Shown piece by piece: positions 1-64,000 of a stretch of DNA of 64,000 nucleotides. Each line of letters opens with the position of its first letter. Within the stretch, counting starts at the first letter, position 1. The notes under the pieces are model-generated. The model was not told the origin of the DNA. It ran no database searches and saw only the letters and a program-made list of their open reading frames with translations. The translations under genes were made by a program, and so were the position numbers. This stretch comes from Agathobacter sp. (GTDB lineage: Bacteria; Bacillota; Clostridia; Lachnospirales; Lachnospiraceae), in assembly GCA_022775045.1 (NCBI GenBank), contig JALFLB010000060.1:1-64000 (forward strand), given 5' to 3'.

Positions 1-17
1 ATAAGGAGATGATACAA

Positions 18-377
18 ATGGATATCAAACTTTTCGATTCCGAGCTGAAAGTCATGGACGTACTTTGGAAAGAAGGGAATTGTACCGCTCGGCACATCGC
101 TGATGTCTTGACAACTGATTTAGGCTGGAATATCAACACAACCTACACTCTGATCAAACGGTGCATCAAGAAGGGCGCGATTGAGCGCTCCGAGCCGAAT
201 TTCATGTGCCATGCGCTGATACCAAAGGAGAATGTGCAGGAGGCAGAAACAAATGAATTGATCAATAAAATTTATGACGGTTCTGCCGACAAATTGTTTG
301 CCGCTTTGCTGAGCAGAAAAAAGCTTTCTGCCGACCAGATTGAAAAACTGAGACAAATTGTCGGTAATTTAGAATGA
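18..377 (+). CDS. BlaI/MecI/CopY-family transcriptional repressor
   Basis: Winged-helix repressor of about 119 residues, the usual length for BlaI/MecI. The N-terminal two thirds read as the DNA-binding wing (FDSELKVMDVLW, then ARHIADVL and NTTYTLIKRCIKKGAI), followed by a short helical dimerisation tail. I chose the ATG at 18 because AAGGAG at 3-8 lies nine bases upstream; the in-frame ATG at 9 touches that site. Family members repress beta-lactamase or metal-resistance genes and are inactivated by the BlaR1 protease. The downstream sensor is only a remnant here, so the normal induction route is probably lost. The true target is unknown and may lie left of the window. Confidence 0.85.
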   Translation: MDIKLFDSELKVMDVLWKEGNCTARHIADVLTTDLGWNINTTYTLIKRCIKKGAIERSEPNFMCHALIPKENVQEAETNELINKIYDGSADKLFAALLSRKKLSADQIEKLRQIVGNLE

Positions 378-385
378 GGAGGTAA

Positions 386-600
386 CCATCCAGCGGAACA
401 AATCCGATTGTACAGACAACAGAAAACACCCTGCCCTCCATATCTGTCTGGTTTATAATCTGGTGCATCGGGATAATATGCTGCGGAATCTTCTTTCTCA
501 CTGTCTATCTGCGCAACCGGGAATGCCATTTTTCTTTGAAGTTGAAGACGGTGTTGTCAAAAAAATTACAGAGCAGCCTATGTCATAACCAAAATTTCAA
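386..600 (+). pseudogene. BlaR1/M56 sensor-peptidase remnant
   Basis: Directly after the repressor, a frame open from 386 encodes a hydrophobic stretch near 440-510 (WFIIWCIGIICCGIFFLTVY) followed by LRNREC and a basic tail. This resembles a transmembrane segment of M56/BlaR1 sensors. The repressor stop overlaps an ATG (ATGAGGAGGTAA), which would start the sensor but meets a stop after three codons. No HExxH zinc motif is present. I read it as an internally deleted blaR1. The assignment rests on position and membrane pattern only. Confidence 0.5.
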
Positions 601-625
601 ACTAAAGTTTCCGAATTTTCTATCC

Positions 626-654
626 TTTTCACCACAGCACTACTGTGCTATAAT
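626..654 (+). promoter_or_regulatory. Sigma-A promoter for the membrane-protein pair
   Basis: TTTTCA (626-631), a 17-base spacer and a perfect TATAAT (649-654) with an extended -10 TGC just before it. It lies 43 bases upstream of the chosen start of the next gene. Confidence 0.65.
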
Positions 655-696
655 AAATCATCAAAACAAAAGAACATGGAAAGTGAGGTACTTGTT

Positions 697-1410
697 ATGA
701 AAGAAATTATTTCCAGTCCACTGCTTTTGACTCTGGTTGTGATTGGCCTAATTTATATTGTAGGTTTTTCACTGGTATACCTGAAAAAAGCATACACCCG
801 CTGTCTGGAGATGGGAATTACGAAAGAGGAATTGAAATCCGTGATCAAATCCAGTATTGTATTCTCGATTGTTCCAAGCCTGTCCATCGTCGTAGGACTT
901 TTCGCATTGATTTCTGTGCTTGGAACTGTATGGTCATGGTGGAGGCTCTCCGTCATTGGGTCGCTCTCCTACGAATCACTGATTTCCAGCAGTGTTGCTT
1001 CCGCAATCGGATTTTCCACAAGCGCAGAAATGCTTGAGAATGCAACCGGAAGTCAATTTGGTGTTGTAATGATTCTTATGAGCATCGGTATGCTGAGTGG
1101 TTTTTTCATTCTTGTTCCATTTGGCAAAAAACTCTCTATGAGTGTTAATAAGACAAAAGATGCAAGCACGTGGAAATATGTTCTGAGCGGAACCTTTATG
1201 CTCTGCCTGTTTGCGGTTTATGTGCCGGTACTTCTATTCGGTGATTCTATTCAGGCTGCAGTTATGCTCACCGGTCTGGTAATTGCCGTTGTCCTTGGCG
1301 CACTCGCTTCAAAGAGCCCAAAACTTCGGTGGCTGAGCGAATTTATCATGGCATTTTCCATGATTGGCGGTATGGTTTCATCCATTTTCTGGACCAACTT
1401 GTTCCAATAA
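697..1410 (+). CDS. DUF5058-type integral membrane protein
   Basis: Polytopic membrane protein of 237 residues. Hydrophobic segments follow residues about 5-25, 45-75, 85-100, 115-140, 160-180, 185-205 and 210-235, so about seven helices. The sequence looks like the DUF5058 family, whose function is unknown. I moved the start to the ATG at 697 because AAGTGAGG (681-688) is eight bases upstream; the ATG at 676 has no such site. The next gene follows after 20 bases and is also membranous, so the two probably form a two-subunit carrier. Substrate unknown. Confidence 0.75.
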   Translation: MKEIISSPLLLTLVVIGLIYIVGFSLVYLKKAYTRCLEMGITKEELKSVIKSSIVFSIVPSLSIVVGLFALISVLGTVWSWWRLSVIGSLSYESLISSSVASAIGFSTSAEMLENATGSQFGVVMILMSIGMLSGFFILVPFGKKLSMSVNKTKDASTWKYVLSGTFMLCLFAVYVPVLLFGDSIQAAVMLTGLVIAVVLGALASKSPKLRWLSEFIMAFSMIGGMVSSIFWTNLFQ

Positions 1411-1430
1411 TATGTTAGGAGGATTTACTT

Positions 1431-2207
1431 ATGAGTAAAGAAACAAAAATTCCACAGACTTTAGATCCTTTTCAGGCATGGTCCCACAAATGGGGACGCT
1501 TCGGCACCGTTATTGCACTTGTTTACATGGTTGCACTGCCGTTTATCGTGCTAGGCTATTATCACTGCATTCCATCAATTGGTGAAGTCATCAATGTATC
1601 AACCATTAGTATCCTGATGATTTATATTCCGGTAGGAATCTCCGAGGCTCTCAGCTACACCCCAATCCTCGGTTCTTCCTCTTACCTGACCTTTATCACA
1701 GGTAATATCATGAACCTAAAGCTCCCATGCGCGGTCAATGCAATGAAGCTTGCCAAGAAAGAGCCAAATACTCCTGAAGGCGATGCCGTTGCCTCTGTAG
1801 CCGTTGCAGTTAGTTCGATTATGACAGTTATCATTTTGGCACTCGCCGCCCTGCTCAGCACCTGGATCAGCCCTGTATTCGAACTGCCTGCTGTAAAGAC
1901 AGCATCCAATTACATCATTCCAGCGCTATTTGGTTCCCTGACACTGGGTCTGTTTTCGAGCACCAACGCTGGAAATAAGGTGGTAAAGAAAGGCATCATG
2001 GGTGTCCTTCCTGTCCTGATCATTGTATCCCTTATCTCCATTTTTGTACGTGTAACAACCGGTGGTTCCCTGTTTGGAATGGTTGGCTTACTGATTCTTG
2101 TCATGCTTCCGGTTGCCCTGATTTCTTCCCGCATCATGTGGAAAAAGGGAATTATCAAAGTCGTAGATAAAGAAACTGCAACAGATCAGGCATCAGAAGA
2201 GAAATAA
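1431..2207 (+). CDS. Integral membrane protein, partner of DUF5058 protein
   Basis: 258-residue membrane protein with about six to seven hydrophobic segments and a short charged C-terminal tail. A glycine/serine-rich stretch, EALSYTPILGSSSYLTFITG (about residues 70-89), resembles re-entrant or substrate-binding loops of secondary carriers, but I cannot name the family. TAGGAGG at 1414-1420 gives a good ribosome site. It is co-transcribed with the preceding gene and followed by a strong terminator. A two-component permease is inference. Confidence 0.7.
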   Translation: MSKETKIPQTLDPFQAWSHKWGRFGTVIALVYMVALPFIVLGYYHCIPSIGEVINVSTISILMIYIPVGISEALSYTPILGSSSYLTFITGNIMNLKLPCAVNAMKLAKKEPNTPEGDAVASVAVAVSSIMTVIILALAALLSTWISPVFELPAVKTASNYIIPALFGSLTLGLFSSTNAGNKVVKKGIMGVLPVLIIVSLISIFVRVTTGGSLFGMVGLLILVMLPVALISSRIMWKKGIIKVVDKETATDQASEEK

Positions 2208-2217
2208 AAGAAATTGG

Positions 2218-2247
2218 ATTCCGGCGGCTTTGTCCGCCGGAATTTTT
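2218..2247 (+). terminator. Intrinsic terminator
   Basis: Perfect 10-bp GC-rich stem (ATTCCGGCGG / CCGCCGGAAT) with a 6-base loop and a T run. It ends the plus-strand operon. The opposite side is also T-rich, so it could terminate the minus-strand deacetylase fragment ending at 2251. Confidence 0.85.
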
Positions 2248-2250
2248 CTC

Positions 2251-2498
2251 CTACTCATCCGCAATTTGTTTTCCAGTCACATCCATGTGATAATTCTCAC
2301 GCATAATCAATTCAGAAACCGGTACAATTGTATATCCTTTTTCCTCAAGCTGTGTCAACAGCGTATCCAGTGCTTCCGCAGTGTATTTAGCTCCATTATG
2401 GCAGAGTATGATCGCCCCAGGTCCTAGCGCTTTGTGATTACACACTGTATCAATGATAGAGTCCACTCCATAATCTTTCCAATCGAGACTATCCACAG
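2251..2498 (-). pseudogene. Polysaccharide deacetylase, C-terminal fragment (3 of 3)
   Basis: Encodes the last part of a NodB-fold deacetylase, from VDSLDW through GPGAIILCHNGAKY to the stop. The DSLDW segment and the ILCHN segment (active-site histidine) match the C-terminal conserved motifs of PdaB-like deacetylases. There is no start of its own: the open frame runs right into the element at the TCCACAG repeat. Joined to 6992-7327 it reads PIQWSVDSLDWKDYG in frame. As it stands it is non-functional unless the element is excised. Confidence 0.85.
2492..2498. repeat. Element 1 attachment core, left copy
   Basis: TCCACAG, repeated at 6992-6998. It marks where host deacetylase sequence changes to element sequence. 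The flanks outside the repeat are the two halves of the deacetylase gene. Confidence 0.8.
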
Positions 2499-2565
2499 GC
2501 GATACAATTGAAAACAGAGTAATATCAGGTGTTTGCAGGCTTTTTGAGAACACTTAACACCAGAA

Positions 2566-2592
2566 AATGCCCAGAGATCTAGTCTGGGCATT
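2566..2592 (-). terminator. Hairpin after the ATPase gene
   Basis: 10-bp perfect stem (AATGCCCAGA / TCTGGGCATT) 19 bases beyond the stop of the minus-strand ATPase gene. The following T-tract is poor (TTCTGGTGTT), so termination efficiency is uncertain. Confidence 0.5.
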
Positions 2593-2611
2593 CTCTATAA
2601 CTCTCAACATA

Positions 2612-4198
2612 TTATTTTTTGTACTGCTCAATCACGCACTGGTGCTTTTTATCTTTCTTATCATAGCTGATGCCAACCAGCAATATATCTCCGGTGTACT
2701 GCTCCAGGGATGCCGGATACTGTTTATTCTTAATCTGCTGCAAGGCAGTATTTGCGTTCTTGTTCCATTTCAGTTCCACAAGCAGCGCAGGATAGTCAGC
2801 CCGATATTCCGGCTTTGGAATATAGACAAAATCTGCAAATCCTCTACCTGTTGGAAGTTCTCTAATTGGCTTGAAATAATAGCTCATCGAACTCAAATAA
2901 GCAATGGTCAGTACACTGCTGAGTGAATTTTCATCATGATACTGAATGGCAGAAGCATACTCTGTATGAATCTTTTCTATGTCTGCAGCCACTGCTTCCT
3001 CTTCCCTGTCCAGCGTAGCTTCAAGCAGTTCCTTCGACTGTAGTTCAAATTCCGCAAGCACATTCCACTCTTTGTTTTTGGTAGCTGACAGGAATTCCTG
3101 CCGAGTTTCCTCATTGGGAATAAACGCGGTCTTTTTCACCTGATCATATGCCAGATACCCCAGATGAATCAAAAGAGTAAGCACATCATCTCTATCCTGG
3201 AAGCTAACCATATCATTTTGAAACGTATTTGTGTTTACTTCCACAGCATTGCCGGAAATCATTTCAATAATTGCCGTTTTCAAGCCATGAAAATTCATGC
3301 TGATAAAGGGTCTGATCGACTCAAAAGTACCAGTCTGTGACCAGTAGCTCTGGAATGTACCCCGAAGCATTACGCTGACAACGGCTTTGGGATTATAAAT
3401 ATGCTGCCCCGACAGCCAGTATCCATCATACCATCGCACGACTTCAGCAAAGTCTCTATCATACTTTTCACTTAATTTCCTTACCTCATCTTCGGTAAAT
3501 CCCATATATGGAGCCATTACCCCTGCATCGAGCATGGTATATTCATCAAAGTTATTCAGAGCCGACTGGGTCTTCAGCTTTTTTATAGGCAGAATCCCTG
3601 TCAAATAGGCAAGACTGATAAATCTGGTTGGTTCTGTTCCTTTAAACATCCCCCTCAGAAAATCAATGTACGCCTCCTGTACTGCCCTGTTGTTTGCTTC
3701 GTCTCGAATAAGGACATCCCACTCATCAATGATTACCATAAACTTATTTCCGGTCGCCGCATGAATCTGGGACATCGCACCCGGAAGGGAAACCACTGTA
3801 TCATCAAGTATACCTGGATACTCCAGCTTCAATTCTTCAATTACACTCTTCTCGATAAACGCAACTACATTTTCCGGTCCTTTGGCAGGCGTAAGACACC
3901 ACTGCACATCGAAATGGATCACATCATGTTTGTTCAGTTGTGTTCGGAAAGAATCCATGCTGCCAATTTTCAATCCGGCAAACATATCGGCTGAATCACA
4001 TCCCCTGCTGTAATATGCGGTGAGCATATCGGCTGTAATTGATTTTCCAAAGCGACGGGGACGGCTGTTACAAATAAAAGCCTGCTTTGTATTGATTACC
4101 CGATTTGTATAATCAATGAGTCCCGTCTTGTCCACATATATTTCAGAATTCAACGCAGTCTGGAATGCACTGTTATCCGGATTCAAAAATCTTCCCAT
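2612..4198 (-). CDS. AAA-ATPase-like / PD-(D/E)XK nuclease-like protein
   Basis: 528 residues, typical of the AAA-ATPase-like plus DUF1703 proteins common in gut bacteria. The N-terminal part carries a P-loop variant RPRRFGKS (46-53) and a Walker-B-like VIIDEWD (155-161). The C-terminal part has the spaced Asp456...Glu475-Leu-Lys477 of a PD-(D/E)XK nuclease fold (GFADF ... LLVELKW). The cellular role of the family is not established. It is cargo of element 1, transcribed away from the recombinase with 122 bases between them. It may act in element maintenance or defence, which is inference. Confidence 0.8.
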   Translation of the reverse strand: MGRFLNPDNSAFQTALNSEIYVDKTGLIDYTNRVINTKQAFICNSRPRRFGKSITADMLTAYYSRGCDSADMFAGLKIGSMDSFRTQLNKHDVIHFDVQWCLTPAKGPENVVAFIEKSVIEELKLEYPGILDDTVVSLPGAMSQIHAATGNKFMVIIDEWDVLIRDEANNRAVQEAYIDFLRGMFKGTEPTRFISLAYLTGILPIKKLKTQSALNNFDEYTMLDAGVMAPYMGFTEDEVRKLSEKYDRDFAEVVRWYDGYWLSGQHIYNPKAVVSVMLRGTFQSYWSQTGTFESIRPFISMNFHGLKTAIIEMISGNAVEVNTNTFQNDMVSFQDRDDVLTLLIHLGYLAYDQVKKTAFIPNEETRQEFLSATKNKEWNVLAEFELQSKELLEATLDREEEAVAADIEKIHTEYASAIQYHDENSLSSVLTIAYLSSMSYYFKPIRELPTGRGFADFVYIPKPEYRADYPALLVELKWNKNANTALQQIKNKQYPASLEQYTGDILLVGISYDKKDKKHQCVIEQYKK

Positions 4199-4320
4199 CA
4201 GTCACACACTCCCTCTCTTCACAATCTATTGTTACTTCTGACTTGTAACGATGCTACTATGACTTTAAGTGTATCACATCGATTATTTTCTAACAAGCGT
4301 AATATAAACCTGGTTCTCCC

Positions 4321-5814
4321 TCAGACTTTCCAGATAATCTCAATCTCATCATCAAACACATTGATCCGTTCAATAAAAGCCTGGGCTGTCATTTTCTTTT
4401 CTTCAAAATTCAGCCTGGCAAAATGAATTCCTTTGTAATACTGTTTTCTATCCTCTTTCGGAGCCTCGTATTGTCTCAAAAGTTCTGCTTTTCTCATATC
4501 CAGATTCTCAATCTCTGAATTGATATATTTCATCGAAATATCAGAAGCTTCCTGCATACATCCAAGTAATCTCTGAATTTTGTTCTCTATTTCCTGCAGT
4601 TCTTTTCTGAGCTTCCTCTCATTGTCATTATTTTCTACCGGAATCTGCTCTTTATTGCACTCTTCCAGTATTATTTCCAGTTCTTTCTGAACCTCCGCCT
4701 CCACCTCGTCCACATGCTGGGAAAAGGATTGTTTGTCGCAGATATGTAAATTTGCTCTTCCACTGCAATACAGATATTTTTTTTCGTGCCATTTTCTAAC
4801 GGTAAGGGAATAACCGCAGTTTCCGCATTTTAGCAGGCCTGAGAGCCATGTGTTTTTTCCTTTCCCGGAATTTCCAATCTGCCGGTTCTTTTCCAGACGA
4901 TACTGACATCTAAGCCATATCTCCGAAGGAATCTTTCCTTCAAAATTCGTCAGAGAGAGTACCTGATCCTGCATACTGGTATATTTTCTGACATTACCGG
5001 CGCGTTTTCCCACTACCTGTGCAGAGCTGTTTCCATTGAATTCCTCTATGCTATTTGATATTTTGCCAATATTCCGGCTCTTATAATATAGGTAGATATC
5101 CTCGTCTGCCTGCACATAGACAGGCGAGTGCAGGATTCTTGCCAGTGCCACGTTATCCCATCCTGCTTTCCTTTTTCTGCATGGAATCTGCCGCTTGGTC
5201 AGATCCTTTCCGATTTCTCCCAATGATACATCCTCTGTCGCATATCGGTAAAAGATTTCCTTTACAATCTCAAACTCTTCCGTATATGCAAGTGAAGGTA
5301 CATCCCTCCCTTCTTCATCTTTAATCTTGATATTCTTCATTCCGTATGGTGCCGGACCACCGGGCCAGTTTCCGCGCTTGATTCTGGTATAATAATTGTC
5401 CGTCACACGCTCTGCAATGGTTTCCCTCTCCAGCTGTGCAAACACCATAATGATGTAGATCATGGCACGTCCCATGGGTGTGCTGGTGTCAAATTTCTCA
5501 TTCACCGATACAAAATCCACCTGATGCTGATCCAATACATCCCAGAACTGTCCAAAATCCAGAATTGATCTGCTCAACCGGTCCAGACGATAGACAATGA
5601 TTTTACTGATTTTTTCCTCTTTCACATCCTGCTGCAGCTTTTGAAATCCCGGTCTTATCGTATTCTTTCCGCTAAACCCCCTGTCCGCATAAACTTTCGC
5701 TGTGTCCGGATAGCCGCACTCCAGCCGGCACCGCTCAATTTGTCCTTCAATGGACAACGAATCCTTCTTGTCCTTTGACTGCCTTACATAAATTGCCTCC
5801 AGCTTATCAGCCAT
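4321..5814 (-). CDS. Large serine recombinase, element 1
   Basis: 497 residues in the large serine integrase architecture. The resolvase catalytic domain has the nucleophile Ser13 in YVRQS and the DNA-cleavage motif YRLDRLSR (75-82). A recombinase domain occupies roughly residues 150-290. A zinc ribbon at about 330-365 contains CGNCG and later cysteines. A long coiled coil and C-terminal tail follow. These enzymes catalyse attP x attB integration and, with a directionality factor, excision. No frameshift or missing catalytic residue is visible, so the enzyme looks functional. Unusually for an integrase it sits mid-element, about 1.2 kb from the nearer end. Confidence 0.93.
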   Translation of the reverse strand: MADKLEAIYVRQSKDKKDSLSIEGQIERCRLECGYPDTAKVYADRGFSGKNTIRPGFQKLQQDVKEEKISKIIVYRLDRLSRSILDFGQFWDVLDQHQVDFVSVNEKFDTSTPMGRAMIYIIMVFAQLERETIAERVTDNYYTRIKRGNWPGGPAPYGMKNIKIKDEEGRDVPSLAYTEEFEIVKEIFYRYATEDVSLGEIGKDLTKRQIPCRKRKAGWDNVALARILHSPVYVQADEDIYLYYKSRNIGKISNSIEEFNGNSSAQVVGKRAGNVRKYTSMQDQVLSLTNFEGKIPSEIWLRCQYRLEKNRQIGNSGKGKNTWLSGLLKCGNCGYSLTVRKWHEKKYLYCSGRANLHICDKQSFSQHVDEVEAEVQKELEIILEECNKEQIPVENNDNERKLRKELQEIENKIQRLLGCMQEASDISMKYINSEIENLDMRKAELLRQYEAPKEDRKQYYKGIHFARLNFEEKKMTAQAFIERINVFDDEIEIIWKV

Positions 5815-5860
5815 CCGGTCACCTCCCTCCCTTTGTATTTCTTAAGAAAGAACTGATATT

Positions 5861-5974
5861 CTACGACTTAGCAGAAGCTTTGGGCGCGTTTAATTTTCTG
5901 ACCAGTGCCTGGTAGATCAGATGTTTTGCCTGTTTGCCTTCTTCCGGCTGTTTATGTATATTTTTGATGATCAT
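5861..5974 (-). CDS. 37-aa micro-protein upstream of recombinase
   Basis: Short basic ORF (starts MIIKNIHKQPEEGKQAKHL, ends PKASAKS) with a good ribosome site AAAGGGGAA before its ATG, ending 46 bases before the recombinase start. Its size, charge and position make it a candidate directionality or regulatory factor, but no homology is recognised. Confidence 0.5.
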   Translation of the reverse strand: MIIKNIHKQPEEGKQAKHLIYQALVRKLNAPKASAKS

Positions 5975-6147
5975 ACTTTTCCCCTTTCTTTCCTTATTTG
6001 TAACTATTCAGGCCCCTGAATAGTTACCCTTATTTAATATCTTATGACTGCATGGTTGTCCTTTATAATCACTCCCTCCACGCTTTTTTGCAATCCGCAA
6101 AATAAAAGACATCAACCTGTTATGGTCAATGCCCCTGCCTGCAAATA
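5975..6147. other. Intergenic stretch in element 1
   Basis: AT-rich region between the secreted-protein pseudogene and the micro-gene. CAGGGGCCTGAATAGTTA-like inverted bases occur near 6010-6030, but I see no convincing gene or terminator. It probably holds the promoter for the micro-gene and recombinase. Confidence 0.3.
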
Positions 6148-6915
6148 TCAGTAACAATTTACATACAGAAAATGGGCGCATGGAGAATACTGCATTTCCA
6201 TATCTTCACAGTTTGGATCACCCTTATAAGACACCCAAATCTGGTAAGTACCGGCATTAAACGGATATCGTTCTCCATCATCGCCTTCTTCTGTTAAAGA
6301 AGAATCAAGTACCTTTCCATCTTTGTTTCTAAACTCTTCTTTATAATACTGTAGGTCAAGACCATCTGACATGTCCATTTTCTGATAACACATCCAGCCA
6401 CCGTCATACTCCCTCTCTGTCCCTTCAAACTTGAATTCACTTGCTGCAACCTTTCGTTTTTTTATCTCAACGTTGCCAAGTTCTATTGGTTTAGAGGTTA
6501 CAATGGAGCCTCCATCTATGGACACAGCAACTGCATAAGTTCCTGCCTCCTAGAAACCCTTCTTATTTTTGTCTTCTGGTATTAATTCTATTTCAATGTC
6601 ATCATCTTGAATCAAGCTCTTATATTCATCTCTAATTTTAATTGCACTATCTACTGCAGCAAATTGTTACTCTCCATTATACGTCAGATTAAGATTATTC
6701 AACTCTGAGTAATCCAGTATATTCCCTATATTATCTTTTGTCACCCCTACCTGTTCTTTAACCGGCTCTGCGGTATTGTCCGCATATACCGGTATTGCCA
6801 TAGCAGGCACATTCGTTGCAGCCATGGAGACTGCCAGCATGACCGCAAACAATTTCATTACACTTTTGTTCTTCATTCCTTTTCTTCTCCTACGTAATCC
6901 AATTGTAAAAAACAA
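6148..6915 (-). pseudogene. Secreted protein, interrupted by two in-frame stops
   Basis: Starts with a signal peptide (basic start, hydrophobic LFAVMLAVSMAATNVPA, then a likely AxA-type cleavage region near PVYA). The same reading frame continues through a TAA (about 6668-6670), a 45-codon open stretch and a TAG (about 6550-6552) to a stop at 6148. Because the frame is kept on both sides of each stop and coding character continues (QFAAVDSAIKIRDEY, then EAGTYAVAVSIDGG), this is one gene with two nonsense mutations and not three genes. The family is unrecognised. The EAGTYAV and NAGTYQIWVSY segments suggest an extracellular beta-sandwich domain. Confidence 0.7.
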
Positions 6916-6991
6916 CTACAACTTTATGTTTATACCTATGAAGCTCATTTTTCAATAACTTCATGAGCCTTTTCACTCTGTATCGTCTGCG

Positions 6992-6998
6992 TCCACAG
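6992..6998. repeat. Element 1 attachment core, right copy
   Basis: Second TCCACAG. The element side carries GTATCGTCTG (6980-6989), the mirror of CAGGCGATAC at the left end. Confidence 0.8.
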
Positions 6999-7327
6999 AC
7001 CACTGAATCGGATAATAATTCATATCATATGCTGTCTTCACTACCTCATTATCATATGCCCCATACGGCGGACGAAACAGAAACATTTCATATCCCGTCA
7101 ATTCCTTCACCTTATCGTGAACGATCTGCATTTCCTTCTCCTTTTCTGTACGGGAAATGGTAGTCATATCGTAGTGATGCTCGCTGTGGTTGCCCAAATC
7201 ATGCCCTTTCTCAACCAGTTCCTTAACGCAGTCCGGATTATCATCCACCCAGTTTCCAGTCATAAAAAAAGTGACCTTTACCTGATGCTTATCCAGGATC
7301 TCCATAATTTTCGGAAAATCCTCTGCC

Positions 7328-7334
7328 CCCCAGG
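7328..7334. repeat. Element 2 attachment core, left copy
   Basis: CCCCAGG, repeated at 11893-11899. Host deacetylase sequence lies to its left and element 2 to its right. Confidence 0.75.
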
Positions 7335-7357
7335 GTAATGTAAAAAGGGGATAATTT

Positions 7358-8905
7358 TTATTCCAGACTGAATTTAAACCTGATATCTATGTGTATCCCC
7401 TCGGAATCTTCTTTGACATAAATCTTTTCCAGCGTCTCTGCCAGAATACCCCTATCCAGTTTTTCTATGCTGTGATACTTCTGTAAATGCTCAAGCCATG
7501 CCATTTTTTCTGAACCTTGGCTTTGTTCTTCCTGCTTTGCAACTTCCATCAGTGCCTTGCACTGCTTTTCTTCCTCTTCATAATTGGATTTTATGTCTAT
7601 ATATTCTTCCTTGGAAATGATTCCATCTGAATATGTTTCAAACAGCTTTCTTTTTCGTTGCTTTATAATTGCCAGCTTTTCTTCCTGTTTCTTAAGCTCT
7701 GTTCCCCGAGTAGATACCTTAGCTTTTATTGCATCAATCTCAACATTTGCTTTTGCAACATATTCATTGAGTTTATTTAATACAGCCTGTTCCAGAATTT
7801 CACTTTTTACTCCATGTCTGGTACAAATATCTGAACCATACGCACGATATGACCTGCATATGTAGGATATCACTTTTCCCTGTTTTGTCTGATATGTTGC
7901 CTTAGCCATTGCCCTGCCGCAATCGGCACATTCGATAAACCCTGCAAATAATGCTATGTTTTCATTGAAATCTAATTGACTCCCTCTACGCTTCAACAAC
8001 TGCTGTACCAGATCCCATTTTTCCCTGCTCACAATTGCTTCATGCGTATTTTCTGTAATAATCCAGTCCTCTTTATTATTCTTCTGCGCTTTTCCTCTTG
8101 GTGTTACACGCTTTGTCCGATTCAGCACCATGTTTCCGATGTACATTTCATTGGATAATATTTTATGAATAGTGCTATATGTCCAATAAGTTGTTGTAAA
8201 TAGTCGATTTCCATTACAATACTTACTGCCCATTAACTTTTTATACTCTGTGGGACATGGAATATTCCTGTCATTCAAAATCTTCGCTATTGACTGCTTT
8301 CCATGCCCCTCAATATATAAATCAAATATCATTCGAATAATTGGTGCAACATTTTCATCAATTAACAGTTTGTGCTTATCAGCTGGGTCTTTGATAAACC
8401 CATATCCAGCGTGCGAACCTGTAAACTTTCCCTCTGACTGTTTGGCACGAAAAGACCGTTGCACTTTCTCACTGATATCCAGACTATAATAATTATTCAT
8501 CATTGTCCGCATCGGCATCATAAAGTTATCTGATCCGTTTGCGTTTGCAGAATCATAATTATCATTGATTGCGATTACTCTTACTCCCTGCTCTTTGAAA
8601 TCTCTGAAAATATACTTTCCTGTTTCAATATAATCTCTCCCGAATCGTGATAAGTCTTTGACTATAATGGTATTGATGAAACCCTTTTCAATATCCTGCA
8701 ACATTCTCTGAAAATCAGGTCTGTTAAAATTTAGTCCTGTATATCCATCATCTACATACTCTCTGATTTCCACACAACTTGGCAGGTTTGCAGATACATA
8801 TTGATTTATAATACTTCTTTGTGAACCGATACTGTTACTTTCTATGTTCTCATATCCATCATCATTGGAGAGTCTCATATACTCCCCTAAATATATTTTA
8901 TCCAT
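7358..8905 (-). CDS. Large serine recombinase, element 2
   Basis: 515 residues. The catalytic domain has Ser13 in EYMRLS and the cleavage motif KDLSRFGRD. The recombinase domain follows, then a zinc ribbon (ECADCGRAM ... ICRSYRAYGSDIC), a coiled coil rich in Lys/Glu and a short beta tail. The start is the ATG at 8905 (MDKIYLGEY), preceded by GGGGGAG; the upstream GTG at 8917 has no ribosome site. It belongs to the TnpX-like subgroup common in Clostridia transposons and is only about 25% similar by eye to the element 1 enzyme. It lies adjacent to the left att core and should mediate excision of element 2. Confidence 0.93.
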   Translation of the reverse strand: MDKIYLGEYMRLSNDDGYENIESNSIGSQRSIINQYVSANLPSCVEIREYVDDGYTGLNFNRPDFQRMLQDIEKGFINTIIVKDLSRFGRDYIETGKYIFRDFKEQGVRVIAINDNYDSANANGSDNFMMPMRTMMNNYYSLDISEKVQRSFRAKQSEGKFTGSHAGYGFIKDPADKHKLLIDENVAPIIRMIFDLYIEGHGKQSIAKILNDRNIPCPTEYKKLMGSKYCNGNRLFTTTYWTYSTIHKILSNEMYIGNMVLNRTKRVTPRGKAQKNNKEDWIITENTHEAIVSREKWDLVQQLLKRRGSQLDFNENIALFAGFIECADCGRAMAKATYQTKQGKVISYICRSYRAYGSDICTRHGVKSEILEQAVLNKLNEYVAKANVEIDAIKAKVSTRGTELKKQEEKLAIIKQRKRKLFETYSDGIISKEEYIDIKSNYEEEEKQCKALMEVAKQEEQSQGSEKMAWLEHLQKYHSIEKLDRGILAETLEKIYVKEDSEGIHIDIRFKFSLE

Positions 8906-8926
8906 TTGCTCCCCCACTTTTTCTGC

Positions 8927-9070
8927 TTATGCCAGTTTCTTTGTGTCTGTGCTATGTTCCTTAATCATTTGCTTCATACAATCTTCAAATTTCTGCTCAT
9001 TTGTTGATGAATAACTGATAAAAACCATCTGTTTCTTATCCTTTATTTCACTAATTTTTGCTTTACCCAT
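8927..9070 (-). CDS. 47-aa micro-protein A, recombinase leader gene
   Basis: Short ORF (MGKAKISEIKDKKQM ... ISYSSTNEQKFEDCMKQMI) with a strong AAGGAGG site eight bases before the ATG, ending 21 bases before the recombinase start. It shares the pattern SSTN-x3-F-x2-C-x5-IKEH with the next small ORF, so the two are paralogues. Co-transcribed with the recombinase. A directionality or regulatory role is inference. Confidence 0.6.
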   Translation of the reverse strand: MGKAKISEIKDKKQMVFISYSSTNEQKFEDCMKQMIKEHSTDTKKLA

Positions 9071-9129
9071 ATGCACTATCCTCCTTAATGGGTGGGCAGG
9101 GTAACGCTAAAGCATATTGAAGTCAAGGA

Positions 9130-9243
9130 TTATTTGCAATGTTCTTTGATGATCTTTTCCAGACATTCTACAAACTGACATTGATTCGTAGAAGAGAATG
9201 TAATTTCAATTACCCCCTTGGATTGTTCTTTATTATTAGACAT
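9130..9243 (-). CDS. 37-aa micro-protein B, paralogue of micro-protein A
   Basis: Short ORF (MSNNKEQSKGVIEITF, then SSTNQCQFVECLEKIIKEH). It aligns with micro-protein A over about 25 residues, including SSTN, Phe, Cys and the terminal KEH. The ribosome site before its ATG is weak, but GGAGGG occurs about 60 bases upstream in the same frame, so the true start could be a non-ATG codon nearer that site. Confidence 0.45.
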   Translation of the reverse strand: MSNNKEQSKGVIEITFSSTNQCQFVECLEKIIKEHCK

Positions 9244-9327
9244 AGAACTGCTGCAATTCTCTGCTTCTTTTACATTATTTCTATGCTTATCTGTGTTTTG
9301 ATATTCTCTATAATCGCCCTCCGTAGT

Positions 9328-9600
9328 CTATGCAGAAAATGTAAACATTTTCTTCTTTTCTACTGTGTCAGATGTGAATGAAACTTTGGCTTCATCAAGT
9401 GCGGTCTGGATTGCACCAAACATTTCGTTGACCTGCTCTGTGGTGCAGGTGTAGTACTTCTTATTTGACAGCTTTTGTAACTTCTCTATCTCTGCTATCA
9501 CTTTACCAAGAATTTTATTGTGAAGTGTACGAAGTGCAAGAAAAAAGACAGCACCCATTCGCGCTGTCCTTAAACCATGATTCCTATATTGAATTTTCAT
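9328..9600 (-). pseudogene. Unrecognised ORF, probable 3' remnant
   Basis: Frame of 90 codons. The C-terminal two thirds look protein-like (EIEKLQKLSNKKYY, then TTEQVNEMFGAIQTALDEA). The first 20 codons coincide with the toxin gene's stop and its terminator hairpin (9547-9568), so the N-terminus is probably not genuine. I read it as the surviving 3' end of a mobile-element gene joined to the toxin operon. Function unknown. Confidence 0.4.
9541..9568 (-). terminator. Intrinsic terminator of toxin-antitoxin operon
   Basis: Stem GACAGC/GCTGTC with an 8-10 base loop, followed on the minus strand by TTTTTTCTT. It lies 16 bases past the toxin stop. Confidence 0.7.
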
Positions 9601-9895
9601 AGTCCTGCATCTCATGATACATACCTTCAACAATTACTTGCGATTTGTTCACTCGATACACAAACAAATATCTATGCTTCACAAAATGAATTTTATGTAA
9701 TCCCATTTCCTTCAAACGATTACTGCTACAATATCCAAAGCTCTCTGCCATTTTCTCCAGCTTTGCAATCGTATCATCAAAATCATCCATTACATTTTTT
9801 AATGCCTGAGGATTCTTTAATTCATATGCAATATATGACAGAATATCATCATACTGTTGTTCTGCTAATTCTGAAAGTTCTACATTAAACTGCAT
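9584..9895 (-). CDS. ParE/RelE-family toxin
   Basis: 103 residues, the normal size for the family. The N-terminus (VELSELAEQQYDDILSYIAYEL) is the helical hairpin typical of ParE/RelE. The C-terminal sheet contains HKIHFVKHRYLFVYRV and a final MYHEMQDYE. The start overlaps the antitoxin stop by 11 bases, the usual toxin-antitoxin coupling. RelE members cut ribosome-bound mRNA and ParE members poison gyrase; the sequence does not tell me which. Likely role: stabilisation of element 2 against loss. Confidence 0.85.
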   Translation of the reverse strand: MQFNVELSELAEQQYDDILSYIAYELKNPQALKNVMDDFDDTIAKLEKMAESFGYCSSNRLKEMGLHKIHFVKHRYLFVYRVNKSQVIVEGMYHEMQDYENSI

Positions 9896-10118
9896 ACTTG
9901 TCCCTCATGCTTCGTGATACTTCTCTGGCAGACTTTGTTGCTCCCATGTCACTTTTTCTAATTGACTCGGAGAGTTGCGCCACCAACTCATCTTCACTCA
10001 ATTTTTGAAGTCCACCCATTTCTGACTTCTCGGACAATCTATTTACGAGCATGATTACCATGTTATAATCTTCTTCAGACAAACTCTCAATTTTTGCTGT
10101 TAATTCTGCTGTACCCAT
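9885..10118 (-). CDS. Antitoxin of ParE/RelE module
   Basis: 77-residue acidic protein directly upstream of, and overlapping, the toxin. An alpha-helical N-terminal half (LTAKIESLSEEDYNMVIMLVNRL) is followed by a flexible charged tail likely to wrap the toxin. No clear ribbon-helix-helix is visible, so the DNA-binding type is unassigned. Identity rests mainly on genetic context. Confidence 0.75.
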   Translation of the reverse strand: MGTAELTAKIESLSEEDYNMVIMLVNRLSEKSEMGGLQKLSEDELVAQLSESIRKSDMGATKSAREVSRSMRDKYAV

Positions 10119-10174
10119 GTCTGAACCAACTCCTTTCGCAATCTATCTTTTCTTTATTATACTTCCTATAGTTC

Positions 10175-10282
10175 TCAAAATCCACAACATTTTATTCCTA
10201 TCCCAGCCATTACTAAAAACTTTCTCTCATGTAACTGCTGTCTTGATGATACTCGAAGTAAAGTTCTTACTCGTTTACTCAC
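10175..10282 (-). pseudogene. Truncated serine recombinase, N-terminal remnant
   Basis: 35-codon ORF starting at GTG with AAGGAGG eight bases upstream. It begins SKRVRTLLRVSSRQQLH, which matches the start of serine recombinases (LRVS with the catalytic Ser, then the QQLH segment). It then diverges and stops (FLVMAGIGIKCCGF), so all of the enzyme after about residue 18 is lost. A trace of an earlier element at this site. Confidence 0.6.
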
Positions 10283-10556
10283 GGCTCATTCCTCCTTGTG
10301 AACTTGTTTCACATTTCCCCCTTGGGGTTGGGAATGATACTTCTTTGGAGTCTCTTTGTAAAGACCCTTTTAGGATTTTTATCTTTTCTTTCTAACCTCC
10401 GCTTCCGCTGATACCACCGACATTTCTTCCATACCGTTGTTCTCATTTTCTTATTGTCAGTTATAAGTCAATGAGGTTCTGAAATTTTGTATTCTCTGTC
10501 AGGTTCATTTCTTTCCATCTTTGAAAGCGTTTTCATCTCACGCTCCCCTGCACTAA
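10283..10556. other. Non-coding stretch inside element 2
   Basis: I see no credible gene. A short plus-strand frame exists only because of T-rich composition. The segment separates the recombinase remnant from the secreted-protein gene and is probably degraded mobile-element DNA. Confidence 0.4.
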
Positions 10557-10557
10557 A

Positions 10558-10586
10558 AACCGGATGCACATATTGTACATCCGGTT
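10558..10586 (-). terminator. Intrinsic terminator of the Ig-like protein gene
   Basis: 9-bp perfect stem (AACCGGATG / CATCCGGTT), 11-base loop, followed on the minus strand by TTTTAG. It lies 22 bases beyond the stop at 10609. Confidence 0.8.
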
Positions 10587-10608
10587 CTCGAAGATCAGTT
10601 TTCAAATA

Positions 10609-11514
10609 CTATTTTACCGTAACCTTGACCTTAACTGTTTTTCCATTAGCTTTTACCGTAATAGTTGCCTTACCTTTTTTAACACCCTTCACAACACCTT
10701 TACTCGTTACAGTAGCAACTTTTGTATTCGATGATTTATAGGTAACCTTTGCTGTTGGCAATGTTGTCGCCTTGATGCTTACTTTCTTACCCTTCTTAAC
10801 TGAAAGTGATGTCTTAGATACCTCTAATGCTTTTCCTGAGAATGAAACAACCTTTGGTGTGCTCTTTTGTTCAGAGCTATTAATATTATAAGAGCAATAT
10901 CCCAAGTTACCGTTTTCATAATCAACTGTTGATACCGCTGTTCCATCTACAACAAGGGCAACATCATCAAAATAGATACTTCCTTTGTACGTTTTATTTG
11001 AACCACTAATAAATGCCCCTGCAATAATCTGTCCCTGTCCTTCCGGGAAACTGCCTTCGTTGTCTCCTACAAAACACTTATCAATCGGCATCTTTGCATC
11101 AACCACATAGAAATCATTATATTTTGTAACCGCTTCTGATTCCTTATCAAAAGAATAACCGTCCGAAGACATTGCCCATCCTGCATCTGTATCTAAATCT
11201 TCTCCTGTCCAAAAAGAAATATTCGGTCTTATCCATAAACTTCCACTCTCCATGAACGTCGCCGGAACATAGATTTTTATATTAAGAGCATAAGTGTTTC
11301 CGAAAGTAACCTCCTCATTTGAAAGCAACCAATTCAAATACACACTACTGTCATCCCCAGACTGCACCCCTTTAATAAAGTTGACATTGGTTTCCATTAC
11401 CTTTGTCTTGCTTGCGGCTTCTGCCTCTACAACGCCGCCTACAGGAAGTGCAGTAATAGCCATTGCCAATGCCATAATTGTTGCAATTACTTTTCCCTTT
11501 GTCTTATTGAACAT
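10609..11514 (-). CDS. Secreted protein with C-terminal BIG2 domain
   Basis: 301 residues. A Sec signal peptide occupies residues 1-33 (basic MFNKTKGK, hydrophobic core, cleavage near VEAEAAS). A central beta-rich domain at about 40-215 has a layout suggesting a carbohydrate-binding jelly roll (YLNWLLSNEEVTFGNTYALN, IYFDDVALVV). A single Ig-like BIG2 domain at about 225-301 carries LEVSKTSLSVKKGKKV, SSNTKVATV and GKATITV. There is no LPXTG or membrane anchor. It is cargo of element 2 with a strong AAGGAGG site and its own terminator. The ligand is unknown. Confidence 0.8.
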   Translation of the reverse strand: MFNKTKGKVIATIMALAMAITALPVGGVVEAEAASKTKVMETNVNFIKGVQSGDDSSVYLNWLLSNEEVTFGNTYALNIKIYVPATFMESGSLWIRPNISFWTGEDLDTDAGWAMSSDGYSFDKESEAVTKYNDFYVVDAKMPIDKCFVGDNEGSFPEGQGQIIAGAFISGSNKTYKGSIYFDDVALVVDGTAVSTVDYENGNLGYCSYNINSSEQKSTPKVVSFSGKALEVSKTSLSVKKGKKVSIKATTLPTAKVTYKSSNTKVATVTSKGVVKGVKKGKATITVKANGKTVKVKVTVK

Positions 11515-11681
11515 ATTTTTTTCCTCCTTACATGTTCATTTGTAATTATTCATTGTAACAAATTATATAATATATATTATGATACGTCAATAATTACCAA
11601 TAATACCATCTAAACGATATTAAAAATAGTGATTTTTACAACAAATCAAACTAACGGAGGAGTTACATAATGCGTTGAAAC
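11515..11681. promoter_or_regulatory. AT-rich upstream region of the Ig-like protein gene
   Basis: Very AT-rich, including an imperfect palindromic TATATAATATATATTATGATA run near 11566-11585. It must hold the minus-strand promoter for the secreted protein; I cannot fix the hexamers with confidence. Confidence 0.35.
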
Positions 11682-11780
11682 TTAGATGTGATTATACAGA
11701 ATATGAGCATCATCTAATACAATATAATTTTCTATCTCATCAAGGTCTTTTAAAGCTGGTCTTGTCCATCTTACTCTCAT
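11682..11780 (-). pseudogene. Truncated ParE/RelE toxin
   Basis: 32-codon ORF beginning MRVRWTRPALKDLDEIENYI, a textbook ParE/RelE N-terminus. It loses similarity after VLDDAH and stops. Its start overlaps the stop of the antitoxin frame (GCATGAG), keeping the usual coupling. Two thirds of the toxin, including the catalytic sheet, are missing, so it is inactive. Confidence 0.65.
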
Positions 11781-11905
11781 GCATGCACTCCATCCTTCTC
11801 ATGCTTTCTTGCAAAATGCGCTCTGACCTCTTCTGTGGTCAATGTTCCCTCTTCTCTGGCGGACTTTTTTCCATTGTCCTTATCTAACCGCTCCCCAGGC
11901 AGCAT
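11777..11905 (-). pseudogene. Antitoxin of the truncated module, 5' end cut at the att site
   Basis: 42-codon frame (RLDKDNGKKSAREE, TTEEVRAHFARKHEK). The coding character begins right at the CCCCAGG core. The only upstream ATG (11903-11905) lies in the host deacetylase gene, out of the host frame. It therefore either lost its own start on integration or borrows the host's ATG. Confidence 0.5.
11893..11899. repeat. Element 2 attachment core, right copy
   Basis: CCCCAGG, matching 7328-7334. To its right the deacetylase N-terminal fragment resumes. Confidence 0.75.
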
Positions 11906-12110
11906 CAAAACTCAGCGCAACCTTATTCTCCGTTGTATCGACGCAGTAGATGGGAAGCTCACGATCCCCCACGGTTGCACTTGCCACCACAGCATTTGTC
12001 GCTTCATAAGAAATAAAAATCAGACACGCAAAAAGAGTCGCAACAAGAAGTCCATTTCCCCACTTCTCGTGTGACCCTTTTTTACACTTTTTATGTATGA
12101 ATTTCTGCAT
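11893..12110 (-). pseudogene. Polysaccharide deacetylase, N-terminal fragment (1 of 3)
   Basis: Starts at ATG 12110, 53 bases after mtnN. It encodes a basic N-terminus and one membrane/signal segment (GLLVATLFACLIFISY). This is followed by RELPIYCVDTTENKVALSF and the first catalytic motif FDAAWG, where the Asp is the metal/base residue of NodB enzymes. In the integrated state the frame gives AVR and a stop, a 76-residue membrane stub. Spliced to 6992-7327 and 2251-2491 it makes a 264-residue protein of PdaB-like size and layout. PdaB-type enzymes are linked to spore peptidoglycan in Bacillus. It is the last gene of the pepF-luxS-mtnN direction. Confidence 0.87.
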
Positions 12111-12163
12111 GTTCCACCTGTCGAACCAAACTCTTGATAGAGTCTATGTCCCGACCCTGTTTT

Positions 12164-12862
12164 TTAGAACTCCAGTTCATCCGCACGATTAATAAAATCC
12201 AGCACTACCTCAATGGACTGAAGCGCCGCTTTCTCTGCAAATGTCTCATAGTCCATCGCTCCTCCCTCCCCATCAGAAATCGAGCGAAGAATCGCAAATG
12301 GTACCTCATTGACAAAGCATACATGGCCGATACTGCCGCCTTCCATTTCCCCCGCAATCGCACCAAAACGCTCATGCAGCAAAGCCTTCTGTGTTGGTTT
12401 GTGCAAAAAGAGATCCCCGGTCGCAATCGTACCAACTTTATATTTGATTCCCTTTTCCTGTAAACAATCACACAAAAGCCTTCGCATCTTTTCGTCACTC
12501 GGCAGGAAAATCTGATTAAGTCCGGACAAGAGCCCAATTGGATCACCGAGCGCCGACGTATTCATATCATGCTGAACAACCTGATCGGCAACTGCCACAT
12601 CCATCACACCCAGTTCCTTGCAAAGAGTCCCTGCTACACCAATGTTGATAATACAGTCCACATCGAATTTTAAAATCATTGCCTCTGCACAGATTGCCGC
12701 AAACACCTTTCCAATGCCACATACAGCTGCCACAACTTCCCGGTCTCCTACCATTCCGCTTACATAGGTCACTCCACTGTAAACATCTGTCCTGACATTC
12801 TCCATTGATTCCTTCAGATTGTCCACTTCCATCTGCATCGCCCCGATGACACCAATTTTCAT
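12164..12862 (-). CDS. mtnN: 5'-methylthioadenosine/S-adenosylhomocysteine nucleosidase
   Basis: 232 residues with family signatures: the start MKIGVIGAMQMEVDNL (catalytic Glu in the MEV segment), the NIGVAG loop, and SISDGEGG carrying the catalytic Asp. It hydrolyses SAH to S-ribosylhomocysteine plus adenine, and MTA to methylthioribose plus adenine, in the cytoplasm. I moved the start to the ATG at 12862, six bases after GGAGGA. The gene sits 35 bases after luxS, whose enzyme uses its product, so the two form one activated-methyl-cycle unit. Confidence 0.95.
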   Translation of the reverse strand: MKIGVIGAMQMEVDNLKESMENVRTDVYSGVTYVSGMVGDREVVAAVCGIGKVFAAICAEAMILKFDVDCIINIGVAGTLCKELGVMDVAVADQVVQHDMNTSALGDPIGLLSGLNQIFLPSDEKMRRLLCDCLQEKGIKYKVGTIATGDLFLHKPTQKALLHERFGAIAGEMEGGSIGHVCFVNEVPFAILRSISDGEGGAMDYETFAEKAALQSIEVVLDFINRADELEF

Positions 12863-12897
12863 TCTTCTTCCTCCATTCAAAATTTCAAGCCTATTCC

Positions 12898-13359
12898 TTA
12901 CACAGGATAAGTAAACTCCATATTTTTCTGTGCCTCAAGCACAGAAAGATACGACTTCGCCTCGATCCTTGCCGCTTCCAGCGAAAGATTCTCATAATGA
13001 CCACATTCAACTGCCGATGCACCAAATACCGGTCCCTCGTGATCAATGGTCTGCTGCAGCACTTTTTTCGTCATCTCAAACACTTCCTTCGGGCTTCGGG
13101 CTGCACGAACAAGAAGATAAAATCCCGTCTGGCATCCCATCGGTCCAAAGTACACCACATCATCTCTCATATCCGAATTACGAATGTATGTTGCAAACAT
13201 ATGCTCCAGCGAATGCATCGTAGCATTGTCCATATAATTTCCGGCATTCGGCTTTCTGGTCCGAAGATCATACGTGATTACATCTCCATCCTCGCGGGAA
13301 ATATAAAATCCCGGCACCAGTACATTGTGATTGATTGTAAAACTTTTAATTCTGTCCAT
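12898..13359 (-). CDS. luxS: S-ribosylhomocysteine lyase LuxS
   Basis: 153 residues, full length. The metal site HSLEH (His49, Glu52, His53) and the third ligand His121 in ECGHYENL are present, with the conserved catalytic Cys in GPMGCQTGF (about 76). It cleaves S-ribosylhomocysteine to homocysteine and DPD, the autoinducer-2 precursor. AGGAGG lies six bases before the ATG. It stands eight bases after pepF, so the transcript is pepF-luxS-mtnN. Confidence 0.97.
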   Translation of the reverse strand: MDRIKSFTINHNVLVPGFYISREDGDVITYDLRTRKPNAGNYMDNATMHSLEHMFATYIRNSDMRDDVVYFGPMGCQTGFYLLVRAARSPKEVFEMTKKVLQQTIDHEGPVFGASAVECGHYENLSLEAARIEAKSYLSVLEAQKNMEFTYPV

Positions 13360-13367
13360 ATTTCCTC

Positions 13368-15173
13368 CTATTGCATCTGTTTTTCAAACTCGTTCAGATA
13401 CTCCTCAAACACTCCAAGCGCATCCTCGATTGGCTTCGGCGTGCTCATATCTACGCCTGCTGCTGCCAGCAGTTCAATCGGATCTTTCGAACATCCTCCA
13501 CTTAAGAAACTGCTGATGTAACGATCTACTGCCGGCTTCCTCTCCGTAAGAATTTTCCTGGAAAAAGCAGTTGCCGCCGAGTATCCGGTTGCATATTGAT
13601 ATACATAAAAGGCGGTATAAAAATGTGGAATCCGCATCCATTCGTAATCGATCTCCGGGTCTATTACCATATCCGGACCATAATAAAGCACATTCAGATC
13701 ATGATAGATTTGATTTATAGATTCCATCGTAAGAGATTCACCCTTTGCGACCTTATCATGCACAATCATTTCAAACTCCGCAAACATCGTCTGCCGGAAT
13801 AAAGTTGTACGAAACTCTTCCAAATAATGATTCACAATAAATCTGCGTTTCTTCACATCCGTCTCATTCTCGAGAAGATAATGATTTAACAACGCCTCAT
13901 TGCAGGTCGATGCCACTTCAGCCACAAAAATCAAATAGTCCGCGTAGGTCACCGACTGATTCTTATTCGAATAATAGGAGTGGATTGCATGCCCCATTTC
14001 ATGCGCGAGCGTAAACACTCCCTCGAGATCATCCTGATAATTTAAAAGAACATACGGATGTGTTCCGTAAGCCGCCCACGAATATGCACCGCTACGCTTA
14101 TTTTCATTCTCATAGACATCGATCCAACCATTTGAAAAGCCTTCTCTGAGAACAGATAAATACTCCTCCCCCATCGGTTCAAGCGCCTTTGCAACAATTT
14201 CCTTTGCCTCCTCGAAGGTATACTTCTGATCAATATCTCCAACCAACGGCACATACAAATCATACATATGCAAATGCTCGACTCCAAGAATCTTCTTGCG
14301 AAGTGCCATATAACGGTGCATCGCTGGAAGATGGTTATGAACCGCTGTAATCAGATTATCATATACACTCTCCGGAATATTGCCCTCACTCAAATGCATT
14401 GCACGTACACTTGGATACTTACGCATCTTTGCAAAAAAGTTTTCCTGCTTCAGATTGCTTACAAACATCCCAGCTACTGTATTCCCCCATTTCGCATACG
14501 TATTATAAACGCCCCGAAATACTTGTTTGCGCAGGCTGCGATCCTTACTTCTCATAAATTTTATAAAATTTCCATGGGTAATAGGGATTCGATTTCCTTC
14601 GACATCCGTGATGGAAGGAAATTTGATATCCGCATTATTGAACATGGAATAGATATTTCCCGGACCAATCGCAATATCCCCGACTTCCGCGAGAATATGT
14701 TCCTCAGCAACCGTAAGTGTATGCTCTTTTCTCCGGCTAATCAATTCGATCTTACGACGGTATTCTTCCAACTGTGGTTCTTCCGCAAAAAAGCGTTCCA
14801 GAGTCTCTTTCGGAATTGCCAGGATTTCCGGATCCGCAAAGCTTGTGGCTGCCGAAGCCGCAACCATGACCGAATCCGACTTAGACGCAAATCCCTGATA
14901 CTTCGCGTCTGCCGTATCCTGATGATAGCTTTCATTTGCATATACGCAAATCCTTGCCGTATAATATGCCAGTTCATCCTCCATCCTGCAGTATGTCAGA
15001 AGCTGATTCGGACTCTCCGCCAATGTCCCCTTAAGCCTGACAATCTGTTCGCTAATCTCATATACTTTTCCAACCTCACTCTCCCACAATTCATCTGACG
15101 CATACAGGTCTGTCAGTTTCCATTTGTATTCATCCGCAATTTCCTGACGTCTTCGTAATTTTCTGCCCTCCAT
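13368..15173 (-). CDS. pepF: Oligoendopeptidase F (M3 family)
   Basis: 601 residues, normal for PepF. The C-terminal half carries the zinc site LAHEMGHAIHSYY (about residue 390), with the distal Glu supplied by FVAEVASTCNEALLNHYL. The N-terminal part matches the helical PepF/M3 lobe. It degrades cytoplasmic oligopeptides of about 7-17 residues. It is the first gene after the carbamate kinase terminator and runs straight into luxS. Confidence 0.95.
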   Translation of the reverse strand: MEGRKLRRRQEIADEYKWKLTDLYASDELWESEVGKVYEISEQIVRLKGTLAESPNQLLTYCRMEDELAYYTARICVYANESYHQDTADAKYQGFASKSDSVMVAASAATSFADPEILAIPKETLERFFAEEPQLEEYRRKIELISRRKEHTLTVAEEHILAEVGDIAIGPGNIYSMFNNADIKFPSITDVEGNRIPITHGNFIKFMRSKDRSLRKQVFRGVYNTYAKWGNTVAGMFVSNLKQENFFAKMRKYPSVRAMHLSEGNIPESVYDNLITAVHNHLPAMHRYMALRKKILGVEHLHMYDLYVPLVGDIDQKYTFEEAKEIVAKALEPMGEEYLSVLREGFSNGWIDVYENENKRSGAYSWAAYGTHPYVLLNYQDDLEGVFTLAHEMGHAIHSYYSNKNQSVTYADYLIFVAEVASTCNEALLNHYLLENETDVKKRRFIVNHYLEEFRTTLFRQTMFAEFEMIVHDKVAKGESLTMESINQIYHDLNVLYYGPDMVIDPEIDYEWMRIPHFYTAFYVYQYATGYSAATAFSRKILTERKPAVDRYISSFLSGGCSKDPIELLAAAGVDMSTPKPIEDALGVFEEYLNEFEKQMQ

Positions 15174-15201
15174 GTTTCTTCCTCACTCTAAAAATAATAA
15201 G

Positions 15202-15246
15202 AACTGCCCAAAGCCATGTAAAGATACTGCACGACTCTGAGCAGTT
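15202..15246 (-). terminator. Intrinsic terminator after carbamate kinase
   Basis: 9-bp stem (AACTGCTCA pairing TGGGCAGTT with one G-T), long loop, followed on the minus strand by TCTTATTATTTTT. Confidence 0.7.
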
Positions 15247-15257
15247 ACAAAATCTGC

Positions 15258-16190
15258 CTATTTCTTGATCAGAGTTCCCATACCTCCGGTAAGCTCCGAT
15301 GCGTCTTTATTCAACTTTGTAATTAAAACTGAACGAATGGCAGACTCTCCGATAAAATCAATAGCTGCTTCAATCTTCGGAGCCATCGTTCCCTCTTCAA
15401 ACTCCCCAGCTTCCAGATACTTTTTCGCATCATCGAGCGATAAAGTATCCAGCCGAATCTCATCATCCTTGCCATAATTCAGACAAACCTTATCCACACT
15501 GGTAAGAATAACCAGCATATCTGCGTTCAGCTTTTCCGCAAGCTTACCAGCCGCCAGATCCTTCTCAATAACCGCACTGGCTCCCTGCAGCTTGTTATTC
15601 TGTGCAAGAACCGGGATTCCACCGCCGCCGCAGGCAATTACCACCTGATCTGCATCTGACAATGCTGCAATTGCATCAATCTCAACAATATCCATTGGCT
15701 TTGGAGCTGCAACAATTCTTCGAAAACCGCCTTCTACTGCAACAACATGATTGCCCTTCTTTTCTTCCTCATCAGCCTCTTCTTTATTCATCACGCGACC
15801 AATTACTTTCGTCGGATGGTAAAACGCCTCATCATAAGGATCCACAACCACCTGTGTCAAAATAGTGGAAACCGTCTTATAAATACCACGGTTCAAAAGC
15901 TCCGTGCGAATTGCATTCTGCAGGTCATACCCAATATATCCCTGACTCATCGCGGAACATACTGATGTCGGTGTCGCCGTATACTCCGGGTACAGACGGC
16001 AAAACTCATTCATAGCAGTATGAATCATTCCCACCTGTGGTCCATTGCTGTGCGTAATTACCACCTGATAATCTTCCCTGATAAAATCAGCAACTGCCTT
16101 TGCAGTACGCGCCGCTGCCTTCTGCTGCTCCGGCAGTGTACTTCCAAGCGCCTCATGTCCCAGTGCAATTACAATTCTTTTTTTCTTCAT
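15258..16190 (-). CDS. arcC: Carbamate kinase
   Basis: 310 residues of the amino-acid kinase fold. Signatures: RIVIALGHEALG near the start, THSNGPQVG, a substrate region CSAMSQGYIGYDLQNAI and VIACGGGGIPV. It makes ATP from carbamoyl phosphate, usually the last step of arginine deiminase or purine/allantoin breakdown. Start is ATG 16190, just after GGAGGAGGC. No arcA or arcB lies within the window, so its carbamoyl-phosphate source is elsewhere. Asn replaces the more usual Gly in the early ALGGNA motif (here ALGHEA). Confidence 0.93.
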   Translation of the reverse strand: MKKKRIVIALGHEALGSTLPEQQKAAARTAKAVADFIREDYQVVITHSNGPQVGMIHTAMNEFCRLYPEYTATPTSVCSAMSQGYIGYDLQNAIRTELLNRGIYKTVSTILTQVVVDPYDEAFYHPTKVIGRVMNKEEADEEEKKGNHVVAVEGGFRRIVAAPKPMDIVEIDAIAALSDADQVVIACGGGGIPVLAQNNKLQGASAVIEKDLAAGKLAEKLNADMLVILTSVDKVCLNYGKDDEIRLDTLSLDDAKKYLEAGEFEEGTMAPKIEAAIDFIGESAIRSVLITKLNKDASELTGGMGTLIKK

Positions 16191-16230
16191 ATTGCCTCCT
16201 CCTGTCTTGTCACATCCTTTTGAACCATTT

Positions 16231-16623
16231 TCAGCCCTCAAGAAATAATTTCCGTGACACAAAATTATATGTCGTAACTAACATCGTAGATAAAATCTTT
16301 GCCACTGCATAGAACATCTGAAAAAATTCCACAGCAATCCACATAATCATCTGATTGAACGCCAGTCCCACCAGACTAAGAGCTATAAAAATAGTCATCT
16401 CCTGAACCTTGCTAAGTTCATCTTTGCCCTTGAATACAAATCTCATACTCAATATGTAGTTCACTATAACGGATACGACAAAGGATACTGCGCTTGCCTG
16501 AAAATATCCCAGCACTCCGGATTCCGTCAACAAGATCATAAGTCCATAATCAATGCAAAAGCAAAGTGTCCCGACTAATCCGAATTTACAAAACTGCAAA
16601 AACAGTTTCTTCACTCTTTTCAT
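16231..16623 (-). CDS. GtrA-family membrane protein
   Basis: 130 residues with four predicted helices (about 13-33, 39-60, 74-94, 100-122) and the family start FCKFGLVGTLCFCIDYGLM. GtrA proteins are thought to flip polyprenyl-linked sugars or modify surface glycans. It lies between htrA and arcC with its own ribosome site (CAGGAG). No cognate glycosyltransferase is adjacent, so its substrate is unknown. Confidence 0.85.
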   Translation of the reverse strand: MKRVKKLFLQFCKFGLVGTLCFCIDYGLMILLTESGVLGYFQASAVSFVVSVIVNYILSMRFVFKGKDELSKVQEMTIFIALSLVGLAFNQMIMWIAVEFFQMFYAVAKILSTMLVTTYNFVSRKLFLEG

Positions 16624-16641
16624 CTTTGACTCCTGCGAAAA

Positions 16642-16668
16642 ATAGATTGTCCTATTCGGACAATCTAT
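16642..16668 (-). terminator. Intrinsic terminator of htrA
   Basis: Perfect 11-bp stem (ATAGATTGTCC / GGACAATCTAT), 5-base loop, followed on the minus strand by TTTTTC. Confidence 0.9.
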
Positions 16669-16699
16669 TATATCGCATTTTGTCTTATTTGTCTATTTT

Positions 16700-18058
16700 C
16701 TATTCATTCACATTTGCTTCGGACATTGCGCCCAGCTTTACCTTAACCGTCTTCTCTTCATATCCATCGCCAAGTCGTTCAAAAGTAATTTCTACTTTCT
16801 GTCCCGATTTATAATAAGTCATCAACTGCTTGAGCTCACTCATTGATGTTACAGACTGTCCGTCAAATGCTGTAATAATATCGCCCTGACGAAGTCCTGC
16901 ATTCTGAGCCGGAGAATTCTCTACAACCTTGTAAATATAGATTCCCTGTGGCATATTATATGCACTAGCCACATCCGCCGACAGATCCTGTCCCTGAATT
17001 CCAAGGTATGCACTCTGTGACTCGTCAACCTTTTCTCTCTCTATCAGCTGCTCCACAATCGGCATTGCATCGGACATTGGAATCGCATATCCAAATCCCT
17101 CGACACTGGTATCAGAATACTTTGCGGAATTAATGCCAATCACTTCACCCTGTGCATTTAAAAGTGCACCACCGCTGTTCCCCGGATTAATGGCGGCATC
17201 CGTCTGAATCATATTATTATTTACAAGCGTCTCGCCTGTCTGCTCATCCTGTACCGTAACACTGCGTCCCAATGCACTGACAATACCATTGGTAACAGAC
17301 TGACCATATCCGAGCGCATTGCCGATTGCAATGACACCCTGACCAACTTCAAGACTTTCTGAATCTCCAACTGTTGCGATTTTGATGTTCTCCAGGGTGT
17401 CCTTCTTAATACTTGAAAGTTCAACCTTAACTACTGCAAGATCATCCGCTGCATCCGTGCCCTTCACTTCACAGCTTACCGTCTCATTATCTGCAAACTG
17501 TACCGTAAGTGAATCCGCATCTTTAACCACATGATTGTTTGTTACAATGTAGAGGTACTTGTCGTCCTGCTTAATAATAATACCAGATCCACAGCTCTCA
17601 CTCTCTTGCTGCTGTATTCCCCAGAATGTCTGATAAGAAATCGTACCTGTATTTGTAATTGCAACAATACTCGGCATCGCTTCTTTCGCAATTGCAGATA
17701 CATCCGATAAATCTTTCGCATTTCCGGTATTGGTCTGCTTTACGGAAGCTGTCTCATTGTCTGCCTTTTCCTCCTGTGCACTACTCTCGCTCGTAATTCC
17801 CAAAGCCTTTGTTCCTGCATAACTTACTCCAGAAAATACGCCTCCTGCCACAAGTCCGAATACCACAGCAATCGCAGCACATTTGCCGAGTGTTACACCG
17901 AATCCGGATTTCCTGTTCTTCGGCTTTTTGAACTGCTGTGGCTGCCCCGGCTGTTGATACGGGTTATATCCATAACCATTCGTATTTGCGGCATTGTAAG
18001 GGTTGTATCCCTGATTCTGTTGATTCATATTATTGTTATTGTAATAATTATTATCCAT
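16700..18058 (-). CDS. htrA: HtrA/DegP-type serine protease with PDZ domain
   Basis: 452 residues. The cytoplasmic N-terminus is Asn/Gln/Tyr-rich (residues 1-40) and followed by a single membrane helix (about 58-80). An extracytoplasmic trypsin-like domain has the triad His176 (TNNHVV), Asp206 (DDLAVV) and Ser295 (GNSGGAL). One PDZ domain lies at about 350-440. It degrades or refolds damaged proteins outside the membrane under envelope stress. The low-complexity, asparagine-rich head is unusual. Monocistronic, with a strong terminator. Confidence 0.95.
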   Translation of the reverse strand: MDNNYYNNNNMNQQNQGYNPYNAANTNGYGYNPYQQPGQPQQFKKPKNRKSGFGVTLGKCAAIAVVFGLVAGGVFSGVSYAGTKALGITSESSAQEEKADNETASVKQTNTGNAKDLSDVSAIAKEAMPSIVAITNTGTISYQTFWGIQQQESESCGSGIIIKQDDKYLYIVTNNHVVKDADSLTVQFADNETVSCEVKGTDAADDLAVVKVELSSIKKDTLENIKIATVGDSESLEVGQGVIAIGNALGYGQSVTNGIVSALGRSVTVQDEQTGETLVNNNMIQTDAAINPGNSGGALLNAQGEVIGINSAKYSDTSVEGFGYAIPMSDAMPIVEQLIEREKVDESQSAYLGIQGQDLSADVASAYNMPQGIYIYKVVENSPAQNAGLRQGDIITAFDGQSVTSMSELKQLMTYYKSGQKVEITFERLGDGYEEKTVKVKLGAMSEANVNE

Positions 18059-18147
18059 GATAAAGAACTCCTTTCCTTCTTTCTAAGGAGCATTCTAACC
18101 GTATTCTGTGTTCAAATTGTGACTAACATTTGTAAAAATTGTTATTT

Positions 18148-19983
18148 TTACTCTACCGTCACTGATTTTGCAAGATTTCTCGGCTTATCAACATCCAATC
18201 CTTTTCCTACCGAAACATAGTAGGCAAAAAGCTGCAATGGAATAATCGCCAGAGAATTGGTAAAATATGCATTGGTCTTTGGAATGTAAATCACACTGTC
18301 CGCAGTTTTCTCGATATCAAGATTATCATCGTTGGTAACCGCAAGCACATAAGCTCCTCGTGTCTTGACCTCAACAATATTGCTGATTGTCTTCTTGTAA
18401 AGTTCCTCCTGTGTAACAACTGCTGTAACCAGAGTCCCGTCCTCAATCAGAGAGATGGTACCATGCTTTAACTCTCCCGCAGCATAAGCCTCCGAATGAA
18501 TGTAAGAGATTTCTTTTAATTTTAAAGATCCCTCCAGTGAAATGGCATAATCGATTCCTCGACCGATGAAAAATACATCCTTAGCCGCCACATAACGATT
18601 GGCAAATTTCTGAATCCTTTCCTTGTTTCCAAGCAAAATCTCAATCTGATTCGGCAGCATCTCAATCTCATGCAGATATTCCTTCAGTTGCTCATCTGTA
18701 ATCTGTCCACGTACCTGTGCAAATTTCAAAGCCAGCAGATATTGAGCCACAAGCTGACAGCTATATGCTTTTGTCGTTGCAACTGCAATCTCCGGTCCTG
18801 CCCAGGTATACATAACCTTGTCAGCCTCTCTCGCAATTGAGCTTCCAACTACATTGACAATCCCAAGTGTTTTGACTCCTTTCTCCTTTGCCAGCCGAAG
18901 TGCTGCAAGTGAATCAGCAGTCTCACCGGACTGACTGATAATGATTACCAACGCTCCCTCCTCAAAAATCGGATTGCGATAACGGAATTCCGATGCAAGA
19001 TCCACCTCAACCGGTATCCGCGCAAGTCCCTCAAAAATATATTTGTTTGTGACACCTGTGTGATAAGCAGAACCACAGGCTACAATATGAATTTTCTTAA
19101 TAGACCGGATTTCCTCATCCGTCATCCCAAGTTCTTCAATAATAATCTTACCATCCTTAATCCTCGGACTGATGGTATCGCGAACTGCCTTTGGCTGCTC
19201 ATAAATCTCTTTGAGCATGAAATGCTCATAACCATTTTTCTCAGCAGCATTAATATCCCAGTCAATGTGTTTGGACTGCTTTTGAATCGGCTCTCCATCC
19301 ACATTGAAAAACTCAATTGTGTCCTCCGTCAGGCGAGCTATCTCCTCATTTTCAATAAAATACACATCTCTGGTATATTTAAGGACAGCCGGAACATCGG
19401 ATGCAATAAGATTTCCCTCTTTTGCCTTACCAACAATAAGTGGACTGTCTTTACGGACAGAATACACCACATCCGGATAGTCTGCAAAAATAATACCTAA
19501 AGCATATGATCCTTCAACACGATGAATAACTTTGACAACTGCAGTAAGTGGATCCTTATCATACTTCTTATAATAATAATCCAGAAGATGTGCAACCACT
19601 TCCGTGTCCGTATCTGAAACAAATTGATACCCTCTTTCGATCAGAAGATTTTTCAGTTTCAGATAATTTTCAATAATTCCATTGTGCACCACCGCAATTG
19701 TTTTACTCTCATTAAAATGCGGATGTGCATTTGTCTCTGTTGGCTCTCCGTGCGTTGCCCAGCGGGTATGTCCAATTCCAATATGCCCCGGCATATTCTC
19801 CCCGTCATGGGTCAGTTCGCTCAATACCTTGAGCCTTCCTGTTGACTTATTGATTACAATTTTTTCCCCGTCATAAACTGCCATTCCCGCAGAATCATAC
19901 CCACGATACTCCAGCTTTGACAAGCCGTCCAGCAAAATCGGAGCCGCCTGCTCCTTTCCCACATATCCAACAATTCCACACAT
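18148..19983 (-). CDS. glmS: Glutamine--fructose-6-phosphate aminotransferase
   Basis: 611 residues, full length. The N-terminal glutaminase begins MCGIVGYVG with nucleophile Cys2 after Met removal and has the RWATHG loop. Two SIS isomerase domains follow (ACGSAYHTG, SQSGETADSLAAL), and the C-terminus ends DKPRNLAKSVTVE, as is standard. It commits fructose-6-P to amino sugars. Only 31 bases separate it from the upstream pyrophosphorylase gene, so there is no room for a glmS ribozyme; control must be at the operon promoter or protein level. Confidence 0.97.
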   Translation of the reverse strand: MCGIVGYVGKEQAAPILLDGLSKLEYRGYDSAGMAVYDGEKIVINKSTGRLKVLSELTHDGENMPGHIGIGHTRWATHGEPTETNAHPHFNESKTIAVVHNGIIENYLKLKNLLIERGYQFVSDTDTEVVAHLLDYYYKKYDKDPLTAVVKVIHRVEGSYALGIIFADYPDVVYSVRKDSPLIVGKAKEGNLIASDVPAVLKYTRDVYFIENEEIARLTEDTIEFFNVDGEPIQKQSKHIDWDINAAEKNGYEHFMLKEIYEQPKAVRDTISPRIKDGKIIIEELGMTDEEIRSIKKIHIVACGSAYHTGVTNKYIFEGLARIPVEVDLASEFRYRNPIFEEGALVIIISQSGETADSLAALRLAKEKGVKTLGIVNVVGSSIAREADKVMYTWAGPEIAVATTKAYSCQLVAQYLLALKFAQVRGQITDEQLKEYLHEIEMLPNQIEILLGNKERIQKFANRYVAAKDVFFIGRGIDYAISLEGSLKLKEISYIHSEAYAAGELKHGTISLIEDGTLVTAVVTQEELYKKTISNIVEVKTRGAYVLAVTNDDNLDIEKTADSVIYIPKTNAYFTNSLAIIPLQLFAYYVSVGKGLDVDKPRNLAKSVTVE

Positions 19984-20014
19984 TTTCTTTTTATTCCTTT
20001 CCCTTATTGCTCAA

Positions 20015-21223
20015 TCAAACCATTACTCCATTGATCTTAAGTAGTTCTCTTGCCGATTCTACAGAATCCGTCCCTACCGCATTTTTAATCGGTGCAAATT
20101 CTTTTTCCCGCTCCACTTCAAATGGCAGACAGTTATCCATCATATAAATCATATCAAGAATCAGTGTTTCAAACTTATATGCATTTGGCTCGGATGGCTT
20201 CTGCAGGCATCCTGCTTCATCCAGATACGGAACCTTTTTTTCCACAATATGCACCGGAAGCTTTTTGACCGCGATTTTTCTCAGCTGCTCCACACGAAAC
20301 AGATAATTTAAAATCACACCAAACCCATAGAGCAGTGTCCCCTTATCATCCGTTGCCTCCGCCATCTCCGATGTCAGTTCATAATACTCAACTATTGACG
20401 GCTTCCCGTCCTCTAAGCACATTGCCCCCACTTTCTCATAAGGGGAAATCTTGCGGACTACTTTCGCGCCGCTGGCACAGCCGGAAAGAATGGTTGCGCC
20501 GATAAATATGGGATCCGCAATTCTTTGCAACACATTGTCAACTGCAAAAACATTCAGCCATTCAATCCCCTTTTCATCCAAATCCTCCCCCAGTCCTGCA
20601 CGCAACATCGACTGAAACCAGCCTCCATTACCGTTCGGTGACATTGCAAGGGAATCCTGCGATTCCATGAGAATATTCCCTTCAAAATCCACAGCAGGAA
20701 CCATCTCCTGCACGAAGAAACGAATATAATCCTCATTATATCCAAAATAATGATGTTCTGCAAAAAAATCTCTTGTCTGCTTGTCATTTTTCTCGCTTGT
20801 CATAATGTAAAGGGGAATCCACACACCAGCCTCGTCCTTCACCTGCATGAGATTTTCAATCAGCTGCTCGAAGATATAGAGATTCTTCGTGATTCCGATA
20901 TTATACATTCCCTTCGCCTTATCAAAGCCAAGTCTGGTACCCTGTCCCCCTGCCAAAAGAATTGCACCAACCTTTCCTGCACGCAATGCCTCAATCCCGA
21001 CAGTTCGAAATTCCTCTCTTCGATTTTCAATTTCAGAAAGTTCTGTAGCCCGAAGCGGTTCAAACATCCCCCGTTTCTGTCTTCCCCCATGCATATAATC
21101 CGGATAGGACCAGTCCATCTGCAAAAGTTGCTGCTCCAATCTCGAAGGAATTTCTTTTCCGACAAACTTTCCCAGATATCTCTGATTCGTCTGTCTTATC
21201 TTTTGTTCTACTTGTGCATTCAC
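20015..21223 (-). CDS. UDPGP-family UDP-sugar pyrophosphorylase (UAP-like)
   Basis: 402 residues of the eukaryotic-type UDPGP family, related to UDP-GlcNAc pyrophosphorylase AGX1 and not to GlmU. Signatures: the nucleotide-binding loop AGGQGTRLG (91-99) with a following Lys, QDSLAMSPNGNGG, and a late KFETLILDMI. It uses UTP and a sugar-1-phosphate. Pairing with glmS suggests GlcNAc-1-P, although glucose-1-P is possible. The start codon is GTG (21223), eight bases after GGAGGAG. Confidence 0.85.
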   Translation of the reverse strand: MNAQVEQKIRQTNQRYLGKFVGKEIPSRLEQQLLQMDWSYPDYMHGGRQKRGMFEPLRATELSEIENRREEFRTVGIEALRAGKVGAILLAGGQGTRLGFDKAKGMYNIGITKNLYIFEQLIENLMQVKDEAGVWIPLYIMTSEKNDKQTRDFFAEHHYFGYNEDYIRFFVQEMVPAVDFEGNILMESQDSLAMSPNGNGGWFQSMLRAGLGEDLDEKGIEWLNVFAVDNVLQRIADPIFIGATILSGCASGAKVVRKISPYEKVGAMCLEDGKPSIVEYYELTSEMAEATDDKGTLLYGFGVILNYLFRVEQLRKIAVKKLPVHIVEKKVPYLDEAGCLQKPSEPNAYKFETLILDMIYMMDNCLPFEVEREKEFAPIKNAVGTDSVESARELLKINGVMV

Positions 21224-21272
21224 TCAGATACTCCTCCATACACTTTATGGTAATCCTTGATTTATAACAGCA

Positions 21273-21298
21273 GTAGACCAATCAAATGATTGGCCTAC
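21273..21298. terminator. Hairpin between LCP gene and pyrophosphorylase gene
   Basis: 11-bp stem with one mismatch (GTAGACCAATC / GATTGGCCTAC). T-rich sequence follows only on the plus side, so minus-strand termination would be weak. Confidence 0.5.
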
Positions 21299-21310
21299 TT
21301 ATCTTTTCTG

Positions 21311-22459
21311 TTAATTTTCCTCTGTACTCTTCTTAAGTCCATCCGTACCGACGGCCCCGGCTGTCTCATTATAATCCGATGTATTAATTAATGCCGACTC
21401 CGTTGTAATTCCCGTACTGTTAACAATCGTATCGCTGATGGTCTGTACCGTCTGAGACGGAACATAGTTCCTATCATCAAACATATATTCATGCAGTTCC
21501 TTCACATTCGTTGCAAGATCTGCCGGAATAACTGTATCATTTGTCACTGGCAGACTCTTTGTTGTGAGTTCAAACGGGAATCCGGTTGTACTGGCAATCT
21601 TATATGACTTCACATCCTTAGCCAGCGAAATAATCTGACTCAGAGAAAGTGTCGTGGATATATCATCCACCACCGAATTACAAATATTGGTCAGCGTTGC
21701 AAGATCCGCCTTCTTTGCCTTCTCCAAAATTGCCTGAAGGACAATACGCTGACGGGATGCACGCTTAAAATCATCTCCCGCGAGCTTACGGATACGTGCA
21801 TATGTGGTTGCCTGGGTTCCATCCAGATGCACCATACCATACTGTGTCACATCCGGCGTCACAAGGCCTGTTGCCTTATCAACTTCCCACTTATACTTGT
21901 TGATCTGCTGCATCTCTCCCTGCGTAATTTCCAGATCCAGCCCACCCAGATCATCAATCACCTCAACCATAGCCGCCCAGTCAACACAGACATAATCCTG
22001 AATATCCAAATCAAGATTCGAATTGAGCATCTGCACTGCCTGCTTTGCACCACCGTTGGCATAAGCTGCGTTTGCCTTGCGGTACTTACCATTTCCAATG
22101 CTCAGATACGTATCACGATAAACAGAAATCAGCTTTACATCTTTTGTTTTATTATTAATACTTGCAATCATGATCACATCGGAATTACCGCTGTCATAAT
22201 TGTTACTGCTTCGGTTATCCAGTCCAAACAGTGCAATATTTGTATACCCTTCCAGGGAATTCAAGGTATTTGCATCCAAATCTTCATTGATTCCCGCCTC
22301 TGACTCATCCATATTCTGAAAGTCAATCCGATTCACCATCCCGACGAAATATGCTGCAAGAAGCAACACTGCAAGAAGCAGAATCTCGAAAATAAACATG
22401 ATCAGCTTTCTGCTTTTCTTTTTCTTTCTTCGCTTTTTTCTTTTTCTATAATCTGCCAT
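21311..22459 (-). CDS. LytR-CpsA-Psr (LCP) family ligase
   Basis: 382 residues. A very basic cytoplasmic head (KRKKRRKKKKSRK) precedes one membrane helix (about 22-45) and an extracellular LCP domain. That domain has the substrate Asp/Arg signatures GLDNRSSNN, SDVIMIASIN, ISVYRDTYL and YARIRKLAGDDFKRASRQR. LCP enzymes move teichoic-acid-like or other polymers from undecaprenyl carrier to peptidoglycan. The start is the ATG at 22459; an in-frame upstream ATG lies in the previous gene. This fits the surface-polymer locus at 31-51 kb. Confidence 0.92.
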   Translation of the reverse strand: MADYRKRKKRRKKKKSRKLIMFIFEILLLAVLLLAAYFVGMVNRIDFQNMDESEAGINEDLDANTLNSLEGYTNIALFGLDNRSSNNYDSGNSDVIMIASINNKTKDVKLISVYRDTYLSIGNGKYRKANAAYANGGAKQAVQMLNSNLDLDIQDYVCVDWAAMVEVIDDLGGLDLEITQGEMQQINKYKWEVDKATGLVTPDVTQYGMVHLDGTQATTYARIRKLAGDDFKRASRQRIVLQAILEKAKKADLATLTNICNSVVDDISTTLSLSQIISLAKDVKSYKIASTTGFPFELTTKSLPVTNDTVIPADLATNVKELHEYMFDDRNYVPSQTVQTISDTIVNSTGITTESALINTSDYNETAGAVGTDGLKKSTEEN

Positions 22460-22463
22460 AAAT

Positions 22464-22664
22464 CTAACCCTTTTTCCTATTATGTATATACAACCATGCA
22501 TCTGCGTAGCTGACACGCTCCTCCTCTGACATGGCTGTATACTTTTCCAGATCTAAATTGGTCAGACGCATCTGCTTATTCCCACACTGATGACATTCCA
22601 CGTTCTTACGTCTGGATACCATCCGAATCCAGCCACACTGTGGACAAATGTATATTTTCATCAT
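22464..22664 (-). CDS. Small zinc-ribbon protein
   Basis: 66 residues with two knuckles, CPQC and CHQC (about residues 7-10 and 24-27), resembling a rubredoxin-like or RNA polymerase subunit M-like ribbon, followed by a helical tail (MSEEERVSYADAWLYI). Tightly packed between pgm (12-base gap) and the LCP gene (4-base gap), so co-transcribed. Function unknown. Confidence 0.75.
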   Translation of the reverse strand: MMKIYICPQCGWIRMVSRRKNVECHQCGNKQMRLTNLDLEKYTAMSEEERVSYADAWLYIHNRKKG

Positions 22665-22676
22665 AATTCTTACCGC

Positions 22677-24401
22677 TTACTCAAAATTCTTAAGCACTTC
22701 TGCTTTCAAATCCTCCAGCATCTTATCTGCCTCATCCAAAGCGGTTCCTTTGACGCCAACATAGAACTTGATTTTGGGTTCTGTCCCTGACGGACGGACA
22801 CAGCACCATGCATCGTCTGAGAGTTCAAAATACAGTACATTAGAAGCCGGAAGTCCAGTAGATGTCACTTGTCCTGTCTTTATTACCTTGCGGGTATCTG
22901 CCTTGTAGTCACGAACTGCAAGAACATCAAACGCCCCCAATTTTGCCGGTGTATGATTTCTTGCCCGATCCATAATCTCCTGAATCTGGGCAGCTCCATC
23001 AATTCCCTTTAAGGTCATGGTTGCAATACCCTCACGATAATAACCATATTTCTCGTACATCTCAATCATTCCATCCCACAAAGTTTTTCCCTGGGACTTA
23101 TAATAAGCAGCAACCTCGCAAAGCATACATACAGCTGCCGGAGCATCCTTGTCTCTTGCATAAGTCCCCGGCAGACAACCATAGCTTTCCTCGAAACCAA
23201 AAACATAGTTCTTATCTCTGTTTTTCTCGTACTTAAGCATCTGCTCTCCGATATATTTAAATCCAGTCAACACCTCAACTAGTTCTACATTATAAGCCGC
23301 TGCAATTGCATGTGCCATATTGGTAGAAACAATTGACTCTACCAGTACTGGATTCTTCGGCATTGTCCCGGCAGCAGATTTCTGTCCCAAAATATATTCC
23401 GCAATCAGCATCGCAGACATATTTCCTGTAAATGTGACATATTCTCCACTCTTTGTATCCTTACAATATACCCCGAGACGATCCGCATCCGGATCCGTTG
23501 CCAGAACAAGATCCGCATCCTTCTCCTTTGCGAGCTTAAGTGCAAGCTCCCATGCATCCGGATTCTCTGGATTCGGATACGGTGCCGTTGGAAAATGGCC
23601 GTCAGCCACTGCCTGCTGCGGCTCAATGAACACATTTTCAAACCCAAGATCCTTAAGAACACGCTGTACCGGACCAAGTCCTGTTCCATGAAGCGGAGTA
23701 TATACAATTTTAATGTCTTTCGCCATCTTCTTGATTATCTCCGGATGAATTGACAGATTCCTAAGCTCTGCAAAATATGCTTCATCCAGTTCCTCATCAA
23801 TCACATTGTAAAGACCGGCTGAAACTGCAACATCCTTATCCATAGTCTTCACCATATCAAATGAAGTAACCTTGGCAACTTCTGCCATTATGCCAGTATC
23901 ATGAGGAGGTGTAACCTGTGCCCCATCTGACCAGTATACCTTATATCCGTTATACTCTCTCGGATTGTGGCTCGCTGTAATTACAATACCTGCAATACAG
24001 CCAAGCTGTCGAACTGCAAACGACAGTTCCGGTACCGGACGCAGGCTTGGAAATACATAGGTCTTAATTCCATTCGCTGCCAGACAAAGAGCTGCTGCAT
24101 CCGTAAATTCATCTGCCATCAGTCGGGAATCATGCGCGATTGCAACTCCCTTCGCCTGTCCGCCCTGGGCAATAATATAATTTGCCAGTCCCTGTGTAGC
24201 CTGGCGCACGGTATATATATTCATACGATTGGTTCCTGCTCCGATTACTCCTCGAAGTCCGGCAGTACCAAACTCCAGAGTACGGTAAAAACGGTCTTCT
24301 ATTTCCTTTTCATCACCAGCAAGTGCCTTCAGCTCAGCCTTAGTATCATCATCAAAATATGGGTCATTACACCACTTTTCATATTCCTGTCTATAATCCA
24401 T
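22677..24401 (-). CDS. Phosphoglucomutase/phosphomannomutase
   Basis: 574 residues, the alpha-D-phosphohexomutase family of PgcA size. Ser144 in ITASHNPREYNG is the phosphorylated catalytic residue, DPDADRLG binds the metal, GFEESYG binds the sugar, and RPSGTEPKIKFY binds phosphate. It interconverts glucose-1-P and glucose-6-P, possibly mannose as well, feeding UDP-glucose. AGGAGG lies 10 bases before the ATG. It heads the pgm-zinc ribbon-LCP transcript. Confidence 0.94.
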   Translation of the reverse strand: MDYRQEYEKWCNDPYFDDDTKAELKALAGDEKEIEDRFYRTLEFGTAGLRGVIGAGTNRMNIYTVRQATQGLANYIIAQGGQAKGVAIAHDSRLMADEFTDAAALCLAANGIKTYVFPSLRPVPELSFAVRQLGCIAGIVITASHNPREYNGYKVYWSDGAQVTPPHDTGIMAEVAKVTSFDMVKTMDKDVAVSAGLYNVIDEELDEAYFAELRNLSIHPEIIKKMAKDIKIVYTPLHGTGLGPVQRVLKDLGFENVFIEPQQAVADGHFPTAPYPNPENPDAWELALKLAKEKDADLVLATDPDADRLGVYCKDTKSGEYVTFTGNMSAMLIAEYILGQKSAAGTMPKNPVLVESIVSTNMAHAIAAAYNVELVEVLTGFKYIGEQMLKYEKNRDKNYVFGFEESYGCLPGTYARDKDAPAAVCMLCEVAAYYKSQGKTLWDGMIEMYEKYGYYREGIATMTLKGIDGAAQIQEIMDRARNHTPAKLGAFDVLAVRDYKADTRKVIKTGQVTSTGLPASNVLYFELSDDAWCCVRPSGTEPKIKFYVGVKGTALDEADKMLEDLKAEVLKNFE

Positions 24402-24442
24402 TAATCTGTGTCCCTCCTATTTTCATTGTCATACTGTAAGTC

Positions 24443-24471
24443 ATTCTAGCACAAACGAAACAGTTTGGAAA
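24443..24471 (-). promoter_or_regulatory. Promoter of the phosphoglucomutase operon
   Basis: On the minus strand: TTTCCA (24471-24466), a 17-base spacer and TAGAAT (24448-24443) with an extended -10 TGC. It lies downstream of the terminator at 24523-24569. Confidence 0.6.
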
Positions 24472-24522
24472 GTTTTTACTTGAAATATTAGAATCTCTTA
24501 AGAAATTTTTCTTTGCAATAAA

Positions 24523-24569
24523 AAGAAAACGCCGCATCGTACAACTATGTATCAACACGGCGTCTTCTT
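24523..24569 (-). terminator. Intrinsic terminator overlapping a mini-ORF
   Basis: 12-bp stem with one mismatch (AAGAAAACGCCG / CGGCGTCTTCTT) and a 23-base loop. The minus-strand 3' side is followed by TTTTATTGC. It ends the 69-aa gene transcript. Confidence 0.7.
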
Positions 24570-24586
24570 ATGTGTAATTCATCCAT
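24545..24586 (-). CDS. 13-aa Arg-rich mini-ORF inside terminator
   Basis: ATG GAT GAA ... TAG encodes MDELHIRRRRVDT. An AGGAGGA site ten bases upstream overlaps the stop of the preceding 69-aa gene. The stop codon lies in the terminator loop, so a ribosome finishing it would cover the hairpin's first arm. It could be an attenuator leader or chance. Confidence 0.3.
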   Translation of the reverse strand: MDELHIRRRRVDT

Positions 24587-24601
24587 TACCGACTGCTCCT
24601 C

Positions 24602-24811
24602 CTAGCAATATGCCTGAAATGTCTGATTTTCCTCCAGTGCAAGCTCCCTCATCTGATTTTGAAGAATGCCCTCAAAGGTCTTCTCCTTTTGCGTGCCCCG
24701 ATGCTCATCCCTGTTTCTCGGTGTATAGTACGCGATGGTATTCACTTGCCCAATTGGAATAATTACCTGATACCTCTCTTCGAATTTTGCGGTAACGCGC
24801 CTCCCTTCCAT
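24602..24811 (-). CDS. Hypothetical 69-aa protein
   Basis: Small mixed-charge protein with no membrane segment. It starts MEGRRVTAKFEERYQVIIPI and its C-terminal half is helical (KTFEGILQNQMRELALEE). No family is recognised. The ribosome site is weak. It is followed by a clear terminator, which supports it being a transcribed unit, and it ends just before the mini-ORF. Confidence 0.5.
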   Translation of the reverse strand: MEGRRVTAKFEERYQVIIPIGQVNTIAYYTPRNRDEHRGTQKEKTFEGILQNQMRELALEENQTFQAYC

Positions 24812-24910
24812 GATTGGCGTTTACAAGTTAATTCTTGTTTCTAATATATTTATCGGACAATTCTTCACATTTAATTACATTTTTCTAAATATTTCATCCA
24901 AAAGATGCAT

Positions 24911-24948
24911 AAAAAAAACCATGCGGTCAGAAATTCTGACTCGCATGG
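24911..24948 (-). terminator. Strong intrinsic terminator
   Basis: Stem of about 13 bp (CCATGCG/CGCATGG continued by TCAGAA/TTCTGA with one mismatch), followed on the minus strand by a run of eight T. It ends the secreted-protein operon, seven bases beyond the stop at 24955. Confidence 0.92.
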
Positions 24949-24954
24949 CATTTT

Positions 24955-25857
24955 CTACTTCTTTGTTACATAAGAATAGGCCTGTGTAACAATCTCATAG
25001 TGATCATAGGTTGGATGTGAATACTGACTGATATAAACCGAATACTCCGGGGAGGTTGTTGTCTCTTTCTTGGATAAAGAAAATGTATAACGATCAAGAC
25101 CGATAATCTGGTCTGCCGCATCGTAGTAAATTACATAGCTGACACCAGCAACCGATTTGTTTAAGTTATTCTTGCGATTAAATTTGAACTTAATATAATT
25201 TCCATCCTCAGAAACATCTTTTTGTTTCACAACCACTTCGTCTGCTTTCGCATTCTTATATGTATAATTTGGATCTCTGTCCAACGCTACAATTTTATAG
25301 CTAAACTGGGAATAATCAATTTGCGTATCTCTTCCGACATAAATTGTCTCATATGCGGTCTTTCCTGCAAGAACTTTATACGTCCGGTAGGTTGGCTCCT
25401 CTTTTACAATAGAACCATCAGCAGCCTTAAAGGTATACTTATAAATAACGGAATCAAAAACCTGCTTCGTATTATTTTTAATCTTCAGTAATGCATATCC
25501 TCCATCAAGGGGCTGCGCTGAAATTGTCAAATCAGCTTTCTTAACTGTAATCTTAAGCTTGTAGGTCTTGGTGGACCGATAATCCTTATAGGTAACAGTA
25601 ACCGTTGCTTTTCCTGCTTTCTTTGCTTCTAAGGTATAAGCATATTTCTGTCCCTTTTTCTTTGCTGCCTTCACAATTTTCTTATTTGAGGAGGACACTT
25701 TTGTAATTGTCGTTCCGAAAATATGCCCCTCAAAGGATTCCCCGACATACATGGTCTGTGATTTTGTCTCTGCCTTCGTTGTAACCGGCGCAAATGCGAC
25801 AATCACCATTACAATTGCCATAAATACGCTCATCATTCTCTTAATCAGCTTGTTCAT
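24955..25857 (-). CDS. Secreted protein with Ig-like N-terminal domain
   Basis: 300 residues. A signal peptide occupies 1-31 (MNKLIKRMMSVFMAIVMV ... TTKA). A BIG2-like domain at about 35-105 carries SSSNKKIVKAAKK and GKATVTVTY. A beta-sandwich part at about 110-300 has repeated strands ending ...SYVTKK. No catalytic motif or wall anchor is seen. I chose the ATG at 25857 because AAGGAGA is eight bases upstream. It is the last gene before a strong terminator, 29 bases after another BIG2 protein. Probably an extracellular matrix or adhesion component. Confidence 0.75.
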   Translation of the reverse strand: MNKLIKRMMSVFMAIVMVIVAFAPVTTKAETKSQTMYVGESFEGHIFGTTITKVSSSNKKIVKAAKKKGQKYAYTLEAKKAGKATVTVTYKDYRSTKTYKLKITVKKADLTISAQPLDGGYALLKIKNNTKQVFDSVIYKYTFKAADGSIVKEEPTYRTYKVLAGKTAYETIYVGRDTQIDYSQFSYKIVALDRDPNYTYKNAKADEVVVKQKDVSEDGNYIKFKFNRKNNLNKSVAGVSYVIYYDAADQIIGLDRYTFSLSKKETTTSPEYSVYISQYSHPTYDHYEIVTQAYSYVTKK

Positions 25858-25886
25858 TTTATTTTCTCCTTCCAAATCCTTTTCCT

Positions 25887-27209
25887 TTATGGGTTCACAC
25901 GCACCTTACAGGCATAAGTTTTTCCGCCTGATTTCAAGGTTATCGTTGCAGTTCCGGCTCCCTTTGCAGTAACCTTTCCCGAAGAATTAACCGTAGCTAC
26001 CTTCTTATTGCTACTGGTCCATGTTACCTTCTTTGCAGTACCCACCTGCTTAAAAGTTCCTGACTTTCCGACAGACAGATTCATCGTACTCTTATTGAGT
26101 GCAATCCCACAGGTTGTTGTCGTATAATTCTTATCAACACCTGAAGCACTATCAATTCCCGATGCTGTATAGGTCTTACCGGCAATTACGACGGAATTTT
26201 CTGTATGCACTTTGCCACTCACTACTTTTACATTCATTTGGTAATGATCTAAGATCTTCTTATAAGCATTTGCATAACCGGTATAATTGACTTTTCCCCC
26301 TTCAAAAGCTTTCTTTGCAGATACAGATGTACCGCTTGTACTCACATTTGCTTTCATCCACTGATTGGCAGCAACAACTTTCTCGTAATCGCTCATATCC
26401 GATGTAACATAATTTTCCCAAACCACCTTAAGCACATTTGCCTCGGTCCTGCTGATCACCTTGAAGGAATAAGTGTAGGATTTTGTTCCAATGGTGGCCG
26501 TAATCTTAGTTGTTCCCGCCTTCTTAGCTGTAACAACCCCCTCACTGTTTACGGTTGCCACAGAGGTCTTGGAACTTTTCCACTTTACCGTCTTGGAACT
26601 ATTGCAGACGGCAATGGTCTTCTTCTCACCGGCATACATCGTCTTAGACCCCGTCTGAATCTGCAGAGAGGTACTGTTCGTATAATGAATTTTGTTCGCG
26701 ATTGCGTATTTTTCTGCAACTGATCCATATGGCGCTACAATTGTCAGTTTATTCAGATCACACCCTGCAAATGCATTTTTTCCAATTATTTTTACACTTG
26801 CCGGGATTTCAATCCGATACAGGTTTTTCTGATCCTGAAATGCGTTTTCCTCAATGGTTGTATACCCGGATGGAATTTTGACGCTTGTAATATTCTTTAC
26901 CACCACACTGAAATAGGATCCAACGTTCGTAACCGTATAACTGTTACATTTTTGGGGTAATGTAACCGACTTCTTGGTTCCTCCATACATATAAATCGTA
27001 CAACCGCTTTTCTCCGTCGCCGTTGTTGGTATGTAATAGGCAAATCCATTAGTATCATTTGCATACTGTGAACCATCCGTATCTTTATAGATATCAAGTT
27101 TGGTCTGCGTTGCTGCCGATACAGCCAGACTGCTTCCCATCAGCACACATACCGTCATTACTGCAATGCCGCATCTGCGCATCAATGATTTCCATTTTTT
27201 CTTTTTCAT
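25887..27209 (-). CDS. Secreted LRR / BIG2 / pseudo-transglutaminase protein
   Basis: 440 residues. Order: signal peptide (1-33); short unique part; a BspA-type leucine-rich repeat pair (about 95-160: TTIEENAFQDQKNLYRIEIP, KIIGKNAFAGC); a BIG2 domain (about 180-255); a transglutaminase-like fold (about 260-360); a second BIG2 domain (about 370-440). In the transglutaminase-like part, GKVNYTGYANAY aligns with the usual GxxCxGYA, so Tyr replaces the catalytic Cys while the His region (VHTEN) stays. It is therefore probably a binding module. AGGAGGAG precedes the ATG. Confidence 0.8.
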   Translation of the reverse strand: MKKKKWKSLMRRCGIAVMTVCVLMGSSLAVSAATQTKLDIYKDTDGSQYANDTNGFAYYIPTTATEKSGCTIYMYGGTKKSVTLPQKCNSYTVTNVGSYFSVVVKNITSVKIPSGYTTIEENAFQDQKNLYRIEIPASVKIIGKNAFAGCDLNKLTIVAPYGSVAEKYAIANKIHYTNSTSLQIQTGSKTMYAGEKKTIAVCNSSKTVKWKSSKTSVATVNSEGVVTAKKAGTTKITATIGTKSYTYSFKVISRTEANVLKVVWENYVTSDMSDYEKVVAANQWMKANVSTSGTSVSAKKAFEGGKVNYTGYANAYKKILDHYQMNVKVVSGKVHTENSVVIAGKTYTASGIDSASGVDKNYTTTTCGIALNKSTMNLSVGKSGTFKQVGTAKKVTWTSSNKKVATVNSSGKVTAKGAGTATITLKSGGKTYACKVRVNP

Positions 27210-27225
27210 AAGTCTGCTCCTCCTT

Positions 27226-29382
27226 TTATTTTCCCTTTTTGGCTACCTTTACATCACTTTTCACCTTCCCCTTCAGAACAAGAACTGGATTTTTCCCCTT
27301 CTTAACGGTGAGAGAATTTTTTTCAATGGTAATCTTCTTCTTTGAAGCCGTATTGATGACAATTGGTGATCTGCTGCATTTTTTTATTGTATTCCCCTTA
27401 ATTGTCAGGGAATTTCTGATTGACTGAATATAAATACCTTCCTGCGTAGCTGTCTCAATTCTATTGCTGGCAATTGTGCTCCAGACCGTAGAATCATCCT
27501 CGATGCAAATCCCCTTCCCCTTGGTATTTGTAATCTTGTTGCTTTTAATCTCATTGACAGCACAATCAAGATTCAACTGAATTGCATGCCTTTTATTCTT
27601 GCTTATGATGTTGGAGGAAATACTGTTTTCCACCTGACTTCCTTCATACAATGCAATTGCATATTTCTGATTCTCTGTCAATGTGTTTTTGGTGATGGAC
27701 TTGGCAGTAGAATCCAGATTGAGAAAAATCCCATTTTGCCCAGACTTGGAAATCTTATTTCCCGAAATGGTCCCGCTTACAGATGAACCATCATAAACAT
27801 TGATTCCATGCCAGCTGCAGGAACTGATCACATTATTAGTAATGTTTTTTACCTGACACACATCATTCAGATTGATTCCATTGTCATCACATTTTGATAT
27901 TGTATTCTTGTCTATATTTCCAGTTACCTTACTGTTGTCATGGAGACTGATTCCATAATACATACTTTCTGTAATCTTATTACCGCTGATTCTCCGCACA
28001 GAAGAATAATCATCAATACAGATTCCATTTCGCGTTGCGTTCTGGACAGAATTGTTTTGAATTGAAATATTCTTACTTTCGGCATCCACCAGAATTCCGT
28101 CTTCCCATGAGTTTTCATCGTGATTACTAATCTTATTTCCAGATACCGTACTGTCTCTGGTATCTGAAAGATGAATCCCATATCCACAAGTCTTTATCAC
28201 ATTTCCGGTAACATTCACATTACTAATATAATAATTATTTGCAGGAATCACATCACTCGATCCTTTTCCTACAGCCTGCTGATCCTGCTCCAGCCAATAA
28301 CCATATACACGGATTCCTGTATGATCAGTTGCATAACGATCCGAGCTAAGCGAAATGTGATTATTGGATATATACGTACATGCATCCGGTAGCTTCTGTG
28401 GATTAATGGTCTCTTTTCCATCAAATATTGTCGTATATATCGCTTTAATACTATCAGAATCATTTGCAAATGGTCTGAAATAGGCAAACGTTATTCCCGC
28501 TCCGCAATTAATGATTTTATTTTCTCTGATATCACAATCCCGATAATTGAGTGCGACAATACATTCTCCCTCAACATTCTTAAATGTATTGTTCTTAATC
28601 TGAATATTGGTATGATAACGACCAATCAGCATATTATGAGTTCCTAATCCTTTGGAGACATTTTCAAATGTACATCCAGTCACAACCACATCCTTCATTG
28701 GTGTTCCATCAAGAATAATTCCACTGAAAACATACTCTGAACACGGCATATCCAGCTGCAATGCTTCCTGATTTCCCGGTGCATTGGTTTGCAACATATC
28801 TTTAAAGGTACAGTTTTTTACGAAAAATCCCTCAATTGCTGCAACCTCCATCTGATGAGCGCAACCTCCCCCCTGAATGACACAGCCTTCAAACAAAACA
28901 TTCCGCGCATGTGCCATACGCACCAGTGATGATGTATTGACATTATTACCGACCCAGTTTCCACCAAGAATAGAAACATTTTTAATTGTTCCATACCCCC
29001 CCATTGTTGCAATATTTTTATTGGTTTTGGGAGTTCCCAGCATAATCATATTGCCGTTATCTTTGGTGTATTTCAGCGTAACCCCTCTCACATCAAGCGT
29101 GGTATTGGCAAAAATATGGAGTGTACCTTCCAGTTCATAGGTTCCTTCCGGAACCTTTACCGTATAAATCCGTCCTTCGCTATAATTATTTTGTGCATAA
29201 CTTAAAGCACTATCTATCGCATCTTTCGGTGATTGTGCAGTTGACATATTAACCTGAATGGTATTGCCTGAGACTGTGTAGCCCGTCTCTGCATGTACAA
29301 CATCCAAATCATGAATAAAACTGAAAAGCAGCACTGCTGCCAAAATTTCAATTCCTAATACAAATTTCTTAACGTATTTCAT
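27226..29382 (-). CDS. Secreted right-handed beta-helix protein A
   Basis: 718 residues. A signal-like N-terminus (FVLGIEILAAVLLFSFI, cleavage near VHAETG) is followed by a parallel beta-helix made of about twenty coils with the repeated pattern GNxIxxxxxxGIxxxxxS. Such helices occur in pectate lyases, NosD-like proteins and surface adhesins. No lyase active-site signature is evident by eye. It is a paralogue of the next protein. Its ATG overlaps the upstream stop by one base (TAATG), so translation is coupled. Confidence 0.82.
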   Translation of the reverse strand: MKYVKKFVLGIEILAAVLLFSFIHDLDVVHAETGYTVSGNTIQVNMSTAQSPKDAIDSALSYAQNNYSEGRIYTVKVPEGTYELEGTLHIFANTTLDVRGVTLKYTKDNGNMIMLGTPKTNKNIATMGGYGTIKNVSILGGNWVGNNVNTSSLVRMAHARNVLFEGCVIQGGGCAHQMEVAAIEGFFVKNCTFKDMLQTNAPGNQEALQLDMPCSEYVFSGIILDGTPMKDVVVTGCTFENVSKGLGTHNMLIGRYHTNIQIKNNTFKNVEGECIVALNYRDCDIRENKIINCGAGITFAYFRPFANDSDSIKAIYTTIFDGKETINPQKLPDACTYISNNHISLSSDRYATDHTGIRVYGYWLEQDQQAVGKGSSDVIPANNYYISNVNVTGNVIKTCGYGIHLSDTRDSTVSGNKISNHDENSWEDGILVDAESKNISIQNNSVQNATRNGICIDDYSSVRRISGNKITESMYYGISLHDNSKVTGNIDKNTISKCDDNGINLNDVCQVKNITNNVISSCSWHGINVYDGSSVSGTISGNKISKSGQNGIFLNLDSTAKSITKNTLTENQKYAIALYEGSQVENSISSNIISKNKRHAIQLNLDCAVNEIKSNKITNTKGKGICIEDDSTVWSTIASNRIETATQEGIYIQSIRNSLTIKGNTIKKCSRSPIVINTASKKKITIEKNSLTVKKGKNPVLVLKGKVKSDVKVAKKGK

Positions 29383-31205
29383 TACTCTTTAACTACTCCG
29401 TTTATAACATGTATCTTTTCCTGCCCCTTCTTCGTCGTAATCTTATTACCAGTAATGGTAATCTTCTTCTTCGAAGTTGTATTGATCACGATTGGATAAG
29501 TGGCACTGTTTTTGATCGTATTTCCTGAAATCTTCTTTGCATAGCATTTCAAGGAAATTGAAATGCCGTGTGATTTACTATCAGATATATGATTCCCCGA
29601 AATTTCTCCGCTCACACTGCTATTATCGTATAAACCGATTCCAAAACCACCACTGTTTTTGATTATATTTTTCTTAATATTTTTCGCAGAACATTTATCA
29701 TTTAAAAATATTCCATTGTTCTTACTTTTTTCAATGGTATTACCGGAAATATCTCCCAGAACCTTACTGTGATCGTACAGCCCGATTCCATATTTTCCAC
29801 AGGATTTCAGTATCTTATTATCTTTGATGTTCTTTGCCGTAGTGTCATTCTGTAAAAATATTCCATACCTTCCGGCTTTTTTTATGGTATTCTTCTGAAT
29901 CGAAATCTCCTTGCTGGCGTACTCTGCAAAGATTCCGTCCTTATCCGACTTACTCTTTGTGTTCTCAATCGTATTTCCTGAAATCCTGGCATTCGTAACA
30001 TCCAGCAAATGAATTCCATGTCCGCAAGTCTTAATTTTATTATTGGAAATTGTCACATTTTCTACCGAATAATTTCCTTTGGGAATAAGGTCCGAAGAGC
30101 CCTTTCCAGTGGCTTTCGTATCCTCTTTCAAATCAAATCCATATACCTTGATTCCAACATATTCATCCGCATGCTTATTCTCTGACAGAGTAATATCATT
30201 ACCAGAAATAATGGTATTACAATTATTATCCACCACACCGCATCCGTCCTTTGTTCCATCGTAAATCGTAGTATAAACCGCCTTTACCCCTGGTTTAAAA
30301 TTCTGAAACAAAATACCTGCGCCGCAATTCTTAATCCTATTATTTTTGATATTGCAATTTTTATAATTCAACGCAACAATACACTCTCCATCTACATTTT
30401 CAAATGTATTATTGACAATATCAATATTCTCATGATAGACGCCTACCAGCATACTGTGAGAACCAAGTCCCCGAAGCACATTCTGAAAAGTATTCCCCTC
30501 CACCTTTACATTTTTCATCGGCGTACCGTCAAGTTCTGTACTATTAAATACATATGTTGAACAAGGAACATCAAACTGCAAGGCTTCCTGTTTTTCATTC
30601 GTTCCATTTCCCTTTGCATCGCGAAACGTGCAATTCTTAACCGTAAATCCATCAATGGATGCAATCTCCAGCTGATGTGCGCATCCACCCCCGACAAAGG
30701 TACATCCATCCAGAGTCACGTTCGTTCCATGCGCCAACCTTACCATGGAGGATGAATTAGAATCATTGCCAATAAAGGTGCCACCGACAATCTCTGTGGT
30801 TCCTTTCTCCCCATACCCGGTCAACTTTTGTGATGCTGCAAGAGACCGAAGTCTTACCATATTCCCTGTGTCTGTTTTTTTGAGTGTAACTCCGGTCAAA
30901 TCCAGCTTTACATTTACCGGCAGGTTAAATCCTCCCATCATTTCATAGGTTCCCGCAGGCACCTTAATGGTATACACTTTATCCGGACGATAATTCTTTA
31001 TTGCATAACTCACCGCACTGTTTACACCACGTGTAACATCGGCTTCATTTACTGTCAGTGTCGTTCCGTCCACCTCATATCCCATTGCCGCAGCCTGTAC
31101 AACCGCAACCGAATTGTCCTTTGCCGGAATCGCACTCATTGTCACTGCCAATCCTGAAACGATCATTCCTATCGCAATTTTGGTAACAATTCCCTGATTC
31201 TTCAT
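29382..31205 (-). CDS. Secreted right-handed beta-helix protein B
   Basis: 607 residues with signal peptide (1-41, ending VVQAAA), then the same beta-helix layout as protein A. Conserved blocks between the two include GGGCAHQ(L/M)E, ECIVALNY(K/R)(N/D)C, GKGSSD(L/V)IP and a shared C-terminal PIVINT(T/A)SKKKITI. The duplication is old, with many substitutions, and A has about five extra coils. The ribosome site AGGAGG is good. It precedes A in one transcript, likely together with the GDPD-like gene 18 bases upstream. Confidence 0.82.
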   Translation of the reverse strand: MKNQGIVTKIAIGMIVSGLAVTMSAIPAKDNSVAVVQAAAMGYEVDGTTLTVNEADVTRGVNSAVSYAIKNYRPDKVYTIKVPAGTYEMMGGFNLPVNVKLDLTGVTLKKTDTGNMVRLRSLAASQKLTGYGEKGTTEIVGGTFIGNDSNSSSMVRLAHGTNVTLDGCTFVGGGCAHQLEIASIDGFTVKNCTFRDAKGNGTNEKQEALQFDVPCSTYVFNSTELDGTPMKNVKVEGNTFQNVLRGLGSHSMLVGVYHENIDIVNNTFENVDGECIVALNYKNCNIKNNRIKNCGAGILFQNFKPGVKAVYTTIYDGTKDGCGVVDNNCNTIISGNDITLSENKHADEYVGIKVYGFDLKEDTKATGKGSSDLIPKGNYSVENVTISNNKIKTCGHGIHLLDVTNARISGNTIENTKSKSDKDGIFAEYASKEISIQKNTIKKAGRYGIFLQNDTTAKNIKDNKILKSCGKYGIGLYDHSKVLGDISGNTIEKSKNNGIFLNDKCSAKNIKKNIIKNSGGFGIGLYDNSSVSGEISGNHISDSKSHGISISLKCYAKKISGNTIKNSATYPIVINTTSKKKITITGNKITTKKGQEKIHVINGVVKE

Positions 31206-31223
31206 TCCAAATCCTCCTCGCAG

Positions 31224-32846
31224 CTACTTCCAGACGGCCACCATAATCAGTTTCATATTTTCCTTGAGTGTCCACTTGGGAATAATTTCCTCATCGGCAA
31301 ATATGTACGGCATAACCTGCGTTCCTTCCACAAAATCGCCCTTGCTATGGTACATGTGATCCTGACAATACCACAATTGCTTTCCATCCACCCGAACCCG
31401 AAGATGCCATCCCACAAACTGTTTTCCCGCAACCTCATACCGACACGGACACAGAGATTGTGTTCCATCATTCCCCCAGATTCTCTGATCCTTATACTCC
31501 AGATTACCGCTGCCAACCCGCTCAATCATACGTTCTTCTTCCACGGTATAATGACTGACCGCGTCCGCAGCCCCACTGTTATAGTATACATAGAATGGAT
31601 GATTTCCCAGTCTCTGTGTATTTGCCTGCAGCATCTTTTCGGTAATAAAATCAGTACACAAAGTATTCACTCCTGAATCCAGAAGCTTCTGTGCAACTGC
31701 CAGATCCTGATTAACAGTATAGCACATTACATACAATCCCGCATTACGAATTTTGCGTACAAGCCTCGGTTTTGCAAGATTTGTCCGAAGTGCCAGCACA
31801 CAAATTCCCTGGTCCAAAGCATAAGTAATAATCTCATCCAGATCATGAATATTTTTTCCAACCAGATACTGATAGTGTTTAAAATGATACACAGCATCCA
31901 TATCTTCGTACATCTGTCTTGAGTATGCCTGAATGAGCAGGCGATCTGGAATTTTTTCGTTTTTCATCCCTCTGCAGTCAGCCAGCATCGCCGCCACACG
32001 ATTTTTCACTTCCTCTCCAGCAATATTATGAAAGTCAATTTCAAAGGTATACTGTGGATTTTTTTTCATCCACCGGAAAAAGCTTCTGGCATTTATGATG
32101 GGATTTCCATGCACCTTCATCTTCATAATCCGTCGATAGGTCATAAATTTGAAATCCGACCGATAGGCAAGCCCTGTATGCTTACAGTTTGCCTCCGTCC
32201 ATCCATGGCATAACACAAGACGACCATCCACTGTATAAGACAGATCTGTCTCAAAATACCGGTATCCATTTTTTACTCCCTGTTCCAATGCCGGCATCGT
32301 ATTATGATAAGTCTTCCCATTCATCCCTCCGAAAGCATGTGCCATTAATTTATTAGAAAACATCTGATGTCCACAGTCGCATCTGCATCCGGATTCATTC
32401 TCCCACTGGGCTACCAAAATCACCACACCCTGAGAGGACTCAAAAAGGACTTCGCTGGACTCTCCCTCCTGAAGTAATCTCTTGTCCGGCATTTCGGAAG
32501 AGGTAAGGTGCCAGCATCCATCTTCGCAAAGCCACTCCCATCCTTCATCTGTTCTTCTTCTTGCATAAAATCCTGCAAATTGAAGTTTCTCCTGCACAAA
32601 ACCATTTACGATTTCAGGGAAATTTCTTTCTTTGATTCTATACAGCGCCGCATGATGATATACTCCCCCCGCGGGAGAGCAGATCTCATACTTTTCCCCT
32701 GTATACACAGATAACCTGTCATATAAATTCTGTTCTGCGCCATTTCCAACATAAACAAGAATCTTCTCTCCATTCTTTGCACGTTTTCCAAGCAAATACG
32801 GATTTTTTGCGCAGCTTTTCGGAATTTTATGCCATTTTCTTATCAC
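31224..32846 (-). CDS. GDPD/PI-PLC-like phosphodiesterase
   Basis: 540 residues. The central domain (about 165-400) matches glycerophosphodiester phosphodiesterases: HAFGG in place of HRG, YFETDLSYTVDGRLVLCHG (Glu, Asp and His metal ligands), FEIDFHN and a late NAGLYVMCYTVNQ ... GVNTLCTDF. Flanking regions of about 160 and 140 residues are unassigned. No signal peptide is seen, so it is probably cytoplasmic. The start is GTG (32846), with AAGGAGA inside the end of the upstream gene. In a polyol-phosphate polymer locus it may edit or recycle glycerol-phosphate units. Confidence 0.8.
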   Translation of the reverse strand: MIRKWHKIPKSCAKNPYLLGKRAKNGEKILVYVGNGAEQNLYDRLSVYTGEKYEICSPAGGVYHHAALYRIKERNFPEIVNGFVQEKLQFAGFYARRRTDEGWEWLCEDGCWHLTSSEMPDKRLLQEGESSEVLFESSQGVVILVAQWENESGCRCDCGHQMFSNKLMAHAFGGMNGKTYHNTMPALEQGVKNGYRYFETDLSYTVDGRLVLCHGWTEANCKHTGLAYRSDFKFMTYRRIMKMKVHGNPIINARSFFRWMKKNPQYTFEIDFHNIAGEEVKNRVAAMLADCRGMKNEKIPDRLLIQAYSRQMYEDMDAVYHFKHYQYLVGKNIHDLDEIITYALDQGICVLALRTNLAKPRLVRKIRNAGLYVMCYTVNQDLAVAQKLLDSGVNTLCTDFITEKMLQANTQRLGNHPFYVYYNSGAADAVSHYTVEEERMIERVGSGNLEYKDQRIWGNDGTQSLCPCRYEVAGKQFVGWHLRVRVDGKQLWYCQDHMYHSKGDFVEGTQVMPYIFADEEIIPKWTLKENMKLIMVAVWK

Positions 32847-32848
32847 CG

Positions 32849-35764
32849 TTATCTCTCCTTACTTCCTCCAATGATTTTCTTCACAAACCTCTTTGCTCTC
32901 GAAACTAAAGGGGCTGATTTTCCTGATTTATGCAATAATTCTGCCAATATATTGGTATTCTGAATCTGAATAAAGTCATACGGATCCGCAACCGGCAATA
33001 TTTCGTTTTTGTCCTCCATCTGCTGCTCTGCAAATTCCATTACTGCCTTTGCAATACGCTCACAGTTGTGACAATCCTGAAACGCAAAAAATTGATCTGC
33101 ACGCTGTTTGTAAAAATCATCCATTTGGCAGTTTCTTTCCATATAGGCACAAATCTCCTCAACCAAAGCATCGTGCCCCGTAATTATCGGTCCGAATCCA
33201 TTTACATCATACTGAAAGGCGCTGCTCTGTGTATAATGCGGCGGCAGCGTTTCCGGATGATAATACAAAACCGGCTTTCTCATATATGCGAAATCAAACT
33301 GTACTCCTGAATAATCGGTGACCATCAGACTTGATTCTGTCAATACTTTCTCATAACTCATGTCCCCTGCGGCCGCAACAATATCAACATACTCATTTTT
33401 GTCAAAATCATCAATTTGAGAACTAAGCGTCGGATGAATCAGATACATAATGCGATATCCATTCTTTTTTGCACATGCAATCAGTCTTGGATCATTAATC
33501 AGACTATTATATATTTTGTAATACTCTGTCTCCCGGAAGAACTCATTTTTTGCCCTGACGTTTCCGGAAGAACCGGCATTAACGACATTTCTTCTCCATG
33601 TTGGCGTAATAAGGATCTGTCTCTTATCATGATTTACTAGTCCATCATATCGCGCCAGTCCAGTCAGACGGATTTCCTTATCTGTATACCCATATTCCGG
33701 CTGACGGATATTCTTCACCTCATTCTCTGATGCACAGCAATATAGCTTGGTGTTGTCACACAGGATATTCTGCCAGATTGCAATATCCTGTACCGTTAAA
33801 CCATGCTGAATACATACAACCTGTGCCTGATACAGATTTTTAAGATATCTCTTCTCCCCCTCGGAAGTAAATCCACATCCGGACATAGTATTGGTATGTG
33901 TTGCAAGAATCAACTGTGCCTGCAAAACAATAAGTTTGGACTCCCATGAACCATGAATCAATACATGATCATCCTCCTTTAATCGCTCATAATCTGCAGA
34001 ATTTTCAGTAATCAGATAATAAATATCGACCTCCGGACAATGCTTGCGCACATAGTGAAACAGATATTCTCCATTATCACCCGCTTTGTACAGTTTATCA
34101 TAGGTAATCCAGATCGGTTTTTGAGAATGTCCGGCTAACTTCCGTTCCCAATAATCTCTCCGTATCTTGATCAATTCCTTCTTCTCTTTTTTAGAAAGGG
34201 TACGATCCAGTTTGATGGCTCTGCAAAAGTTAGCCTCAATCGCAAGAAGTTCCATCTTTGTACACGTTTCAATGACAAACTTCTGCTTTGCCGGCTGATA
34301 TTGCAACACATGATTTCCTGCAAACAGCCAGTAATTTTCACTACAGCTTGCAGTCAGACGTGCAGCCGGACGCTTGGCGAAAACACAGGAAAGACCACAA
34401 AGTTCCCCCTGGATCTGCAGAGAAAAATGAAACTGCTGATAGTCCTTATCCTTTTTGATGGGAATCCATGCCCGGTAAATCGTCGGTTTACCAACAATTC
34501 TACCAAAACACAGACAGTCATTATAGATCTGTGTACAGTACACGTTTCCGCCTGAGACAATAATCTGTGGATGAAACTGCTCCATTATTATCTTTGGCAG
34601 AAGGGGCAGCCCCAGATCCACTCGCAGCTGTCCATCCTCATAATCAATTGCATATACCGTTGCCTTACATTGACTAAAGTGAAACAATGCATACCTTGTA
34701 TGATGTCCGGCCTGATCTGTCACACGCAAAAAAGCAGTTCCGTCTACAACGGACACTTTATAAGTACTTCCCACTAATTTGATCTTCTGCTCAATCATCT
34801 GCCACAAAAGCCAGGACGCCATCTTCTGGTTCTTAACTTTATACTGCAAAAGAAGTGTCTCATAACTGAGATAACTTGCTACAACATAGACTTCCTGATA
34901 TAGTTCTTCTACCTCTTCGTCTGTGAGTACTTCATTATCCGATGCCCCCATATTGCAAGAGAATCTGCAATAGAGCAGATAGAGAATGGCAGCCTCCGTC
35001 GCAGCCGTTAACGTGCCGGTCTTATACCGTTTCTGCACGAACGGAAGATAGCATTCCCGGATCGTCTTTGTATACCATTCTTTATGGTGCTGGGCCAAAA
35101 ATAGCCCTTTCGCATCTTCCAGGGCATGGTAAAAACGAATCAATGGACCATTCTTACAATAAAATTTCTGTGTCAGTTCCAACAGTTCAATACAGAAAAG
35201 AGCCCTGCTTTCCACTGGAAACTGTTCATCAAAATGCAATTTTTCAAGCAGCGAACGGTTGATAAAATAGGAATATAAACACAGATTAACATTCGAAGTG
35301 CTCACGCTGACGTCCCTTATCCCATTTGTTCCCGGATAAACCAGATAAACATTTTCGATTCCCTCCGGTCTGACATAAACAGGACGAATGCATACGCACT
35401 GCTTTTCTTCTGGTCTAATTGAAGAATCCTCAAGAACTTCACACAATAACTCCATTGCCTTTGGCGAATACCGGCTGTCAATATCAACAAAGGCCACATA
35501 TTCCCCTTGTACATAGGTCATCGCAAAATTATAACACTCTGCAATATTTTTTCCTTCACAGTCAAGATAAGTAAGAGTAACATGTTCTGGAAGCTGCTGC
35601 TCTAGTTTTTGTTGTGAAATCATTTCACCAACAGAATCTGTCACAATCATCTGAATTTCAGAAATCTTCTCAAACGCTTTCTCCGTCTGATTTTTCAAGC
35701 TTTCCAGCAGGGAATCCAATCTGTATTCCGCTCCCAGATATGCAATTATTGTAAGCTTTTTCAT
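32849..35764 (-). CDS. GT2 + CDP-glycerol glycerophosphotransferase fusion
   Basis: 971 residues. The N-terminal GT2-like domain (about 1-210) has VAFVDIDSRY as its DxD-like site. A middle spacer of about 340 residues follows. The C-terminal TagF/TagB-type domain (about 555-930) shows KPIWITYDKLYKAGDNGEY, VCIQHGLTVQDI (the family HG motif), ITPTWRR and [18 protein letters not shown]. It likely polymerises or primes a glycerol- or ribitol-phosphate chain at the membrane. It overlaps the acyltransferase gene by four bases (ATGA) and is followed after two bases by the GDPD gene. Confidence 0.88.
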   Translation of the reverse strand: MKKLTIIAYLGAEYRLDSLLESLKNQTEKAFEKISEIQMIVTDSVGEMISQQKLEQQLPEHVTLTYLDCEGKNIAECYNFAMTYVQGEYVAFVDIDSRYSPKAMELLCEVLEDSSIRPEEKQCVCIRPVYVRPEGIENVYLVYPGTNGIRDVSVSTSNVNLCLYSYFINRSLLEKLHFDEQFPVESRALFCIELLELTQKFYCKNGPLIRFYHALEDAKGLFLAQHHKEWYTKTIRECYLPFVQKRYKTGTLTAATEAAILYLLYCRFSCNMGASDNEVLTDEEVEELYQEVYVVASYLSYETLLLQYKVKNQKMASWLLWQMIEQKIKLVGSTYKVSVVDGTAFLRVTDQAGHHTRYALFHFSQCKATVYAIDYEDGQLRVDLGLPLLPKIIMEQFHPQIIVSGGNVYCTQIYNDCLCFGRIVGKPTIYRAWIPIKKDKDYQQFHFSLQIQGELCGLSCVFAKRPAARLTASCSENYWLFAGNHVLQYQPAKQKFVIETCTKMELLAIEANFCRAIKLDRTLSKKEKKELIKIRRDYWERKLAGHSQKPIWITYDKLYKAGDNGEYLFHYVRKHCPEVDIYYLITENSADYERLKEDDHVLIHGSWESKLIVLQAQLILATHTNTMSGCGFTSEGEKRYLKNLYQAQVVCIQHGLTVQDIAIWQNILCDNTKLYCCASENEVKNIRQPEYGYTDKEIRLTGLARYDGLVNHDKRQILITPTWRRNVVNAGSSGNVRAKNEFFRETEYYKIYNSLINDPRLIACAKKNGYRIMYLIHPTLSSQIDDFDKNEYVDIVAAAGDMSYEKVLTESSLMVTDYSGVQFDFAYMRKPVLYYHPETLPPHYTQSSAFQYDVNGFGPIITGHDALVEEICAYMERNCQMDDFYKQRADQFFAFQDCHNCERIAKAVMEFAEQQMEDKNEILPVADPYDFIQIQNTNILAELLHKSGKSAPLVSRAKRFVKKIIGGSKER

Positions 35765-36870
35765 AATGCCTCATTTCCTCTCTGCTGCGAAATTTTTTTC
35801 TGATCTAATGCATACCGAATCACTTTATCCGCTCCCATCAGTACATACGCAATCACAAACGTCAACACCACAATCACCAGAATCTGTCTGCCATGCGACC
35901 ATTTTCCAAAGAAGCCCGTGACAAAATTAATTACGCTCACCTGTCCCAGATATAAGGGCAGACTCAATTTTCCCAGATGATAAAATATCTTTCGATCAAA
36001 AAATCCGGAACCATAAGATATTCCGGAAAACGCCAGAATCACCAGAAGCAGCATCGCAAATAATTCCAGTTCTTCCCATTGTCTCGGAAACGTTCCAACA
36101 CAGTAAATCATGATACATCCAAATATAAACAGCTCCAGAAGAGCCAATATTTTTCGTGTCACCTTTCCATAATTTTTTCCGGAAATTGTCCTCACCACTT
36201 CAAACGCAGCCGCACCTAACGCAATTTCAATCACAGCTCGAAATACTGACTTATAGGTGATTCCGACCCACTCGGATACACCGGTAAGTCTTCCCGTGGT
36301 TGCCATACAATACCCCAGAAGAAGCATTGCTCCAAATGGCGCAATATAGTGTGTAAACATCTCATAATATTTTCTACATAACGGATAAAGTATCGCCATT
36401 GCAATCAGCATGCAGGAAATATACCAGGTCACATGATTTGGGCTGCACATGCCCAATCCGGTCATTTGAACCAAAAACAGGCTCGGAATACTCTCCACTG
36501 CACAGTTTGCAATCTGCAGCCAATCCATCCGACTGCTTGCAACATAAGAAACAAATGCCAAAACAAATGCGACCACATGCATTGGAAAAATACTAAAATA
36601 CTTTCTTTTTAAAAACTCTAATGAGTCTTCTGCAAGCGACTGGTCATCTGTCCTCTGGTTCTGTTTGTAGGCAGATTTTGCCATCAGTACGCCGGAAACA
36701 AGAAAGAAGAACTCGACACCCATGGATCCATGACAAAACAGACTCAGATTATATGCTTTTCCACATTCTGGTTCACCAATCACATATTTTCCGCAATGAA
36801 ACAATAATACTGCAATACAAAATACAAAACGAAGAAATTCTATTTTTCCATTCCTTTTTGATGCCTGCAT
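35761..36870 (-). CDS. Acyltransferase_3 (OafA-type) membrane protein
   Basis: 369 residues with about ten helices. The family start is IEFLRFVFCIAVLLFHCGKY, with the conserved RF...H, and SMGVEFFFLVSGVLMAKS follows. These proteins transfer acyl groups, usually acetyl, to surface polysaccharides or teichoic-type polymers. The start is ATG 36870, nine bases after GGAGG. Its position in the polymer operon suggests O-acylation of that polymer. Confidence 0.88.
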   Translation of the reverse strand: MQASKRNGKIEFLRFVFCIAVLLFHCGKYVIGEPECGKAYNLSLFCHGSMGVEFFFLVSGVLMAKSAYKQNQRTDDQSLAEDSLEFLKRKYFSIFPMHVVAFVLAFVSYVASSRMDWLQIANCAVESIPSLFLVQMTGLGMCSPNHVTWYISCMLIAMAILYPLCRKYYEMFTHYIAPFGAMLLLGYCMATTGRLTGVSEWVGITYKSVFRAVIEIALGAAAFEVVRTISGKNYGKVTRKILALLELFIFGCIMIYCVGTFPRQWEELELFAMLLLVILAFSGISYGSGFFDRKIFYHLGKLSLPLYLGQVSVINFVTGFFGKWSHGRQILVIVVLTFVIAYVLMGADKVIRYALDQKKISQQRGNEAL

Positions 36871-36894
36871 CAAGCATAACCTCCATCTTACATT

Positions 36895-38427
36895 CTACTG
36901 TGCAGAATACTGTGGCATTTCCATATCGGCATCCGTCAATGTCATTCCATCCACAACCTTGTTGACTAGAAGCTTGGCATATTCGATCTGCGTCTCATCA
37001 GGAATCATCACATAGCTGCGCTTTGAAGGCATGGAGTAAGTTGGCTGAGAACTTCCTGTGCCTGACACAGCAAAAGATTTCACATTCCATGAAGCCATAT
37101 CGGAAAGCTGCATCTTAACCAGCGATGAAATCTCACCTGAACTCATGCTGGTGGAAAACATTCCTGACATACTGTCAAGGATTCCTGAATAATTGCTCAA
37201 AATTGTGGTTCCCGATGAAACCTTTGAAATAATCGCTTCAATAACCTGCATCTGATGTCTGCCTCTGGAATTATCCCCATCTGCAAAGGCTTTTCTCTCT
37301 CTCACATATGATAAGGCAACTGTACCGTTCAGTTGATTGGTTCCCTGCGAAATATAATAGCCACCTTCACTGGTACGGAAGGCTTTCTCCGATTCAACCG
37401 TAATTCCTCCAATTGCATCGACAAGTGTCTCAAAACCACTGAAATTAATCTGTGCATAATAGTCTACCGGTTCATCATAAAGATTTCCAAGAGTTGCCAT
37501 AGAACAATCAATTCCATAAATTCCACAATGTGTGAGCTTATCCTTTTGTCCATTACTTACAGAAGTTTCAACATAATAATCACGTGGTGTGTTAATCAGC
37601 AGCACCTGCTTAGTCTGCGGATTCACCACCACAAGAATATTCACATCACTCCGGCTTGTGGCTAACTTAAAATTACGTGTATCGGAGCCACTGATATAAA
37701 CAACAAACGGATCTTTTGTAATATCCTTTTGTGTCGTCTGCGATCCCTCTGCAACTACGGATTCGATTTCATGGTCAAACAATGTGCGTGTCTTCTTGGA
37801 AAAAGTCTCATATCCATCCTGTGCTTCAATCACATCAATATATGCCGCATTTAGTATAATTGCATCTACACTTCCGGAATACAATGCCTTAACCAGCTCC
37901 AGCACATTGTCGTATGCCAAAGTCCGGATTGTCGTTCCAGCTGTCTCGTTAATCTGTTCAATGGCTTTTTGGGTATGCTCATAATCGTATTTTTCCGTAA
38001 TACCAAACACATAATCTTTTGCATCCACAACTGTCTGGGCTGGATTCTCCGCCAGCACATAGGCTGATACCGTATCAGTCACAATTACATTGGAAGCAAC
38101 ATCCCTAAGAGTGTCGCCCACCTTAACCAGTGCAGAGGACGCCACAATACAGAGCACTATAACAATTGCTGAAACCGTGCATCCAACACTTCTCTTTATA
38201 TAAACTTTTGTCTTCTTCTTTTCTTTTTTCTTTACTCCGGAATAAAAGAAATAATATACAAATGTCAGCAGCCAGACTAATACCAGACCAATTAAAATTA
38301 CATAGGTGACTGGCAATATGTTTAGCCATATTACAATTCCCAAAGCTGCTGCACTGATGAGAAGCTGCAAAACAAGAATTGCCCCTGCAATCGCTTTCCA
38401 CTTACTCTTTTTCTTTTCTTTTGTCAT
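36895..38427 (-). CDS. LCP-family ligase with SBP-like insertion
   Basis: 510 residues. Three N-terminal helices (about 12-34, 38-58, 82-104) precede a domain (about 110-225) resembling the lobe of a solute-binding protein (DAKDYVFGITEKYDYEHTQ, SVDAIILNAAY). The LCP domain follows (about 230-480: ISGSDTRN, SRSDVNILVVVNPQTKQVLLINTPRDYYVE, SYVRERKAF ... GDNSRGRHQMQ). It is presumed to attach this cluster's polymer to the wall. It is a second LCP protein distinct from the one at 21.3-22.5 kb, which has one helix and no insertion. Confidence 0.92.
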   Translation of the reverse strand: MTKEKKKSKWKAIAGAILVLQLLISAAALGIVIWLNILPVTYVILIGLVLVWLLTFVYYFFYSGVKKKEKKKTKVYIKRSVGCTVSAIVIVLCIVASSALVKVGDTLRDVASNVIVTDTVSAYVLAENPAQTVVDAKDYVFGITEKYDYEHTQKAIEQINETAGTTIRTLAYDNVLELVKALYSGSVDAIILNAAYIDVIEAQDGYETFSKKTRTLFDHEIESVVAEGSQTTQKDITKDPFVVYISGSDTRNFKLATSRSDVNILVVVNPQTKQVLLINTPRDYYVETSVSNGQKDKLTHCGIYGIDCSMATLGNLYDEPVDYYAQINFSGFETLVDAIGGITVESEKAFRTSEGGYYISQGTNQLNGTVALSYVRERKAFADGDNSRGRHQMQVIEAIISKVSSGTTILSNYSGILDSMSGMFSTSMSSGEISSLVKMQLSDMASWNVKSFAVSGTGSSQPTYSMPSKRSYVMIPDETQIEYAKLLVNKVVDGMTLTDADMEMPQYSAQ

Positions 38428-38459
38428 TCCATGCCCTCTTTATTTGAACATACGCCCAT

Positions 38460-38584
38460 ACAGGATTTTCCTTCAGGAAATGGGCTCACGCTCCATGTCA
38501 AGTTTTTTATAAAAACCTGACACAATCCGTTTCTTGGTTTACACATGACGATATCCAGACCGCATCTGCAATCTGGATAATCAT
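38460..38584. other. Intergenic hairpins between epimerase and LCP genes
   Basis: Two inverted repeats. GTGTCAGGTTTTTATAAAAAACTTGACAT at about 38494-38523 (minus sense) has a 12-bp stem with one mismatch. A weaker GCCCAT...ATGGGC pair lies near 38450-38485. They may cause partial termination or processing within the polymer operon. No gene is credible here. Confidence 0.5.
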
Positions 38585-39643
38585 TTACCGGCTCTCTTTC
38601 ATCCAGCGAATCATTCGTCTGTAAGAATCTACAAGCCCCGTTGTCGGCTTCCATCCCAGGCTCCTCATCTTGGATGCATCCAGCCACATCTTTACCGGTG
38701 GCGCATAGCCAAGTGCCGCACTGTCTTTTGGAATATCAACAACCACTCTAATCTTATTTCCTGTGATCTCTCTTGCTACAAGTTCTGCCATATTGCGTAT
38801 GGTAATATGGCTCTCCTCATTTGCAATATTGTAAGCCTCTCCCTTTTCCCCTTTCAAAAGAAGCAGCAGTATCCCACGGATTGCATCTGCGGTATAAACA
38901 TAGTTCCCCTCAGATTCTCCGGTTGTATGCAGAACAATGTCCTGTCCGTTTACCGCACTTCTGGCAAACTGTGCAAACACACGGCCCTCAGTAGGCAGAA
39001 TTCCTGCACCAAACGTCTGCGCCAGTCTTGCACTCTTAACATTGACACCATACTGTGATGCATATGCGGTACACATACATTCGCACATGCGTTTTCCTTC
39101 CGGATAGCAGCTACGTACTGTTCCAATATCCACATAGCCCAGATCTTTTTCCGTAGTCTTTCCCTCTGCCTTCGGCTGACCATAGATTTCCATTGAGGAA
39201 ATATACACAAAGGATTTCACCTTCTTCTCAACAGCCAACTGCAGCATCTTCTCGGTTCCATCAATGGCGGTTCGAATTGTTCCGATTGGATCTGATACCA
39301 TCACTTTTGAAGCGGTAACTGCTGCTGCATGAATCATGTAATCACAGTCCCCTTCATAGCAAATCCCCGATTTTGCCAAATCTGCAACGATATAGGAAAG
39401 AGCATCTGTCTCTTCCTTTGAAAAAATTTGTTTTGCCTTTTCAACATTGCGCACAACCGCTTTAATCTGAATATTAAGATTATATTCTCTGTTGGCAAAG
39501 AGCAAAAATCTGACCAAAAGCGATCCAATCAGTCCCGTTGCTCCGGTAATCAGAAAACGAGCATTTCGAAACTCCTCTAAAGGGAGATTGCTCTCCGCAA
39601 TATTTTTAAAATCTTCCGTTAATACACTATCCGTCCAATCCAT
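38585..39643 (-). CDS. NAD(P)-dependent extended SDR (epimerase/dehydratase)
   Basis: 352 residues. Rossmann motif ITGATGLIGS (about 28-37), a Tyr/Lys catalytic pair in SCYPEGKRMCE, the Ser site YISSMEIYG, and a typical C-terminal substrate domain. The start is the ATG at 39643, overlapping the cytidylyltransferase stop by 17 bases; the longer upstream frame lies wholly inside that gene. It occupies the position of tarJ next to a TarI-like gene, so it may supply or modify the polyol or sugar for CDP activation, but it is not a TarJ-type alcohol dehydrogenase. Confidence 0.85.
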   Translation of the reverse strand: MDWTDSVLTEDFKNIAESNLPLEEFRNARFLITGATGLIGSLLVRFLLFANREYNLNIQIKAVVRNVEKAKQIFSKEETDALSYIVADLAKSGICYEGDCDYMIHAAAVTASKVMVSDPIGTIRTAIDGTEKMLQLAVEKKVKSFVYISSMEIYGQPKAEGKTTEKDLGYVDIGTVRSCYPEGKRMCECMCTAYASQYGVNVKSARLAQTFGAGILPTEGRVFAQFARSAVNGQDIVLHTTGESEGNYVYTADAIRGILLLLLKGEKGEAYNIANEESHITIRNMAELVAREITGNKIRVVVDIPKDSAALGYAPPVKMWLDASKMRSLGWKPTTGLVDSYRRMIRWMKESR

Positions 39644-40355
39644 AAATCTGCGCCTCTTCCTTTGCATCAAGTAACGCACGCATTGTATAAAAATCATCCG
39701 GCGTGGTAATCTTAATGTTCTCCTGTGGTCCCTCAATAAGGTATAATTTTTTACCGTAATACTGCATCATAGAACAAGAATCAATAAAATCGTATTTGTT
39801 CTCTGCCATCGCCTTGCGATGGGCCTCAATAATCTCATCCAAATAAAAACTCTGTGGCGCTCTTGCAAGTCTCGTATCCTCACGGCTTGGAATATCATCA
39901 ATGGAATTGTCTTCTGCAACAACCAGTACAGTCTCTTTTACCTTAACACAAGTAATAGAAGACCCATGTTCCTTTACCGAAGCAATATTATCAGTAATCG
40001 TCTGTTCATTTATCAGAGGACGTACCCCATCATGAATAAGTACGATTGACTTCTCTCCCTGTGCAATCTCTTCTGCAGCCGTTAATCCATTGTAAATAGA
40101 CTCCTGTCCGCTGGCTCCTCCCGGAACAATTTTCTTTACTTTTCGAATATTGAATTTTTCCAAAAGTTCTTTCAGGTATGGAATCCACTCTTCCAGACAT
40201 GCAACGGCAATTGCATCAATCTGCGGATGATTTTCAAAAAGCTCCAGCGTATGAATGATAATCGGTTTTCCGTATACATCAATAAACTGCTTTGGCTTAA
40301 CACGGCTGTTCATTCGTTTTCCAACACCGCCCGCAAAAATAACTCCTATGTTCAT
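39627..40355 (-). CDS. IspD/TarI-family cytidylyltransferase
   Basis: 242 residues. The nucleotide-binding start is IFAGGVGKRM with KPKQF, then HDGVRPL, RAPQSF and KITTPDDF. IspD makes CDP-methylerythritol and TarI makes CDP-ribitol. The location next to tagD, TagF-type polymerases and the exporter favours the TarI role. AGGAGG precedes the ATG. It is translationally coupled to the SDR gene by overlap. Confidence 0.87.
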   Translation of the reverse strand: MNIGVIFAGGVGKRMNSRVKPKQFIDVYGKPIIIHTLELFENHPQIDAIAVACLEEWIPYLKELLEKFNIRKVKKIVPGGASGQESIYNGLTAAEEIAQGEKSIVLIHDGVRPLINEQTITDNIASVKEHGSSITCVKVKETVLVVAEDNSIDDIPSREDTRLARAPQSFYLDEIIEAHRKAMAENKYDFIDSCSMMQYYGKKLYLIEGPQENIKITTPDDFYTMRALLDAKEEAQIYGLDG

Positions 40356-40394
40356 TCTTTATTTCCTCCTGCTTTAAAATCTGACTTAATTGTT

Positions 40395-40784
40395 TTAGCG
40401 TCCAAGATCATCCTTAATCTGTGTTGTAGAAATATCCGGAGTTCTTGGTAAATAGATTACATCACAATATTCTTTCAGGAAATCAAACTTTCCTTCCCAG
40501 TCATTTCCCATTACAAATGTATCCACCCGGAACTCCTTCACATCCTCGACCTTTTGCTCCCAGCTCTCTTCCGGGATTACAAGATCAACATAACGAATCG
40601 CTTCCAGCAGTTGTTTCCGTTCCTCATAAGAAAAATAGCATTTTTTCTGCTTTTGATTCCAGTTAAACTCGTCCGTAGACAACGCAACGATAAGATAATC
40701 TCCCAACTCTTTCGCACGTCTCAGCAGATTAATATGACCATAATGAAGCAAATCAAACGTTCCATAGGTAATTACTTTTTTCAT
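40395..40784 (-). CDS. tagD: Glycerol-3-phosphate cytidylyltransferase
   Basis: 129 residues, full length for TagD. The HxGH motif is in [10 protein letters not shown] (about 14-17), with [11 protein letters not shown] at the C-terminus (RTxGISTT in the family). It makes CDP-glycerol from CTP and glycerol-3-P, the donor for teichoic-acid polymerases. Strong AAAGGAGAGG site. Glycerol-3-P can come from glpK at 57.9 kb. Confidence 0.95.
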
Positions 40785-40795
40785 AATCCTCTCCT

Positions 40796-43700
40796 TTATT
40801 TGTTAACTGCCAAATTGATCAGGTTTTTCAATTCTTCCGCACTTTCTACCAGTTGAATCTGCAAATTGCTGCCAAACATTTGCTGCAATGAGAATCTCTG
40901 TTCATCCGAGGATACGAAAACACCTCTCACATAAGGGAGTGCAAACTTCACAGCCTCCTTCAGCATCTCATCTCCTTCATGCAATGCCTGAAACATCGAA
41001 TCACTGACAAATAAAAGTTTATTCGTACACTGCATCATTGCCAGTGAAAGAATTCTTCCAGGCTCTGTCACATCATATATCATCACAAGATCAAACTTTG
41101 CACGGCCAAACATCCGCTTCGCCGCAAGTGCGTAATCATATTTGAGAATGGCAATCGCTTCATCGAAAGTCATCTGCTTTGCCTTATACATCTTGAGTGC
41201 TGCCTTGCCAGCCGCGCTCAGATGCGGATTCTCGTTTGTCCCAATCACCGGGATATCAAACAGCATTGGATAAGCACTTTCTTTATGCTCATCTACCCTG
41301 CCCATCTCACAGCCGATATACAACTGGACCATTGCCGGATCATAGGTTTCCACAAGATTTCTTAAACGTGATGTATCCTTCGTATCTGCACATTCATGGG
41401 AATAAATCAATACCTGTTTTCTTCCGGTCTTCGGAATTGGCTCCACATCCACCATGCTCTCCGTTCCCGTAAACAGGCTGCATAACTTTTTCGCGTTATC
41501 TACTGAATCAAACGTACAGAAGGTCTGATAAGCACCCCCGTCATCATAGTCTTTTCCATGATTCAATGCAATCAAAACCTCTTCCTTTGTCCTTACTTTA
41601 TCAAAAGGCAACTCCATCAAATCCATATAGGTTCCACGTTTCTGTCTGTATAATTCGTAATCTGCACAATAAAGAATAATCTGTCTACGAAGTACCAGAT
41701 AATCATAAAAGACACTGGAATAATCCGTAATCAATGCGTCTGTAAGCGCCAACAACTGATAGCTGTCCACCGTCTTCGGAAACTGACGGATTCTCTTATA
41801 AACACTGTAATCAAGAGAATCGCTCACTTTATGATGCAGATTCACATAGAGAATCTGGTCATCTCTCAGATTCTCATCCAGATAATCCAAAAGTTCCCTT
41901 GATTCCTCTACCACCTGTTCCACTTTCAGATAGTCCTTCCACGTTGGCATATAGGCATACAGCTTTTCCCCGTTTGGAGCAAGCTGTGCACGCAGATCAC
42001 TCAGATCACTCTGCGCAGCCTGCAACAAACCTCCTGTACGCGGATATCCGAGATTTAATACTTTTCCCTCCATCAGCTCTGCCACTTTATAGGATGCCAG
42101 CATATTTTTTTTCGTATACACATTCGGATACAGAAGATAATCTGCCTCAATAAAATTTCTCTGCGTTGTTCCGTCTTTATGAATGTTATTCGAATTCTTT
42201 GCAAGTCCAAGCTTCTTTAACGGTGTTCCATGCCAGATATTAATATAGACCTGCCCCTCCTTCTTAATCCACGCTTCCGGAAAATATACCTCCGTGATCA
42301 GATACTTAACCGATTCAAGAATCTGCATATACCGGCTACTCTCCGACACCGTCTGGGTTCTCCCCCAATGTTTGTTTTGAATATAAGTCTGCACTACCGG
42401 ATCTGTCTCTTCGGATGTCCGAACATAAACCTGAAAGCCCTCAAACTTTTCGCTGTAATTTAATTCATTTAAAATATACTGCATACTTCCGCGGACACTT
42501 TTTCCTAAACCGACGAGCGCAACCGTCTTTTCCTGAATTGGCTCATCATAATAATAATCGGCGACCGTCTTTTTTCCAATTACAATGTTATTTTTCTGCG
42601 CCGTCTTCTCAAATTGCTCGATCTCCTGCGCTCTCTCTGAAACATCCAAAGAAGATGTCTGAACATCTTTCAAATCGAAATGCCTGCCCGACTTTACTTT
42701 ATGTAAAATCTTGCTGTCCTGATAAGCAATCATCGTCTCATAAATTCGTTTACAGTTGTTCCGGTCATTATAATAAAAGAAATCATCCGCACGCCGTACA
42801 TATTCTTCCTTCATCTGACAACCATTTTCCATATATTCACATAATAAATCGATCAGTTCATCATTATCATGTGCAATCTCCCCAAATGCCATTGTGTCAT
42901 AGAAGAAAGTTCCCTCTTCATAATGCTGAGGAATATCCTTATGATGCAGATAAACCAATGGTTTGCGCATATACGCAAAATCAAACTGAATACCGGAAAA
43001 ATCAGTTACCATAAGACTTGATTCACAAAACATCCGCTCATAGCTCATATCCCCAACTGCCGGAATCACATCCACATAATCATTCTTATCGAAATCATCC
43101 ACCTGCGCACTAACAATCGGATGCAGCACATACTTAATACGATATCCGTATTTCTTTGCTGCCGCAATCAGTCTCGGATCATTGATCAGTGCATTAAAAA
43201 CTTTGAAATAAGTACTTTCCTTGAAAAGAGGATTATAATCTCTCTGCTCTCCCTCACTGGTACGCACCGGAACAGCTGCCTGCATTCTCCATGTCGGACT
43301 GATCATAATCTGCTTTTTATCATCATTCACAAGTCCGTCATATCGTGGTACCCCGGTAAGTTTAAGGGCATCATATCCGACATAGTCATAAATCGGTCTG
43401 GAAAGATTCTCAATTTCATATTTTGATGCACAGAAATACAGTCTTGTATTATCTCTCAGACGATTCTGAGCCACTGCAATCTTCTGCACCGACATACCAT
43501 GCTGGACACAGCAGACATGAAAATCTACAAGGTCTCGAATGTAACTGGAATTTGGCAACCCAAAGTTATTAAACGCAAATACTGTTGAATTGGAAATAAT
43601 CATCATATCTGCCATTAGGAAAACAAGTCTGTGCTTAATACTTCCGCGGACTAACGGTTTATATCCCAGTTTCTTCAACCTTTTATAATCGGTTGCATTT

Positions 43701-45394
43701 TTATCGATCAAATAATAGTGCTGTATCCCATCCTTCTGCTTTTTCGCATAACGATACAGATATTCTGAAGAATCTCCACCTTTATAAATCTTGTCAAGAT
43801 ACATCCATATCGGTTTCCGTTTCATAATCGGCCGCATCATAAAGTACACTTTGCGGATAGCAAGAAACAGCCATGCCCGTTTTGAAAATGACAGAAACAT
43901 TTCTTTGGAAAGTGCATGCTCTTGTCTTCGTTTTTCTTTTGCTGCAATCGAGCGGATGCGCATTCCATCCTCAGACTTTACCGCCATGTACAGCTGATCC
44001 TTTCCAAAACACCAGTAACTGTTTTGAAAAGCTCCGCTCATACGGCTAAAATGAGAGTCATACGAAAAAGATATCTTAATCGATTCCTTTCCAAAATTGG
44101 CAAAACAGAACAAATGAGTATCCTTCACCTTTTCCATCGGAAGTTCAACATGGAACGAATGATTCTTATAAATGCTCACGCCAAATACTTTTGTCAAAGC
44201 ATATCTGCCATTATAATTCAACCGGAATTTCTTCCCATTGAACATAAAATAAACATCATCTGCCATGGAATAAAGAATTGGGTGAACCGTTCCGTCTATA
44301 CACAGATACCCATCCTCATAATTCATAAAAAGAATATTCGTCCTGAGATTCGCAATCTTATTAAAGACTGTATTACAGGAACCATAATACGGAATTCCTG
44401 ACAAATATCTTTTCTCAAACCGAAAATCCTCACCATATTTTAGAATTCCATAAACCCATTTCACAGAATCCGGCACCTGACATTCTTCAAGCTTATAGCA
44501 ATTAAACATGATGTCATCATCGATATACTGCAGAGCCTGTCCAATAAGCTCAAGGCAGTGTCGTTCCTCTCCCTCCGGGATTACATGCTTATTGCGATTA
44601 TTCCAATTACTTAAGAAACGGCTGCGTATCGTAAATAAGAGGTGATACTGGATAAAAGCAGGAATCTGCCCTTCCTTCTCCTTCTTTTCTGCAAGAAATG
44701 GAATCCAGAATCCGCTAAAGGATTTTTCATACCAGTCCTTATAATAAATATCCTCGAAAAAGGTATAATCTCCCTCCTGTGTGCGGCTACTGTAATAGCA
44801 GGCCTCATCCAGATATAGAACCTGCATCACATCTGCACATAAAGCAAGAAAAAACTCCCTTTCTGCCTCAATCCCTAATTGTTCATGAAATTTATGCTTT
44901 TTGAAACATGAAACAGACAGAAAAGTCCCGCCAAAATAGAAAGGATAACAATAAAACTTCTTCCATAAATTCTGAATTGCTATTTTCTTGGATGACAATT
45001 CCGTAGCAAATGCCCCATCCTTGCCATCCGGCATAATTTTATGCATCATAATGATTGCATTATCCGGATACTGCCGAGCTGTTTTCTCCACCTTCTGCAA
45101 AGCATACTCCGACCATTTGTCACCTCCATATAGAAATGTGACATAGTCTCCTGCCACTCGCTTTGTCGCATCCTGATACACCGCAACCTGCTCCGCTCCA
45201 GTCAATTCACATACTGAGACCTCTAAATTTGGGAAATTCAGATTACACTCATAGTTCTCCTGCTTTTTATTAGCCGGATAAATAAGAACCTGCACCGAAT
45301 CATTCCAATCTGCAAGCTGCGATTTAAGACATGAACAGGTTTTTTGGTTTTCTTTTTCTTTTTCTGACAATCTCAAGATAATTGATAATTTCAT
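40796..45394 (-). CDS. Giant GT2 / double TagF-type polymer synthase
   Basis: 1532 residues. Order: GT2-like domain (about 1-230); spacer with beta-rich repeats (about 330-480); first glycerophosphotransferase domain (about 530-900: [55 protein letters not shown]); second one (about 950-1310: [37 protein letters not shown]); and a C-terminal Rossmann-like glycosyltransferase domain (about 1345-1530). It probably primes and elongates a polyol-phosphate polymer. Start is ATG 45394 after GAGGAG. The first TagF-type module is close to that of the 971-aa protein. Confidence 0.88.
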
Positions 45395-45395
45395 G

Positions 45396-46214
45396 TCAAT
45401 TCTCCTCATGATTTCTCATATCGATTGAAATCTTCTTTTTTTTCTTTCTGCTGGGTATCAGCGACTGATCCTCGCAACTGTCAAGCATTTCCTGATAAAT
45501 CGGCGCCACCTCATCAATATCACCGTATGCAGTCAACTTCCCATGATCCAGAATCATCGCCTTATTGCATAGTCGCTTTACCTGCTCAAGGGAATGAGAA
45601 ACGAACAGTACGGTCACCCCTGAACCAAACATACTCTTAATTTTTTTCTCACTTTTCTTCCGGAATTTGGCATCTCCGACCGAAAGTACTTCATCCAGAA
45701 TCAGAATCTTCGGAGAAACGACTGTTGCAATTGAAAACCCCAGACGAGAGCGCATTCCGGAAGAATAGTTCTTAACCGGAACTTCAATGAATTCTCCCAA
45801 TTCAGAGAATTCAATAATCTCATCAATTTTCTCCTCGATAAAACTCTTGCTATATCCAAGAACTGCACCATAGAGATAAATGTTTTCCCTGCCGGTATAC
45901 TCCTTATCAAAACCCGCACCAAGTTCCAAAAGTGGTGCAATCTTTCCTTTTCGGGTTACCGTTCCCTCGGTTGGTTTAAACACACCTGCAATCACCTTAA
46001 GCAACGTACTTTTCCCGGCACCATTCAGCCCCAGTACACCCACGCGATCTCCCTTTTCCACCGAAAAGGAAACATCCTTAAGTGCCCAGAATTCATTATA
46101 ATGCAAATCCTTCTTGACCAGCTTGATAAAATAGTCCTTAATACTGTCTGTCTTTTCCTTACTCAGGTTGAACCGCATACCAACATGATCTAACACAATC
46201 GCCTTTTCGCCCAT
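45396..46214 (-). CDS. tagH: Teichoic-acid ABC exporter ATPase
   Basis: 272 residues of the polysaccharide/polyol exporter class. Walker A is GLNGAGKST (62-70), the signature is YSSGMRSRLGF, and Walker B is ILILDEVLSVGD with an H-loop Ser/His in FVSHSLEQ. A basic C-terminal tail (SRKKKKKIS) is present. It pairs with the permease 14 bases upstream. It powers export of the undecaprenyl-linked polymer. It lacks the long C-terminal extension of Bacillus TagH. Confidence 0.93.
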   Translation of the reverse strand: MGEKAIVLDHVGMRFNLSKEKTDSIKDYFIKLVKKDLHYNEFWALKDVSFSVEKGDRVGVLGLNGAGKSTLLKVIAGVFKPTEGTVTRKGKIAPLLELGAGFDKEYTGRENIYLYGAVLGYSKSFIEEKIDEIIEFSELGEFIEVPVKNYSSGMRSRLGFSIATVVSPKILILDEVLSVGDAKFRKKSEKKIKSMFGSGVTVLFVSHSLEQVKRLCNKAMILDHGKLTAYGDIDEVAPIYQEMLDSCEDQSLIPSRKKKKKISIDMRNHEEN

Positions 46215-46228
46215 TTGTCACTCCCATT

Positions 46229-47008
46229 TTACAGATGAAGGATAAATTCATCCTGTTTCTTTACAAACATAATCAAGCCAACAATCACTGTTACTACACC
46301 AAATCCGGTAGCATACAAAAGATATCCCATGTTCATCGGCTGTCCAAATACGGCAGCACGGAAAATATCGATAATGCAAAACAGCGGATTATATTTCAGA
46401 ATCCAAGCCCACCCACTCTTAATCAAACGCTCTACCGGATAAAAAATTGCACAGGTATACATAATGAGCATGAGCGCAACTGACCATAGATATTCCAAAT
46501 CCCGGAAAAACACTCCAAGTGTAGCAAGAATCATTCCGCATCCAATCGACAGAATCAAAAGTAAAAGCAGTGCTACCGGTGCCTGAAGCAGATAAATGGT
46601 TGGACGAAGTCCAAGCACCGCTGCCACAAGTACTAACACAATCAATGAAATCAGGAAAATAATAAAGTTGTATAAAATACTCGACAGCGTATACAGGTAT
46701 TTCGGCACATAGACCTTCTTGATCATCGATGCGTTCCGATGAATCGAAGTCAGTGCCGATTTTGTCGCGCTTGAATAAAAGGAATACAGTAGGCGCCCAC
46801 ACAAAATATAGATTGGAAAAGTTGGATCATCACTTTTCTGAAGCAGTGTACCAAATACAATAGTCAGTACAATCATAGTCAGAAGCGGTTCCAGAAGAGA
46901 CCATAAAATTCCCAAATAAGACCGTCTGTATTTTAACTTAATTCCTTTCTTTACCAGCTCGCTCAATAAAAAGCGATAATTCATAAACGAGTCAATATAT
47001 TTTTTCAT
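46229..47008 (-). CDS. tagG: Teichoic-acid/polysaccharide ABC exporter permease
   Basis: 259 residues, ABC-2 type permease with six helices. The amphipathic start LVKKGIKLKYRRSYLGILWS is characteristic of the TagG/Wzm family, as is NPLFCIIDIFR near the end. It is first in the exporter transcript, with a strong promoter directly upstream. Confidence 0.93.
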   Translation of the reverse strand: MKKYIDSFMNYRFLLSELVKKGIKLKYRRSYLGILWSLLEPLLTMIVLTIVFGTLLQKSDDPTFPIYILCGRLLYSFYSSATKSALTSIHRNASMIKKVYVPKYLYTLSSILYNFIIFLISLIVLVLVAAVLGLRPTIYLLQAPVALLLLLILSIGCGMILATLGVFFRDLEYLWSVALMLIMYTCAIFYPVERLIKSGWAWILKYNPLFCIIDIFRAAVFGQPMNMGYLLYATGFGVVTVIVGLIMFVKKQDEFILHL

Positions 47009-47048
47009 ATTTTATATTCCTTATTATAACACACAAAAAACCGAGCCT

Positions 47049-47077
47049 ATTTTATCACGGAACATCTGTCTCGTCAA
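47049..47077 (-). promoter_or_regulatory. Sigma-A promoter of the tagGH-polymerase operon
   Basis: Minus-strand TTGACG (47077-47072), 17-base spacer, TAAAAT (47054-47049), 40 bases before the tagG start. The -35 box overlaps the stop codon of the LicD gene. Confidence 0.75.
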
Positions 47078-48816
47078 ATATTGGCATCATACCATACTTT
47101 CATTCCATGATCAACGCGCTTCTCTTTGGGCGGCAATGTCATGTAATCCCCAAAAATCTGCGTCAGATATTTGTCATAACAGCCCGGAGCCTGATACTTG
47201 TGACCCTCAAAGGTTACTTCCGTAAAATCCACGACCTCATCGTGCAGGCATCGCTCTCCCTGACCGTAAATTCCATAAGTGACTGCCCCAACATAACGGC
47301 TGGTATCATAATCATACTTTTTTGCAATACAATTCATCCTATCAATAATCCTCTGATAACCAATCAACCGCATCAGAAGCACCGCCGGTGTCTTTGCAAT
47401 CGTCCGCATCACGGAAGTCCCCTTTCCCAGCTTTGCCCGCGCATTCTGAATCATATAGCGTTTCTTCTTCATTCCGACAGAGAGACGCTTCGCCTCTTTG
47501 TCATTCTCCGGCCAGCCATCCTGCGGAAAAATATCAATAAACAAGTGAAGATTCTGACACTTCGTCCGAATGAATCTCGAACTATTCCGATCCAGCCTGG
47601 TTCCCATATGAATCAATTCACAATAGGGATTTGACAACGTTCCTTCCTCTCCGGAAATTGCACGCAGCTCCGGTGCAACCGGTTCGGTTTTGACAAGCTC
47701 CAGAAAGCGCTCATAATCCGGTCTTGGCATACCGACATCAATATCATCATCCCATGGGATAAATCCCTGATGGCGCACCGCTCCCAGGAGCGTCCCCCCC
47801 ACCAGATAATAGCGCAGATTATGCTTTTGGCAGTAAGCTACAAAAGCATCCAGCATAGTTAAGAGCAACTGCTGCACCTGCTCCTTTTCCAGCAGCCTTG
47901 AAGGATTCCACTCTCCCTCAAACTTCAAGTCATAAATCACATGATGTTCACGTTTTTCCTCAGGTGGTAACGTCATGTAGTCACCATATAAATTCCCCAA
48001 ATAATGATGGAAATCCTGCGTAACTAAAAATGAATGATTCTCAAATGGCATTTGTTGTGTCTGCATAAATGATTTCCGCTCATACAATTCTCCAAAAAAA
48101 TGTCCTCGTCCCGATGGAATCACCACATATCGGGAATGCCCGTTCTTACACCTTTGCATGCACTTTTGCACGCGCCTGTAAAAAAAGCGCGGTGCCAGCG
48201 CAAAGGGTGCTCCGATCATTCTCTTAATCCGCATCACACGGACTGCCTGTCCATCTTCCTCCGCAAGAGCCTTAAACTCGTCTCTCCACGCAAACATGCG
48301 GTAACAGGAAAGAAAAAATAACCCCGCCTGCACGCACACACCATGCAGTTTGCGTAACAGCGCATTGTCATAGGTATTTTCTATCACAAAAATATCAATT
48401 TTGATACCACAATTTTCTTTTTTCTGAACCAGATACTCCTGAAAAACAGTACCTCTGCGATGTATTTGTATAAATGAACTAAGATACCCCGGAGTACGCA
48501 GTGGTGCTTCCACATAGTATTTCTCAGGGTATCTATCTTCAATCTCATCTAAAAGACGATCTATGTCTGCTCTTGGAATATTCAGATCAATATCATCATC
48601 CCATGGGATGAACCCCTGATGCCGTACTGCACCAAGTGCAGAACCGCCACCTAACATATAGGGAATATCCAATTCCTCACAGATTGCAACAACATCTGCC
48701 GTCGTCTCCAATACAATCCTTTTTATTTTTTCTGTCTCCTCCTGCGTAAGCTGGTGCATCCCTTTCTTGCGGGATAACCGTTCCTTGAGGATTTCATTTG
48801 TCTCTAATGCAGCCAT
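47074..48816 (-). CDS. Tandem double-LicD phosphotransferase
   Basis: 580 residues holding two LicD domains. Each has GG(S/T)xLGAVRHQGFIPWDDDID (first Asp cluster at about 73-77, second near 360) and a C-terminal YGDYMTLPP(E/K)EKR. LicD proteins transfer phosphocholine, or in fukutin-like relatives ribitol- or glycerol-phosphate, to glycans. No choline kinase or LicC is in the window, but CDP-polyol enzymes are. The start is the ATG at 48816 with AGGACGA upstream; the longer frame overlaps the GT2 gene by 53 bases. Both halves keep the metal-binding Asp residues. Confidence 0.92.
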   Translation of the reverse strand: MAALETNEILKERLSRKKGMHQLTQEETEKIKRIVLETTADVVAICEELDIPYMLGGGSALGAVRHQGFIPWDDDIDLNIPRADIDRLLDEIEDRYPEKYYVEAPLRTPGYLSSFIQIHRRGTVFQEYLVQKKENCGIKIDIFVIENTYDNALLRKLHGVCVQAGLFFLSCYRMFAWRDEFKALAEEDGQAVRVMRIKRMIGAPFALAPRFFYRRVQKCMQRCKNGHSRYVVIPSGRGHFFGELYERKSFMQTQQMPFENHSFLVTQDFHHYLGNLYGDYMTLPPEEKREHHVIYDLKFEGEWNPSRLLEKEQVQQLLLTMLDAFVAYCQKHNLRYYLVGGTLLGAVRHQGFIPWDDDIDVGMPRPDYERFLELVKTEPVAPELRAISGEEGTLSNPYCELIHMGTRLDRNSSRFIRTKCQNLHLFIDIFPQDGWPENDKEAKRLSVGMKKKRYMIQNARAKLGKGTSVMRTIAKTPAVLLMRLIGYQRIIDRMNCIAKKYDYDTSRYVGAVTYGIYGQGERCLHDEVVDFTEVTFEGHKYQAPGCYDKYLTQIFGDYMTLPPKEKRVDHGMKVWYDANI

Positions 48817-48817
48817 T

Positions 48818-49873
48818 CTATCGTCCTGCCTTGAGCTTTGCAAAAAGCTTGGTATTTCTTTCTTTGACAAAGGTAATCAATGCTGATTCCAACCATGTCA
48901 GATACGTATTCTTAAGACGGATTGGAATCAACATAAGCTTCATATAACCAGATCTGGGTTTTGCCAGCCGGAGTGCCTGATCCACACGGGGATTATGAAG
49001 CATCTTGCAGATTGCAGTTCGGCGTTCTTTCCCGGTAAGCGTACATTTCGAGCTGGTCACATTGGCAATACAGCCAATCATGCGCTCAATATACCGACGC
49101 GCCACCATCTCCTTTGTTCCTTCATTGTCCACACCCCATTCTTTATAAAGTGCTTCCATCCAGCCCTGCTCTTCCTCACGCTTCTCGTACATATCTGCCC
49201 GATACGCACTGGTTTCTGATTCTGCCCGCGCACGTATAAAGTGATAGTAAGCATTCGTAGAAAAAACAACCCGCTCCACATGAGCCAGATAGCTTAAATT
49301 GAATGGGAAATCATCCCACAGAGTATCTGGAAAACGGAGTTTGTGATTTTTTATCAAATCCATTCTATAAAGTTTGTTCCATGGAGTGTATAGCATATTG
49401 CGATCAAAATATCGGTACGACTCCTCCCGAAACGCCCGCGCATCCGTATATATGCGATCATCAACAAATATTTTCTCTGAAATATATCTATCTCCATAAT
49501 AGGTATCGATGAAATACCCGCACACTACAAGATGAGCCTCATTTTTCTCCGCAAGTGCGTACATATCGGCAAGCATCTCCGGTTCTGCCCAGTCATCCGA
49601 ATCCAGAAAGTATACATACTTTCCCTTTGCAATATCAATTGCTGTATTTCTTGCGCTCGGCGCACCTCCATTTTCCTTATGAATCACATGGATCCTGGAA
49701 TCCTTCTCAGCAAACTCATCACAAATTTCGCCGCTTCGATCCGGTGTGCCGTCATCAACAATCAAAAACTCAAATTCGGTAAACGTCTGAGTAAGAATGC
49801 TCTCAATTGCCTTCGCAACATAATCCTCTACTTTGTAAACCGGCATAATGACGCTGATTTTGATATTGCTCAT
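48818..49873 (-). CDS. GT2 glycosyltransferase
   Basis: 351 residues. A GT-A domain starts SVIMPVYKVEDYVAKAIES, with the first Asp pair LIVDDGTPD, the NGGAPSARN loop and the DxD motif FLDSDDW. The C-terminal half is a helical EpsJ/EpsH-like region. It extends the lipid-linked oligosaccharide in the cytoplasm. The start is ATG 49873, after AAAGGGAGA. The LicD gene begins one base after its stop. Confidence 0.92.
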   Translation of the reverse strand: MSNIKISVIMPVYKVEDYVAKAIESILTQTFTEFEFLIVDDGTPDRSGEICDEFAEKDSRIHVIHKENGGAPSARNTAIDIAKGKYVYFLDSDDWAEPEMLADMYALAEKNEAHLVVCGYFIDTYYGDRYISEKIFVDDRIYTDARAFREESYRYFDRNMLYTPWNKLYRMDLIKNHKLRFPDTLWDDFPFNLSYLAHVERVVFSTNAYYHFIRARAESETSAYRADMYEKREEEQGWMEALYKEWGVDNEGTKEMVARRYIERMIGCIANVTSSKCTLTGKERRTAICKMLHNPRVDQALRLAKPRSGYMKLMLIPIRLKNTYLTWLESALITFVKERNTKLFAKLKAGR

Positions 49874-49890
49874 GTGTATCTCCCTTTCCA

Positions 49891-51246
49891 TCACTGTTTA
49901 ATCGCAGTGGTCTGATTCTGATCAACCCCCTCTGTATTCTCTTTTTGAAACAGAATCTTAAATGTCAAAAACAAAATCTTCACATCCATCCACACCGAGT
50001 AATTCTCGATATAGGTCAGATCTAATTTTAGCTTATCATACGGTGTTGTATTATATTTCCCGTAAACCTGTGCGTATCCGGTCAGACCTGCTTTTACCTT
50101 AAGACGTAACACAAATTCCGGTATCTCTTCGGTATACTGGTCTGCAATAATCTGACGCTCCGGTCTCGGACCCACAACCGACATATCGCCCTTTAAAATA
50201 TTGAAAAGCTGTGGAAGTTCATCAAAATGAATGGCACGAATCAAACGTCCTACCGGTGTCACGCGAGAATCCCCCTTCGCTGCAAGCCTTGCACCCTCAT
50301 CCTCAGAATGAACCGTCATACTGCGGAATTTATAGATCATAAAAGGCTTTCCATCCTTTGTGATACGTTCCTGCTTGTATAAAACCGGCCCCCGGTCATA
50401 CAGCTTAATCGCAAGTGCGATCAAAAGCATAAACGGAGCAGCAATCACAATCCCAATGAGAGAGATTACAATATCCATTGCCCGCTTTACAAAAAGGTCC
50501 ACAATACTGAGTCCCTGATTACGGGATAACAAAAGCGGAGTATCAAACAAATGAATATCATCCGCACCCCGAAACAGAATATCCGAAATCTTCGGTGTCA
50601 CATACGTGCGAATTGATTCCTGATAGCAATACTTCATAATTTGATTTCGTGCCTCTGCAGGAAGATCACATAAAACGACTGCATTATACCTTTTCATCAT
50701 TGGATAAAGCTTCTCATAGCCGATCCGATAACTCTCTGACGCACAAATATTGTATTTGTCCTTACGTGTGTTAATTTTTTCAATCAAATCATCCGGCGAA
50801 TAATTCCCATAAATAACCAAAAGCTGCCGCGGCGGATAGAGATGCTGATACCCTTTTCTAACGAGAATGACCCATGGAATGATAAAAACAATCTCCGTGA
50901 GCGTCATCAGAATTAAAGGTTTCGGAGTCAGGTAAGCATTGGCAACCAGACAGATTTCCAGATACGCTACCCCCATCGCCAGGAGTACCGCAAGAATCTG
51001 TGACAAAATAATATCCGATACCCGCATATAGCCAATCCGATATCCTCCAAACACTTTTGTAAAGAAGAACACGAACAAAACATACATTCCAATCACTGCC
51101 CAGTTTCCTCGACGGAACAATGCATTCGCCTTATCCAGCATAGGTACATACATAATATACCAAACCCAGCCAAACATAAATCCCTGTACTGCCAATGTAA
51201 TCACATTCGCAGCAAAATTCAATAAATGCTTGTATTTCTCTTTCAT
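49891..51246 (-). CDS. Polyprenyl-phosphate hexose-1-phosphate transferase
   Basis: 451 residues. Four N-terminal helices and a CoA-binding-like central region are followed by the Bac_transf domain (about 250-450): re-entrant helix KRAMDIVISLIGIVIAAPF, YKFRSMTVHSEDEG, HFDELPQLFNILKGDMSVVGPRPE and a late KVKAGLTGYAQVYGKYNT. It starts the lipid-linked repeat by loading a sugar-1-phosphate on undecaprenyl phosphate. Likely first gene of the polymer cluster. Confidence 0.95.
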   Translation of the reverse strand: MKEKYKHLLNFAANVITLAVQGFMFGWVWYIMYVPMLDKANALFRRGNWAVIGMYVLFVFFFTKVFGGYRIGYMRVSDIILSQILAVLLAMGVAYLEICLVANAYLTPKPLILMTLTEIVFIIPWVILVRKGYQHLYPPRQLLVIYGNYSPDDLIEKINTRKDKYNICASESYRIGYEKLYPMMKRYNAVVLCDLPAEARNQIMKYCYQESIRTYVTPKISDILFRGADDIHLFDTPLLLSRNQGLSIVDLFVKRAMDIVISLIGIVIAAPFMLLIALAIKLYDRGPVLYKQERITKDGKPFMIYKFRSMTVHSEDEGARLAAKGDSRVTPVGRLIRAIHFDELPQLFNILKGDMSVVGPRPERQIIADQYTEEIPEFVLRLKVKAGLTGYAQVYGKYNTTPYDKLKLDLTYIENYSVWMDVKILFLTFKILFQKENTEGVDQNQTTAIKQ

Positions 51247-51282
51247 ATTACAATTTGTCCTCTTAAGCGCGCATTCTATATG

Positions 51283-51546
51283 TTACTCACCCAGACCGCT
51301 CTTTATGTATGCAATCAATGCTTCCAGCGCTTCCTTTTCATCCTCACCTTCACAGATCAGTGTGATTTCATCTCCAGACTTAATGCATGCGCCCAAAACA
51401 CTGAGCACACTCTTAGCATTTGCTATGTTGCCACTGTAATCAAAGGTAATCTTACTCTTATATTTCATTGCCTCCTTGCACAAATTTCCTGCCGGACGCA
51501 GATGCAATCCTGTTGGATTCATAATTTTGATTGCTTGTGATACCAA
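51283..51546 (-). CDS. HPr-family phosphocarrier protein
   Basis: 87 residues. His15 (NPTGLHLRPAG) is the EI phosphorylation site and Ser46 (NAKSVLSVLG) the HPr-kinase site. In PTS it relays phosphate; in Firmicutes the Ser-P form is the CcpA co-effector. The start codon is TTG (51546), seven bases after AGGGGG. It follows glmM by 12 bases in one transcript, away from ptsI. Leu16 and Gly20-Asn21 differ from the common GIHARPAT, so it could be a specialised HPr. Confidence 0.9.
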   Translation of the reverse strand: MVSQAIKIMNPTGLHLRPAGNLCKEAMKYKSKITFDYSGNIANAKSVLSVLGACIKSGDEITLICEGEDEKEALEALIAYIKSGLGE

Positions 51547-51558
51547 AATAATTCCCCC

Positions 51559-52908
51559 TTATAACATTACTTTCGTAATTAACTCTGCCAACTTTCTTGC
51601 TTCCTCATCAATGACCTGTTGTTCTTTTCCCTCGATCATGACTCTCACTAACGGTTCTGTTCCGGATGGGCGGATAAGAACCCTGCCTTCTCCCGCAAAT
51701 TTCTTTTCAAGTACTTCAATTGCGTCCGCAATCTCAGTATATTCCATATAACTTTCCTTTTTGTGATTCGGAACCTTGGCATTGACAAGTGCCTGTGGTA
51801 GCACCTCCATCACTTTCGTCAACTCCGAAAGCTTCTTTCCCGTCTGTACCATAACCTGAAGAAGATGAAGTGCAGTCAGAAGTCCGTCACCGGTTGTATT
51901 GTCATCTAAAAAAATCACATGACCGGACTGCTCTCCTCCCAGATTATAACCGTTCTCCAGCATATTCTCAAGGACATAACGATCCCCAACTTTTGTTTTT
52001 TCCACATGGATTCCACGATTTTCACCCATCAGACTGAATCCAAGGTTGGTCATTACCGTGACAACAATGGTGTCCTTTTTGAGCTTTCCCTGCTCCTTCA
52101 GAAAATTGCCGCAGACCGCCATAATTTCATCGCCATCCACCAGTTTTCCATTCTCATCAACAGCAAGCATACGGTCTGCATCCCCATCAAACGCAATTCC
52201 TATATCCGCTTTTTCGGATACCACACGGGCACATAGCTCATCCATATGTGTGGACCCGCAATTGGCATTAATATTGGTTCCATCCGGATTCGTATGAATT
52301 GCAATCAGGTCTGCGCCTAAATCCCGTAAAGCTTTTACCGACGTATAAGAGCTTGCGCCTTCCGCACAATCCACCACAATACGAAGATTTGACAGATCAA
52401 CCGGCACCGTTTTCTTCTCAAAATTGATATATTCATCTACGATATCAAATCGATATTCCACCCGACCGATTCCCGGTCCAATTGGGAATACTACATCTTC
52501 CATGTCATTACGAATCAACGCCTCAATTTCATCCTCCAATTGATCCGAAAGCTTATATCCCTCTCCATTAAAGAACTTAATCCCATTAAATTCCATTGGG
52601 TTATGGGATGCAGAAATCACAACTCCTGCATCTACCTTATGCTTCCTTGTAAGGTATGCGATTGCCGGTGTCGGTGCAACCCCGACATAAATGGCATTAG
52701 CTCCCACCGAACATATTCCAGCCATCAGCGCATTCGCTAACATTCCTCCGGAAATTCGAGTATCACAGCCTACAATAATTGTCGGCTGATGGGACTTCTC
52801 CTTTGTCAGTACATACGCCCCTGCCTGACCGAGCTTCATTGCCAATTCAATTGTAAGTTCAGTTCCTGCTACCCCTCTGACTCCGTCGGTTCCAAACATT
52901 CTTGCCAT
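51559..52908 (-). CDS. glmM: Phosphoglucosamine mutase
   Basis: 449 residues, full length. Phosphorylated Ser101 in [13 protein letters not shown], metal loop DGDADRM, sugar loop GGEQSGH, phosphate loop [12 protein letters not shown]. It converts glucosamine-6-P to glucosamine-1-P after GlmS. It lies directly downstream of cdaR, the arrangement of the conserved cdaA-cdaR-glmM operon, in which GlmM can restrain CdaA. Confidence 0.97.
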
Positions 52909-52922
52909 AATAGAAAAACTCC

Positions 52923-54254
52923 TTATTCATTATTTTCATTATCATCCTGGTCTCCGGTATCCTGTTCATCCCCATTGCCAGAATTCGTATCCTGCGATTC
53001 TTTTAGGGAAATAGTAACTTCAATAGTCACCGGCTGATATGCATATCTATCCTCATCCAACTGCAATTCCAAAGTAACCAAATGGGTTCCTTCTCCCAGC
53101 CCAGTCACATCAATCGATGCCACAAGAGCTGCTGTCGTCAGACGATCCAGATCATTTTTCAAGCCGTTGATCATAACCGGAATGGTTGCACTCTCATAAC
53201 TGATCTCATATCCGTTCTCCAGTCCATGAACTGAAATATGCTCCGTGCCAATCCGGTATGTTTTCTGTTCATATGCCTCAATCCGCACATTGACTGTAAC
53301 TGTCGCATCGGATGGATTCACAAACTCAACTCCCTCCGGAAGATATTCCGAAACATCAATTGTCGTTGAAATATCCGCACGGGCACCGCCCACATTGAGG
53401 ACCTCACCCGGTATCTCGAGAACAGTCAATGGATTCAGCACATTAGAAGCACCTTTAAGCTTGATGGTTTCTGGAGAACTGCTAATCTCTACCACACGAT
53501 ATTCGCCATAAGGCTTTCCGGTTGTAGAAAAATTCAGTGGAATCTCCTTAACACTCAAAATTTTAGCCGAAATCGTAACGGTATCACTACTCAAGGTCAG
53601 ACGTGTTGTATCCACTTCTCTCCCTTCTTTATCATAAAGCACCGGTATCACATTATCTGATAAATTCATGGACATTCCATCCACATCGATTGTAGCAACC
53701 ACTCTGTCAATTTTTTTCACGATGGATGCCGGACCGGAAACACTGAGTACATTTGGATTTGTGACCGTAACTTCTCCCATGGCATAGCCTTCTGCAACTT
53801 TTCCACTCGTATCTGCCGTGATCATAAACCGATGGCTCATCAAATCCTCAAGAGAAATCTCCAGATACTTGTTCTTACCGTTAAATTTCAAAATCGAATT
53901 CTGTCTCTTACTTGAAATTTCAATCGGAACGCTCGCACCATCCCCATCCTTATTCAAAATCATTCGGTTCATGTCTGCAACCGCTACAAAATCCGTATCC
54001 TCCAGCTTATCCAGAACACTTCGTTTCCCAGTTACGGAAAATGACACTGTATTCGTCCCGTTCAAAACCTCATAACATTTATTCAATTCCGTCACAGCAG
54101 AAGCATTTTCCACCATCACATTGGTCGTAAATGTCTTCATTTTTGTAGGATCATCAATATTATATACCACCAACCATAGAATAAACGCAAAAAATATGGC
54201 CAGGATTTTAAAGCCTAAATTATTCGTTAAGGTTTTTAGAATCTTTTTTGCCAT
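52923..54254 (-). CDS. cdaR: CdaR/YbbR-domain regulator of diadenylate cyclase
   Basis: 443 residues. A single N-terminal helix ([19 protein letters not shown]) is followed by about four extracellular YbbR domains and an acidic tail ([12 protein letters not shown]). CdaR modulates CdaA at the membrane. The start is ATG 54254 with AGGAGG inside the end of cdaA; the two genes overlap by 35 bases. Confidence 0.93.
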
Positions 54255-55125
54255 TCTTAAACCTCCTTCTAAGCAACTCAAGCTTTGTTACCTCATGATT
54301 TCGATTTTGAAGATACTTAAGCTTGTTTCTAAGGAAATCAGCATCAATTCCGTGATAAATCTGCCCCCTCATAGCAACCGATACCTTACCGGTCTCCTCT
54401 GAAACCACAATCGTCATGGAATCACTTACTTCACTAATTCCGACCGCCGCACGATGCCTCGTGCCCAAATCCTTACTTAAAGACAAGCTGTCGGAAAGAG
54501 GCAGATAACAGGTAGCCGATACCACACGATTTCCTCGCACGATTACAGCGCCATCATGTAACGGTGTATTTTTTTCAAAAATGTTGATCAGCAGCTGACT
54601 GCTTAAAATCGCATCCACATCAATTCCTGTTCTTACATACTCATTAAGAAGGATTTCATCCTCAATGACAATCAGCGCACCTGTCTTAACTTTACCCATT
54701 GCATAGCATGCCTTAATCAGCTCATCAATTGTTCTATCAGAAAATTTGTTTTCCTCCGTTCTTCCAATATTGAACAGACTTCCAAAAATATTTTTCCCAC
54801 CAAGATTCTCAAGTGCCTTGCGAAGTTCCGGCTGAAAAATGATAACCAGTGCAATCAGGCCAACGTTCAATGTATTTTCCGCCAGCCAGAGAATCGTATT
54901 CATCTGGAAAACGGCTGCAATCAGTACAAAGAGCAAAATGATCATAATACCCTTAAACAAATTCCAGGCACGTGTGCTCTTAATCCAAAGCAGGATATGA
55001 TAGAACAGGAAAGAAATGATCAGAATCTCAACAATATCAACCCATGACATGGAGATATCCGGCATACCCAGCAAGGCTGCCGCCTGATCATAAAATTCAC
55101 TTAACCTGCCCAGAAAATTCTGCAT
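54220..55125 (-). CDS. cdaA: Diadenylate cyclase CdaA
   Basis: 301 residues. Three N-terminal helices (about 30-50, 55-75, 80-98) precede the DAC domain with the DGA motif (191-193) and RHR motif (223-225), both intact. It makes cyclic di-AMP, which controls potassium and osmolyte uptake and wall homeostasis. AAGGGAG precedes the ATG. The strongly basic C-terminus ([12 protein letters not shown]) lies in the overlap with cdaR. Confidence 0.97.
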   Translation of the reverse strand: MQNFLGRLSEFYDQAAALLGMPDISMSWVDIVEILIISFLFYHILLWIKSTRAWNLFKGIMIILLFVLIAAVFQMNTILWLAENTLNVGLIALVIIFQPELRKALENLGGKNIFGSLFNIGRTEENKFSDRTIDELIKACYAMGKVKTGALIVIEDEILLNEYVRTGIDVDAILSSQLLINIFEKNTPLHDGAVIVRGNRVVSATCYLPLSDSLSLSKDLGTRHRAAVGISEVSDSMTIVVSEETGKVSVAMRGQIYHGIDADFLRNKLKYLQNRNHEVTKLELLRRRFKNGKKDSKNLNE

Positions 55126-55136
55126 TGCTTTCTCCC

Positions 55137-56180
55137 TTATTTCAACAAATCTTCGTCAATATCAAGTTCCTGTGCAATCACCCGTCTGCTTGTTTCCTCT
55201 TCCTCCGGTGTTGGCACCGGTCTTGAATGATCGATTCTTTTCCCCATGCTGGCAGTATTGCCAAAGTGCTTTACTGTCACTTCCTTGACTGCCACCATTT
55301 TTTTCGGCACTGCCTTCACATAGTAATAGTAATCATCATCCTCAAATTGTACCCGTTCTGTGCGGTCATAATCCAGATTCATAAAAAGAAACTGTAATAC
55401 AAAGGCAATCAGCATAGTCAAAACATTCCCAACCAAAAGCCATACTGTCTTACCGGTAATTCCAAGTACCAGAAAACCAACAAACAATCCTGCAATCTCA
55501 ATCAGTGCACCCGAAATAATGGCCAGTGTCCATGCATGATCCACTTCCAGTCTGCGCACCACATAAACAACTATCGCTGTGACAACAAAAATGGCAATCA
55601 CCAGGTACATTTCCTTATTGCTCAACAGCTGTCCCACCGAAATATCAAACTTAGACGTGGTGTCCTCATTCTCCACAACATTCATAAGCGTTGCCGCATT
55701 CTGCTGAATTCCATAAAGGAAATAGTAGAGCACCGTTCCGCAGACAACTGCGATCACCGAATATGCACTTCTTAACAGACTGCATCCCACCGGCATAATA
55801 TATGGGATATTCAACTTAAAACAAATCGGAGTAAGAACCGCTACAATCCCATCCTTTGGTGAAAAGCGAAAATACAGAAAAAACAATACCGCAAACAAAA
55901 TAAGCGTAGTTGCCGCGACTTCCATAGACAATGCATACATATCTGCCAGAACCAGTATTGCACCTATCCATATCATGGCATTAACCGGCAAAACAGCGCA
56001 CACCAAAGCAAGAATCAACGCGATGGGAATACTGCTTATTTTCTCCATAAAACCAATATTGGTATTAATCATGCAAAAGAGGGATAATGCAACCGCAAAT
56101 TTGACCACCGGGAATAAATAAGTCTCGTATTTACTATAAAAACGGATCAACCGATCCTTCATTTCCAATAATTTTGTCAT
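55137..56180 (-). CDS. Conserved polytopic membrane protein upstream of cdaA
   Basis: 347 residues. About eight helices occupy the first 265 residues and a cytoplasmic C-terminal tail follows (about 270-347) with DDDYYYYVKAVPKK and a terminal acidic region. No family is recognised. It sits 11 bases before cdaA, so is likely co-expressed and possibly linked to c-di-AMP control. That link is inference from position. Confidence 0.7.
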   Translation of the reverse strand: MTKLLEMKDRLIRFYSKYETYLFPVVKFAVALSLFCMINTNIGFMEKISSIPIALILALVCAVLPVNAMIWIGAILVLADMYALSMEVAATTLILFAVLFFLYFRFSPKDGIVAVLTPICFKLNIPYIMPVGCSLLRSAYSVIAVVCGTVLYYFLYGIQQNAATLMNVVENEDTTSKFDISVGQLLSNKEMYLVIAIFVVTAIVVYVVRRLEVDHAWTLAIISGALIEIAGLFVGFLVLGITGKTVWLLVGNVLTMLIAFVLQFLFMNLDYDRTERVQFEDDDYYYYVKAVPKKMVAVKEVTVKHFGNTASMGKRIDHSRPVPTPEEEETSRRVIAQELDIDEDLLK

Positions 56181-56190
56181 AAAGCCTCCT

Positions 56191-56595
56191 TTACGCTTTT
56201 AATCTGCTCTCCCGCTGATATATTTTGCGGACTTTTTTCATATGCTCGACATACTTCCGAAGCTTTCTGCGTCCACGATCATATCGGATACAGTAAACAG
56301 CTGCCGTCACAATCAGATATACAGCCATAAAGGCAACATATAATACAATAAACCGAATTGCAAGATTTGCAAGTTCTGTGCCGTTTATATAAGCTGTGAG
56401 CGCTGTAAGATCACTGATTCCCCACAGCACAACAAGTAAAACAAATGCTATTGTTCCCGAGAAAAAGCTCTTTACCAGTTCTTTTCCCACATAGTCCCAC
56501 ATATAGTATTGCCCCATAGGGCGACATTTTTTTTCTTCGCGTTCATCAAAGACTGCCATCTGGAATAATTCCCTGACACGTTCTTCGTTGATCAT
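56191..56595 (-). CDS. Small membrane protein
   Basis: 134 residues. A charged head (INEERVRELFQMAVFDEREEKK) precedes two helices (about 45-70 and 80-105) and a basic tail (RGRRKLRKYVEHMKKVRK). The start is ATG 56595 after GGGAGG. It is 10 bases before the next membrane gene. Not recognised. Confidence 0.65.
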   Translation of the reverse strand: MINEERVRELFQMAVFDEREEKKCRPMGQYYMWDYVGKELVKSFFSGTIAFVLLVVLWGISDLTALTAYINGTELANLAIRFIVLYVAFMAVYLIVTAAVYCIRYDRGRRKLRKYVEHMKKVRKIYQRESRLKA

Positions 56596-56641
56596 ATCAT
56601 CCCTCCCTGCGGAAAAACCGCACATGCCACTCATGTAAAAA

Positions 56642-56657
56642 GTCCCGGAAATCCGGG
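56642..56657. terminator. Short GC hairpin
   Basis: CCCGG-AAAT-CCGGG inverted repeat just upstream of the small membrane-protein gene. Weak terminator or processing hairpin downstream of yvyF. Confidence 0.4.
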
Positions 56658-56671
56658 GCTATCATTAATCC

Positions 56672-56741
56672 AATCGCATTCATATGCCTCTGGCATGGCG
56701 ATCCACACAGGTAATGATTGTGTGATACACAATCATTACCT
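56672..56741 (-). repeat. Structured repeat, copy 1
   Basis: On the minus strand: an 11-bp stem GTAATGATTGT/ACAATCATTAC, extendable to a perfect 15 bp, then a second hairpin ATCGC...GCGAT enclosing ATGCC-AGA-GGCAT. It starts 12 bases after the yvyF stop. Copy 2 at 62505-62573 has the same layout with changed bases that keep pairing. Confidence 0.6.
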
Positions 56742-56753
56742 CCTCACAATCCC

Positions 56754-57158
56754 TTAATTCTGTAAAAATCGCATACGATCCCTATCATGGACCGGTTTCT
56801 TTGGTTCAGGCTTCTTCGGCCGGTCAATTGCATTCATAAGCTCATTCGCCACATTGGATTTACATTCATCACAAAAACGACCTGTACAAATAGGTCTGCC
56901 ACAATTCTCACATACAATTCCAGCCACCGTAGCATCCGATAAAACCAGTCGCTCCTCCCGAACCCACTGTTTAATCTGCTTCACAGTCACATCATTATCA
57001 ATTGCCGTCTGCTCCACAGATGAATTCGGGTGTTCCCTCAGATATGTCTTAACCTCCACAAACTTATCCTCGAGTGCCTTCTGACAGGCCGGACAAATCC
57101 TTTCACGTCCCAACACATTAAAAAGTCTTCCACATGATTTACAATTTCTAACGTCCAT
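56754..57158 (-). CDS. YvyF-like flagellar-region zinc-ribbon/HTH protein
   Basis: 134 residues. An N-terminal zinc ribbon (CKSCGRLF ... CPACQ), a helix-turn-helix-like middle (SSVEQTAIDNDVTVKQIKQWV) and a second ribbon (CENCGRPICTGRFCDEC). This matches the YvyF/TIGR03826 type found next to comF and flgM in Bacillus. Here comFC is 11 bases upstream, as in Bacillus, but flgM and flagellar genes do not follow. Role unknown. Confidence 0.8.
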   Translation of the reverse strand: MDVRNCKSCGRLFNVLGRERICPACQKALEDKFVEVKTYLREHPNSSVEQTAIDNDVTVKQIKQWVREERLVLSDATVAGIVCENCGRPICTGRFCDECKSNVANELMNAIDRPKKPEPKKPVHDRDRMRFLQN

Positions 57159-57169
57159 ACTGCTTCCTC

Positions 57170-59439
<2,270 letters not shown>

Positions 59440-59461
59440 TCATTCCCCCAATACTTTTGTT

Positions 59462-60655
59462 CTATCCCAGACGAATCCGGTTTATCAGCGTAATCTTTGC
59501 CGCCTTATCCTCGAACTGTGCTTCCGGCATTGCATCAGTAGTAAACCCAATCTCTCCATCTATGCCAGCATCTATATATGCCACATTACCAAATACGCTT
59601 TCAACCTTTGCACGATCCGAAGATGTCCGTACGAAAAAGCTGTTAACACTATCCTTATAATCCACCAGTGTAAGCTTCTCCGGTTTCCAATCAATATAGA
59701 TATTTGTATTTTTATGTTTTGTCATATCTACCACATCAGCAACAACTGCGCTGGCTGTCGGAAGCTTCCCGGCTCCACTTCCATAGAACATAGCATCTCC
59801 CAGCACATTTCCATGCACAAAAATGCCGTTGAAAACATCGTTAACTCCACAGAGCGGATGTTCACTGCTGAGCATAAACGGAGCCACCATGCAGGAATAA
59901 CTTCCCTGTGTCTTTCGACTGGAAGCTAAAAGTTTGATTGAACGATTCATAATCTGCGCATACTTAAAATCCGTCGCACTGATTTTTGTAATCCCTTCAC
60001 AGTAAATATCCTCAAAATCCACTTGCTGACCGCATACCAAAGAAGTCAGAATAGCAATCTTACGGCACGGATCATGTCCTTCGATATCTGCCGTCGGATC
60101 TTTCTCCGCATACCCCTTTGCCTGTGCATCCTTTAAAACTTCATCAAAATCGGCCCCCTCTTTCGCCATCTTGGTCAGCATATAATTGGTAGTTCCATTT
60201 AAAATACCGGTAATCTCCTCGATTTCATCTGCTGTCAAACATTTATTAAGAGGACGGATAATCGGAATTCCACCACCGACACTTGCCTCAAACTGGAAAT
60301 TCACGTTGTGTTCTCTTGCAATCCGAATTAATTCTGCGCCCTTCGCCGCAACCAGGTTCTTATTCGATGTCGCTACCTGCTTCCCGGCCTCAAGCATTGC
60401 TTTTACAAACGTATATGCCGGCTCCACGCCTCCCATTGTCTCAACAACAATACCGATTTCCGGATCATTAACGATTATCTGGTAATCATGTACAATAGCA
60501 TCTTCCATCGGATCCCCCGGAAAATCCCGAAGATCAAGAATATATTTTACCTCGACCGGCTCCCCTGCTCTCTGTGCTATTTTCTCCTTATTAATTCTTA
60601 ATACATCCACAACACCAGATCCAATGGTGCCATAACCCATTACTGCAATCTTCAT
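59462..60655 (-). CDS. hom: Homoserine dehydrogenase
   Basis: 397 residues. NAD(P)-binding VMGYGTIGSGV, then ATSNKNLVAAKG, GGGIPIIRPL, GILNGTTNYML and DPTADIEGHDPCRKIAIL. It reduces aspartate semialdehyde to homoserine for threonine and methionine. It lacks the C-terminal ACT domain of many homologues, but an ACT-domain protein is encoded immediately upstream and may fill the regulatory role. The start is ATG 60655, eight bases after AGGGAG. Confidence 0.94.
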   Translation of the reverse strand: MKIAVMGYGTIGSGVVDVLRINKEKIAQRAGEPVEVKYILDLRDFPGDPMEDAIVHDYQIIVNDPEIGIVVETMGGVEPAYTFVKAMLEAGKQVATSNKNLVAAKGAELIRIAREHNVNFQFEASVGGGIPIIRPLNKCLTADEIEEITGILNGTTNYMLTKMAKEGADFDEVLKDAQAKGYAEKDPTADIEGHDPCRKIAILTSLVCGQQVDFEDIYCEGITKISATDFKYAQIMNRSIKLLASSRKTQGSYSCMVAPFMLSSEHPLCGVNDVFNGIFVHGNVLGDAMFYGSGAGKLPTASAVVADVVDMTKHKNTNIYIDWKPEKLTLVDYKDSVNSFFVRTSSDRAKVESVFGNVAYIDAGIDGEIGFTTDAMPEAQFEDKAAKITLINRIRLG

Positions 60656-60660
60656 TTTTT

Positions 60661-61104
60661 TCACTCCCTGGCTATTATTTTTGCGTAATGAATCCCCTGC
60701 ACGGATTCAATACTGTTCTTCATATCTTCCACATTGCCTGTTGCAGGAAACACATCAATACTGAGCGACAGTGAAGCAATTCCATTAACCGGAATGCTCT
60801 GATGGATCGTCAATACATTGGCATGAAATTCTGCAATTGTCTTAAGAACCACCGATAGCAGTCCCGGCTCATCGTCGAGTTGAATCACCATCGTTATGGT
60901 CTTCCCCTTTGCATTCTCATGATATGGAAAAATATCATCCTTATACTTGTAGAAGGAACTTCTACTAATCCCCACTGCCTCCGTGGCATCTGCAACGGAT
61001 TCCACTTTACCGGAATCAAGCAGCCGCTTCGCCTCCACAACCCTGAGCAGTACCTCCGGCACAGCTTTTTCCCGTAATACGAAAAAAGATGTCTTCTCTG
61101 CCAT
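60661..61104 (-). CDS. ACT-domain protein (PheB/UPF0735 type)
   Basis: 147 residues. The N-terminal helical region has a putative HTH (VADATEAVGISRSSFYKYKDDI). The C-terminal ACT domain (about 70-147: TITMVIQLDDEPGLLSVVLKTIAEFHANVLTI, split here by motif) binds amino acids in the family. The start is ATG 61104 with AGGGAGG. The next gene, hom, starts five bases after its stop, so it is probably the amino-acid sensor of homoserine synthesis. Confidence 0.88.
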   Translation of the reverse strand: MAEKTSFFVLREKAVPEVLLRVVEAKRLLDSGKVESVADATEAVGISRSSFYKYKDDIFPYHENAKGKTITMVIQLDDEPGLLSVVLKTIAEFHANVLTIHQSIPVNGIASLSLSIDVFPATGNVEDMKNSIESVQGIHYAKIIARE

Positions 61105-61171
61105 CTTATTCCCTCCTTTGCGTTGTCTGCCTACGACCGACACCTGTGCTCACTCGAAAGATTCTAACATA

Positions 61172-61202
61172 ATAAGGCGAGGCTTGCAAGCCCTCGCCTT
61201 AT
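61172..61202. terminator. Hairpin between SPFH gene and ACT-hom operon
   Basis: ATAAGGCGAG(G)CTT / AAGCCCTCGCCTTAT, a 14-bp stem with one bulge. Likely terminator of the SPFH gene, though the T-run is poor on both sides. Confidence 0.6.
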
Positions 61203-61224
61203 AGAATCGTATCTATTATATCAA

Positions 61225-62463
61225 TTAAGCACGTGGCTTTCCACAATTACTGCAGAACTTACCACTGTTTACCTGACCGCAGGAACAGGTCCACTCCGCT
61301 GCAGGAGCCGGCTTTCCACATTCACTGCAGAACTTACCGCTGTTTACCTGACCACAGGAACAGGTCCATGTCCCCGCCGGTGCCGCTGCCTGCGGATTAC
61401 CTGCTGATCCCATTGCCTGTGCATTGCCTGTTGCACCTGCCATCTGTGCCTGTGTCGCAGCCACATTCTGCTGCTGCATCTGCATCTGGGCAAGATTAAC
61501 ATTAGAGGCCGCTCCCATCACACCTCCTGTCACATTGGAAGCCATACCCATTCCCATAAAACCGGCCATGGATCCGTTGGCATTACTTCCGGCTGCCTCG
61601 AGCCCCCGGGCAACTGCTCCCTGCACATATCCTTCTCGAATGGTCGGGTCCGAGAGCATCGCGCCCTCATTTCTCATGTTGATCAACTTCTGGGAATCCT
61701 CATTGTAGGATACTGTCAGACCAACTGCCTGAATCTCCATACCACGGGTCTGATTCCATTCCTGATCCAAAATGGAAGACATATATTGTCCTAGTTCTCT
61801 TGCCTTGCTGGAAACATAAGAAATCCGGATTCCGTCCGCAGACATCTGATTAATGGCAGACTGCAACGCCTCTAAAAATTCTGACAAATACTGTTCATTA
61901 ATCTCATCAATTTCCACATGATCCTTATTTCTCGGAATAGCCTCCGCATAAAACTGCAGAGGATTCACAATTTTAATGGAATAGTTTCCATGTGCACGAA
62001 GAAACAGTTCTGCATTATAAAAAGAATCAAAATAATTGATTGGCTGTCTTGTTCCAAACTTAATTCCCTTGATTTCCTGAAGATTAATAAAGAAAACCTT
62101 TTGTGCCGTTGGTGTCTGTCCTCCGAATCGAATTCGGTCAAAGGACTCCTTCAAACTGTCACCAAACTGACCGTTAAACATGGATGGCAGAGAGGAATTG
62201 TCCACTTTATAATATCCTGGTTCCGCTGTGTAATCTACAATCTTACCGCCATCGACAAGCAACATAAATTGATTATCATACACATGAATAACAGAACCAT
62301 TTGTTACTGTATCCTCTGTCCCTTTACGATTCTGTCCCTTTCGCATAAGAACACCGCGGGCAAAAACGGTCTGATCTCCCATATTGTCCGCCTCATACAC
62401 CTCAAGCCACTGGTCGGCAAACGCACCTCCAATTGCCTGCGTTACTGCTTTTATAATTCCCAT
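61225..62463 (-). CDS. SPFH-domain protein with duplicated zinc ribbon
   Basis: 412 residues. YdjI-type SPFH domain (about 20-275), a Gly/Ala/Met/Gln-rich linker (about 285-360), then two zinc ribbons with pattern CSCGQVNSGKFCS-CGKP. The ribbons are encoded by a 75-bp tandem repeat. In Bacillus, ydjI is in the pspA operon and linked to membrane stress. Here it neighbours a YdjG-like gene. Strong AAGGAGGAG site. Confidence 0.85.
   Translation of the reverse strand: MGIIKAVTQAIGGAFADQWLEVYEADNMGDQTVFARGVLMRKGQNRKGTEDTVTNGSVIHVYDNQFMLLVDGGKIVDYTAEPGYYKVDNSSLPSMFNGQFGDSLKESFDRIRFGGQTPTAQKVFFINLQEIKGIKFGTRQPINYFDSFYNAELFLRAHGNYSIKIVNPLQFYAEAIPRNKDHVEIDEINEQYLSEFLEALQSAINQMSADGIRISYVSSKARELGQYMSSILDQEWNQTRGMEIQAVGLTVSYNEDSQKLINMRNEGAMLSDPTIREGYVQGAVARGLEAAGSNANGSMAGFMGMGMASNVTGGVMGAASNVNLAQMQMQQQNVAATQAQMAGATGNAQAMGSAGNPQAAAPAGTWTCSCGQVNSGKFCSECGKPAPAAEWTCSCGQVNSGKFCSNCGKPRA
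61235..61369. repeat. 75-bp tandem duplication of the zinc-ribbon coding DNA
   Basis: Copies at 61235-61294 and 61310-61369 (period 75), differing at about five positions over 60 bases. It duplicates the C-terminal zinc ribbon of the SPFH protein. Confidence 0.85.
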
Positions 62464-62504
62464 ATTCTCCTCCTTATTCTATTTCATCATTACTGTATGG
62501 AGCA

Positions 62505-62573
62505 AATCGCATAAAGCATGCCTTCAACATGGCGATTCGCGCAAGTCATGACCGTACCTCTTACAATCATTAC
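62505..62573 (-). repeat. Structured repeat, copy 2
   Basis: Minus strand: GTAATGATTGT, a 7-base loop and ACGGTCATGAC pair with two G-U pairs and one mismatch. Seven bases later a second hairpin AATCGC...GCGATT encloses ATGTT-GAA-GGCAT. Same geometry as copy 1. It begins at the stop codon of the YdjG-like gene. Confidence 0.6.
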
Positions 62574-63343
62574 ATTACATGATTATAATCGACTTCAGTT
62601 AATTTGTGAAGTGACCATACTTTAATATTGATTGGCGTCACGGCCAGACCGCAGAATTCACAGACCATCTGCCCGATTTTCCGGATTGGGGCACCACAGT
62701 TCGGACAGGTCGTTCCCACAGCATTGTCAAACTCGACAACCTCACTGTTCTGTATGTACATAAGCTCCATATTATACTTGGTCTGTCGCTTGCGCTCCCT
62801 TGAGCCTTCCGTTACCCGGTCCTGTTCCACCTTATAATGGTAGTATTCGACCGCACTCTGAATTGTGATGATGCACTTTCCCTGTTCCTTGCGGTAGTTC
62901 GCTATCTCCGTCTGATGAATGTGGATATCCCGGTAGATTTCTCTCACACCTGATTCCTGATTTTCTGCAATCCTGTTGGCAACCTGGTTACGTACATCCT
63001 CCGACGCCTCCACCAGCTGATCAACATTTTCCGAAGAGATGGCAATTAAAGCGGAAGTCAGCATATTCTCCGCCTTGTGCTCAAACTCCTCCCAGACAAA
63101 ATCTGGAAAATCCCTCATAATCTGTGGTTCCATCAGTCGAGTCATACTTGATACCGACTTTGGCGTCTCCGCAGCCAGATCTACCTGACGGTTAATTCCA
63201 TCCACAATACTATCCGTACCAAAAACCTTACGGGAAAACTGACGAAGTCTCTGCCGGATCACCAGTGTCCCCACTCCTGCCACAGCAAAGATTGAAGCAA
63301 GCACCCCCAGCCCCACAACAACTCCAATATTCAACATGATCAT
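62570..63343 (-). CDS. YdjG-like Tim44-type protein with zinc ribbon
   Basis: 257 residues. One N-terminal helix ([20 protein letters not shown]), a Tim44-like cone domain (about 75-195: [32 protein letters not shown]) and a zinc ribbon (CPNCGAPI ... CEFCG). Partner of the SPFH protein in many Firmicutes. Its start overlaps the prfB stop by four bases (ATGA) with GGAGGGTG upstream. Confidence 0.75.
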
Positions 63344-64000
63344 TCGCTCTCACCCTCCATGGATTTCGGGCAGCCAAGGCTCAACCATTTTAAATAACCG
63401 TTGACAAAGAGATCAATTGCCCCATCCAGCACTGCATCCACATTGCCGCTCTCCACACCGGTCCGGTGATCTTTGACCATCGTATATGGTTGCATCACAT
63501 AAGAACGAATCTGATTTCCCCATCCAATTTCCGTAACCTCTCCACGGATTCCAGCGGCTTTCGCAGCATTTTCTTCCTGTTTCAGCAAATACAGCTTTGC
63601 TTTTAACATCTGCATTGCCTTATCCTTATTCATATGCTGTGAGCGCTCATTCTGACACTGCACCACAATTCCTGTTGGAAAATGTGTGATTCGTATCGCT
63701 GATGAAGTCTTATTAATGTGCTGGCCACCGGCGCCACTGGAACGATAGGTATCAATCCGGATGTCCTCATCCTTCACTTCAATATCCACATCCTCCTCAA
63801 TATCCGGCATAACATCGCAGGACACAAAAGATGTCTGTCTCTTTCCGGCCGCATTAAATGGTGAAATTCTAACCAGACGATGAACGCCCTTTTCAGACTT
63901 AAGATACCCGTATGCATTCTCTCCGTTTACCTGAAATGTGATGGACTTAATTCCCGCCTCATCACCATCAAGAGAATCCAACACCTCAAGCGAAAAGCCC
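63340..64000 (-). CDS. prfB: Peptide chain release factor 2, C-terminal part
   Basis: The frame is open to the window edge, so the N-terminus lies outside. It carries the stop-codon recognition SPF tripeptide (RISPFNAAG), the GGQ motif in [10 protein letters not shown] that triggers peptide release, and the C-terminal [12 protein letters not shown]. The +1 programmed frameshift site typical of prfB would be in the missing 5' end. Confidence 0.96.

Follow-up and report, generated by a model that had tools for sequence, protein, structure and literature searches.

Large serine recombinase elements split a PdaB-like deacetylase gene in Agathobacter and suggest that Lachnospirales reassemble spore genes by cutting out DNA

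The window, a 64,000-nucleotide stretch of an Agathobacter contig, carries on its minus strand three separated pieces of a gene here called dac: an N-terminal piece through the residues FDAAW (11893..12110), a middle piece (6992..7334) and a C-terminal piece running from HNG to the stop codon (2251..2498), the middle one recognised by domain search as well as by the alignment to intact orthologues that placed the other two. Alignment and attP reconstruction put two 7-bp cores at the broken ends, also on the minus strand, CCTGGGG bounding the element E1 on its N side (11893..11899) and C side (7328..7334) and CTGTGGA bounding E2 on its N side (6992..6998) and C side (2492..2498), with TG and GA, respectively, as the likely crossover dinucleotides. 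Rejoined at these cores, dac measures 795 nt, that is 264 codons plus a stop, in frame and with a single terminal stop. The initial annotation had taken the fragments for collinear parts of one NodB-type deacetylase, which alignment to intact orthologues bears out, and its sum of 218+336+241 gives the same total with the cores assigned otherwise. The search that it proposed for an intact orthologue in close relatives found one in 15 of the 35 same-genus genomes other than the window's own (open frames of 268-296 aa); 19 others are without a close orthologue, and in the last, G003, dac ends at a contig end. Among genus-mates with a readable gene, only the window's genome has dac cut (15 are intact, and G003 is truncated as just noted); the insertions there may therefore be of recent date, and that the pieces are still intact may say little. 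The closest intact orthologue, that of G017, shares 91% of amino acids over the middle piece and aligns ungapped through both junctions, with no codon gained or lost. Both attB sites, FDAAW|GAED for E1 (site 1) and QWSV|DSLDW for E2 (site 2), are conserved. Judged by these alignments, the three pieces are a single predicted deacetylase gene of the PdaB-like, sporulation-associated NodB type.

Alignment to intact orthologues delimits E1 (7335..11899, 4565 bp between core copies) and E2 (2499..6998, 4500 bp between core copies), both on the minus strand, as are all the genes named within them. Each element encodes its own large serine recombinase (LSR), Rec1 in E1 (7358..8917, 519 aa) and Rec2 in E2 (4321..5814, 497 aa), and domain search finds resolvase, recombinase and zinc-ribbon domains in both. 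The earlier claim that the two recombinases keep their catalytic residues holds, YxRxS, which we take to be the catalytic-serine motif, being readable in each. The cargo of E1 comprises a 301-aa secreted-type protein with a Big_2 domain (10609..11514, domain search), a ParE-like toxin (9584..9895; PF05016, 25.3 bits against a cut-off of 23) and, ahead of it, a small ORF that matches no family and by its position may encode an antitoxin (9885..10118), while E2 carries an AAA-ATPase-like/PDDEXK_9 protein of 528 aa (2612..4198, domain search). Further small ORFs are present, none of them assigned as a directionality factor; no transfer or phage structural gene family was found among the seven E1 and E2 ORFs scanned. 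The three dac pieces and both LSR genes share one orientation, as had been pointed out for this locus, but the LSR lies antisense to dac in four site-1 relatives (G088, G166, G075 and G444), which rules out a conserved orientation as a functional need.

Circularising the element ends in silico rebuilds the attP sites, whose palindromes were scored out of 25 and compared with random positions (means 6.2-6.3). The E1 site reaches 13/25, a score attained by 0.5% of random positions, and the E2 site 15/25, attained by 0.05%. For E2, none of the other offsets among the 45 compared scores as high as the core centre, GA. The TG of E1 ties with one offset outside the core, so that its centre is not unique, a point against the excision model; four site-1 relatives (G088, G444, G166 and G085) score 16-20/25 with their unique best centre at the same TG. 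The palindromes are as expected of LSRs, clear for E2, moderate for E1 and clear in the relatives of E1, and both elements combine the two features by which LSR insertions are recognised, a short core common to attL and attR and an attP palindromic about the crossover dinucleotide. Other relatives score lower: G075 and G141 are weak at 12/25, G455 at 9/25 is not above chance, and G332, the one insertion at a third site, scores 8/25 at a crossover positioned for frame continuity, a value that rises to 15/25 when the centre is moved by one base, a choice made post hoc. Crossover points in the relatives were set by eye, the automatic longest-common-substring core being wrong at most junctions, and palindrome scores for G009 cotJC and G091 cwlD were left out because automatic core finding failed there. 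Joining keeps the frame and the consensus motif at all 13 junctions with both flanks, site 1 of the window among them. Given the intact relatives, the in-frame joins and the attP palindromes, E1 and E2 are, as far as sequence can tell, two different and separate LSR elements, both structurally reversible; of the earlier description of two reversible interruptions in one gene, the two elements are confirmed and the reversibility is borne out in structure. The chance that the arrangement is an assembly chimaera or a dead pseudogene appears negligible: the window does come from a 60-contig assembly, but the shared cores and attP palindromes, together with several unrelated assemblies that repeat this layout and carry the LSR and its two flanks on a single contig, rule out an assembly artefact.

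The best NCBIfam model for dac is PdaB (TIGR02764), with scores of 208-219 bits in three intact relatives that fall below the equivalog cut-off of 237.4, and dac is therefore filed as PdaB-like rather than PdaB. The gene is present in 156 of 397 family genomes, and spoIVA accompanies it in 149 of these 156 as against 109 of the 241 genomes without dac (Fisher p 2e-28, uncorrected for phylogeny). A -10 box of the sigmaE/sigmaK type, CATAGACT (12141..12148, minus strand), precedes the start codon of dac by 38 nt. The sigmaE-type -10 pattern CATAnnnT occurs in 52 of 64 dac upstream regions, compared with a mean of 16.8 (maximum 26) in shuffles, a mean of 21.1 (maximum 30) in random 240-mers of the same loci, and 125 of 449 upstream regions of other ORFs. 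Counting against a sigmaE promoter, a strict two-block pattern is present in 17/64, and the -10 count drops to 42/64 when the upstream interval is placed differently. In B. subtilis, SpoIIID binds upstream of ybaN (pdaB), according to the available text of PMC517825, and excerpts of PMC3789822 place three polysaccharide deacetylases of C. difficile under sigmaE control. On balance dac looks spore-specific. Its tie to spore formers and its sigmaE-type box would leave vegetative switching with little effect, which makes it very improbable that the elements serve phase variation, in which stochastic excision and reintegration would alternately restore and disable the deacetylase while cells grow, even though LSR insertion is reversible in principle and the yin element is described, in the portion of PMC10747680 consulted, as a growth-phase-dependent mixture of integrated and excised forms.

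Between the sister species G116 and G426, each of which has its dac interrupted at site 1, the gene has dN/dS values of 0.032 and 0.038 and Rec1 one of 0.073, with 0.043, 0.062 and 0.092 for dac in intact control pairs; by these ratios the split dac is under purifying selection between the two. Comparison of the window with G017 gives pN/pS of 0.056 for the middle and 0.055 for the C-terminal piece, with pS saturated, but dN/dS of 0.25 for the N-terminal piece, a comparison that, like the possibly recent date of the window's insertions, weighs against the excision model.

Across the 397 sampled family genomes dac is cut in 21, at one or more of three places (site 1, n=14; site 2, n=9; site 3, n=1), mostly beside homologues of Rec1 or Rec2, and the same LSR families recur at the same dac sites in other genera. 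One further candidate, G334, suspected from its frame length, was rejected since its frame stops at a contig end. The double interruption, earlier described as rare, is not unique: dac of G085 and G426 is doubly cut as well, cotJC of G051 lies in four pieces, and a cyanobacterial nifD with four elements is on record in the text available from PMC4874684. In the LSR tree the site-1 recombinases spread over several clades as drawn, with six forks unresolved and 17 of 50 intended rows missing, among them 16 of 18 Rec2 relatives and the Rec1 of G116. Besides Rec1 and Rec2, one more LSR was found in the window's genome. It interrupts another spore gene, cotJC; the join is in frame and the attP palindrome scores 18/25. 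All three PF07508 LSRs found there thus sit in dac or cotJC. LSRs, located near cotJC by tblastn, cut that gene at three places, and 9 of 29 sampled genomes with a cotJC-type match have it in two or more pieces; a sister clade of LSRs includes members inserted in cwlD. The two best sigK matches in the window's genome have frames of 207 and 256 aa, with no clear split.

Ordinary site-specific mobile islets could also account for this pattern, namely decayed ICEs, IMEs or prophage remnants whose attB happens to be the conserved codons of a dispensable gene and whose excision serves mobility only, the host losing its deacetylase. Relatives sited in cwlD adjoin, by eye, lysozyme-like and conjugation-type ORFs in G086 and one similar ORF in G211; a homologue of Rec2 (45%) lies in a phage-like viral contig; and recurrence within a single LSR clade might be due to site choice and nothing else. 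Viral collections hold Rec2 relatives at 40-45% and two phage records at 30-35%, no relative of dac or Rec1 was confirmed in them, and exact search of viral contigs found neither the site-1 attB nor the E2 attP. Some insertions look immobile: at site 1, those of G284 and G455 are 1.5-1.7 kb long and contain no LSR, and in G085 the LSR at site 2 has two in-frame stops. This also counts against programmed excision, in that such elements look stuck or need a recombinase from elsewhere; so does the second, intact dac copy of G310 and G323. Against mere mobility, three different LSRs pick three sites in the one gene dac, others pick the spore genes cotJC, in three places, and cwlD, genes of this kind house each of the three PF07508 LSRs found in the window's genome, and purifying selection acts on the split dac of G116 and G426, all of which leaves the islet explanation rather unlikely, though much the strongest of the alternatives.

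The probable explanation, in our view, is that E1 and E2 belong with skin, SPbeta and gin among the gene-intervening elements, each about 4.5 kb long and encoding an LSR, and that they leave the genome of the terminal mother cell while the spore is formed. This reading draws on the identity of the gene, the cores and palindromic attP sites, the restored frame, the recurrence of LSRs at the same sites, the association with spore formers and the sigmaE-type -10 box. In the mother cell each recombinase, probably assisted by a small, putative directionality factor, would release its own element in circular form, and a working deacetylase for the spore envelope would result, while the forespore would retain the split dac and the elements would be inherited at little cost. 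That excision is programmed during sporulation we infer from these features, and the splits at the same places in relatives suggest that spore genes are rebuilt in these bacteria through DNA excision. More tentatively, and with somewhat less than even confidence, several different LSR families may have come by convergence to occupy spore-envelope genes of Lachnospirales, namely dac and cotJC, each at three sites, and cwlD. The dying mother cell would then restore a whole set of genes together through programmed DNA elimination at multiple loci, with two or three excisions needed for some, in a manner comparable to heterocyst or ciliate somatic genome editing. Split spore genes appear frequent in gut spore-formers, dac being split in 19 of 156 family genomes with a dac match, and annotation may drop them or call them pseudogenes. 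Were excision to occur, spore formation, and hence spread between hosts, would be tied to mobile DNA. The dataset provides natural pairs of LSRs and att sites and raises the testable question of whether a gene that needs two independent excisions undergoes them in a set order.

The literature as sampled describes programmed reassembly of sporulation genes in Bacillus relatives and in classical clostridia, where it concerns only a few genes. The consulted part of PMC6957869 places almost all known intervening elements of sporulation genes in mother-cell genes and considers the small ones to be kept for gene reconstitution. Among the matches listed by a literature search that covered few subscription papers, none reports dac, cwlD or cotJC as LSR-split genes; the searchable portions of PMC10747680, PMC4191935, PMC5553647, PMC6957869 and PMC5595907 gave no match to the terms asked of each among pdaB, deacetylase, cwlD and cotJC, and one published mention, seen in excerpt, concerns the deletion of a cotJC-like gene adjacent to a prophage of C. 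difficile. Relative to the sporulation elements described in these papers, the target genes, the host family and the stacked insertions appear new.

The closest parallel, as far as the accessible text of PMC5025042, PMC6957869 and PMC5553647 describes it, is skin in sigK of B. subtilis, C. difficile and C. tetani, likewise an LSR element within a mother-cell sporulation gene (here a predicted one) whose excision restores the gene, with inverted repeats in its att sites and independent insertions at different gene positions. Unlike skin, E1 and E2 interrupt a PdaB-like envelope enzyme rather than a sigma factor, measure 4.5 kb, occur two to a gene and are known from sequence alone. With gin in gerE of B. 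cereus they share the lack of phage genes, the LSR as driver and a short core (9 bp in gin) in a small sporulation gene, a predicted one in the case of dac, but gin is 28.6 kb long with three LSRs, as given in extracts of PMC5595907, and E1 and E2 have one each in 4.5 kb. SPbeta in spsM, vfbin in spoVFB, vrin in spoVR and yin in yabG are further cases of spore genes cut by recombinase-bearing elements, and these do excise; in the sections seen of PMC4191935 and PMC10747680 their targets include no deacetylase, cwlD or cotJC, and each gene holds one element. Several elements per gene are known from the heterocyst elements of nifD, fdxN and hupL, with four in the nifD of Rivularia and more than one in 10 of 87 interrupted genes according to the available passages of PMC4874684, though in a different phylum and a different terminal cell.

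The dac gene, which encodes a PdaB-like NodB deacetylase, lies on the minus strand in three collinear pieces (12110-11893, 7334-6992 and 2498-2251), exactly as placed by the initial annotation, and fusing these at the common 7-mers CCTGGGG and CTGTGGA gives the predicted frame of 795 nt, or 264 aa plus stop. The ends and cores of the two intervening elements, E1 at site 1 and E2 at site 2, are demonstrated together with this restored frame. Among 60 relatives surveyed, 35 of them from the same genus, the intact counterpart anticipated in the same annotation was found in 15 of the 35, with uninterrupted frames of 268-296 aa, and the closest of these (G017) aligns with the joined window gene without a gap at either junction. 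The gene is truncated at a contig end in one further congener (G003), and no close orthologue was found in the other 19 of the 35. Roseburia faecis, R. porci and Agathobacter MAGs are among the named relatives matched by the middle piece, and the host is a gut bacterium (Lachnospiraceae) of the same genus as R. faecis. In locus L066 an orphan N-terminal dac fragment (9484-9624) lies immediately 5' of an intact dac and is perhaps the scar of a former insertion or duplication, and locus L126 of G310 (4870-11240) carries three consecutive dac-like genes, one distant, one split and one intact.

E1 (4565 bp) carries the recombinase gene rec1, a ParE-like toxin gene preceded by a small ORF, and a gene for a Big_2-domain protein, and E2 (4500 bp) carries rec2, a gene for an AAA-ATPase/PDDEXK_9 protein, and short ORFs; two of the latter (6148-6915) resemble fragments of a single broken secreted protein. 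Rec1 and Rec2 are both large serine recombinases (LSRs), and a relative of Rec2 (45%) occurs within a phage-like viral contig (L227, 8001-9464). The attP site rebuilt by joining the ends of E2 as a circle is palindromic at 15 of 25 positions centred on GA, the unique best among 45 offsets, and that of E1 at 13 of 25 centred on TG, a centre first indicated by comparison of cores across other genomes, with one offset outside the core scoring equally. Random positions average 6.2-6.3 matches, 0.05% of them reaching the E2 score and 0.5% the E1 score. The same TG is the unique best centre in the site-1 relatives G088 (20/25), G444 (17), G166 (16) and G085 (16); among the 13 attP sites rebuilt, that of G455 is no better than chance, G075 and G141 give weak palindromes, and the centre used for site 3 was picked post hoc. 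Despite a weak match of Rec1 to DUF4368 (23.4 bits against a cut-off of 25), a domain associated in one survey with multi-targeting LSRs (PMC10083194), 12 of the 30 Rec1-type loci examined, its own included, adjoin site 1. All eight Rec2-type loci with at least 47% identity, again including its own, adjoin dac, and no dac piece was found within ~1.5 kb either side of the other 22 of 30 (≤40%).

Relatives of both recombinases were searched for in 397 family genomes, with dac pieces sought next to them; a survey of dac frames across this set gave a match at E 1e-25 in 156 genomes. The gene is cut in 21 genomes, 19 among the 156 and two (G141, G251) below the survey threshold, with evidence of uneven strength. 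An LSR lies between both flanks on a single contig at site 1 (between FDAAW and G) in the window's own genome (G000), G075, G085, G088, G141, G166 and G444, at site 2 (between SV and D) in G000, G310 and G321, and at site 3 (GGWV) in G332, where the LSR is a different, third one and the cargo, read by eye, comprises transporter and two-component-type genes. Both flanks are present without an LSR at site 1 in G284 and G455. A single flank next to an LSR, or pieces over two contigs, mark site 1 in G116, G229, G323, G404 and G426 and site 2 in G085, G183, G251, G392 and G426; the site-2 call in G220 has a dac frame ending there as its sole basis. At all 13 junctions having both flanks, joining restores an open frame and the consensus motif. 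The two LSR-free site-1 insertions, at loci L171 (6554-8766) and L174 (8123-10492), measure 1.5-1.7 kb and have as cargo a glutamate-cysteine ligase-like gene or genes for a ThrE exporter; relatives of Rec1 are present elsewhere in both genomes.

E1 and E2 are probably skin-like gene-intervening elements. The main rival reading, that they are ordinary mobile islets for which the conserved codons serve merely as attB, appears rather unlikely, and several observations count against the skin-like one: the absence of any excised molecule from the sequences examined, among them viral contigs searched for exact matches to the site-1 attB and the E2 attP, the LSR-free insertions of G284 and G455, the broken site-2 LSR of G085, a second, intact dac copy in G310 and G323, and the non-unique attP centre of E1, which lowers the odds very slightly. 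In G116 and G426, two species of one genus, site 1 is cut next to Rec1 relatives sharing 91.7% identity over 480 aa, and the dac pieces (dS 0.85-1.25) have dN/dS of 0.032 (middle) and 0.038 (C-terminal), the intact control pairs giving 0.043, 0.062 and 0.092. Provided that the insertion was inherited from a common ancestor, the split gene has remained functional; dS of rec1 (0.61, dN/dS 0.073) is lower than that of dac, so that a later transfer may have occurred. The ratios between the window and G017 (pN/pS 0.056 for the middle and 0.055 for the C piece, with pS saturated; dN/dS 0.25 for the N piece) say little about the time elapsed since insertion.

The best model for three intact dac relatives is PdaB (TIGR02764) at 208-219 bits, and because the equivalog cut-off of 237.4 is not reached the gene is termed PdaB-like. 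The sporulation gene spoIVA is present in the window's own genome, in all 21 genomes with an interrupted dac, and in 149 of 156 genomes with dac versus 109 of 241 without (p 2e-28, uncorrected for phylogeny). From 83 anchored dac loci, removal of 19 duplicate or too short ones left 64 distinct upstream regions, some closely related, of which 52 contain CATAnnnT, compared with a mean of 16.8 in shuffled regions (maximum 26, 300 shuffles), 21.1 in random 240-mers from the same loci (maximum 30, 200 draws) and 125 of 449 upstream of other ORFs, for which slightly different bounds applied. A shifted placement of the upstream region gives 42 of 64 for dac; the -35 region frequently resembles (K)MATA, and only 17 of 64 regions satisfy a strict two-block pattern. 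We take CATAnnnT to resemble sigmaE/sigmaK promoters on the basis of their consensus sequences. A second basis for this likeness is a C. difficile promoter example, ATA-N16-CATATATA (PMC3789822).

Other spore genes are split in a similar manner. The sister clade of Rec1 (G086, G091, G182, G200, G201, G211, G235) has members adjoining cwlD, which encodes a spore-cortex amidase, and in G086, G091, G201 and G211 the gene is cut within or directly after the DAGHGG motif next to the Rec1-related LSR (loci L139, L188, L135 and L133), the N piece being observed, by eye, in G091 only. In G164 and G235 cwlD likewise begins at profile position 7. G182 and G200 were excluded as split cwlD, their adjoining amidase matches being weak (44 and 48 bits versus 222), G200 also by a full cwlD elsewhere in the genome. 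Larger, conjugative-looking cargo is seen in L188 and perhaps L135.

The window's genome (assembly ~90% complete) yielded three PF07508-type LSRs, the third of which, on contig C29, adjoins a CotJC-type frame starting at profile position 28 (~61101-62515, L137); the absent N-terminal 32 residues are located on contig C58 (75095-75190, L259). Joined, the two pieces are in frame and continuous against G017, and the rebuilt attP of this third element scores 18/25 centred on GG. A Mn-catalase match was found in 29 of 40 relatives. The cotJC gene is cut near residue 31 in G000, G003, G009, G048 and G051, near residue 66 in G004, G039 and G051, and near residue 136 in G007, G045 and G051, so that it is in at least two pieces in nine genomes, with a single piece only in G005 and G014; pieces lie <500 bases from a contig end in G003, G004, G007, G045 and G051. 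An LSR is close to a piece in nine of these 11 genomes (G014 being outside the search), and none was found near that of G045, which additionally has an intact copy. In G051 the gene is in four pieces (L266, L267, L268 and L269), one with a stop inside the profile match, which implies three insertions in a single gene.

Analogy to the described elements skin, SPbeta, gin and yin (PMC5025042, PMC4191935, PMC6957869, PMC10747680, PMC5595907) suggests that E1 and E2 would be excised, with sporulation setting the timing, excision restricted to the mother cell and a directionality factor required. Among the literature matches listed, with most subscription journals outside their scope, there is no report of dac/pdaB, cwlD or cotJC as LSR-split genes, and the reach of gene-intervening elements thus appears unexpectedly wide. 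Since spore genes already known as targets include sigK, spsM, spoVFB, spoVR, gerE and yabG, and multiple elements within one gene have a precedent in heterocyst cyanobacteria (PMC4874684), dac, cwlD and cotJC are additional targets of a known kind of system rather than a new kind.
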